DNA of 37,247 nucleotides from a virus: IMG/VR virus record IMGVR_UViG_3300007960_010542, positions 1 through 37,247 of that record. The stretch is one strand, 5' to 3'. The notes below the pieces were generated by a model. That model did not search any database. It had not been told where the DNA came from and worked only from the letters and a program-made list of their open reading frames with translations. This document shows, one piece after another, positions 1 through 37,247 of the stretch. The stretch's first letter is position 1. The number at the start of each line of letters is the position of its first letter. A program made the translations under genes and the position numbers.

Positions 1-680
1 ACACAAACATCGGACCATTTTCCTTTTTCTATGCTTTGAGTAAGTTCAAGGGCCGCTGAACCTGAGGAAACAATAAAGACAAGGTCAGCTGAGGATGAAG
101 ATGATTCTGAAAGAAAGAGAGAATATCCGTTTGCTGATCCTGATAGCCTTTGAAAGATTACTGAGTTATTATTACTTTGATTTGGAATGAATAGTTTCAT
201 CTGAAATGAAATAGATTTACTCTCAGGGTCTAATACAGGTTTTCCATCCACTTTTTTAGAAAGTGATTGTAAAAATCCACCTGGGACATCATTCACTTGA
301 ACAAAACTTGTTCCATCAAAATGAAGTGAACCGATATTTTTTGGAATTCTATCATAGACATATTTTTCAAATCCTGTTAGTTTGTCAAGGAATTGATAAA
401 TTTCATTTGGTGTTCCATCAAAAGGAAATTCATTGATAATTGTGTCAAAGGCAACATTGACATTGACTTCTGCCGAATTAAAGAACGTATGATTTTCGAA
501 TTTTGACCAATCAAGTGGAATCTGTTGCGTTGATTTTAAGGCAGAGCCTGGCGCATCAAATCGAAATGAAGATCCATCAAAAGACACATTGTCGAAGTCT
601 ATTTCTCTTTTTCTTAAAATTGGACCAGAAGAAATAGACTCTAATAAATTTGTTCCAATTGGCTTGTCAAAAACAGGCAT
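1..680 (-). CDS. Virion structural protein with LamG/concanavalin-like domain (partial, C-terminus outside window)
   Basis: An ATG at 680 opens a frame that stays open to the window edge, about 226 codons, so the C-terminus is missing. From about residue 115 the pattern resembles a LamG/ConA-like jelly roll: HFDGTSFVQV, then SISFQMKLF, IFQRLSG and GYSLFL, then LVFIVSSG and EKGKWSDV. Such domains often bind glycans. The start overlaps the stop of the preceding gene (TAATG), and it follows the gp6-like wedge block, so a baseplate-peripheral or fibre role is likely. No T4 counterpart could be named. The frame is certain, the LamG reading moderate and the exact role unknown. Confidence 0.7.
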   Translation of the reverse strand, partial: MPVFDKPIGTNLLESISSGPILRKREIDFDNVSFDGSSFRFDAPGSALKSTQQIPLDWSKFENHTFFNSAEVNVNVAFDTIINEFPFDGTPNEIYQFLDKLTGFEKYVYDRIPKNIGSLHFDGTSFVQVNDVPGGFLQSLSKKVDGKPVLDPESKSISFQMKLFIPNQSNNNSVIFQRLSGSANGYSLFLSESSSSSADLVFIVSSGSAALELTQSIEKGKWSDVC

Positions 681-2161
681 TATTCACCTAGTCTAAACGT
701 ATAGTTTCTATCTTTCAGAATTCTTTCATTTCCAAGGTAATTAATTTTATACTCAAAATTTACAACCCTTCCATAAGGAATTGAATCGGTATGTATTTCA
801 AAATAATTCCCGTTTGAATCATAAGACATTTGATTCAAGTCGTTAAAATCGACGTATACTTCTCCAGTATTATTATCAACAATTCTATACGTTCCTTTTA
901 TAGGTATTGGTTTTTTGACAAAAGCAAATTTTGAAGAACGATCCTGAGAAACTAAATCATAAAACTTCGGTCGAATCAATACAAAAGAATCTTTTGAACC
1001 AGTTTCAGGCCCACTAGTAAAAACACTTAACTCAAAATTTTCAAAAATTCCTTGTGAAACTCTTGAACTATTAATTGTCAAGTCATTTGATTGAAAAACA
1101 ACGCTTTGATCCAAAGATGTCCATTTTTCATGAAATGTGACAGAACTCGAGGCTTGAATTATTTGAGAAAGCGATATTGAACCTGTGACAATAGAATTAT
1201 CATATGAAGAAACGAATACATTTGCAAAATATGTGCCTTGTCTATATGAAGATTCTGAAACATTAAATGTGGTTTCAAACGAACCTGTAGAAATCGTAAG
1301 TAAAAGACAGTTTTCCCCTTGAACTGGGCTACTTCCAGAAATAAACCTTGTTCTTTCACCGCCTATTTGATTTGTAAGATATAGTGAACCTGTTGAATTA
1401 AACGTGATAAGTTCCCTATCATCCCTCTCAAAATCATTAAAGTAATTTTCTATTCGTGGACGCTGAAATGAATTTTTCACATGCCTAGAAGAGAATCTTT
1501 TTGCAAAATAATTGTTTTGATCACTTTCTTGATTGAATGAAAATGAAATTCTAAATCCGTGATTTGTTAGATTTCCTGCAATAGAAGCAGAAACAAATTT
1601 TGAAATATTAACTTCAAGATCTTCATCTCCATCAATAAATGACTGAGTTATCTCAAAAGTTTGAATTCCATTTCCATCTAATAAATCACCTTGATAGTAA
1701 TAGTCAATATTTGTATCACCAAGTGTTCCAGAAAGAGATGACCCGGTCAAATTCCATGAAGTGTTAGTAGAAGAACTTAGAAAGTTTGCTTGATCAACGT
1801 CCGAAAAAGATATTATGTCTCTGCCTATTCCTTCATCAAATTGTTTTGCTAATGGAAAAACTGAGACAGTGAAATTTTGAGGTATTGATTGTCCTGCAAT
1901 TATTGATTTTAACTTTAAAATGGAAACCATATCATTGAGATTAATTCTATTTTGAATTACTAACTCTGACAATTTTCGATAGTCAAACTTAATCAAGATC
2001 CTTGAAAGTTCAGTCGTAAGAGCTGGTGCACTAGGATGATTGAACAATTTAAACAAATCGAGAGTGCCAGATCTTCCTACATTTGCCGTTGTCTTGGAAA
2101 TACCATCAACAAATTTATTTGTGATGTATGTGTCAGTTGATGATGTTGAAACTATGATCAT
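680..2161 (-). CDS. Putative baseplate/tail structural protein, DNRLRE-like N-terminal motif
   Basis: A 493-residue beta-rich, Ser/Thr/Asn-rich protein. The N-terminus carries TDTYITNK, then NVGRSGTLDLF and SRILIKFD, a layout reminiscent of DNRLRE-type carbohydrate-binding modules (D-T-Y-I, then N-x-G, then L-I-K-F-D). No signal peptide or membrane segment is visible. It lies directly downstream of the gp6-like gene with only one base between them, and it ends in a TAATG overlap with the LamG-like gene. By position it might do the job of T4 gp7 or gp8, but I see no sequence match to either. Structural role is likely; specific function is not established. Confidence 0.6.
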   Translation of the reverse strand: MIIVSTSSTDTYITNKFVDGISKTTANVGRSGTLDLFKLFNHPSAPALTTELSRILIKFDYRKLSELVIQNRINLNDMVSILKLKSIIAGQSIPQNFTVSVFPLAKQFDEGIGRDIISFSDVDQANFLSSSTNTSWNLTGSSLSGTLGDTNIDYYYQGDLLDGNGIQTFEITQSFIDGDEDLEVNISKFVSASIAGNLTNHGFRISFSFNQESDQNNYFAKRFSSRHVKNSFQRPRIENYFNDFERDDRELITFNSTGSLYLTNQIGGERTRFISGSSPVQGENCLLLTISTGSFETTFNVSESSYRQGTYFANVFVSSYDNSIVTGSISLSQIIQASSSVTFHEKWTSLDQSVVFQSNDLTINSSRVSQGIFENFELSVFTSGPETGSKDSFVLIRPKFYDLVSQDRSSKFAFVKKPIPIKGTYRIVDNNTGEVYVDFNDLNQMSYDSNGNYFEIHTDSIPYGRVVNFEYKINYLGNERILKDRNYTFRLGE

Positions 2162-2162
2162 T

Positions 2163-3986
2163 TTACACCGTTGTTACAATAATATCTGTTTCTGGATATT
2201 TTAATTCAAAAATTGAACCTGGAGGACCAATTACCATTCCCCTTATCGTATTATTTGGGGCATCAAAAAACACATCAGAATATGCTCTATTATCAAAAGT
2301 TCCATTAATTCCTTGTATGCTGATGTCGGTTATCGATAAAACCCCTGGAATTCTTATGACTTCACTAAAAACATTTGAAATCTGAATAGGTTGATCGATT
2401 TGAATCTTGTCAGTTCGAAGCAGATTTCTTGTAGCAGAAATAACCTGCCTAATTACATCATTTTTGTTTGCATTACTATCAGGAACAATTGTTATTTGAA
2501 TTACGTAGTTTATTATTCTTGCATCAAGAATGTCAATAGCATCTGAAATTAGCCTAAATTCATTTAGATAGTTTTTAATGTTTTGTTTTAGAAGATCAGG
2601 AGACATGGATAGTTTTCCATTCTCATCTCTTGAGACAATATACATTAGTGTTGATAGCGGATTTTGACTAGATTGTCTAATACCAGCTCTAAAAACTCTT
2701 CCAAACTTTGAAGGAAGTGAATAAACCCTTGCCAGTAAGTCAGCTTTTGTAACAATTCTTTGTTGGGCATTCTTAGACGCAGGAATTTGAACTCTTAATT
2801 GATCGATAGTGGGTGCTATATCTCCTCCTGATGAGGGTTGTTCATTGATAACATCGATGGAAGATCTAACAAGGGTCGCTATTGGAGATGAAGAATTTTT
2901 TCTAAACTCTACAAGAAGTTCTTCAATTGTTCTTATAGAACCTTGACTTACATTGTGAGTTAGTCCTCCACCAGCCCGATACGTAATAGTTAAAGTGGTT
3001 GATGTGGGTGATATACCAAGGGTTCTGGACCTTAAAAGACTGTTTGGATCTAAAGTAAATCTTGGAATTGTTTCTTTTCCGAATAGTGGAAGAGCCAAAT
3101 TAGATGGATCGGGGAAAATGTTTTCATCTGTTATGTTTGGTTCACCACCACCAAATCTCAGCTCGGTACTTCTGCTAAATAAATCGGTAACAACCTGGAA
3201 TCTTCGAGGCGAGGAGACAACTTGAATATTACTGTTCACTAAATCCCTGTCTTCATTTAGATTTTTTACGCCTACAAAAACTGTGTCTTGAGTTAGTGAA
3301 TCAACTTCATACCATGTGTTACCATCAGAATCAATAACTGATATTACTTCGGTGACATTAGAATTTGAAAGTGAAATTGTTCTAAATGGTACAAAGCTTG
3401 AATTGAAAGAAAATTGTTCTACAATAACTTCACCAGAAACAGCACTTACATTTGCAGAAATAATAAATGAAGTAGGTAAGCCTGCATTGTCTATGCTTGA
3501 AACCTGTATTTTTGCAAGGAGATTCCCTAGTCTATCAACGCTGGAAAAATCCAAATCTTCAATAGTTGAAAAACTAACGCCATTAGAAGAGCGAAGTTTG
3601 GTGTTTTTTAGAATTACAGGCAAAAATCTTTCATCTGGAACTCTTTCTCCATTTACGGTTGTTGCTGGCACTTCTAAGAAAAATGTCAAATTTACAAGAG
3701 AAGGAGAATCTCCAGTTATTTTTACCCCATTGTTTTCAAGGTGCCTTTGAATGTTAGAGACTTCAACAGCATTTGACCACGAAAGTTCGTTAAACTGATG
3801 GTCTAAATAAAAAGAAAGATTATCGCCAATAGCGGAAGCCATGTCTAGAAATAGACCACCTACGCTGGCTTCACTAAAATCTTGAATTTTATCAGGAAAA
3901 AATGTTCTTGCATATCTTAGAAGATCACTTCTAAAATCATTGAAATCTTTTGACAAATAGTTTCTTGATGGAGTTATTTTTGCCAT
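2163..3986 (-). CDS. Baseplate wedge protein, gp6-like (baseplate J family)
   Basis: A 607-residue protein whose N-terminus (SRNYLSKDFNDFRSDLLRYA, then FFPDKIQDFSEASVGG and FLDMASAIGDNLSFYLD) matches the pattern of T4-like gp6 wedge proteins, which dimerise and tie neighbouring baseplate wedges together. T4 gp6 is about 660 residues, so the length fits. The C-terminal part (ARIINYVIQITIVPDSNANK, then IQISNVFSEVIRIPGVLSI) is the usual baseplate-J tail domain. It follows the gp25-like gene by two bases, the usual gp25-gp6 neighbourhood of contractile tails. The family call is confident; it rests on motif reading rather than a search. Confidence 0.85.
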   Translation of the reverse strand: MAKITPSRNYLSKDFNDFRSDLLRYARTFFPDKIQDFSEASVGGLFLDMASAIGDNLSFYLDHQFNELSWSNAVEVSNIQRHLENNGVKITGDSPSLVNLTFFLEVPATTVNGERVPDERFLPVILKNTKLRSSNGVSFSTIEDLDFSSVDRLGNLLAKIQVSSIDNAGLPTSFIISANVSAVSGEVIVEQFSFNSSFVPFRTISLSNSNVTEVISVIDSDGNTWYEVDSLTQDTVFVGVKNLNEDRDLVNSNIQVVSSPRRFQVVTDLFSRSTELRFGGGEPNITDENIFPDPSNLALPLFGKETIPRFTLDPNSLLRSRTLGISPTSTTLTITYRAGGGLTHNVSQGSIRTIEELLVEFRKNSSSPIATLVRSSIDVINEQPSSGGDIAPTIDQLRVQIPASKNAQQRIVTKADLLARVYSLPSKFGRVFRAGIRQSSQNPLSTLMYIVSRDENGKLSMSPDLLKQNIKNYLNEFRLISDAIDILDARIINYVIQITIVPDSNANKNDVIRQVISATRNLLRTDKIQIDQPIQISNVFSEVIRIPGVLSITDISIQGINGTFDNRAYSDVFFDAPNNTIRGMVIGPPGSIFELKYPETDIIVTTV

Positions 3987-3988
3987 GT

Positions 3989-4462
3989 TTATCCTGCAGC
4001 GTAAAGAATGACGTCTATCTTTCTTTCTTTGTTATCAATTTGCGATATAGAATATGTGATTCTAATACCAACTTTTGCCAAAGAGTTTTCTTGACCAATT
4101 TCAGAAAATGGTTCGAATGTTCTTAATTGAATAAAGGGCAAATATCTGGAAACAGCCTGTGATATTCTTGAAATGGCTTCATTATCAAAATCTTCGCTTC
4201 CTAATTCAAATGTCAATTCTTTTAGATTGGCTCCGAATTGATAATCCATCAATCTTTCTCCCCAGTTGGTAAGAAGAAGATTTCTAAAATTGTCCTCGAT
4301 TGTTTTATCAAGATTTCTATGCATTTTCAATAGGCCATCATTAGAATCGCCTAATTCTAAAGGAGTTTTTATTCCAATAGGAGGCTCTTGAACCCTTTGT
4401 AATCTTTGTTGGGTTCTTTTTTGATGATCTTCACCAACAGATTTAAAATCGTATTTTGCCAT
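3989..4462 (-). CDS. Baseplate wedge protein, gp25-like (GPW/gp25 family)
   Basis: A 157-residue protein with the family signature TNWGER at about residues 65-70 and FGANLKELTFE at about 76-86, as in the short sheath-initiator/wedge proteins of contractile tails. T4 gp25 is about 130 residues; the extra length is a charged N-terminal extension (residues 1-45). The start is ATG at 4462, preceded by GAAGGG as ribosome site and a roughly 50-base gap from the preceding gene. It sits immediately upstream of the gp6-like gene, and the two form the wedge core with gp53-like partners in T4. No odd residues seen. Confidence 0.88.
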   Translation of the reverse strand: MAKYDFKSVGEDHQKRTQQRLQRVQEPPIGIKTPLELGDSNDGLLKMHRNLDKTIEDNFRNLLLTNWGERLMDYQFGANLKELTFELGSEDFDNEAISRISQAVSRYLPFIQLRTFEPFSEIGQENSLAKVGIRITYSISQIDNKERKIDVILYAAG

Positions 4463-4512
4463 AAAAACCCTTCACAATCTAAATATCAAAAACATAGATT
4501 TTGACATCAAAA

Positions 4513-4767
4513 TTATGAAGATCCTGTTGATGTTGCTGTTCCTGTAACAGGTCCTGATGGCGATGTTCCAATAATAGTTCCTGTGGTATTTACGGTTACA
4601 ATGATAGACGTAACATACAGGTGTATGGCATCAGTAAGGCTCGTAGAAAACTGTGTGATTAAATCGTCAGAATTGACTGATTCATCTTGTCCTGAATTTC
4701 TTACTTGAAGAAGTGCTTCTTTGATTTGTTGTGAAAGAATTTCTCTACCTGGTGCTTGAACTGGCAT
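4513..4767 (-). CDS. Small protein in baseplate block, unknown function
   Basis: An 84-residue protein. The first half is helical and polar (SQQIKEALLQVRNSG). The second half is hydrophobic, beta-like and Thr/Gly/Ser-rich, ending in TGTATSTGSS. I do not recognise a family and see none of the PAAR-type His/Cys pattern expected of a spike tip. It lies three bases downstream of the gp5-like hub gene and upstream of gp25, so a small baseplate component or hub accessory is the reasonable guess from position only. Confidence 0.55.
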   Translation of the reverse strand: MPVQAPGREILSQQIKEALLQVRNSGQDESVNSDDLITQFSTSLTDAIHLYVTSIIVTVNTTGTIIGTSPSGPVTGTATSTGSS

Positions 4768-4770
4768 TGA

Positions 4771-6312
4771 CTATTCCCCGAATATTCTTGTTGATTTAAT
4801 ACTTGGAATCTCCAGCTCTCTCTGCTGCATTTTAATTTTCAACTGTGTGGCTGCGCTGGTAATTTGTGGAGATGGAGCTCCAAATCCAGGAGTAACATGA
4901 GTTATAAGCGTATCACAAAATTGATTAACATCAGAAATAATATTGGACAGAAGTTCCTCAAGTTGCTGATATTTTACGAAAGGCTGTGAGTTTCCAGGAG
5001 CGTCAGAACTTCCTGAGTCTTGACCTCCATTCGCTGAAGATCTTCCAACAAAAATTCTATCTCCACTAATTAAAATTGTTCCGTCTGGTTGCAATTGAAT
5101 TGCGCAACCATTAGATGAAGGATCACCTTCTTTTAATATCGTGATTGATCCATTAAAATTGTTTGATGAATCTTCTCTTGCAATAATTCTGATTTCATCG
5201 GCTTTTATTGCAATTGCTGAGGATTCCTCCTCAGAAGAAGGCAAAATAGGATCTATTTCCCCAGGATTTGTTGGGGTCATGTTTCTTAGTCCAAAAGAAT
5301 CGTCAACCTTCATTTTACTGCTTACATAGACTCTCGCAGCATCATCTAAAAAGTCAGGATCTCCTTCGGTTTGAAGTTTTTGTCCCTGATAATTTTCTTT
5401 TGAGACTTCTTCATACCCTCTTGTATTTAGATAAGTGTTTGGATTTGTTCTAATTCCTCTCTCATTTTCACTTGATATTTTTCTAGACCTACCAGCAACT
5501 ATGTCAATAGTTCCACTAAATGGATTGATTTTTTCATTTACATTGCTCTGATTTTCTTCTACTGAAGACGAAAGAGATGACCACCCTCTATCAGTCGTTA
5601 AAGAAATAAGTGTGTTATTGGAACCTTGTAAAACAAGATCTCCTGGTCTTTTCTTGTATCTTGGAACAGGCTCAAGTTGATTAATGTCGGTATTGATTTT
5701 AGAGAAAATTTGTTCATAATTTTCAAAATCTTGATTCAAAGAAATATTAGGAAAATCATCTTCTGGAGCATTGATCGATTGTGATTCTTGAAATGTTCTT
5801 GGAGATCCTCTCGACTTTTCATAAGTTCCTGGGGTTGTTGAGATTTCATTCACATTAGGAATTACTGCTTGACTTCTATCAAAATGAGAAAAATTCAAAT
5901 CCTCAGAAAATTCATCCCCTGCAACCCTGGATAACCAATATCCTTTGTTTTTGTCATCACTGTCAAAAACAATCCACGCTGTTTCGCCTTCTTTTACAGG
6001 AAGACAAAAGTGAGATGAAAAAAACGGGTACGCTATGACATAGTTTGTATTACTCTCAGAACCAATTGAATCTACACCTTGATCGATGATTCTTGCAATG
6101 ATGGAGTTCTTTGGAATTCTAAACTCCTGAATGGAGGGTTCAATTTGCTTTGAAAGTTGATAAAAATCACTTGCATTGATGGCAGAATCATCGGTAAGCA
6201 CATGTGTCACAACTGCCTTGAAAAAAGGATTAATCACTTTCTCAGAAGAGAGTTTTGAAATATCGTTTCTTCTTCTTTCGTTAGCATCGAAAATGTAGTT
6301 ATTGATATTCAT
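4771..6312 (-). CDS. Baseplate hub/spike protein with gp5-like OB fold
   Basis: A 513-residue protein. Residues about 40-130 look like the gp5/VgrG-type OB fold: IIARIIDQG, then VIAYPFFSSHFCLPVKEGE and TAWIVFDSDDKNKGYWLSR. The middle is Asn/Ser-rich linker. Near the C-terminus short alternating beta strands (AIAIKADEIRIIA, GSITILKEG, AIQLQPDGTILISGDRIFVG) resemble a beta-prism needle, followed by a helical tail. No lysozyme domain like that of T4 gp5 is visible, so cell-wall cleavage, if needed, must be encoded elsewhere. It is the first recognisable baseplate gene of the block. The OB/needle reading is fairly secure; exact T4 equivalence is less so. Confidence 0.75.
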   Translation of the reverse strand: MNINNYIFDANERRRNDISKLSSEKVINPFFKAVVTHVLTDDSAINASDFYQLSKQIEPSIQEFRIPKNSIIARIIDQGVDSIGSESNTNYVIAYPFFSSHFCLPVKEGETAWIVFDSDDKNKGYWLSRVAGDEFSEDLNFSHFDRSQAVIPNVNEISTTPGTYEKSRGSPRTFQESQSINAPEDDFPNISLNQDFENYEQIFSKINTDINQLEPVPRYKKRPGDLVLQGSNNTLISLTTDRGWSSLSSSVEENQSNVNEKINPFSGTIDIVAGRSRKISSENERGIRTNPNTYLNTRGYEEVSKENYQGQKLQTEGDPDFLDDAARVYVSSKMKVDDSFGLRNMTPTNPGEIDPILPSSEEESSAIAIKADEIRIIAREDSSNNFNGSITILKEGDPSSNGCAIQLQPDGTILISGDRIFVGRSSANGGQDSGSSDAPGNSQPFVKYQQLEELLSNIISDVNQFCDTLITHVTPGFGAPSPQITSAATQLKIKMQQRELEIPSIKSTRIFGE

Positions 6313-6687
6313 TTAATTACCCGAGATTTTGCTAAAGATATCATCAGTCGTTATTACACTTGATTCATCCTGAAGAGGTTTTATTAGCTCGGCTAACTTG
6401 ATAAGTTGGTCGTTTGCTTTTGACATTTTGTCTAAGTATCGAGTCAATACAGGGCTAATGTTGACATGATCTACCGCAGATGAAGAATCCATTGTTTTAA
6501 AGGCTAGCTCAAACATCATCAATGAAGCGGATCTATCTTGCATTGCATTATGAAAAATCTCTTTCCATAAGAATTTTCTTTTTTCTGACATGTTTTGAAT
6601 GGACTCTAAAAGATCTCCAAAGTCATCGAGCTTCTTTTCTAAAGCTTTAGCATCATTTAAAACCTTTTCAATATGATTGTTTGTCAA
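6313..6687 (-). CDS. Helical protein, unknown function (TTG start)
   Basis: A 124-residue, almost entirely helical, charged protein with no Cys and no membrane segment. It begins with TTG at 6687, supported by GGAG seven bases upstream and by a TTGA overlap with the stop of the sigma factor gene, which suggests translational coupling. It abuts the hub/spike gene with no spacer. Its place between the late sigma factor and the baseplate genes hints at a virion-assembly role, but I recognise no family. Confidence 0.6.
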   Translation of the reverse strand: MTNNHIEKVLNDAKALEKKLDDFGDLLESIQNMSEKRKFLWKEIFHNAMQDRSASLMMFELAFKTMDSSSAVDHVNISPVLTRYLDKMSKANDQLIKLAELIKPLQDESSVITTDDIFSKISGN

Positions 6688-7403
6688 AGATAGTCTCCAT
6701 TCAATGTCATTTTTTTATAGATTATCTTAATACTTGCCATGGATTGAGTGATTTGTTTTGTGTTCATGTTAGTAATATCACGTAAGTAAAGATAAACTGC
6801 TTTCTTGTGAAGAATATCAATATCATCAAGAGTATTGACAATTTCTATTAGCGCATTAATGCAAATTTTATCTTCTTCTTTTTGAAGTTTTTCATCTATC
6901 TTTCTAAATAAGCTAATCATCTCATTTCTTTTTTCTCGAGTTTGCATTAAATCTTCCGGAGATTCATATGTCAAATTAGCGATAGTATTTTTTTCTTCAA
7001 AAGAAAGAGACGAATGATCTTCAATAGAAACATGCTTAAAGAGATGCTTCTTCTTTTTTCTGGATGTGTTTATTAACCAATTTCTGGCAACTACGTTGAA
7101 ATATGAAAAAGCTTTCGATCCATGATTTATGTCAAATTTATGAAGTTTTTCATACAAAAAGTTAATACAATCGTTAATCATATCATTTGGATTTTGAACT
7201 CCTGCGGTAAACCCATATGTCTGAACTAAACCGGTTACTAAATTTTTGAATGTAGGATAGATCAAATCTACATAAATTTTTTGTTTCTTTTCTTCACTTT
7301 CTGTACCTAAGTACAGAACAATCGCGTCGTGCTGCTCTGGCCCAAAATACTGGTTCGTCTTTCTCTTAAATCCGTCGCTAGCGTATTTTTTCTTGCCTTT
7401 CAA
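6684..7403 (-). CDS. RNA polymerase sigma factor for late transcription, gp55-like
   Basis: A 239-residue protein with a sigma-70 region 2-like core: DMINDCINFLYEKLHKFD, then KAFSYFNVVARNWLIN and a lysine-rich stretch. This is the arrangement in gp55-type late sigma factors of T4-like phages. A C-terminal segment (LYLRDITNMNTKQITQSMAS) could be a reduced helix-turn-helix. It would redirect host RNA polymerase to late promoters for the structural genes downstream. T4 gp55 is about 185 residues, so this one is longer. There is no ATG before codon 74; the start is TTG at 7403 with AAGGAA seven bases upstream. Family call good; promoter specificity unknown. Confidence 0.8.
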   Translation of the reverse strand: MKGKKKYASDGFKRKTNQYFGPEQHDAIVLYLGTESEEKKQKIYVDLIYPTFKNLVTGLVQTYGFTAGVQNPNDMINDCINFLYEKLHKFDINHGSKAFSYFNVVARNWLINTSRKKKKHLFKHVSIEDHSSLSFEEKNTIANLTYESPEDLMQTREKRNEMISLFRKIDEKLQKEEDKICINALIEIVNTLDDIDILHKKAVYLYLRDITNMNTKQITQSMASIKIIYKKMTLNGDYL

Positions 7404-7404
7404 G

Positions 7405-7704
7405 TTATTCTTCCTTTATTTCTTCTATTTTTCCAAGCACTTGAGCAACATTAATGATTTCATTTTTAGACGCTTTTATTTCTTCCAAAACCCTTCTAAT
7501 TTCAGGCGAATCAAAAAACAAAGGTATTTCTAAGATTTTTGAAATAGCCTGCTGTCTTTGTTCTAGATTTTCAATGCACTCCTCTAAAGAATCCTGAACT
7601 TTCAAAATAATCATAGAAAATCGAAACAAATAGAAAGCAGTAATTGCAAAAATCGTAAAGATAATTATCAATAAAAGTAAAAAAACTATCTCTAAAATAG
7701 TCAT
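7405..7704 (-). CDS. Small single-pass membrane protein with coiled C-terminus
   Basis: A 99-residue protein with one strong hydrophobic segment at about residues 5-33 (IVFLLLLIIIFTIFAITAFY), then a helical, charged cytoplasmic-type domain containing EIPLFFDSPEIRRVLEEI. It overlaps the preceding glycosyltransferase gene by ATGA and ends one base before the sigma factor start. The ribosome site of the sigma factor lies inside its last codons. I do not know its function; proteins of this look recur next to late genes in T4-like marine phages as I remember it, which is not proof. Confidence 0.6.
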   Translation of the reverse strand: MTILEIVFLLLLIIIFTIFAITAFYLFRFSMIILKVQDSLEECIENLEQRQQAISKILEIPLFFDSPEIRRVLEEIKASKNEIINVAQVLGKIEEIKEE

Positions 7705-8855
7705 ATTAATTCCTTCAAGGCAAGGTCGTATTTTTTGAATATGGCTTTCAAAGAAAAGTCTTTAACAACTTTTTCTTTCAAATCTATAGCCCATTCTTTT
7801 GGACGAGCATGAGATTCAAAAAATCTTCTCATTCTTTTCTTAGCATCAATCTCATGAGGATTTGCCCATCTAGCATTTTTTACAAAAATTTTGCCATCTT
7901 GAATAGAAGAAGGAACTTCAATAAGATCATAAGACACTTTGTTAAAGTGACCTCTATTCAAAAAATCTAGATGACCAGACCAATTGGTGGCAATAATAGG
8001 CAAACCAGATGCAGCAGCATCAATTAATGGTAATCCATATCCTTCACCACGTGTAAAACTAATCATAGCTTTTATTTTTTCATTCTTGAGAAGACCAGCG
8101 ACTTCTTCTTCTGACATGTCGCCATTCAAAAGATAAATTTTTGGATTTTCTCCTTTTCTTACTTCATTGACTAATTTAGAAAAAAGATCTTTCAAGTGAT
8201 TTTTGTGAAATACGCAGTTGGTTCCAAGGTTCGACTTAATTACTAAGCCTACGTCTGGGTTGTCTTTGAATTCTTCACAAAACCACTTAACTGAATAGAA
8301 CAGGTTTTTTCTATCGGCTTCTGCTGACTTTGAGGTAATTTGTCCAAAAAGAAGAAAGTTAAAGTCGGTTTCAATTTGAGAAAGGTCGGGAATTTTATAT
8401 TCATTTTCCAAATATGGCGAATACGATTCCGGTATAACGATAATTTTGCCTTCGGAAACACCTGAATTTAAAAAGGCTTTTTTGGAGAACTCAGATGGAA
8501 CAATTACTAGATTCATTTTTTCAACTGCTTCCACCCATTCCTTTGAAACACGATCAGTTTCAACTCCAGCAGTTATTCCTACATTGATTGGAGCTAATTT
8601 AGTGTCCCATTCATGTGGGAGTTGAATCTGAAAAGAGATATCAGGATTTTTCATCTCTTTTCCTGTAGCGTTCATGATTTTTTCCACTAAACCATTTAAT
8701 CCTGCTGGATTTACATGCCAAGAAGTAATTCCCCAAGGAGTAACTTCGCATCGAATGCTGTTTTCGGTTTCAGATAACCATTCAAAAACTTGTCTAGAGT
8801 GGGTCCCATATCCACTTTTAGAAAGAAGCGGCCCCCTTAGAATGATATTTTTCAT
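7701..8855 (-). CDS. Glycosyltransferase, GT-B fold (GT4-like)
   Basis: A 384-residue protein. The N-terminus ILRGPLLSKSGYGTHSR is the glycine-rich acceptor-side loop common in GT4 enzymes. The C-terminal domain has SFTRGEGYGLPLIDAAASG, the E-x7-E-type donor-binding signature of GT4 (EGYGLPxxDAxAxG). It would transfer a sugar from a nucleotide-activated donor in the cytoplasm; the sugar cannot be inferred. Overlaps both neighbours by ATGA, so it is translationally coupled to the glycosyltransferase before it and to the membrane protein after it. Confidence 0.85.
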   Translation of the reverse strand: MKNIILRGPLLSKSGYGTHSRQVFEWLSETENSIRCEVTPWGITSWHVNPAGLNGLVEKIMNATGKEMKNPDISFQIQLPHEWDTKLAPINVGITAGVETDRVSKEWVEAVEKMNLVIVPSEFSKKAFLNSGVSEGKIIVIPESYSPYLENEYKIPDLSQIETDFNFLLFGQITSKSAEADRKNLFYSVKWFCEEFKDNPDVGLVIKSNLGTNCVFHKNHLKDLFSKLVNEVRKGENPKIYLLNGDMSEEEVAGLLKNEKIKAMISFTRGEGYGLPLIDAAASGLPIIATNWSGHLDFLNRGHFNKVSYDLIEVPSSIQDGKIFVKNARWANPHEIDAKKRMRRFFESHARPKEWAIDLKEKVVKDFSLKAIFKKYDLALKELI

Positions 8856-10096
8856 AGTTTATCAATCCTCCATCCACCATTATTTGGTTTCCAGTTTTCA
8901 TGAAGTTGGCATAATGTTTTGTGCCAATCGTCAATTGTTTTTTGATATGAAAATTCAGAACGAACGTAAGACAATGCTTTTGCACCTATTTTTCTTCTTT
9001 CTAAGTGACCCATTTCATAAAGTTTTAGAAAAGCTTTGGAAATTGTCTCAACAGAAACATAATCTTCATAAATGTATGGAACCGACTGACTTCCTACTAA
9101 AGATTTCATTTCTACAGGAAGAGCAACACCATTCTCACTTCCATCTCTATGATCGACCACCTGTCTTGTAAGGCCACCTGTTTTTAAGGCAATGATTGGA
9201 TTTCCAACAGACATGGATTCAAGTGTTGAAAGACCAAAACCCTCAGCATAAGAAATATTTACGTTGAAATCGCTAATATTGTGAAGTATGTTCATTTTTT
9301 CATAATCTAATTGCTGCGAAGAAAAAAGAACATTATTTTCAATTCCAAAATGTTTGGCAACTTCAATTAAGTTCGGCCCTTCAGGGTCTCTGGGATTAGT
9401 ATGCATAATCAATGTTGCCTTTTGATGGCCATGTTTTTCTTGAAGATCATTCAAAAAAAGTTTCCATGAAGCTATCAAATCGGAAGGTCTTTTTCTTTTA
9501 GCGTTTCTATTAATCCATAATCCAACAAAATGGTCTTCTTTGTTAGCACCTAAAAGTTTAGATTTGTGCATCTTTTTCAAGTAATCTGGTAGAGGATAAA
9601 ATGTATCAGGAGGAAGAGCGTGAGGAATAAAATTGACCTTGTCTGGGAACTTGTTTTTTAGCATCTCATAGGTAAGATAAGAATGGCAATTAATCAAATC
9701 AGTTGCCTGATAATAAGGGTCATTAAAATCAGGAATGGGATAATTGTCCCAAACATGCCACCAAGCAATTGGACAAACCTGATGAACTTCGTCCTCCATT
9801 TCAAATAACCACGTAAAAAATCTTGGATCAGTGAAAATAAGAAGAATGTCAGGCTTTTCTGTGGCTAATGCAACACGAATAAGATTTCGATCACCAAACC
9901 CATCAATTGGCTTGATAATGAAATCTTCATTTACAACTACAGAATCGTAGTTTCCATGCTTAATGGCGGCGCCAAATTGACGAAATGTATATTCACCTGT
10001 CTTTAAAAGTCCATTTATCAGGTGACGTGTTTGATTTCCTACGCCAGAAACGCTAAGTGCATGATCAGATAATACAAGAACTTTTTTCTTTTTCAT
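8852..10096 (-). CDS. Glycosyltransferase, GT-B fold (GT4-like)
   Basis: A 414-residue protein with VLSDHALSVSGVGNQTRHL at the N-terminus and SYAEGFGLSTLESMSVGNP in the donor-binding C-terminal domain, typical of GT4. The middle contains HVWDNYPIPDFNDPYY. Start ATG at 10096 is preceded by GAGGAG and by a 49-base gap, so this may be the first gene of the transcript that continues through the sigma factor and baseplate genes. Substrate unknown. The pairing of two GT4 enzymes immediately upstream of late genes separates them from the main sugar cluster by one nuclease gene. Confidence 0.86.
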   Translation of the reverse strand: MKKKKVLVLSDHALSVSGVGNQTRHLINGLLKTGEYTFRQFGAAIKHGNYDSVVVNEDFIIKPIDGFGDRNLIRVALATEKPDILLIFTDPRFFTWLFEMEDEVHQVCPIAWWHVWDNYPIPDFNDPYYQATDLINCHSYLTYEMLKNKFPDKVNFIPHALPPDTFYPLPDYLKKMHKSKLLGANKEDHFVGLWINRNAKRKRPSDLIASWKLFLNDLQEKHGHQKATLIMHTNPRDPEGPNLIEVAKHFGIENNVLFSSQQLDYEKMNILHNISDFNVNISYAEGFGLSTLESMSVGNPIIALKTGGLTRQVVDHRDGSENGVALPVEMKSLVGSQSVPYIYEDYVSVETISKAFLKLYEMGHLERRKIGAKALSYVRSEFSYQKTIDDWHKTLCQLHENWKPNNGGWRIDKL

Positions 10097-10101
10097 AAAA
10101 A

Positions 10102-10124
10102 TCTCCTCGTATTTGTATATTTAG
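10102..10124 (-). promoter_or_regulatory. Ribosome site and possible late-promoter-like AT box before glycosyltransferase gene
   Basis: On the minus strand the gap reads CTAAATA, then TACAAATA, then GAGGAG, five bases before the ATG at 10096. TACAAATA matches seven of eight bases of the T4 late box TATAAATA, and CTAAATA is also similar. The first box would leave no room for a leader before the ribosome site, so CTAAATA would be the better candidate. The ribosome site is convincing; the promoter is only a suggestion, because the region is AT-rich throughout. Confidence 0.3.
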
Positions 10125-10145
10125 CGTTTTTTGAAAAAAGTAAAA

Positions 10146-10940
10146 TCACCTAGAGCAATGAGAAGTGTCAAAGTAAGGGCACCATTTGCAGCCATACTTA
10201 TTTTTAAAGAACTTTTCTTTTCTAACGGAGGTGATCATGTTAATAACCATTTTGTTTGCTTTTTCCATTGATTTGGGACCTGAAGAAACAGGAATAAAAT
10301 CAATGCACTTTTCTTTTTTAGAACCCTTTTTCATTAAAATGAATGCAGTTCCGATTTCTCGAGACTCGCCTCCAAATATTTGCATAAAATAACTTTTGTA
10401 CAGATAGAGTTGTGAAAGAACAAGTTCATCAGATCTTTTTTGTCGATCCCAACCTCTGGGACCTGCGGTTTTCCAGTCGATAATCCAAGTTTTCCATCTA
10501 GTTTTTTCTTTATTAAGAGGAATTCTAATAATACAATCTACGAAACCTTTGAATTTTATTTGATCTTCCTTAGGAATATTTTCTTCAATTCTAAGTTCAA
10601 CTCCAATAAATTCCCAATCAGGAAATTGACTATTCATCCATTCTGGAAGTGCAGTTAAGCATGTTATTCCCCATGAGTTCCATGTCTCATAATCAGGATA
10701 GTTTTCTTTTTCCCATATATCTTTGAGTTCAAGGGAAAAAGCATCTAAATCCAATGATTTGTTTTTTAGATAGTTCTCAATCCCTTTGTGAAGAGCAGTT
10801 CCATACCTAGCATGAATCCAATTTTGTTCAATTACAATCTTGTCGATAAAAGCAAGTTTGTGACGATATGCACAAGAAGCCCAGGTAGAAACCTCGGAAT
10901 AGGATACGGTGTTTTTTCCTGTCGGAAATTGTTCATTCAT
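10146..10940 (-). CDS. RecB/Cas4-like PD-(D/E)XK nuclease with four-cysteine cluster
   Basis: A 264-residue protein. The nuclease core shows RYGTALHKGIENYL (motif with catalytic His region), FKGFVDCII (first Asp), WIIDWKTAG (the D-x-K motif) and LSQLYLYK (Q-x-x-x-Y of RecB-type nucleases). Cys23 together with Cys251, Cys254 and Cys262 is the layout of an iron-sulphur cluster in Cas4/AddB-type nucleases. It probably acts as a DNA exonuclease in recombination or DNA turnover. It overlaps the preceding cytidylyltransferase gene by one base, an odd place for a DNA enzyme among sugar genes. No cas1 or repeat array is present, so a CRISPR role is not supported. Confidence 0.8.
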   Translation of the reverse strand: MNEQFPTGKNTVSYSEVSTWASCAYRHKLAFIDKIVIEQNWIHARYGTALHKGIENYLKNKSLDLDAFSLELKDIWEKENYPDYETWNSWGITCLTALPEWMNSQFPDWEFIGVELRIEENIPKEDQIKFKGFVDCIIRIPLNKEKTRWKTWIIDWKTAGPRGWDRQKRSDELVLSQLYLYKSYFMQIFGGESREIGTAFILMKKGSKKEKCIDFIPVSSGPKSMEKANKMVINMITSVRKEKFFKNKYGCKWCPYFDTSHCSR

Positions 10941-11380
10941 TAAACGGATCTCTTTTGAAGTGAAAGAAAAATTTTGTGTTTTAGGTCAGTTAAAGAATAA
11001 TCATGATTTCTTTCGCAGAAATATACAGGAATTCCTAAATCATCACCTGTAAATTTTTTGTCGACATAGTCATTGCCAAGAATTCTCACATGAATTGAAT
11101 GTTTGTTATTGTCTAATAATCTATAAAGTGATTCTTCAGTATTGTAATACCAAACATCGTCAATGTATCTGATGGATTCCAGAACTTCTTTTCTTTCGTC
11201 CCATGATTGAACTGGTTTGCACTTAGAAGGACGATCAACAGTTGGATCATTTTGAAGAAGAACAATAAGCCAATCACATGCATTTTCTTTGGCTTCCTTG
11301 AACATTCTAATATAGCCAGGATGAATTAAATCAAAAGATCCTGCTATCACCCCAACCTTACCTTTGTTTTCAAGATTCAT
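10940..11380 (-). CDS. Cytidylyltransferase-like nucleotidyltransferase
   Basis: A 146-residue protein of the cytidylyltransferase superfamily. [10 protein letters not shown] at about residues 14-23 is the H-x-G-H-related nucleotide-binding motif (here HPGY), and later [19 protein letters not shown] is the second conserved block. Members activate glycerol-3-phosphate, heptose-1-phosphate or similar with CTP or ATP. It is clearly a paralogue of the C-terminal half of the fusion protein at 18144-18863: both have FDxIHPGYIxMFKxAK, PVQSxxxRK and RILGxDYxDK. The second His of the classic motif is replaced by Tyr in both. It overlaps the gmd gene by 11 bases. Substrate not determined. Confidence 0.75.
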
Positions 11381-12371
11381 TTTTTTTCTTACTTACCTCC
11401 TGAATTGCAAGAGCAAAATCAGATTGATAGCACATTTTCACAAGTTGTGTGAAATTAACTTTCGGCTCCCAACCTAAAACTTTCCTTGCTTTCGATGAAT
11501 CTCCCAACAAAAGAGGAACTTCATGAGGTCTCTTTAGCCTTTCATCAATTTGCAAATATTTGTAGGGATCTAATCCAGCATATCCAAATGCAGTTTCCAA
11601 CAAATCTCTTACACTATGAGTTTCACCTGTAGCGACAACGTAGTCGTCAGGTGTGTGATGCTGGGTCATTAACCACATAGCATTCACATAATCACCGGCA
11701 TATCCCCAATCTCTTTTTGCTTCTAGATTTCCAAGTCGAATCTCATTCTGAAGACCTAATTTGATTCTTGCGGCCGCTAATGTCACTTTCCTTGTGACGA
11801 ATGTTTCTCCTCGTCTAGGAGATTCATGGTTAAACAAGATACCAGAGCAAGCAAACAGACCATAGCTTTCTCTATAATTTCTCATAAGGTTATGTGCATA
11901 TACTTTAGCGCAGGCATAAGGACTAGCAGGCATTAAAGCCGTTTGTTCATTTTGTGGAGCAACAGGGTTATCACCAAACATTTCAGAAGAAGAAGCCTGA
12001 TAAAATCTTGAGTCTGGACAACAGTGTCTCATTGCTTCTAAAAGTCTTAACGTACCGGTTGCAACAATATCAGTAGTTTCTACAGGGCAATCAAAACTAA
12101 CCCTGACGTGGCTTTGAGCTGCTAGATTATAGATCTCGTCAGGCTTATACTTCGTTAGAATATGATACATCCACGAGCTATCGTGCATTGACCCATAGTA
12201 CATTTTGAAATTTGGATGATTGTAATTGTGATCAATTCTATCAGTCGATATCGTGCTTGTTCTTCGTTTGATTCCAATTACCTTATATCCCTTTTTTAAA
12301 AGTAGATCTAAAAGATAAGATCCGTCTTGGCCAGTTACACCGGTGATTAAAGCTGTTTTTTTCTTAGTCAT
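11370..12371 (-). CDS. gmd: GDP-mannose 4,6-dehydratase
   Basis: A 333-residue extended short-chain dehydrogenase. [11 protein letters not shown] at residues 10-20 is the NADP-binding glycine loop with the Gmd-specific [15 protein letters not shown] follows, then SSSEMFGDN (residues 127-135) and the catalytic PYACAK with Tyr152 and Lys156. [12 protein letters not shown] and [17 protein letters not shown] are Gmd hallmarks. It converts GDP-mannose to GDP-4-keto-6-deoxymannose, the first step to GDP-fucose; the second step is encoded at about 14248-15183. Length is slightly shorter than bacterial Gmd (about 370). It overlaps the sugar dehydrogenase gene by eight bases. No mannose-activation genes are present here, so GDP-mannose would come from the host. 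Confidence 0.92.
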
Positions 12372-13254
12372 CTGATACCGCCCTTCCTTTCATCACTTCC
12401 CAGTCTCTAAACTTTCGACACTTATCATTGTAGTCCTGCACGGCTTTAAGAAAATCCGTATCTCCTTCATTTTCAGAGCCAAAAGCAATCATTGCAGCTA
12501 AATCTTTTGGAAAACAGTGGCCACCAAAACCTAAATCTCCATCGGGCCCAGGAACTGCTAAGTGGCTCTTTCCTATTCTAGGATCATGCAAAGCATATTC
12601 GCAGACTTTATCATAATCAATGTTGTTGTCTAAACAAATTTGAAACATCTGATTAGCAAAAGTAACCTTTGTGGCAAGGAAACAGTTCGTAAAGTACTTT
12701 ACCATTTCAGCAGTAGAAGATTTGGTTATAACAATAGGAATCCTAGGAAATGCTTTTCTAAGCATCTGCTTGACATCTCGAGCGCCATCGCCTCCAATAA
12801 GAATCCTAGACTGATTTTTAAAGTCATCAAAAGAATTTGCCTCAGTTAAAAACTCTGGGCTAAAACAAAGATTGATTCTAGGATAATTTTCAGCTAAAAC
12901 GTCCGTAGTGCCGGGAGGCACTGTTGACTTTATCACAAAAGTCTTTTTGTGTTTTTGTGAATTAAGAAAATCAGAATGCTTCGGACTAGGATTTTGTTTT
13001 TTCAAGCTCTCGTAAGCACTATTCAAAGCAGACTTTAGAATACGCGTATCACAAGAACCGTCAGGTCGCATCGGCGTCGGAACACAAACAAAGATAATGT
13101 CGCTGTGCCAAATGACCTCGTCAACAGATTTATTATCTACCAGATTAAAACATTTGGTAGAGTCTAAATCGTAAGCTTTAATGTTATAAAAATTTTTAAG
13201 ACCTTCTCTAATAGCTGATCCTACAAACCCTTGGCCTATAATACCTATGTTCAT
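12364..13254 (-). CDS. UDP-glucose/GDP-mannose dehydrogenase family protein, short form
   Basis: A 296-residue protein with GQGFVG (residues 7-12) for NAD binding, [35 protein letters not shown] with the catalytic Lys186, and GGHCFPKD with the nucleophile Cys247. It would oxidise a nucleotide sugar twice to the uronic acid (UDP-glucuronate or GDP-mannuronate). Typical enzymes are 390-450 residues; here the C-terminal UDP-binding domain is missing while both catalytic regions are intact. Overlaps the next epimerase by ATGA. Which sugar it oxidises cannot be told. Confidence 0.85.
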
Positions 13255-14264
13255 TTTTTCTCCCAGTAGGAATAGATTCCTTTATCTATTTCATACTCCA
13301 TATATTTTACCTCTTTCGGCCTTATTTGTACAGCCCAATCCCAGGTTTCTTCAATTAATGTATGTAGATCAGTATTATCTTCAAAACAAAGTAATTTCTT
13401 TGCTTTATCATGATTGCACCACATCATAGCAACTTCATCGCGAGGCTCGAGATACACTTTCTTTGGACGTCTGCCGGTTTTCTTTTCTGTAATATCAGCT
13501 ACAACGTCAGCCAACTGATTGATTGACACATGGTGATCTGCACCAATATTGATGATTTGCTGATCAGTGTCTTTATTGTGCATAAGCTCTGCGAAAGGCT
13601 TCATGTAATACTTTACATCGCTGAACGCTCTCCTTTGTTCTCCATCACCATATATGGTCAGAGGCTCGTTTGACAAAGCTTTTCGTATCCATATACCAGC
13701 AACATTCCTGTATCTGTCCCAAATGTTCTGACGCGGACCAATGACGTTGTGTGGCCTAATAATAGTATAGTTGAGGCCAAACTGTCTATAAGCGTTTTCT
13801 AAGTCCATCTCAATTGAAAACTTTGCGATTCCATAAGGATCTTGCGGATATGGCCTCATTGACTCTATAAAAGGCGGAGTTTGTTCTCCGTAAACATCCA
13901 TTGAACTAGCAAACACAAATTTCTTTACATTGTTTTTAATTGCTCCATTTATTAGATTAACGGAGGTCAGGACATTGTTTTGGTAATTAAAATTTCTTAT
14001 AAACGGGCTTAAACCAACGGCAGCATACGCAGCAAAATGAAAAACATAATCAAATTTATGAGATTCCATAATTTTTTCTACCGCTACCCTATCTATCAAA
14101 TCTATCTCGAAAAAATTAACATTCGAATGCACGTTTTCCATGTATCCACCAGATAAATTATCAATACCAAAAACAGAATGGCCTTGTTTTACCAAGTACT
14201 CCGAAAAATGGCTTCCTAGTAATCCAGCTGCTCCAGTGACCAGTACTTTAAACCCCTCTGACAT
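13251..14264 (-). CDS. NAD-dependent sugar epimerase/dehydratase (GalE-like extended SDR)
   Basis: A 337-residue extended SDR. GAAGLLGSHF is the NAD-binding loop. FASSMDVYGEQTPP holds the catalytic Ser region and DPYGIAKF the Tyr-x-x-x-Lys. RPHNVIGPRQ and GDGEQRRAFSDV are the usual sugar-binding segments of UDP-sugar 4-epimerases. It is one of four SDR sugar enzymes in a row (13.3-16.1 kb plus gmd). The start overlaps the GDP-fucose synthase gene by 17 bases. Epimerase is the best call; UDP-glucuronate decarboxylase or 4,6-dehydratase activity cannot be excluded. Confidence 0.82.
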   Translation of the reverse strand: MSEGFKVLVTGAAGLLGSHFSEYLVKQGHSVFGIDNLSGGYMENVHSNVNFFEIDLIDRVAVEKIMESHKFDYVFHFAAYAAVGLSPFIRNFNYQNNVLTSVNLINGAIKNNVKKFVFASSMDVYGEQTPPFIESMRPYPQDPYGIAKFSIEMDLENAYRQFGLNYTIIRPHNVIGPRQNIWDRYRNVAGIWIRKALSNEPLTIYGDGEQRRAFSDVKYYMKPFAELMHNKDTDQQIINIGADHHVSINQLADVVADITEKKTGRRPKKVYLEPRDEVAMMWCNHDKAKKLLCFEDNTDLHTLIEETWDWAVQIRPKEVKYMEYEIDKGIYSYWEKK

Positions 14265-15183
14265 TTGGATACTCCTTTAAAAACCAAGCTATAGTTTCTT
14301 CTAGACCAAACCTCAAACTAGAATACTCGAATGTTGGATTAAGTTGTCGAAAATTTTTATTGCTGCTAGGTTTTTTCATTTGACCTTCTGGCATTTTATC
14401 ATCCCACAAAACATTGGCTTTACAGTTCATAATTCTCTGAACCGTGGAAACTAGGTCACGTATACTAACTTCATCTGGATTGCCTATATTTAGAGGGGAT
14501 GATGATTCGTAGTTATCTACAGCCCACAACAACAGTCTTGCTATATCAACAGAATACGTGAATTCCCGCAAAGCCTTTCCTGTGCCCCAAAAAACCGGTC
14601 TTGAATTATTGAGTTTGGCTTCATGTATTTTTCTAATGATTGCTGGGACAATATGTCCATTCTCTAAATCAAAATTATCATTGATGCCATATATGTTATT
14701 TGGAACAACGGTTACGTACTTCATTCCATATTGTTGTCTGATTGCACGTGACTGCACATCTAGCATTCTTTTTGCATAGGCGTATCCGAAGTTACTTTTA
14801 TGAGGCTCACCATTATGAATTTGATTTTCCGTCAAAGGATATGTTGGATTATCAGGGTATATACACGTCGACAATAACGAAACTACTTTTGGAACCTTAA
14901 AATCGCAGGCAGCCTGTAAGACATTAGCGTTTATTTTTATGTTATCAAAGAAAAAATCAGCAATGTAATCAGTGTTACCTTTTACTCCACCAACTTTTGC
15001 AGCTAGGTGAATGACAGCATCAGGGCGCTCATTCTCAAACATGTCCCGGGTATCATCAGCCGATGTTAGATCATATTGTCGAGAACCTACATGAACTAAT
15101 GTATGTTTGGTTTCAACCTTTTTAAAGGCTGACCCAACCATTCCTGTTCCGCCTGTCAATAATATTTTCACTTTAAAAGCCAT
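14248..15183 (-). CDS. fcl: GDP-L-fucose synthase
   Basis: An extended SDR of about 311 residues with TGGTGMVGSAF (NADP loop), HLAAKVGGVKGN, LSTCIYPD, GYAYAKRML (Tyr-x-x-x-Lys) and REFTYSVDIA, a combination specific to the epimerase-reductase that makes GDP-L-fucose from the Gmd product. The start is ambiguous. ATG at 15183 touches its AGGA ribosome site. GTG at 15171 gives the family-typical MKILLTGG start and a 4-base GTGA overlap with the preceding gene. The frame also opens at 15210. Together with gmd it completes GDP-fucose synthesis. Confidence 0.88.
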   Translation of the reverse strand: MAFKVKILLTGGTGMVGSAFKKVETKHTLVHVGSRQYDLTSADDTRDMFENERPDAVIHLAAKVGGVKGNTDYIADFFFDNIKINANVLQAACDFKVPKVVSLLSTCIYPDNPTYPLTENQIHNGEPHKSNFGYAYAKRMLDVQSRAIRQQYGMKYVTVVPNNIYGINDNFDLENGHIVPAIIRKIHEAKLNNSRPVFWGTGKALREFTYSVDIARLLLWAVDNYESSSPLNIGNPDEVSIRDLVSTVQRIMNCKANVLWDDKMPEGQMKKPSSNKNFRQLNPTFEYSSLRFGLEETIAWFLKEYPNVRGV

Positions 15184-16052
15184 TCCTGCACAGAAATCGT
15201 AGGAGACCATCCCATCTTACTGATTTTTGTTATATCAGCTTTTGTGTTTCTAGCTTCTCCTGCTCGAGGCGGTATATGTTTGTATGGTTTACCGAGCAAC
15301 TTTGCAATATCTAAAACACTAATATTGTCACCTGTGCCAACGTTATATGCTGTACCACAGAATTCTGGTTTACATGTCACAGACAGTAAATTGGCATTGA
15401 CAACATCCTTTACATAAACAAAGTCTCTATTTTGAAGTCCGTCACCCACAATTGTCATATTATGGCCTTCCCTGATCTGCCTTTGGAATATTGCGATAAC
15501 CGGTGCATATTGACCTGTTTCAGGCATTCTTTCTCCGAAAACATTAAAGTATCTAAGGCTAACAGTTTCAAGACCATACAGTTTTGTATACATGTTGCAC
15601 AGATCTTCACCGGCCAGTTTAGATGTAGAATATGGATTTAGGTTATCCAAAGGAAGATCTTCGTGCATCGGTATTACTTCTGATAAACCATAGCAAGCGC
15701 TTGTAGAAGAATAGACAACCCTCTTAACATTATTAACACGGCTAGCTTGCAAAATGTTGCAGGTACCCATTACATTTGTTTTACAGGCTAGTGCAGGATT
15801 TTCAATACACGGACCGATTCTAGATTCTGCGGCCAAATGAAAAACATAATCGACGCCATTAAAAAGACCTGAGATTGCCTCGTAGTCTGCTATGTCTTTT
15901 TTATAATATGTTGCCGAATCGTTTTTATAAAACACTTCGTTGGCTTCTGAACTTTCGTTATCTATGACAATCACTTCATAGCCCAAATTTACTAATTCGT
16001 CAACTAAGTGACTACCTATAAAACCGCAGCCTCCTGTTACCAACGCTTTCAT
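15168..16052 (-). CDS. NAD-dependent UDP-sugar epimerase (WbpP/GalE-like)
   Basis: A 294-residue extended SDR with TGGCGFIGSHLVDEL at the N-terminus, YSSTSACYG and NPYSTSKLAGED (Tyr-x-x-x-Lys), RYFNVFGERMPETGQYAPVI and GDGLQNRDFVYVKDV. This set is typical of UDP-hexose and UDP-N-acetylhexosamine 4-epimerases. It follows the methyltransferase gene after nine bases. Distinct from the GalE-like protein at 13251-14264: their Ser/Tyr motifs and substrate-loop sequences differ, so the two are not a recent duplication. Substrate not determined. Confidence 0.85.
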   Translation of the reverse strand: MKALVTGGCGFIGSHLVDELVNLGYEVIVIDNESSEANEVFYKNDSATYYKKDIADYEAISGLFNGVDYVFHLAAESRIGPCIENPALACKTNVMGTCNILQASRVNNVKRVVYSSTSACYGLSEVIPMHEDLPLDNLNPYSTSKLAGEDLCNMYTKLYGLETVSLRYFNVFGERMPETGQYAPVIAIFQRQIREGHNMTIVGDGLQNRDFVYVKDVVNANLLSVTCKPEFCGTAYNVGTGDNISVLDIAKLLGKPYKHIPPRAGEARNTKADITKISKMGWSPTISVQEWLLK

Positions 16053-16061
16053 TTCAAACTC

Positions 16062-16724
16062 CTAAAAATTTTTATTTTCAAAGACTAGTCCGCTTTTTAT
16101 AAAATGCGACATGTAGAATGGAGTGTGGTTTTTCCAGTCTGACTCTGCGATTTTTCTGCATAAAAAAGTGTAGTCGTTCATTAATTTGAAACCGTATTGC
16201 TGAAATCTCTGTATCCAATACTCTGCAGGTTGTTCATTCACATGGTTGTAACCCCCTTGACCAGGAGGAGCAAAAGTCATTGCTACTATTCTACAAGACT
16301 GTAAGGTTCGCATAAAATTATGAGATCCAGCATCAGATACGTGCTCTACAAATTCGCAGGTCCAAGCAAAATCTTTTTTATCAGTTAACAAATAAGGCTC
16401 GACTTCGTAGTCGTGTTGTACTACCTCACCATCTTCTTCTGAGAGTAGACCGTTATCGATTGCTCCTCGTGTACCTTCGATTCCAAGTACACTAACACCA
16501 CAAGACTTAAAATAATCAGCAGCCATTCCTGCTCCACAGCCAAGATCGATCATAGATTCAATGCACAGACTATCAATCATGAAATCCCACATGTCAGGAT
16601 AATATGTAGCCCCGTCACCTTCTAATGCACAACCACCGAGGTGGCCTTCTTGAATCTCGGTAAAATCTTCTTGTTGAAGTATATTTAGACGGGATCCTTG
16701 CTTTCTTGTTTTTCCTTTATTCAT
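16062..16724 (-). CDS. Class I SAM-dependent methyltransferase
   Basis: A 220-residue protein with IDLGCGAGMAADYF, the SAM-binding motif I, followed by VLGIEGT (acidic residue binding ribose), and WTCEFVEHVSD (motif IV region) with later MTFAPPGQGG. It probably methylates a sugar or another small cluster product. It overlaps the TylF-like methyltransferase gene by ATGA, so two methyltransferases are made together. The basic N-terminus (MNKGKTRKQGSR) is not membrane-like. Acceptor unknown. Confidence 0.8.
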   Translation of the reverse strand: MNKGKTRKQGSRLNILQQEDFTEIQEGHLGGCALEGDGATYYPDMWDFMIDSLCIESMIDLGCGAGMAADYFKSCGVSVLGIEGTRGAIDNGLLSEEDGEVVQHDYEVEPYLLTDKKDFAWTCEFVEHVSDAGSHNFMRTLQSCRIVAMTFAPPGQGGYNHVNEQPAEYWIQRFQQYGFKLMNDYTFLCRKIAESDWKNHTPFYMSHFIKSGLVFENKNF

Positions 16725-17422
16725 TGTTTCTCCATTATCAAAAATGATCCTTGACCGTAGTCTAAATCCTGATGAACCAACGGCTTATAATCATAGCCTG
16801 TCTTAATCAGAAATTCAGCAAAAGCCTTAATCTCATGTTCTCTGAATTCTGCATAGTTACATATTTCATCGAAAAGTATGACAGTTCCGGGAACAATCTG
16901 TTTTTCTAGTAAAGTCAAGATTGTTTTACAGGAAGAATAGATATCAGAATCCACATGCAGAAAAGCAACCTGATCTGTATACTCTTTTAGAAAAACAGGT
17001 AAGGAATCATCAAACCAGCCTTTTATAAGCTTTACGTTTTTAGGCCATGGCTGAGTTATCCTATTTGTCTCAGTTGAGTACATGCCTGGATTATCATCGT
17101 TAGATCCAGCAATGGCGCCAGCAGGAACAACACCGGCAAGGCTAAAGACACCTAGCGGATTTTCGTCATTCCATTTTTCTGGCAGTCCTTCAAACGAATC
17201 AAACCCATAAATAGTTGAACTAGTTAACCTAGCAAAATTGCAAATAGATCGTCCGCGGTATACTCCGAATTCTAACCAAAGGCCCTCTAAAGAGACATGT
17301 CGGCAAGTTTCCGTATGGATGGTCCAGTGATAATCATAAGGGTTAGCTACAATTTTTGATTCATTTTTTAGGCGTTGATAAATTTCTTCTACTTTTTCAT
17401 CAACTAAGTTTGGTGTATCCAT
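16721..17422 (-). CDS. TylF/MycF-like sugar O-methyltransferase
   Basis: A 233-residue protein with WLEFGVYRGRSICNF, YGFDSFEGLPEKW, KLIKGWFDDSLPVFL and FLHVDSDIYSSCKTIL. This matches the TylF family, whose members O-methylate deoxysugars and have a metal-binding D-x-D-like site (HVDSDIY, and FDEICNYAEFREHE). It would be a natural partner for a deoxysugar such as fucose made in this cluster. Its start lies within the former end of the broken sulfotransferase gene, 23 bases before that gene's out-of-frame terminal stop. Confidence 0.85.
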   Translation of the reverse strand: MDTPNLVDEKVEEIYQRLKNESKIVANPYDYHWTIHTETCRHVSLEGLWLEFGVYRGRSICNFARLTSSTIYGFDSFEGLPEKWNDENPLGVFSLAGVVPAGAIAGSNDDNPGMYSTETNRITQPWPKNVKLIKGWFDDSLPVFLKEYTDQVAFLHVDSDIYSSCKTILTLLEKQIVPGTVILFDEICNYAEFREHEIKAFAEFLIKTGYDYKPLVHQDLDYGQGSFLIMEKQ

Positions 17423-18157
17423 ATCTTTTAAAATCCTCTTTAAAGTATTTGTTTATCTCATGTATTATAGCAACAGGAATGTGTTAGGTATAATAGTCGT
17501 TATTATAATTTTCTGCGCCTTGGACAATAGTGTTAGGATCGTAATTTTTTTCGTTACTCTATTAACATAGTCGCTTCTTTCATTAGCTAAGTCTAACAAA
17601 GCAGAGCCAGTGGTTTTGCAAAACTTTTTTATATCCCTTTCAAGCTGTTCGAAACGTATATGATGGTCGATAACATAGTCATCGTTTATTAACCATACAC
17701 CACACTGGCCGCGTGTTAAATCATGCTCGTCTATACCATGGTATCTTTCACGGCATTCAAAATCTTTCATAGTTTTTTCAAATATACGATGAGTTCTTGG
17801 AGTTTTTCCGTAATTTTTCCAACAAGCGCCGAGCAATAAAGAATATGGGTTTCTTACAGTTACAACTTTTGAATATTCCCAAAACAAGTTTTCTCGCCCT
17901 TGTTCCCTGAACAATTTTAAAGCAGCTGTAGGTGTAATCTCTCGAGAAACAGCATGGCCTCCCTTCTTGGTTACTTCGGACTATGGCTTATAAAATTTAT
18001 CGAATATTTTCTCATTATCTTTGCACCAATCATCGGTATCCAAGATTGTAAAAAGGTCATTGTCGTGATAATGACACAACGACAATTGTAAAGACCTGGT
18101 TGCAGTATTTCCAATAGAGAAAAAATAAATAAATTTATGCGTGTTACTTACGATCAT
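17400..18157 (-). pseudogene. Broken sulfotransferase gene (amber codon, frameshift, ochre codon)
   Basis: Read as one gene, the frame from ATG 18157 gives KFIYFFSIGNTATRSLQLSL, a PAPS-binding loop like that of the Sulfotransfer_2 family. It stops at TAG (17983-17981) and then continues in the same frame as SEVTKKGGHAVSREITPTAA, leading to VVTVRNPYSLLLGACW (3'-phosphate loop) and IRFEQLERDIKKF. Near 17548-17540, at seven A residues, the reading must slip one base: the shifted frame gives NYDPNTIVQGAENYNNDYYT, a TAA (17486-17484), then HIPVAIIHEINKYFKEDF and a final TGA at 17402-17400 overlapping the methyltransferase start. That final overlap is typical of intact genes here, so a full-length sulfotransferase once existed. 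Three lesions suggest real decay. Confidence 0.72.
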
Positions 18158-18863
18158 ATACACTTTTTGCAATTCTACGTTTAAGGTCTGACGCACTATG
18201 ATTGTGTGATCGGTCATGCCAATGAACCTTACGATTTAAATCTTTTCCATTATAGTCTTTATCGATGTAATCGATACCCAATATTCTTACATCGTATATG
18301 TCGGTCTTTAGTATTTCATAAAGCTCCGCTTCTGTGTTATACTCAACAACAGAATCAACATATTTAATCGATTCAATAATCTTTTTTCTATCTTCAAAAG
18401 ACTGTACCGGCGGGTCTTTCTCTGGTCTGTCTATTCTTGGATTATCTTGAAGTGCTACAATTAATTTTTTACAAACAGACTTGGCGTCCTTAAACATTTC
18501 AATATATCCTGGATGTATTATATCAAAAGCTCCACATATAATTCCAGACTCATAACTTTTGTTTATTTCGTTACGCCATTCTACTGCGTTGATTGCAATG
18601 TCATCAATAATGATATCAGCCGAGGGTTTTTTGTTCATAATCAACTCATGAAATTTAAGTCCCCAATTAGTCAATTGCTCTTTTGTTAAATTGGTCCAGT
18701 CTGTCCCAGAAGACATACCTCTAGCTGTAAATATTTTGATCGTATGTCCTTCATCGTAGAGTTTATTTACTTGACTAATGCAGTCATCGAAAGGTTTTGC
18801 ATTCTTGTAGTCTCCCCAAGTATTAGAACATAGGGTGCCGTCTAGATCAAAACAATATTTCAT
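18144..18863 (-). CDS. Fusion: HAD-type phosphatase + cytidylyltransferase-like nucleotidyltransferase
   Basis: A 239-residue, two-domain protein. Residues 1-100 are a HAD hydrolase: DLDGTLC at 6-12 with both catalytic Asp residues, TARG at 46-49 and DIIIDDIAIN near 83-92. Residues about 105-239 are a nucleotidyltransferase with GAFDIIHPGY at 111-120 and DRPEKDPPVQSFEDRK. Following a GHMP kinase, this could remove the 7-phosphate of heptose-1,7-bisphosphate and then activate heptose-1-phosphate with a nucleotide. The second domain is a paralogue of the single-domain protein at 10940-11380. The HAD domain is not an obvious GmhB, so the substrate is inferred from neighbours only. It abuts the kinase gene with no spacer. 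Confidence 0.8.
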   Translation of the reverse strand: MKYCFDLDGTLCSNTWGDYKNAKPFDDCISQVNKLYDEGHTIKIFTARGMSSGTDWTNLTKEQLTNWGLKFHELIMNKKPSADIIIDDIAINAVEWRNEINKSYESGIICGAFDIIHPGYIEMFKDAKSVCKKLIVALQDNPRIDRPEKDPPVQSFEDRKKIIESIKYVDSVVEYNTEAELYEILKTDIYDVRILGIDYIDKDYNGKDLNRKVHWHDRSHNHSASDLKRRIAKSVYDRK

Positions 18864-19832
18864 TTATCCCTCTATTATTTTACAGCCATCATAGTCAAAT
18901 TTAAAAGGAACTCTTTTGAACCCGGCAGACTCCATTTTTGTATCTATTTTAGAGTGATTTTCCGGAATGTACAACATCATAAAACCGCCGCCACCGCCGC
19001 CGATAATTTTTCCTCCAAGTACCTCTTTTTTCGAATGCATTTCCTGGTACAAAGATTCCACATTTGAAACATGCATCTTAGTTGAAACCGACTTTTTAAC
19101 CTCCCAATGTTTGTGTAACAAAGTTCCCCAGCCGTCGTAGTCTCCTGATAGCAAAGCATCCTGGGACATGCACCCTATTTCTTTTATCTGGAGCATTGCC
19201 TCTTCTATAGATGGGGGATTTGAATGTTGAAGAGCTAAAATCTTTGAAGCGTTTCTAGTAGTATTTGTGAAATACATTCTGCAGTTTTTATAAAATACAT
19301 CTTTATCCGGAAGATCTAAAGTCTGATTTTTTACTAGGCCATCTTCGTCAATAGAAAATGCTTGGACTCCACCGAAAGAAGCAATATATTGATCTTGTTT
19401 TCCGACAGGCTCCCCTAAAACGTCGTGTTCAATTTTAAAAGCAAGTTCTGCCAACGATGCATCGCTCCACACTGTATCGTGCATAGTATGTAAACACTTT
19501 AGTAAAGCCACAATATAACTGCCAGAAGATCCTAGTCCTGAGCCGGAAGGTAAGTCTGCGATAGAAGTTATCTCGTAGCCGTTTTTTGCGTTAAAGTGCT
19601 TTAAGCATTCGCGAGCTCTGTCGTGTTTAAGCTTCTCTACATCGTCAACAACTTCAGTTGCTAGATATTGACATCTTATGTTGGTATCTAAAATGTTTTT
19701 CTTAAGACCAACGTAAATATATTTGTCTATTGCGGCAGAAATAAAAAAAGCCCCATGTTTAGAATAGAATTTAGGCATATCGGTACCACCGCCACCTAAG
19801 GTAATTCTAAAAGGGGATCTTGCTATAATCAT
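18864..19832 (-). CDS. GHMP kinase, D-glycero-D-manno-heptose-7-phosphate kinase-like
   Basis: A 322-residue GHMP-family kinase. ARSPFRITLGGGGTDMPKFY at residues 4-23 is the substrate motif shared by HddA and fucokinase-type enzymes. ADLPSGSGLGSSGS at about 92-105 is the ATP-binding motif 2, KIEHDVLGEPVGKQDQY follows, and GGKIIGGGGGGFMM is motif 3. It would phosphorylate C1 of a sugar phosphate. Its place next to a GmhA-like isomerase, a transaldolase and a phosphatase-nucleotidyltransferase fits the HddA step of heptose activation. A fucokinase-like activity is the main alternative. Overlaps the transaldolase gene by four bases. Confidence 0.85.
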   Translation of the reverse strand: MIIARSPFRITLGGGGTDMPKFYSKHGAFFISAAIDKYIYVGLKKNILDTNIRCQYLATEVVDDVEKLKHDRARECLKHFNAKNGYEITSIADLPSGSGLGSSGSYIVALLKCLHTMHDTVWSDASLAELAFKIEHDVLGEPVGKQDQYIASFGGVQAFSIDEDGLVKNQTLDLPDKDVFYKNCRMYFTNTTRNASKILALQHSNPPSIEEAMLQIKEIGCMSQDALLSGDYDGWGTLLHKHWEVKKSVSTKMHVSNVESLYQEMHSKKEVLGGKIIGGGGGGFMMLYIPENHSKIDTKMESAGFKRVPFKFDYDGCKIIEG

Positions 19833-20527
19833 AATGTGTAGCCAGCGGCATTTGCGTCATTATAAAACATCTGCACGGTCTCTAGAGAAAATTGTTCTAA
19901 GGGCTTCCCAGCCAATTTTAATTTCGAAAGAATGTCAGGAGTTGCAGTTATGATTTCACAGCCGCACTCTTCGGCCTGATAAACATTTAAGACCTCTCTT
20001 GGCGATGCCCACAGCAATTCGAATCCTTCAAAAGCACCTACTATTTTTTTACAATTTATCATGTGCGGAATAGGGTCTATACCGGTATCGGCTACTCGTC
20101 CAGCAAAAACAGATATTACTGCAGGTGTACCAACATTTAGTGACAGACAAACATCTTTAACCTGTTCCAAGGTAAAAATAGCCGTTACATTTAACTTAAC
20201 GCCTTCTGATGAAAGCCTCTGAATAATTGGAGAGGTAGATACACCTTTTGTGTTTGTCACTGGGATTTTCACGTAGACATTGTCTCCAAGAAGAGAAAGT
20301 TTTGTAGCCTGAACGTACATTTCTTCTAGTTCATCACTAAACACCTCTAAAGAGATAGGTTTTGGGCTAACTATAGAAACCGCTTGCTTAGCAAATTCAT
20401 AATAGTCTTGCACGCCTGCTTTTTTCATTAAAGTGGGATTAGTTGTAAAGCCTTGTATAGAGTCATCATTACTTAGTCTAGTGATGTCTTCTAAATCTGC
20501 GCCGTCGCAATATAGTTTTATTTTCAT
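19829..20527 (-). CDS. Transaldolase-like aldolase (TalC/MipB type)
   Basis: A 232-residue TIM-barrel protein with DGADLEDI, GFTTNPTLMKKAG, EVFSDELEEM and VYVKIPVTNTKG holding the Schiff-base Lys87, and later NVTAIFTLEQV, FAGRVADTGIDP and WASPREVLNVYQAE. The length suits the short TalC/fructose-6-phosphate aldolase group. Phage transaldolases are known from cyanophages as carbon-metabolism genes. Here it is wedged between a GmhA-like isomerase and an HddA-like kinase with 4-base overlaps on both sides, which suggests instead that it supplies sedoheptulose-7-phosphate for heptose synthesis. That role is inferred. Confidence 0.9.
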   Translation of the reverse strand: MKIKLYCDGADLEDITRLSNDDSIQGFTTNPTLMKKAGVQDYYEFAKQAVSIVSPKPISLEVFSDELEEMYVQATKLSLLGDNVYVKIPVTNTKGVSTSPIIQRLSSEGVKLNVTAIFTLEQVKDVCLSLNVGTPAVISVFAGRVADTGIDPIPHMINCKKIVGAFEGFELLWASPREVLNVYQAEECGCEIITATPDILSKLKLAGKPLEQFSLETVQMFYNDANAAGYTL

Positions 20528-21081
20528 TTTAACCTCAACAAAGTAACAAGCATGTGCCAGACTACTGCCTGAAACTCTTCGGCATGCGGAGTAATAGTTT
20601 CACTGTTTACTGCAGGAATAACAACGCAGGCATCAGCTAGCTTAGCAGTCATACCGCCATCTCTAGATACGATTCCAAATACTTTTCCGCCAACATTCTT
20701 TGCATATTGCATTGCTCTAACTAGATTAAGGCTAGTTTTTTCTGAACCTCCACCAACAGATAAAGTCAAAATAGCGTCGTTTGTTCCAAAATTAGAAACA
20801 CGCAAGGTGTCAGTAATACAAGAATCCCAGCCATCATCATTAATTCTTGCAGTCAACTCAGACACGTTGTCAAGGGGAGTGTAAGCATCTATTTTTGCTA
20901 TTTTTCTAAAATCATTTACAGCGTGAGAAGCATTTGCTGCCGAGCCGCCAACTCCAATAATAAATAATCTGCCATTGTTAGATCTTAAAGTACTTAAACC
21001 AAGCAAAAGATTTTGCAAATCATCTCTCGACAATCTGTTTGCAACCTCTACAGTTTCTTTCAAATAAGAATCAATATTCAT
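20524..21081 (-). CDS. SIS-domain isomerase, phosphoheptose isomerase (GmhA)-like
   Basis: A 185-residue SIS-domain protein. GVGGSAANASHAVNDF at about residues 43-58 matches the GNGGSAA-type loop of GmhA, LSVGGGSEKTSLNL is the second phosphosugar loop, and TPHAEEFQAVVWHML near the C-terminus provides the His/Glu residues (His166, Glu168/169, His176) where GmhA binds metal and substrate. Length is the same as GmhA (about 190). It would convert sedoheptulose-7-phosphate to heptose-7-phosphate. It is coupled by ATGA to the glycosyltransferase before it and to transaldolase after it. Other SIS sugar isomerases are possible but the context favours GmhA. Confidence 0.82.
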   Translation of the reverse strand: MNIDSYLKETVEVANRLSRDDLQNLLLGLSTLRSNNGRLFIIGVGGSAANASHAVNDFRKIAKIDAYTPLDNVSELTARINDDGWDSCITDTLRVSNFGTNDAILTLSVGGGSEKTSLNLVRAMQYAKNVGGKVFGIVSRDGGMTAKLADACVVIPAVNSETITPHAEEFQAVVWHMLVTLLRLK

Positions 21082-21791
21082 TTTTTCTCCATGTTTTTTT
21101 CTTTTCCAGTGACTTCACCTACTAAGCTGCTTGCATAACCATATTGTTCAATTCCGGGCTCAACCCACCAGACTTTTAGACTTTCGTTTTTGATAATTTC
21201 ATTTAATTTCCAATCATAAGCATCTGAAATATTTGGTAAATGCTGGAGCAGTGTCTTAGCTGCGCCTAGTTTAACTATATACATGTGCGCACATCTAGAC
21301 GTTTGCTCTGGCCTAATATGTGAATAGGTAGATCTATTTCTAGAATGAAGATCGCAACACGTGCCAACAAACAATAAATCTCCGTCAGCATTCTTAAACT
21401 CATCGATACACGAATTTAGATATACTTCATTAAACATCGGGTCAGTCGTATCGACATCATCTTCAAGAATCAATATGTATTGATAATTATTTTTGACCTG
21501 CTCTTGAATACAGAACATCTGTTTCTTATATAAAGAGACCAAGTTCTTAGACTTCATCTTGGCAAAATCAATATTATCCGCCATAGATGTATTAGGTAAT
21601 TCAATTATTTTTTTAGTAATCATCTGATTCATAATCTGATGACACTCATTAATTGTTATGGTTTCAGGAAGATAGCCAGTTACCCAATCGACTTCTAGGT
21701 TTGTCTTTTTAAAGAATTCAGTTAGTCTACTATGCCTAGCAATCAATGGAGTGTGGTGTAAACAGAATACCTTATCTACTTTTAGCTGCAT
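21078..21791 (-). CDS. GT25-like glycosyltransferase (LPS/procollagen type)
   Basis: A 237-residue protein with VDKVFCLHHTPLIARHSRL at the N-terminus, YILILEDDVDTTDP (the E-D-D-V motif of GT25) and, further on, SRCAHMYIVKLGAAKTLL. GT25 enzymes add galactose or related sugars to LPS cores or proteins. It precedes the heptose block with an ATGA overlap and overlaps the GT4 gene before it by 20 bases. Donor and acceptor unknown. Confidence 0.75.
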   Translation of the reverse strand: MQLKVDKVFCLHHTPLIARHSRLTEFFKKTNLEVDWVTGYLPETITINECHQIMNQMITKKIIELPNTSMADNIDFAKMKSKNLVSLYKKQMFCIQEQVKNNYQYILILEDDVDTTDPMFNEVYLNSCIDEFKNADGDLLFVGTCCDLHSRNRSTYSHIRPEQTSRCAHMYIVKLGAAKTLLQHLPNISDAYDWKLNEIIKNESLKVWWVEPGIEQYGYASSLVGEVTGKEKNMEKK

Positions 21792-22872
21792 TTTTTAAGA
21801 TCTCCAAAGTTTCGTTCTCTATTCTTCTAAAGTCAAATTTTTCAGAATAGGCAGCCTTTGTTTTTTCTGACGAATCAGTATAAAGCTCTTTGCTGTTTAG
21901 TAAATCATACATGATTTTAGCATATTGTTCAACAGAATCGCCCAAAAAACCACAGCCATTTATTTGAAAAAGATGGCCATTATTAACATTCGATCTATGG
22001 GTTACTATAGGCAGACCATGATACATGGCTTCTACAATCGCAGACGAGCAAACCTCACCATCTGATCTTCCGTGTGTATATACATCAAAACAAGAAAGCA
22101 CTTCATGTACACCTTCTGATGTACTTGCAAAAGGTACTCTAACAAAGTTTTTTATTCCTAAACTATTGGCTTGATCTACATACCTGTCTTCTCCACCCAA
22201 AAGCACAAAACAAGTATTGTCATTCTCAATAGCCTTGTAAGCAGCCAAAGGAATGGGTGACCATAGGCCGGCTCGATTTGATTGATGCATGCCAAAGACA
22301 AACTTGTTATCAGGAATTCCAAATTTTGCTCTAGGAGGCTTTTTAAATTCAGGTATACCGACAGCGGGATAAACATTGTGGCTCTTATCTGGAAGGCCTC
22401 CTAGCTTGAACCACTTCTCGTTTTGTATTTCGCTGATTAATATGTAAGCATCTGCATACTGAGAAACGCCCGAAGTGAAAGATGTGCCATGAACCGTTTC
22501 AACTATTCCTACATTTTTCATTTCAGAGAAAGGCCAGCATGGCTCACCCTTGTGGCCGCCAATAACTACATCGTAATCTTCTTCTTTGAACAGCTGCCAA
22601 AAGTCAGTATCCAGCCATTCTCCGCCTTGTTCTAGTGCCACGATGTGCGAACAAGATACTTCTATCAATTTTGCTCCGATGTCTTCCATGTACTTTTTTC
22701 TTTCTGGATCTGTACCTGGATGCATCCAATTGTTGGGGCCGCAAGTAACTGCATCGGTATAAAAGTAGGTCACGGAATGACCCTCATCGATTAGAATCTT
22801 TGCTATGTGCTGCAAATACTTTTCGATTCCGCCGGCGCATAGTCCGCCTTGTTTGATTATTGCAAATCTCAT
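21772..22872 (-). CDS. Glycosyltransferase, GT-B fold (GT4-like)
   Basis: A 366-residue protein with FAIIKQGGLCAGGIEKYLQH (acceptor-side glycine loop, residues 3-22) and, in the C-terminal domain, THGRSDGEVCSSAIVEAMYH followed by GLPIVTH, the GT4 donor-binding region. Variant: the usual EGFG is DGEVCSS here, which keeps the second Glu of the E-x7-E pair. Overlaps the TIM-barrel isomerase gene by ATGA. Substrate not determined. Confidence 0.85.
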   Translation of the reverse strand: MRFAIIKQGGLCAGGIEKYLQHIAKILIDEGHSVTYFYTDAVTCGPNNWMHPGTDPERKKYMEDIGAKLIEVSCSHIVALEQGGEWLDTDFWQLFKEEDYDVVIGGHKGEPCWPFSEMKNVGIVETVHGTSFTSGVSQYADAYILISEIQNEKWFKLGGLPDKSHNVYPAVGIPEFKKPPRAKFGIPDNKFVFGMHQSNRAGLWSPIPLAAYKAIENDNTCFVLLGGEDRYVDQANSLGIKNFVRVPFASTSEGVHEVLSCFDVYTHGRSDGEVCSSAIVEAMYHGLPIVTHRSNVNNGHLFQINGCGFLGDSVEQYAKIMYDLLNSKELYTDSSEKTKAAYSEKFDFRRIENETLEILKNAAKSR

Positions 22873-23660
22873 TTTTCACCATAAATTAAAATAGTATCTA
22901 ATGCACGCCTGATCTCTTTTTTTCTGTTATTTTCGCTGGTCAACATTTCAATGGCGATACCTTTATCATACCCAGCACAAACAAGGCTAGTTTTAAAGCT
23001 TTCGTGATCAAATAGTCCTTCATGTACAGGTTTGAGTTGTTGTGCGGATATGTGAATATGCCCTACATGATCAGATACATTTTCAAAGACGTCTATAGGA
23101 TTGAGCCCATTTGATAAAATTGTGCCAGTGTCAAAGTTTAGTTTAACAAAGTTGTGATCGATCTTCTTTATAAAGTCTACCGTTTCGTAAGTTGTATTTA
23201 AAAAATTGGTACCGTAACATTTAGCGTTAGGTTCTAGACAAAGAACTATATCGTGATGGCAACACAGATCAGCCAAATCTGTGAAAAAACCCAGTACTAG
23301 ACCTGGTTCTACAAAATTTTCTTCTATCATTCTTTGTTTTGGAGATCCAAAAACCATTGAACTAACACCTAACTTATCAGCCAAAGATACGACCTTGCTA
23401 AAGTATTCAACTGCTTTAGTGAGACTAGTGCGGTTTCTAAATATCTTTTCAGGTCGACCAAAAAACAAAGACTGCATTCCCAAAGGAGTAACACCATATT
23501 TTTTCCAAAACAGCAAAAAATCAGATGGATCCTGGTCTAAAGTATCAACAGAAAGAAATGGAGTTACGTCAATGTGTTTTATTGATAACAATGAAAGTGT
23601 CTCCGCTACACTTCTATCAGTTTTTGTTAACCAGGCTATATTAGATATCGAAAGTTTCAT
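22869..23660 (-). CDS. TIM-barrel sugar isomerase/epimerase (xylose isomerase-like)
   Basis: A 263-residue protein with the AP-endonuclease-2/xylose-isomerase-like barrel pattern: SISNIAWL, SMVFGSPKQR, IVLCLEPNAKCYG (metal-binding Glu), VKLNFDTGTI (Asp), HVGHIHISAQQ (His) and GIAIEMLTS (Glu). The four metal ligands expected of the family appear present. It overlaps the SDR gene by 20 bases and is transcribed just after an SDR and an FAD oxidoreductase, so it may act on the same keto-sugar or polyol. Exact reaction unknown. Confidence 0.75.
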   Translation of the reverse strand: MKLSISNIAWLTKTDRSVAETLSLLSIKHIDVTPFLSVDTLDQDPSDFLLFWKKYGVTPLGMQSLFFGRPEKIFRNRTSLTKAVEYFSKVVSLADKLGVSSMVFGSPKQRMIEENFVEPGLVLGFFTDLADLCCHHDIVLCLEPNAKCYGTNFLNTTYETVDFIKKIDHNFVKLNFDTGTILSNGLNPIDVFENVSDHVGHIHISAQQLKPVHEGLFDHESFKTSLVCAGYDKGIAIEMLTSENNRKKEIRRALDTILIYGEK

Positions 23661-24387
23661 CTAAGAAAGTTCCTATTTTATCAATCATGTCAGAAGACGA
23701 ATATAAGTAGCCGGTATCGGAATACTTTGTTTTCATGTTTGTTGTGAAAGCATTTTTTCCTATAAACATATTTTTCAACTCAGGAAAAAATATGTTTACA
23801 ATGTTTTCTATGAAAAGAGGCTCGGTAGCCATATTTTTAACTACTGGATTTGAAGACCAGCTAGATTCTATGTCATCTATTAAATCTAAAACATAGTAAA
23901 ACTGTACAACAGAGTCAATGCAGATTCTATCTAGGTTGTTTTTGTTTATCATATCATACAGATAATTTTTTTTAAATCCAGGACCAAAAACTATTGGCAA
24001 GCGAAGTATTCTAACATCCTGAAATTTCTCTAGAACAAAATTTTCAAACTCAAGTCTATTCTTGCCATACGGAGTATTGTTATCTGGCTCCCTATCTTCA
24101 TCAACCTCGTGAGGATCTGAATAAACATCGATGGTCGAAATAAGTGTAAACCTTTTAGATACCGTTTTAGATAGATTGTTTTTTAATAAATCTATTTTTT
24201 TTAAGTCCTCTTCAGGAAATTTATTCGCATACCATTTTACTCCAGGTAAACCCGCACACACGATGTGATCCCATTGGTTTCCAGATATCTCGTCGATATT
24301 TTTGCTATTATATAAGCCCGAAAAGGTTAATTGTTTTTTTAGGTTTCCACCAATAAAACCGGTCGATCCTATCAAGGCACTATTCAT
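23641..24387 (-). CDS. NAD-dependent epimerase/reductase (extended SDR, RmlD/WcaG-like)
   Basis: A 248-residue protein with ALIGSTGFIGGNLKKQL (NAD loop), LISTIDVYSDPHEVDED, TPYGKNRLEFE (Tyr-x-x-x-Lys-like: Y-G-K-N-R, with Arg in place of the second Lys) and RLPIVFGPGF. It is shorter than most SDR sugar enzymes (about 300). The altered catalytic Tyr-x-x-x-Arg is odd and may mean changed or lost chemistry. It overlaps the FAD oxidoreductase gene by ATGA. Confidence 0.7.
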   Translation of the reverse strand: MNSALIGSTGFIGGNLKKQLTFSGLYNSKNIDEISGNQWDHIVCAGLPGVKWYANKFPEEDLKKIDLLKNNLSKTVSKRFTLISTIDVYSDPHEVDEDREPDNNTPYGKNRLEFENFVLEKFQDVRILRLPIVFGPGFKKNYLYDMINKNNLDRICIDSVVQFYYVLDLIDDIESSWSSNPVVKNMATEPLFIENIVNIFFPELKNMFIGKNAFTTNMKTKYSDTGYLYSSSDMIDKIGTFLDETFDI

Positions 24388-25469
24388 AAATTCTCCATAA
24401 CCTGGTTTGCTATTTTTTCCCCTAACATTGGAGCAGACACAAACTTACCTTCAAGAACAGAATAAAAGCATTTATGATTTTCATGCTTTACAACATTGGT
24501 AGTCCTATTATCTGTTTTGTCTAGTAAAGGAATTGGTCTAGTCGCCCAAAGAGACTTTTCGTAAACGGCATCTTGCATAAATGGATAATACTTAGATGCC
24601 TTGTTCAACATAAGAGGGTATTTTGAGACGCCTGGAGTGTACATCTCACTGGGCATTATTTGACCTACTTCAACTTTGTTTATAGAGTGTTCAACATCGT
24701 ATAACAGGTATTGGTTTTCACAGGATGCATAAGGTAGCACTGTACAAAAAGGACCATCCATTACAGTCACTGGCGGTATTCTGTACTGGCAACTAACTAC
24801 AGCAACTTCTGTTTTTTGAAAACTGTAGTTTTTAAAGGGCTCTTCGGTACCAAATATGGATTGTATATTATTGGTTGCAGCATAAGTACAGTTTACAATG
24901 CCGTCAAAGTTGCCGGTAAACGTTTGCCTATGTTCTGATTCTAGAAAAACCTTTCGATTATGAACTCTGGCTTCTCTTATGGTAAAGCCCAACACAGTCA
25001 ATATGTTGTGCTCTAAAATTTTTTGCTTAAAATACTCTCTAAACATGTCTACATCGTAACAAGGTTCATGCACCCTAAAGCTACCTCGAACCATCTCTTT
25101 GTTAATGATTCCATCAGTAGGCATTTTTAGTTCGTATTTTAAACCAACATGATCACAAAAATTCTGGTATTCATCTGCCGTAACTTTTGAATCGTTTGAG
25201 TCTATGAAGTAATAACATTCTTTTGGAAACTTTAATAAACTACTGTAATTTTCTTTTAAATATTCGTAACCCATCAAACATTCTAAAGCCGTTTCTGGCG
25301 ATCTAGGGTAATGATAACCCATATTTACTCTATTGTGGGTCGCAGCACTAGTTCCAGCAAGTATTTCTTTCTTTGCATCCACTATGGTTACATTTATTCC
25401 TGATTTTGCTAGAAAATAAGAAACGGTTAAACCATGAATACCAGAGCCGATAACTAATACAGACTTCAT
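24384..25469 (-). CDS. FAD-dependent oxidoreductase (DAO family)
   Basis: About 361 residues from ATG 25469, which gives an ATGA overlap with the fucosyltransferase gene; the frame also opens at 25490. SVLVIGSGIHGLTVSYFLAK is the FAD-binding GxGxxG loop with VTIVDAKKEI after it. NRVNMGYHYPRSPE follows, and a second FAD block near the end reads SVLEGKFVSAPMLGEKIA. This is the D-amino-acid/glycine/L-2-hydroxyglutarate oxidase fold. Such an enzyme is unusual in a phage sugar cluster. It could oxidise an amino or hydroxy acid side group on a sugar or provide a keto precursor; the substrate is not known. Confidence 0.8.
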   Translation of the reverse strand: MKSVLVIGSGIHGLTVSYFLAKSGINVTIVDAKKEILAGTSAATHNRVNMGYHYPRSPETALECLMGYEYLKENYSSLLKFPKECYYFIDSNDSKVTADEYQNFCDHVGLKYELKMPTDGIINKEMVRGSFRVHEPCYDVDMFREYFKQKILEHNILTVLGFTIREARVHNRKVFLESEHRQTFTGNFDGIVNCTYAATNNIQSIFGTEEPFKNYSFQKTEVAVVSCQYRIPPVTVMDGPFCTVLPYASCENQYLLYDVEHSINKVEVGQIMPSEMYTPGVSKYPLMLNKASKYYPFMQDAVYEKSLWATRPIPLLDKTDNRTTNVVKHENHKCFYSVLEGKFVSAPMLGEKIANQVMENL

Positions 25470-26326
25470 AGATTCATGATCCTTAAACAAGACTCAAACT
25501 TCGAGAGTATCTGTTGTTTTGATGGCTCAACTGCAAAAAGGTCAGAGTCTAAAATATTCTTCTGTAATTTTGGATCACTGTCTATCTTTTTAACGACATC
25601 AATCATTTCATCCACTGATTCATAGTCATGAAGGTTAATGAAAGCATTAGGATTAAAATCATCTGCAACCCTATCATTTGCCCAATAAATAGGAATACAA
25701 CCGGCAGCTTTTGCATGCACTAATTTTTCGGTATGATAGCCGTCTTGCAAAGTATTTTCAAAACACATTGTAAATCTAAATTGTGACAATATGTTTAGTT
25801 TTTGGTCTTCGCCGTAAAACCAATTTTTAAACGGCTCTCCGAATCCGTGTGATTTTTTATATGAAGCGATTTTTTGCAAGAATTCTACACGGTTTCCTAT
25901 GTGATCACGATTAAAAATAGCAACACAAAAATTATTTTTTGGCACTTCCCATAAGGGTGACTTTTTAATCCACTCTACAGGCATTAGAAACTTTGGATTA
26001 ACGTAGCCACCTGAGTTATACCAATCATACTGGAGCATCCATAGCGGCAGTCTCTCATTTTTTCCACCATGGTCATCAAAGTCAAAAGTAAGGCTTGTGT
26101 CGCACTCTTCAAAATTAGGTCTTGTGTTTTCTCCAGTAAAATATAATTTCTTGGTAGAATCACTATCAACCGTTTTATGATCAGAGCCAAAGCAGGAATA
26201 CACTAAAAGATCCGCCTTTGACTTATCTACAACCTCAACGCCTTCCCTTATTTCTCTTATTGAATCTATAAAAAAGTTTGAATCGTTTTCAAACTTCCAC
26301 CAAAAATCTGTAAAAGCTATTTTCAT
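25466..26326 (-). CDS. GT10-like (alpha-1,3/4) fucosyltransferase
   Basis: About 286 residues from ATG 26326, which overlaps the previous stop by ATGA; the frame also opens at 26356. The C-terminal half has FTMCFENTLQDGYHTEKLVH and AKAAGCIPIYWAND, then NPNAFINLHDYESVDE. This F-x-x-x-F-E-N, Y-x-T-E-K and P-I-Y-W series is the GDP-fucose-binding signature of GT10 fucosyltransferases. GDP-fucose can be made by the gmd and fcl genes about 10 kb away on the same strand. Acceptor unknown; a Lewis-type or deoxysugar branch is possible. Confidence 0.87.
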   Translation of the reverse strand: MKIAFTDFWWKFENDSNFFIDSIREIREGVEVVDKSKADLLVYSCFGSDHKTVDSDSTKKLYFTGENTRPNFEECDTSLTFDFDDHGGKNERLPLWMLQYDWYNSGGYVNPKFLMPVEWIKKSPLWEVPKNNFCVAIFNRDHIGNRVEFLQKIASYKKSHGFGEPFKNWFYGEDQKLNILSQFRFTMCFENTLQDGYHTEKLVHAKAAGCIPIYWANDRVADDFNPNAFINLHDYESVDEMIDVVKKIDSDPKLQKNILDSDLFAVEPSKQQILSKFESCLRIMNL

Positions 26327-27057
26327 TCTGACTCCAAAAAGTATTTCTCGTCCCAAGCAGGACCGCCAGCAAAGTGTCTAAAAACAGTGTCTTTGCGATG
26401 GGATGGGTTAATAAAGTATTCGTTAAATCCTTCACCAGCTACGTGTGTGACATTCCACTCTACAGGCATAAGTTCAACATGTTCTTCTAAATCAGAGATA
26501 GAGTATCTTATGTCAGGGTTTGGATTTGAATGCCAACCATTGTTATCTAGTTCTGTGAACGGTACCCAGCTGTGTCTTTTGATTCCTGCTATAGTATACC
26601 ACGCTGCCTGATCGTTCCACATCTTCCATATCGGGGTATCCTTAAGTCTAAGATACATGTCAGGATCTAACATGTTTTTTATCATGTTTCTAGACCATTC
26701 ATTTACCTTAATAGTATAAGCTCCCATACAATGTGTGTTGCAGGAATCTACAGCATAGCCAAAAGACTTTGAAGTAATAAATGGCTTAGTAATATCAAAG
26801 ACACAAATGTCTGCGTCAATGCTCATTACATTGTCTCCATCTGTTAGTTCACCATCCTCTAACATTTTATTGATGATGCACCAAGACATCCAGGTCGGAT
26901 GCTGCCTAGTGAGTTCGTACTCGGAATAGTCTTTGACTATTTTTGTTTCCCATCCATGATAATCAGCATACTTTTTAAACCTGGGTTCTGTATACTTGTC
27001 GAAAAATATTTTCTTATCACCAGAATAGGCTGCAAAACATAAAAGAACGGTTTTCAT
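26323..27057 (-). CDS. Putative GT-A glycosyltransferase
   Basis: A 244-residue protein. MSIDADICVFDI contains a D-x-D motif (DAD) in a typical GT-A setting, and the N-terminus VLLCFAAYSGDKKIFFDKY with YADYHGWETKI is like nucleotide-diphospho-sugar transferases. HPTWMSWCIINKML comes before the D-x-D, and GMA12-like MWNDQAAWY lies after it. Overlaps the exostosin-like gene by ATGA. The fold is likely; the family and sugar are not established. Confidence 0.65.
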   Translation of the reverse strand: MKTVLLCFAAYSGDKKIFFDKYTEPRFKKYADYHGWETKIVKDYSEYELTRQHPTWMSWCIINKMLEDGELTDGDNVMSIDADICVFDITKPFITSKSFGYAVDSCNTHCMGAYTIKVNEWSRNMIKNMLDPDMYLRLKDTPIWKMWNDQAAWYTIAGIKRHSWVPFTELDNNGWHSNPNPDIRYSISDLEEHVELMPVEWNVTHVAGEGFNEYFINPSHRKDTVFRHFAGGPAWDEKYFLESE

Positions 27058-27950
27058 TTTAGCCTCTTCATTATTTGATTATATACTGAAGGAATGGTAA
27101 AGTACAGGTCGTAGACGTCTTTAATCTTTTTCTGCATTTTCCTTACATCGGTTTCTGTCATGTTCTTTAAATAAAAATCCAAATCTCCAAGCTTGGTTTG
27201 ATTACTAACAACTACACAAAATTCTTTCCAGTCAATTTCATCAGACCACGGAAGAAGATGTTTGTCGCTGTAATAAACGGGAATCGCACCTAGCTGCATA
27301 GCCTCATAAAGTCTATAACTGGTTGCCCCATAACCTCTTGGACAAAAGGCAAATCTAGAACTGGATGTACAGTTTAGGAACAAACTCTGTTGATCCTGCG
27401 TGACGTCAGGACGCCAATGGAAGGCATTAATCAGATAACCTTCTTTGTTATGAAAGTAGCTGAGCAAATTATTTCTAATGGGGTTAGTTGCAGATCCTAC
27501 GAAACTACAGAATATAAGTTTCTGTGGATCCATGTCGTATTTAAGCTCAGAGCAAATAAGTGGTATTGGGTCTGTTCCAATAGGAGAATTGCCACCTGCA
27601 AAAAAGTGTCTTGTATCAGGAGGAAAGTTTCCCATAGGGGCATCGTCATGGGTCGAAACAGTAAAGTAGCTTAGGTGCTGTGGCAGCTTAGCAATTGTCT
27701 GAAAAAGTTTTGTTCTTAGGTCGTGGTTATCAGAACCTGGTTGCAAACCCTCAGAGGACCGATAATTAAAAACTGCTGTCCAGTGTATGGGCAAGAAAAG
27801 TCTTTTGCTTTCCGTGTTTTGGAAACTGCTTAGGTAATTTGAAACAAAATACTCTTCCAAATATTGACCTTGGTGATACGGAGGATATGTCGCATCTTCT
27901 CTAGCGATCCTAAATTCAGAAAACAGTTCATTTATTTCAGACTGTTTCAT
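27054..27950 (-). CDS. Exostosin-like glycosyltransferase (GT47-type)
   Basis: A 298-residue protein with LFLPIHWTAVFNYR, TVSTHDDAP, KLIFCSFVGSATNPIRNNLL and SSRFAFCPRGYGATSYRLYE followed by AMQLGAIPVYYSD. The last two are the donor-binding block of exostosin-family enzymes (F-C-P-R-G, R-x-x-E-A, G-x-I-P-V). Exostosins build glycosaminoglycan-like or plant-wall chains; bacterial and phage members have unknown specificity. It overlaps the GT-A gene before it by 14 bases. Confidence 0.82.
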   Translation of the reverse strand: MKQSEINELFSEFRIAREDATYPPYHQGQYLEEYFVSNYLSSFQNTESKRLFLPIHWTAVFNYRSSEGLQPGSDNHDLRTKLFQTIAKLPQHLSYFTVSTHDDAPMGNFPPDTRHFFAGGNSPIGTDPIPLICSELKYDMDPQKLIFCSFVGSATNPIRNNLLSYFHNKEGYLINAFHWRPDVTQDQQSLFLNCTSSSRFAFCPRGYGATSYRLYEAMQLGAIPVYYSDKHLLPWSDEIDWKEFCVVVSNQTKLGDLDFYLKNMTETDVRKMQKKIKDVYDLYFTIPSVYNQIMKRLK

Positions 27951-28770
27951 TTAAAAGCTCCTCGACGTAGGTAAACAGTTGACCGTATTTTTCGTTGTTG
28001 GTTTGTGACATTAGTTTAAACACCCTGTCTACCAAAAACTTTCCTTGATTGTTGTAGTCTAACGATTTCATGGTATGTACATGAAAACAAACTGCTGGTT
28101 TTCCCATAAATGTCAACTGATCGTTTTCTACTCCTAAATACTGGAGTCTTCCGACATTATGTTTCTCATTGAATCTCCACCAGCCTATGTTATAGTAAAT
28201 AGGAGAATTGACAGTCAAGTATTCATAAGATGTAAATTGCAATGGTTGCTGTTCATAATACATTCCCAACTCTTTGCTATTCCAAGACATAGCCCTGTGT
28301 TGCTCTAAATATCTTTTGTTTCTAACTGCAAAAAATCCCACATTGTAATGACCAACCTGCGTTTCAAGACCTAGATTGTTTGTCATGTGAGGGCTAAGTA
28401 TAGCATCAATGCCCGTGTCAACCAGTAACTTTAAAAACCGGTTTTCTAGTGGATTGGTAAAAAATATATCCGAGTCTAAGAAAAGGCCATAGCCATTTTT
28501 ATTTATGGCAGCCTCTAAAGCATCGAACTTTGTCATAATAAGTTCTAAAAAAAGCCTGTTCTTTACAGGGTCGTTAACCCCGTGACTGCAGTCATCAGTT
28601 TCAATTTTATTTATTACGTTGATATTATCATATTTCTCAAGCGCTTTTGCAGCATAGTCATCAGTAGCAACAAACCACTCTGCTTCATGGTATTGCTCAA
28701 ACGAATATTTTAAAAGTAAAAATTCCTTTAAGGACTTTGTGGTTGCTACAGAACATACGGATATTTTCAT
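27937..28770 (-). CDS. Putative GT-A glycosyltransferase with D-x-D motif
   Basis: A 277-residue protein with KISVCSVATTKSLKEFLLLK at the N-terminus, YGLFLDSDIFFTNPLENR (D-x-D motif DSD) and QVGHYNVGFFAVRN. The D-x-D followed by a receptor-type N-x-G-x-F pattern resembles the nucleotide-diphospho-sugar transferase family seen in GT77-like proteins. Overlaps the GT2-like gene by ATGA. Sugar and acceptor are unknown. Confidence 0.68.
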   Translation of the reverse strand: MKISVCSVATTKSLKEFLLLKYSFEQYHEAEWFVATDDYAAKALEKYDNINVINKIETDDCSHGVNDPVKNRLFLELIMTKFDALEAAINKNGYGLFLDSDIFFTNPLENRFLKLLVDTGIDAILSPHMTNNLGLETQVGHYNVGFFAVRNKRYLEQHRAMSWNSKELGMYYEQQPLQFTSYEYLTVNSPIYYNIGWWRFNEKHNVGRLQYLGVENDQLTFMGKPAVCFHVHTMKSLDYNNQGKFLVDRVFKLMSQTNNEKYGQLFTYVEELLNETV

Positions 28771-29699
28771 TTTGACTCCACAAGTCTTTGAACATAATTC
28801 TCTTCAGTTTTTTCAATAACAATCTTTTTTGGAAACCAAACTCTTTGCATTAAATCAAAATCTACGCCTTCTCCTGTTTGGCCCAAGTCCGATATTTTTG
28901 TTAAGCCAGGATCCCCAAGCTCATACGTAAACCCTTCTTTGGTTGTTCGGTAATTTAGAAGATGGAATCCAAACGGCATAGTGTTGTCTTGACCTTTTTT
29001 ACCTATTTGATTTTTTGGTAGCCATGGATAGATGCATCCACCAAAAGCATATACAGGATCAGGACCGATCTTTAGATCAGATCCAGTCCATATTGCAGCC
29101 AATGTCCAATCGCCGGCATTGTCATATAATTCTCTTTGGTTAATTCCGGGCAAAGGTTTGCCTTGATAGATAGCTCTTAAAACGTGATTGTCATCAACGA
29201 TAGATGAAACATTAAAGAATTCACAGTCCGTAAAAGGATCTTCCCACTTAGAAATTCTATCATATATTCTCTGTCTTATATTGTCGAATATGATGACGTC
29301 ATCTTCTAAAGAAACGTATATGCAGTTCTGTGCGATTTGTTTAACAGCAGCAAAGTTCTTCCACTGGGCCTTGGCGTGGGTCTTTCCAGCTTTTCTAGGT
29401 ATATGATGATCACCTTCTTTTTTTTCAATGACTTGATCTGGCCACGGATCATAATCGGAGACATTAAAAATAGAGACGTTCCTTATATCAAAATCTTTAA
29501 TACACTTTTGAATCATTTCCATTGTTGCATCGTCTGATCCGTCATCAGTTATAACTACGTGATCAAATATTTTGTAAGCTTGCTGTAGACAAGCGTATAT
29601 AGTAAGCTCTGCGTTTAGAGTCTTTAAACCACACACCAGTGGTATTTTTCTGCAAAGTTCATGCCAGTTGTTAGTCAACTGGTCTCTTGTTAAGTTCAT
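28767..29699 (-). CDS. GT2-like glycosyltransferase
   Basis: A 310-residue protein. LKTLNAELTIYACLQQAYKI and DHVVITDDGSDDATMEMIQK give the GT2 nucleotide-binding start, with the D-G-S-D-D-A signature, and VSLEDDVIIF holds the D-x-D-like metal site (E-D-D). The C-terminal part (WTLAAIWTGSDLKIGPDP) is specific to this protein. Overlaps the next gene upstream by ATGA. Sugar unknown. Confidence 0.75.
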   Translation of the reverse strand: MNLTRDQLTNNWHELCRKIPLVCGLKTLNAELTIYACLQQAYKIFDHVVITDDGSDDATMEMIQKCIKDFDIRNVSIFNVSDYDPWPDQVIEKKEGDHHIPRKAGKTHAKAQWKNFAAVKQIAQNCIYVSLEDDVIIFDNIRQRIYDRISKWEDPFTDCEFFNVSSIVDDNHVLRAIYQGKPLPGINQRELYDNAGDWTLAAIWTGSDLKIGPDPVYAFGGCIYPWLPKNQIGKKGQDNTMPFGFHLLNYRTTKEGFTYELGDPGLTKISDLGQTGEGVDFDLMQRVWFPKKIVIEKTEENYVQRLVESK

Positions 29700-30550
29700 G
29701 ATATTTTAATCCCTTTGTTTTCAAACCTAGCAAAAAGATTATTTTTTTGAAAAAAACCTGATGCGTCTTTAAGGCTTAGGTCCGCGTTTGAAAGTTTATT
29801 TTTTAAGGTATCGATATTTGAAAAATGTATTACGTTTGGACATTCTTGAATAAGTTCAAAATGCCTTTTATAATCACCATAAGTGTGCTGCAAAAGCAAC
29901 CTACCGGAGTACAGCACTTCATAAGCCCGAGTATTAAAACCCTTTAGAATTCCAACAGGATTCAGAACAGCGGAATAACTTAGTAGATTATCAACGTATT
30001 CTTGCCAGCCAAGAGTTCTAGAAGTATTAGACAATTTTAAAAAATTAGATAGATCTGGATCTTGTAGAACCTGGTTGACGAATTGGTTTCGATACGCGTA
30101 TTCTGGCTTTCCTGCCTGGCCACTAAACAAAATTTTATTATTAGTGATCGGATTATCTCTTTGGTTAAAAAACTTACAGCTAGCCCACTGAGGAAACCAT
30201 TCATAGCCGTACTTGTCACAATCGTCTTCGTCGCAAGCATATATTTTATCTGCGAACTTTTTTATCATCGATATGCTGTAATGACTTTTTTGTTGCCACA
30301 TAGGAACGATGGCATCTATTCGTTCAAAACACCAAACGATTTTTTGATGTTGAAATGATTTCCATCTATCAACCTTTTCTTGAGTGTCCCACAGAAACAA
30401 AAGAAAGTCATGACCAATAAAAAACAAATCATCTTCAACGTCAAAGACGTGTTCATAGTCATCTTCAGAAACAAGGACTACATCTTTTATTCCGTAATCT
30501 AGTATTGAAGAACTTGTTCCACATCCATAATCAATCGTAACCAGTTTCAT
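29696..30550 (-). CDS. CgeB-like GT-B glycosyltransferase
   Basis: About 284 residues from ATG 30550 (MKLVTIDYG), preceded by AGGTG; the frame also opens at GTG 30556. KILFSGQAGKPEYAYRNQF and, later, GFNTRAYEVLYSGRLLLQH are the donor-side segments of CgeB/GT1-type proteins (R-x-x-E-x-L-x-x-G). It follows the bidomain glycosyltransferase by a few bases. The reading is moderately secure because the N-terminal domain is unlike well-known members. Confidence 0.65.
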   Translation of the reverse strand: MKLVTIDYGCGTSSSILDYGIKDVVLVSEDDYEHVFDVEDDLFFIGHDFLLFLWDTQEKVDRWKSFQHQKIVWCFERIDAIVPMWQQKSHYSISMIKKFADKIYACDEDDCDKYGYEWFPQWASCKFFNQRDNPITNNKILFSGQAGKPEYAYRNQFVNQVLQDPDLSNFLKLSNTSRTLGWQEYVDNLLSYSAVLNPVGILKGFNTRAYEVLYSGRLLLQHTYGDYKRHFELIQECPNVIHFSNIDTLKNKLSNADLSLKDASGFFQKNNLFARFENKGIKIS

Positions 30551-30559
30551 AAGCACCTA

Positions 30560-32392
30560 CTAATCAATCTTTAATGAAGGTGTCGGCTTATTCCAGTCGA
30601 TTTTAGAATGAAAAACATGCCCGCCTGTTTTTTCTGCAAGATCTTTGGCCATGGCCTTTATCTCCTCGTCGGATACTTCTGCCCAAGGCTTATCAAAAAA
30701 CATGTTGTTCTCTGCTGTATCTTCTTGTTTAATGTTGTACAGGCTTTCCCAATGTTTTTGCCAATAGTTTTTATAAGTCTTGATTTTTCTTTCAAGGTCA
30801 TACCAAGAGAAATGTCTTACCGAAGGAATATTTTCTACGACCTGATTAAACCAATTTTCGTATGATTGAAGTGCTTCTGTATTTCCTTGAAGGGCAGCAA
30901 TTCTTACATTGTGGGCATCCTGGGTATAAAATCCAACGAATGGAATTTCCTCTAACGTTTCTGAATGAATGTAATTACATCCGTCGGAACCTTGAGCAGC
31001 ATACATTTCACCGTTTTCATCATAACGTCGAAATTGTTTTGGAAGTCCATGGGTAATGTATGGGCGATTTCTAGACAATCTCCATTTCCAAGGAGTGACG
31101 TCCATTCTTACCTTTTCTTTTGAACCCCAATATTCAACTACCGGCAAAGAAACTAAATCAACGACAGGGCTGAGATTTTTGCAGATCGATCTGACCTTAT
31201 TCCAGTCGCTCTCAGGCAAGATTTCATCTGAGTCCATTTGCCAGCAAAATTCTTTTGTACAAAGTTTTCTGGCTTCGGCTTTTTGTTGTCCATCAAAAAT
31301 GGCAAATCTTTTCGAGTTCCAATCTCTGACAATTTGATGAGCAACGATCTTCGAATTTTCTGAAGCTAATTTCTGAAGTCGTTCCCAAGTTCCATCGGTT
31401 GATCCTCCATCTAAAACAACGACCTCATCACAGAAACCCAACATAGAATTGATTGTATCTTCCCAGGGATATTCCATCTCGATACAATTTCTTACTGTTG
31501 TGTATCCGCTAATTGTTGGTTGCCATTCAATGGCTTCCTTAATTCCATTCCAAAAGAACTCTCTAGCGGCATAAAGATAGGCTTGTGTTGTGAAATCATC
31601 ATTTTGATTAAACCACTCTTCGTCTTTGTGTTGAACATTGTCATTTAGATGAAGTTCACACCCGAGTAACTTAGCTTCAATTACAATTCTAGGACAAGTG
31701 TCTCCACCTTTTGGAAGGTAGACTAAACCCTCAGAACGTGATAAAAGTTCTAAAGTTTTCTCGGGTGAAAGATTTTCAATTAAATTGACCTTTTTGCCAT
31801 TGTCTTCACACCACTTTAATGCATCTTCAGTTCCTTTGATCCATGAAGAAGATGATAGAACAGCCCAGCCATTTCTTTCTTTTGGATTTTGTGTTAAGTT
31901 CTGAACTTGAATCCAGAACGATTCTGAGAAGACTGAGGAAAGTACAGAGCTTCGATTCATCTTTTGAAGATCAGGAAACCTGTCGAAGTAGATTTCTTGT
32001 TGTTTTTCAGACATCCACCAAATTGTCTTGGCGCCTAGAAAGAAAGCAGCAACAAATTTCCCCCAATCGGTTTGATCACAATTGCATTCAGTGTTCTCAG
32101 CAACTCGATGTTTATCAGGAGACCTATAATTGCAGAACTTATAATCATACTCAAGAATAGAGTAGTTCAAATTTGCTATGATTAGAGGAATCAATTGAAA
32201 ATTGATTTGAGTCCAATTTCCAAAAATCCAATGAGCCGATTGATTTTTTACTAAGTCTTCCACAGTTAGGTCTTTGGATCTAAATTTGGAGACCTTAAAG
32301 GGTGAACTTTCAATAAGCGCATCTGTTGTTAGTTCAGCTCCACCAACAAGATCCTCAGAGAAAAAGTCACTAACAAATATGATCTGATTCAT
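30560..32392 (-). CDS. Bidomain glycosyltransferase: GT-B-like N-terminal domain fused to GT2 domain
   Basis: About 610 residues from ATG 32392; the frame also opens at GTG 32398. Residues about 1-270 contain FVSDFFSEDLVGGAELTTDA and GLVYLPKGGDTCPRIVIEAK, a GT-B-like donor site. From about residue 290 a GT2 domain begins with SGYTTVRNCIEMEYPWEDTI, then VVVLDGGSTDGTWERL and FCWQMDSDEILPESDW (D-x-D). Ends at a double TAG, which shows that amber is used as an ordinary stop codon in this genome. First gene of the sugar cluster, 195 bases after phoH, behind a strong hairpin. Such fused enzymes can add two successive sugars. Confidence 0.8.
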   Translation of the reverse strand: MNQIIFVSDFFSEDLVGGAELTTDALIESSPFKVSKFRSKDLTVEDLVKNQSAHWIFGNWTQINFQLIPLIIANLNYSILEYDYKFCNYRSPDKHRVAENTECNCDQTDWGKFVAAFFLGAKTIWWMSEKQQEIYFDRFPDLQKMNRSSVLSSVFSESFWIQVQNLTQNPKERNGWAVLSSSSWIKGTEDALKWCEDNGKKVNLIENLSPEKTLELLSRSEGLVYLPKGGDTCPRIVIEAKLLGCELHLNDNVQHKDEEWFNQNDDFTTQAYLYAAREFFWNGIKEAIEWQPTISGYTTVRNCIEMEYPWEDTINSMLGFCDEVVVLDGGSTDGTWERLQKLASENSKIVAHQIVRDWNSKRFAIFDGQQKAEARKLCTKEFCWQMDSDEILPESDWNKVRSICKNLSPVVDLVSLPVVEYWGSKEKVRMDVTPWKWRLSRNRPYITHGLPKQFRRYDENGEMYAAQGSDGCNYIHSETLEEIPFVGFYTQDAHNVRIAALQGNTEALQSYENWFNQVVENIPSVRHFSWYDLERKIKTYKNYWQKHWESLYNIKQEDTAENNMFFDKPWAEVSDEEIKAMAKDLAEKTGGHVFHSKIDWNKPTPSLKID

Positions 32393-32398
32393 CAGCAC

Positions 32399-32586
32399 CT
32401 CTAATTAAATTAAAATTACTGAGCGTAAAGATCTTGTTAAATTAATCTCTACGCTCAGTTCTTAGTTTCTATAAGGTAGTTTAGAATGGTTTTATGAACG
32501 AAGTGAATAAAACAAACTTGTAACCAATTGTTATATTGTTTTAATTTTATGATACTTCAGACTTTTGTAAAAGAACTTTTTCACTT
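32399..32586. other. 188-base intergenic region between phoH and sugar cluster
   Basis: Apart from the hairpin at 32418-32459 and the GAGGTG ribosome site of the next gene, the region is AT-rich and carries no open frame of note. A minus-strand TTTACA with TAAAAT 16 bases later (near 32565-32537) could be a weak sigma70-type promoter, but the match is poor and the background is AT-rich. A promoter for the sugar cluster would be expected here. Confidence 0.35.
32418..32459 (-). terminator. Strong hairpin between phoH and the sugar cluster (probable terminator)
   Basis: ACTGAGCGTA (32418-32427) and TACGCTCAGT (32450-32459) are perfect 10-base inverted repeats. After one mismatch the inner bases AGAT/ATCT pair as well, leaving a 12-base loop. 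On the minus strand it lies between the phoH stop and the first glycosyltransferase start and is followed by AATTTTAATTT, a weak T-rich tail. Termination of the phoH transcript is the simplest role. The tail is not a clean run of T, so a processing site or regulatory stem is also possible. Confidence 0.55.
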
Positions 32587-33921
32587 TTAGAGAAGTTTAC
32601 TTCCCATAGTAGCTAAATCACTTCTTTCACCCTTGTCCAAATGAATATGACCAAACAACTTTTGACCTTTAAGTTTTTCTATTACCAGTGACAGTCCGTT
32701 GTTGTATTTGTTCAGGTATGGAGTATCGATCTGGTCAGTATCACCAAGCAAGATTAACTTAACATTTTCTCCGGCTCTAGTGATAATTGTCTTTAGTTCA
32801 TGAATTGTTAAGTTTTGGCATTCATCGACAACGACGATGCTATCTTTAAACGATCGTCCTCGAATATGAGAAATTGGGCTTACTTCGATTTGTCCTTTTT
32901 TCTTCATCATTTCAAAAAGTGTCAAGTCAGAAAATGCATTTCTAAAGTTGTCGATAAACGGGGCTAGCCAAGGATTCATTTTTTCTTCCAACGTTCCTGG
33001 CAAGAAACCAATATCTCGCCCCACAGGTTCTAACGATCTTGTGATCACAATTCTGCTATATCTTTTATCAAAGTATGACATCGACATCGCAGCGACTAAA
33101 GACAAAAATGTTTTGCCAGATCCAGCCAACCCTGTCAATGATACTAAAGGAACTTCCCTGTCACAGAGTAGATGAATGGCACCCTTTTGCTCTTTTGACT
33201 TTCCTTCTATTTTAAGGGTTTTATCGAGATCGTTTCTTAATTTGATGATTTTATGTCCTTTGACAATACCTAGCATTGATTTTCCATCGTGACTGGTACC
33301 AACAACCAACTGGTTATTCAGTAGAGTATGTCTCTGATGAACAGGAAGATAGGCTAGAGGAATATCACCGTCTTTGTAATAGGTATCAATGGCCTCACTT
33401 TCGAATATCACCTGGGTTATTCCAGAATAAACTGGTGAACCGTCCCTCACCGAGTCAGGAAGATCTGAGTAGTAATCTTCTGCGAGAACCCCTAAAGAGT
33501 CGCATTTAATTCTCAAGTTTATGTCTTTCGTTATAACAACAATTTTTTCATAAACGTTGTGATACACAGCTCTAAGATTAATTGCAGTATCGAGAATCTT
33601 GTTGTCACCGGTTCCATTTCTTAATTCATGAGGAAGATTGCTACTTGCAAGGTCATTTGAAGATCTCACGACCTTGATCTTTATGTCAGTCTCGGGAATT
33701 CGAACCCAGTCATTTAGATGACCGACACTTCTTAGTTCATCCAAAAATCTATTAACCTCTCTTGCATTGTGACCTACTTCATTTTGCTTGTCTTTGAATC
33801 TATCCAATTCTTCCAAAACAATCATTGGAATTACGACATCGTTGCCAGAAAACGAAAGAATTGATTTTGAATCGTAAAGAAGTACGCTAGTGTCTACGAT
33901 GAAGAGTTTTCTATTTTTCAC
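32587..33921 (-). CDS. PhoH-like protein with N-terminal PIN domain (PIN-PhoH)
   Basis: About 444 residues. The start is GTG at 33921: GGAG lies five bases upstream and the protein then opens with the PIN domain, while the longer frame to 34014 would overlap the divergent gene and its promoter. The PIN domain runs over about residues 5-150, with acidic sites in LFIVDTSVLLYD, IVLEELDRFK and VITKDINLR. The PhoH ATPase has Walker A GLAGSGKTFL near residue 265 and Walker B SIVVVDECQNL near 360. PIN-PhoH (PhoH2) proteins couple an RNase fold to an ATPase/helicase and are common in phages; the biological role is unclear. Confidence 0.9.
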   Translation of the reverse strand: MKNRKLFIVDTSVLLYDSKSILSFSGNDVVIPMIVLEELDRFKDKQNEVGHNAREVNRFLDELRSVGHLNDWVRIPETDIKIKVVRSSNDLASSNLPHELRNGTGDNKILDTAINLRAVYHNVYEKIVVITKDINLRIKCDSLGVLAEDYYSDLPDSVRDGSPVYSGITQVIFESEAIDTYYKDGDIPLAYLPVHQRHTLLNNQLVVGTSHDGKSMLGIVKGHKIIKLRNDLDKTLKIEGKSKEQKGAIHLLCDREVPLVSLTGLAGSGKTFLSLVAAMSMSYFDKRYSRIVITRSLEPVGRDIGFLPGTLEEKMNPWLAPFIDNFRNAFSDLTLFEMMKKKGQIEVSPISHIRGRSFKDSIVVVDECQNLTIHELKTIITRAGENVKLILLGDTDQIDTPYLNKYNNGLSLVIEKLKGQKLFGHIHLDKGERSDLATMGSKLL

Positions 33922-33936
33922 TTTTTCTCCTTTATT

Positions 33937-33965
33937 TTGAAAACGTGATTTTTTTACATTATGAT
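33937..33965 (+). promoter_or_regulatory. Near-consensus sigma70-type promoter
   Basis: TTGAAA (33937-33942) and TATGAT (33960-33965) are separated by exactly 17 bases, five of six matches to the -35 and the -10 consensus each. It faces the only plus-strand gene in the window, 24 bases before its ATG. The quality suggests recognition by unmodified host RNA polymerase, thus early expression. Its -35 lies just upstream of the phoH ribosome site on the other strand, so the two divergent genes share this 68-base control region. Confidence 0.75.
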
Positions 33966-33989
33966 TTACACAATAACTAAGGAGCTCTA

Positions 33990-34247
33990 ATGTCAAAGGT
34001 GGTAGAAAATACAACTTGCTTTTCTGAACACAAATGTAGAAACATCACATGCGAAAAAAGGTCCTGTCGAAATTGGTTTGATTCCGAACAGGACCTTAAT
34101 TGTGCTATTTTAGCTGCAGACAAAAGTTCTCATACCTTGCAAGAAATTGGTGATCTTTTTGGATTAACCAGAATGAGAATTTGTCAAATTGAAAAAAACT
34201 TAGCTGAAAAACTAAGATTCAATCATGAAATTGACAAACTTGCCTAA
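33990..34247 (+). CDS. Small sigma-region-4-like HTH protein with cysteine cluster
   Basis: An 85-residue protein. Residues about 10-38 hold Cys10, Cys16, Cys21, Cys26 and Cys38 with His15, a possible metal-binding knuckle. Residues about 48-75 are SSHTLQEIGDLFGLTRMRIC followed by QIEKNLAEKLR, a clear sigma-70 region 4 helix-turn-helix (T-L-x-E-I-x-x-x-x-x-L-T-x-x-R-I-x-Q-I-E). There is no region 2, so it is not a complete sigma factor; it could bind -35 sites, act as an appropriator of host RNA polymerase or be a repressor. AAGGAG lies five bases before the ATG. The only plus-strand gene, with its own strong promoter. Confidence 0.85.
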   Translation: MSKVVENTTCFSEHKCRNITCEKRSCRNWFDSEQDLNCAILAADKSSHTLQEIGDLFGLTRMRICQIEKNLAEKLRFNHEIDKLA

Positions 34248-34562
34248 TCATTGATTTTGTGACTTTCTTTTAGTCACATTTGAAGTTTTAGATGATGGAA
34301 CTCTTGTGAGAACAGCATCAGCCCTAGACTTGGAAATCTTTGGCTTACTATCTTCTAGTTCCTCTTTTTCTTGCTGAGGCTTATTTGCAGTGTTATTTGA
34401 AGTTTCTTCTTGGACCTGAAGAAGGGTTTCCGGAAGGGTTTGCTCTTCACTTTGTTCTTCAAAAACATGCTCTACAATCTCGGCATTTTTTTTCTCTTCT
34501 AAAGTGACGAACCCTTGCGGAATTCCTCCATTTCTAGGTCCTAATTTGTAGCTTTTTTTCAT
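34248..34562 (-). CDS. Low-complexity, probably disordered protein, unknown function
   Basis: About 104 residues from ATG 34562, with GAGGG five bases upstream (GTG at 34568 in the same frame is the other start). The N-terminus KKSYKLGPRNGGIPQGFV is the only compact-looking part; the rest is rich in Glu, Gln, Ser, Thr and Lys and ends in a basic tail (KSRADAVLTR, VTKRKSQNQ). Its stop is adjacent to that of the plus-strand HTH gene, tail to tail. No family recognised. Confidence 0.6.
   Translation of the reverse strand: MKKSYKLGPRNGGIPQGFVTLEEKKNAEIVEHVFEEQSEEQTLPETLLQVQEETSNNTANKPQQEKEELEDSKPKISKSRADAVLTRVPSSKTSNVTKRKSQNQ
34258..34278 (+). terminator. Short hairpin after the plus-strand HTH gene (weak terminator candidate)
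   Basis: TGTGACT and AGTCACA pair perfectly over seven bases around the loop TTCTTTT, 10 bases after the plus-strand stop, followed by TTTGAAGTTTT. The hairpin also lies within the last codons of the convergent minus-strand gene. The stem is short and the T tail is interrupted, so termination of the plus-strand transcript is only plausible. Confidence 0.3.
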
Positions 34563-34584
34563 TGACACCCTCGTTTATCTTTAA

Positions 34585-34830
34585 TTATGTAACTATGATC
34601 TTCTTGTCTGGTTTTTGTGTTTTTTCCAATACTTTTCTTGATTCTTCTATAATCACCAACGATTCATCTCTATTTTCTAGTTCAAAAGCCAATAATTCAA
34701 TTATCTTTGCACGTTTAAATTCATCAACCCCGTATTCATTAATTATAGAGACAATCCTTCTACATTCCAAAGTTTTTTTAGCCCATTTTGCATCTTCAAT
34801 AGAGAATTCTTTTTTTTCTTGTTCTTTCAT
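34585..34830 (-). CDS. Small helical protein, unknown function
   Basis: An 81-residue, highly charged, helical protein (SIEDAKWAKKTLECRR, then FKRAKIIELLAFELENRDE). It begins four bases inside the end of the zinc-ribbon-like gene (ATG 34830) and is followed by the disordered protein after 22 bases. No family recognised. A 98-residue frame on the plus strand over the same bases has no ribosome site and is taken as a shadow. Confidence 0.55.
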   Translation of the reverse strand: MKEQEKKEFSIEDAKWAKKTLECRRIVSIINEYGVDEFKRAKIIELLAFELENRDESLVIIEESRKVLEKTQKPDKKIIVT

Positions 34831-35324
34831 TTTGTCTCCAAGGCTTCTACGAAGCTAAATGATTCAATTTTCATTTGTTGATTTCCGTTAATTATCAATC
34901 TTTTTCCATTGCAGACGCCATCACTATATTCCTTTGCAATGACAATGGAATCTCCCCACATTTCATTTGAAATAATGAAGTGTGCTTGTTCCCATGTAGA
35001 AAGATCACATGAATAATTTAAAAGCAATTCTGTAATAGAACTCGGAATCATCAAGGCTATATCTTTTTCTGTAAGAATCGAGCTAACTTTTTCCTTTGAT
35101 AAGATCTCTGATTTACAAAGATCATATACCCGATGAATAACGCCACAATTATTGCATTGAGCGTTTTTTTCAATAACATTTTCATTTTCATCGATTATTG
35201 AAAAAACTACGAATGAATGTAAAGGTGGATTTTCCAAATTTTTTAAATGAGGCAAAAAACATCTGCATTGAACCAGGTGTTTTTGACCTTTTAATTTCTT
35301 CTTTTCTTGCCTCTGTTCCATCAT
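34827..35324 (-). CDS. Zinc-ribbon-like protein, unknown function
   Basis: A 165-residue protein. HLVQCRCFLPHLKN gives Cys20 and Cys22, and AQCNNCGVIHRVYDLC gives Cys57, Cys60 and Cys70 with His64, so a zinc-ribbon-type metal site is likely. Between them PPLHSFVVFSIIDENENVIE is a beta-hairpin-like stretch. The C-terminal half is mixed helix and strand, with STWEQAHFIISNEMWGDSIV. Overlaps the preceding 66-residue gene by ATGA. I know of no function; similar proteins are usually listed as hypothetical in T4-like marine phages, from memory only. Confidence 0.6.
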   Translation of the reverse strand: MMEQRQEKKKLKGQKHLVQCRCFLPHLKNLENPPLHSFVVFSIIDENENVIEKNAQCNNCGVIHRVYDLCKSEILSKEKVSSILTEKDIALMIPSSITELLLNYSCDLSTWEQAHFIISNEMWGDSIVIAKEYSDGVCNGKRLIINGNQQMKIESFSFVEALETK

Positions 35325-35521
35325 TCAGCACTTTTATAAAGCGTTCTAAACGCTGATCCTCCAATATTGTCAACTACATTAGAGGCTACAGTTACAAGTA
35401 ATCTGATCTGTTCATCAGGCAAATCTAATTGCTTTCCCTTAAAGGAAATTTCATTGTCAATAGAATCCTTGATTGCATTAAGGACTTCAAAATATGTCGT
35501 ACCAAACTTTCTTTCACTCAT
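35321..35521 (-). CDS. Small protein with hairpin-masked ribosome site, unknown function
   Basis: A 66-residue protein (KFGTTYFEVLNAIKDSIDNE, then LDLPDEQIRLLVTVASNVVD) with mixed helix and no Cys or membrane segment. The start is ATG 35521, with AGGAGG seven bases upstream, a perfect Shine-Dalgarno site that is fully paired in a hairpin (see 35524-35568). Coupled to the zinc-ribbon-like gene by ATGA. Function unknown. The strong but masked ribosome site implies translation under control. Confidence 0.6.
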   Translation of the reverse strand: MSERKFGTTYFEVLNAIKDSIDNEISFKGKQLDLPDEQIRLLVTVASNVVDNIGGSAFRTLYKSAE

Positions 35522-35523
35522 AA

Positions 35524-35568
35524 AAATACCTCCTGTTACTAAGTATTGTTTAGCAACAGGAGGTATTT
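35524..35568 (-). promoter_or_regulatory. Long hairpin burying the Shine-Dalgarno site of the 66-residue gene
   Basis: AAATACCTCCTGTT (35524-35537) and AACAGGAGGTATTT (35555-35568) are perfect 14-base inverted repeats. After one mismatch four more base pairs form, leaving a seven-base loop. On the minus-strand transcript the 3' arm contains AGGAGG, paired base for base with CCTCCT, and ends two bases before the ATG at 35521. The stem is followed by TT then ATG, giving a U-rich end, so it could also serve as a terminator for the YkuK-like gene. Read-through transcripts would keep the ribosome site closed. Confidence 0.7.
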
Positions 35569-35585
35569 GTAAAATGATCTAATTT

Positions 35586-36059
35586 TTATCTAGACACTTT
35601 ATCTGCAACTGAGGAAGACGCCCAGGCGTTTGGTTTTGTAAGAATGTCATATCCCATTGAAGAAACAAAACCTTTCACAATTGCGTGATATTTCGCTGAT
35701 TCTGTGTCACAGATAGCAACGTCAGCATGAATAACAATTTCAACACTGGCATTTTCGTAATCAGTGAAAGCGATCTCCTTGACCTCCTCAGCAGCTAGAA
35801 TTGAAAGGGTTGTCTCTTTCATAATTCTATCATAGAGGGTCTTGAACTCATCTCGAAGAAATTTTTCTCGTTTATAATAGAAAGTACCACCATTACCAGG
35901 CACATATACGCATAAAGCTGTTGCAAAAAGCCATTTTCCACCGATAAGATGGGAATCCGATCCAACATGGATTTGGGCGTTTTCTTTTTCTACATCTTTC
36001 ATAATTTCTTCAAAAGAAACTGGTTTTCCTTTTGAGTTTAACCATTGCTTACTTGTCAT
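35586..36059 (-). CDS. RNase H-fold protein, YkuK/DUF458-like
   Basis: A 157-residue protein with IHVGSDSHLIGGKWLFATAL and CVYVPGNGGTFYYKREKFLR, then EIVIHADVAI. The Gly-Ser-Asp-Ser-His start, the G-N-G-G-x-x-Y-Y block and the I-H-A-D strand are the recognisable pattern of the DUF458/YkuK family, which has an RNase H-like fold with acidic residues (Asp34-like in GSDS and Asp in HADV). Substrate unknown. Overlaps the chaperonin-like gene by 11 bases. Confidence 0.78.
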   Translation of the reverse strand: MTSKQWLNSKGKPVSFEEIMKDVEKENAQIHVGSDSHLIGGKWLFATALCVYVPGNGGTFYYKREKFLRDEFKTLYDRIMKETTLSILAAEEVKEIAFTDYENASVEIVIHADVAICDTESAKYHAIVKGFVSSMGYDILTKPNAWASSSVADKVSR

Positions 36060-37242
36060 AAGACACTGTTACCTTTGTATTATTTATGATTTCCACAAAT
36101 GAATTTGCTGACTTTTTTGCCTCACATAATGAGTGAGACGGAATAATTATATCCTTTCCCATGAGATTTACAATCGATATTCCGTGTTTTCTAGAAAAAA
36201 GAATAAACCTCACTAGAAGTTGAATTCTATCCTTTACTAGACCTTTAAGACCTCCAAACTCTCTACCTAAAGAAATGACGATTTTTCTTGAAGAAATTCT
36301 TCTAGCTCTCATCGAGGCCCATTCTTTTGATGAAGGATCTTGCGGACTATCATCAATTATTTTTTTAGAAATCGCATTTGATGAGCGCGACAATTTTGCA
36401 TCGTTAATGATGATCTTTCCTTTTTCTATCTCGATTTGATCAATGCAACCTGCTCTTTCTTTCCATACGTCATCCACTCCTATTCTATTTCCCCCTAAAA
36501 TATTTGGAATATCAATAAACAAAAAGTTGTCCAACAAGTCTCCAGAAATTGATGCTGGAATGACTTTTAGTTTTTTTGTTCTCCAATTGTAAAGGAGGGT
36601 AGAAACTACTTCATATCCAAAACCTCTTGCTAAAAGAATTCCTGCTTCATCTTTTTGTGATAAATCTTCAAGCAATCGATTGATGTCAGCTACCTTTTCA
36701 ATTACTCCATCAAATGTAAAGAAATTTACATCTCTAAGCTCAATTTTTTCTCCAAATTCTCCTGGAATAGAAGCTGCAATTTCGATACAATCATTCATTT
36801 TTATGAAAGTTTGACCACTTGTTTCTTCAACTTGAATAATTGCATTTGGACCAGAAATACTGATCGCATCAAAGAAAGCTTTTCCTAAATTTTCGCCTAA
36901 CAAATCTCTGCATATTTCGCTTAGGGCTTCTGCTGTCATTTTTTTGGAAACTTTTTTCTCAATTTCTTTTTCAGCTAATTCACACAAAAAAAGAAACGAT
37001 GAAAAAGGAGAAGCCTGTTCACATTTATAAGCTTCCCTTGAAATCATTTCCCAGAGAATTCTTTTTGAATTGTCGACACTCATTTTTGAGATAGCTCTTA
37101 AACAATCTTCTTCACTAAGCAAGATTGCTCTATTATTAGAGACCTCAATTAAAGTTTCGTTCTTAATATTCTTGACAATTGAATCAGCAATAACCTTAAC
37201 GTTGTCTTTTAGATTATTGCTGATTTCTACTTTTGAGAACAT
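36049..37242 (-). CDS. Divergent GroEL-like chaperonin
   Basis: A 397-residue protein. An in-frame TAA directly precedes ATG 37242, so the N-terminus is complete. Segments line up by eye with GroEL. LGKAFFDAISISGPNAIIQVEETSGQT corresponds to the intermediate segment ending in VITVE. LLARGFGYEVVSTLLYNWRT and KLKVIPASISGDLLDNFLFI, then DIPNILGGNRI, correspond to the apical block with D-I-A-x-L-T-G-G. CIDQIEIEKGKIII follows. The place of the ATPase motif GDGTTTAT has QASPFSSFLF instead, and the C-terminal equatorial domain is about 100 residues short. It may be a phage folding factor or a host GroEL partner without ATPase. The homology is my reading. Confidence 0.55.
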   Translation of the reverse strand: MFSKVEISNNLKDNVKVIADSIVKNIKNETLIEVSNNRAILLSEEDCLRAISKMSVDNSKRILWEMISREAYKCEQASPFSSFLFLCELAEKEIEKKVSKKMTAEALSEICRDLLGENLGKAFFDAISISGPNAIIQVEETSGQTFIKMNDCIEIAASIPGEFGEKIELRDVNFFTFDGVIEKVADINRLLEDLSQKDEAGILLARGFGYEVVSTLLYNWRTKKLKVIPASISGDLLDNFLFIDIPNILGGNRIGVDDVWKERAGCIDQIEIEKGKIIINDAKLSRSSNAISKKIIDDSPQDPSSKEWASMRARRISSRKIVISLGREFGGLKGLVKDRIQLLVRFILFSRKHGISIVNLMGKDIIIPSHSLCEAKKSANSFVEIINNTKVTVSYDK

Positions 37243-37247
37243 TTAAT

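Follow-up and report, generated by a model that had tools for sequence, protein, structure and literature searches.

A predicted ATPase-less, internally shortened chaperonin relative encoded beside the DUF444-SpoVR-PrkA genes of large uncultured phages

We describe here a protein encoded by a window of 37,247 bases (the whole stretch of DNA analysed, an IMG/VR virus record from a large uncultured phage) that is shown, as far as alignments and a predicted structure can tell, to be a catalytically dead, rebuilt Cpn60: the three domains follow in order, the nucleotide pocket appears erased, and the equatorial domain seems to have been shortened internally. In relatives, the gene is the fourth of a DUF444(YeaH)-SpoVR-PrkA cluster and often overlaps the end of prkA. 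Our leaning, a tentative one, is that the protein may partner the PrkA/SpoVR/YeaH machine as a chaperonin-fold protein without catalysis of its own.

Genomic Context

The open reading frame lies at the very end of the window, next to an RNase H-like gene:

36049-37242, minus strand: chaperonin-fold ORF, complete, predicted to be ATPase-dead; 397 aa, coordinates including the stop codon
35586-36059, minus strand: RNase H-like gene (PF04308, E 4e-27), starting 11 bases inside the end of the chaperonin-like ORF

The record stops five bases past the ORF, yet the N-terminus of the protein is complete because an in-frame TAA (37245-37243) immediately precedes the ATG. The RNase H-like gene also adjoins the chaperonin-like ORF in the nearest relatives, and a viral-contig scan with this neighbour as query retrieved no relatives. 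In the 484-kb megaphage L094 (LR756508.1, positions 3462-6468), genes for DnaJ (Pfam E 1e-22) and Hsp20 (Pfam E 1e-21) are followed at a short distance by the RNase H-like gene, which therefore adjoins other chaperone genes too.

A baseplate-wedge-like protein is encoded at window positions 2163-3986. Positions 7701-32398 hold a long block of sugar/glycan genes, glycosyltransferases among them; assigned genes include a GDP-mannose 4,6-dehydratase (11370-12371), a UDP-glucose/GDP-mannose dehydrogenase (12364-13254), a cytidylyltransferase-like gene (18144-18863), a GHMP kinase (18864-19832) and a transaldolase (19829-20527). A 165-aa protein with a CxxC pair (34827-35324) gave no Pfam match at the set limits; look-alike ORFs occur at a similar place in L081, L082, L088 and L089, and it seems to be a conserved protein without an assigned family.

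Family Members and Kinship with Chaperonins

A viral-contig scan with the window protein alone yielded no relatives. The baseplate-wedge-like protein, used as query instead, led to 80 related viral loci, and a search of 36 records of these loci uncovered two relatives of the ORF (E 4e-16 and 6e-17), both adjoining a relative of the RNase H-like gene. Scanning with these three sequences added two further relatives, giving a five-sequence set. Its alignment (A4) found no relatives in a scan of bacterial and archaeal genomes, which, being a search with one pattern only, is weak evidence of absence. Removal of near-duplicates at 80% shared 5-mers reduced the final collection from 82 to 71 sequences, or 72 with the window; alignment A8, which leaves out the shortest member (L189), has 71 rows including the window. 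In the tree, the 72 members form one clade (branch length 1.9, support 0.635), within which L122, L123, L130, L089 and L088 are nearest to the window (the latter two also numbered L120 and L121). The full-length chaperonins closest to the window are those of L102, L083 and L101, not the copies from genomes that carry the gene. The tree thus bears on a possible origin of the family through recent duplication of the chaperonin of the same phage, without deciding for or against it.

On its own, the window protein shows a likeness to GroEL models that is weak and at the edge of detection. Its best NCBIfam model was GroEL3_Chlamy (NF038369) at E 0.0024, with 16.6 bits against a cut-off of 600, followed by PRK12849 at E 0.01 and PHROG 5725 at E 0.037; Pfam and a phmmer search of the PDB gave no match for the single sequence, and there was no PF00118 match in the window record or, at E 0.01, in any of the 71 family members. 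With the five-sequence profile, the likeness is beyond chance at the sequence level. Searched against the PDB, this profile matched GroELs, which are group I chaperonins, at E 1e-14; its hhalign alignment with ten phage chaperonins (probability 99.0, E 3e-18) covers the intermediate and apical domains. All its matches outside its own family were chaperonins, namely those of nine other records and the full-length copies in G006 and G012. Family members reached E 1e-12 with NCBIfam GroEL models, and 60 of the 71 matched PHROG 5725 ('chaperonin groEL'); automatic annotation may therefore count catalytically dead members as working GroELs. The original prediction, made from the window sequence alone, had called the protein GroEL-like and named profile comparison and structure prediction as checks; the profile searches thus bear out the kinship.

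Predicted Structure

AlphaFold2 supplied with 71 sequences produced a confident model (pLDDT 92.2, pTM 0.85); a model built from five sequences (pLDDT 47) was set aside for fold assignment. Foldseek with the confident model ranked GroELs first (E 5e-20), and in a viral structure library full-length phage chaperonins came first. Against Thermus Cpn60, 389 residues aligned with a Z of 21.9 and an rmsd of 5.5, model residues 1-396 corresponding to chain residues 3-527. The high whole-length rmsd is probably due to a differing orientation of the domains in the model; the apical domain alone fits chaperonin apical domains such as that of 5cdk over 164 residues at 2.9 Å. GroES-bound conformers headed the structural ranking, in which rows within 1 Z count as tied. 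The equatorial-intermediate-apical fold is present in the predicted structure in chaperonin order, and structure prediction thus supports the original reading as well: the fold is that of a chaperonin and not an unrelated one. The domain limits below were set from the structural alignment with Cpn60, together with the domain limits of GroEL:

36943-37239, minus strand: N-terminal equatorial segment, model residues 1-99 (predicted structure versus Cpn60)
36988-37005, minus strand: model residues 79-84, reading F-S-S-F-L-F where GDGTTT would stand (alignment, two methods)
36787-36942, minus strand: first intermediate-domain segment, model residues 100-151 (predicted structure versus Cpn60)
36292-36786, minus strand: apical domain, the family's most conserved part, model residues 152-316 (structure alignment, conservation)
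36184-36291, minus strand: second intermediate-domain segment, D398 position lost, model residues 317-352 (alignment and model)
36052-36183, minus strand: C-terminal equatorial remnant, with the last helix and strand kept and about 75 preceding residues absent relative to GroEL

Loss of the ATPase Site and Internal Deletion

Catalytic positions were read from alignments of the 72 family members with seven full-length chaperonins, made by two methods. Aspartate at the positions of D87, D398 and D495 was found in none of the 72, as opposed to all seven full-length proteins. At the GDGTTT position the window protein reads F-S-S-F-L-F, the threonines of this motif are substituted in nearly all family members, and GDGT[TS] occurs in none of the 72. 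Aspartate at the D52 position is present in 22 or 34 of the 72, depending on the alignment method. The original claim that the ATP-binding motif has been lost is thereby confirmed, no ATPase motif turned up elsewhere in the protein, and a chaperonin relative without ATPase is strongly supported in the window and across the 72 members.

That prediction had also held that part of the equatorial domain is gone and that the protein ends near GroEL residue 440. The first point stands as an internal deletion of about 75 residues; the second does not, as the model spans the Cpn60 chain nearly to its end and the gap is internal. D398 and D495 positions are 25 residues apart in the window (family median 26) versus 65-108 in the seven full-length chaperonins, and the distance from the D87 position to the ISAN motif is a median of 41 residues in the family and 33 in the window versus 63-64. 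Since the P496 position (conserved in 50 of the 72) as well as the last helix and strand, both present in the model, remain, the equatorial domain has been shortened from within. C-terminal truncation is ruled out by the end-to-end structural alignment with Cpn60.

Selection and the Apical Face

Reading frames of 364-478 aa are intact in the 71 deduplicated relatives. We computed dN/dS for all pairs at 60-98% identity and more than 85% coverage (n = 9, among which L137 and L138 versus L140 gave identical values and are to be counted as one); ratios were 0.06-0.20 in eight of the nine pairs, the ninth being saturated. By this measure the family is under purifying selection. Loss of the catalytic residues and deletion of part of the equatorial domain might suggest a functionless, decaying chaperonin gene, an idea that we give almost no credence in view of the open frames, the fixed position of the gene (see below) and the confidently predicted fold; on the dN/dS ratios, pseudogene decay is rejected.

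Conservation is concentrated in the apical domain: of the 79 sites that make up the best-conserved fifth, 50 fall there, as opposed to 15 in both equatorial segments together, the least conserved part of the family. Among the apical positions, that of L237 is hydrophobic in 72/72 and that of F204 in 70/72 members. The L234 position is His, Asn, Asp or Glu in 69/72 and hydrophobic in three; hydrophobic residues occupy the L259 position in 36/72 and the V264 position in 32/72, and the Y199 position is mostly polar, with Tyr mostly lost. This pattern reads as an apical face kept as a binding surface for something, though probably not as the general hydrophobic groove for substrate and GroES.

Linkage to the DUF444-SpoVR-PrkA Cluster

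In relatives, PrkA is encoded directly upstream of the gene, and SpoVR and DUF444/YeaH come before PrkA; in L089, Pfam recognises the three at E 1e-143, 3e-114 and 1e-109, respectively. From the 231 relatives that a PrkA scan of IMG/VR gave, we used the best 80, and the resulting locus set is biased to the closest clade for that reason. The chaperonin-like ORF lies downstream of PrkA on the same strand in 78 of these best 80 loci, with the order DUF444-SpoVR-PrkA-gene in 75, SpoVR-PrkA-gene in two and PrkA-gene in one; the median distance from the PrkA end to the open frame is 8 bases (below 500 in 68/78). The available stretches of the other two loci, L186 and L193, showed no chaperonin-like gene. 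In L193 the gene may lie beyond the contig end; the ORF directly after its prkA (L193:6960-7814) resembles, judged by eye, a GIY-YIG homing endonuclease.

In the converse scan, 14 members of one subfamily served as query, so that loci were not chosen by PrkA. PrkA was upstream in 24/24 loci, many of them the same contigs as in the PrkA set. An ATG recurs at one fixed point, some 31 bases short of the prkA end, in 23 of the 24; being also inside prkA codons, this overlapping ATG may be conserved for the sake of PrkA. The window record ends before the prkA position, and the cluster is seen in relatives: the five nearest (L122, L123, L130, L089, L088) carry both the full cluster and the RNase H-like gene. 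Six PrkA clusters, from Thermus phages and from four megaphages, all lack the gene; from this, and from the 2/80 loci without it, it follows that PrkA does not need the gene in general.

Complete DUF444(YeaH)-SpoVR-PrkA stress clusters occur commonly among large uncultured phages of this kind (L089:1465-5912, L090:1099-5547, L091:1102-5538, L120-L199). Pfam weakly matched an ORF at L090:10325-11500, with a similar one at L091:10380-11552, to Tubulin/FtsZ (E 9.7e-6, 26 bits where the cut-off is 33); the ORF possibly encodes a phage tubulin-like protein.

The genomic linkage also bears on the roles put forward in the original prediction, binding of phage capsid or tail proteins or mixed rings with host GroEL. 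In the first case the protein might work by itself and without ATP as a holdase, much like an isolated apical domain. The apical domain fold is intact in the model, and the chaperonin of Pseudomonas phage EL prevents aggregation without encapsulation (PMC7185714). We nevertheless consider this role improbable: the family is tied to PrkA in both scans and not to structural genes, the polar L234 position and the lost Y199 speak against general hydrophobic binding, and a complete chaperonin of the phage itself (see below) would be a likelier ring partner than host GroEL.

Full-Length Chaperonins in the Same Phages

Co-occurrence was analyzed in 30 gene-bearing records exceeding about 61 kb, namely 29 from the set of 80 PrkA loci and the record of L090. 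Seven of the 30 encode a PF00118 chaperonin, and a complete one is present in 5/5 records above 200 kb. A 140-kb record has a partial chaperonin at its end; a 171-kb record carries the gene and no PF00118 chaperonin, and may be a fragment. GDGTTT is present in the three full-length copies inspected (L084, L085, L092). PF00118 has no match in the six phages whose PrkA cluster lacks the gene, and the gene is absent from nine chaperonin-bearing records examined; thus the gene seems to imply the chaperonin but not the reverse, which within one lineage can reflect shared ancestry. Cpn10 (GroES) was found at E 0.01 in none of the 30 records; G032, which is related more distantly and has a normal chaperonin, does encode it. 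Near the full-length chaperonin of L092 is situated a sigma-70-family gene (Pfam Sigma70_r2, E 1e-23), and ORFs that look like it are found near the copies of L084 and L085.

The co-occurring chaperonin fits a partner other than the PrkA cluster: the protein might join the chaperonin encoded by the phage itself, either as a dead subunit of mixed rings that alters cavity or client range, or as a cap that replaces the missing GroES lid. We rate this as unlikely, though as the foremost alternative to partnership with PrkA. It would agree with the complete chaperonins of the largest records, with their absence from the phages that have PrkA clusters without the gene and with the lack of Cpn10 in the 30 records; moreover, the N-terminal strand, the hairpin and the C-terminal strand, which form ring contacts in GroEL, are all present in the single-chain model. 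It sits less well with the poor conservation of the equatorial segments, with the great distance between the two genes (for example, 70 kb versus 255 kb in G012) and with the 171-kb record, should the latter not be a fragment; and the co-occurrence comes from one lineage, as noted.

Discussion

With the catalytic residues gone from every member, the protein would presumably have to act by binding; as the gene is tied to prkA, the partner is most likely within the cluster; and as the apical face is the most conserved part, it is the likely contact. Gene neighbourhood can, of course, reflect shared regulation only. In the mechanism that we favor, the protein would serve the PrkA AAA+/kinase machine as an adaptor or scaffold that has no ATPase, and would hold one fixed partner, be it PrkA, SpoVR, YeaH or their client, with its conserved apical face. 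The ATP-driven step would be supplied by PrkA, and any real folding might be left to the active chaperonin of the same phage, in the way BBS proteins link a client to CCT. Carried further by this analogy, PrkA, YeaH, SpoVR and the dead Cpn60 could constitute a four-part AAA+/chaperonin machine in which the latter links the complex to the phage's active chaperonin, a prokaryotic counterpart of BBS-CCT; this extension is more doubtful than the role as ring subunit or cap, though less so than that as holdase.

Several known systems share features with the family described here. Group I GroEL/Hsp60 proteins (PF00118), including the full-length GroELs of phages, have the same three-domain fold in the same order and align end to end; the window family differs in lacking the ATPase residues and a PF00118 match, in its internal equatorial deletion and in its linkage to PrkA. 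Chaperonin gp146 of Pseudomonas phage EL is likewise phage-encoded and of chaperonin fold (Z 18.5, 387 residues), but it is ATPase-active, with double rings that split into single rings (PMC7185714), whereas the window family has no ATPase residues. BBS6, BBS10 and BBS12 are diverged chaperonin relatives whose role is not folding but the bridging of an active chaperonin to one client, BBS6 and BBS12 having an altered ATP motif (PMC5534436). They resemble the window family in their way of working only, being eukaryotic, derived from group II CCT8 and marked by insertions, in contrast to the group I matches (models and structures) and the deletion seen here. Chlamydial GroEL2 and GroEL3 are diverged GroEL paralogs beside a normal GroEL, and GroEL3 gives its name to the best-scoring, far sub-threshold NCBIfam model mentioned above. 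For bacterial GroEL paralogs, including those of Chlamydiae, the available part of PMC1892554 describes functional divergence and not the architecture or gene cluster of the window family. Finally, the Thermus phages TMA and phiLo have the same three neighbours, DUF444-SpoVR-PrkA, by annotation or profile, and lack a chaperonin-like gene in the stretch examined and PF00118 in the genome.

Phage chaperonins that bear an ATPase and diverged chlamydial GroEL paralogs are thus already known (PMC7185714 and PMC1892554). The open-licence literature searched yielded neither a phage chaperonin described as lacking the ATPase nor a pairing of a chaperonin with PrkA; an ATPase-less, internally shortened chaperonin family fixed in the PrkA cluster did not turn up there either.

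The usual reading of a phage chaperonin is that of an additional folding machine; here, a conserved branch has kept the fold and dropped the ATPase. Its retention beside the PrkA set in dozens of related phages means that it has probably taken on a new, non-catalytic job. PrkA/YeaG combines an AAA+ domain with a kinase-like domain, both required for function in E. coli, and its biochemistry is disputed: PrkA of Bacillus anthracis displayed negligible kinase and protease activity in vitro (PMC13001217). If the partnership proposed here is true, the phage version could open a way into the function of PrkA, YeaH and SpoVR.
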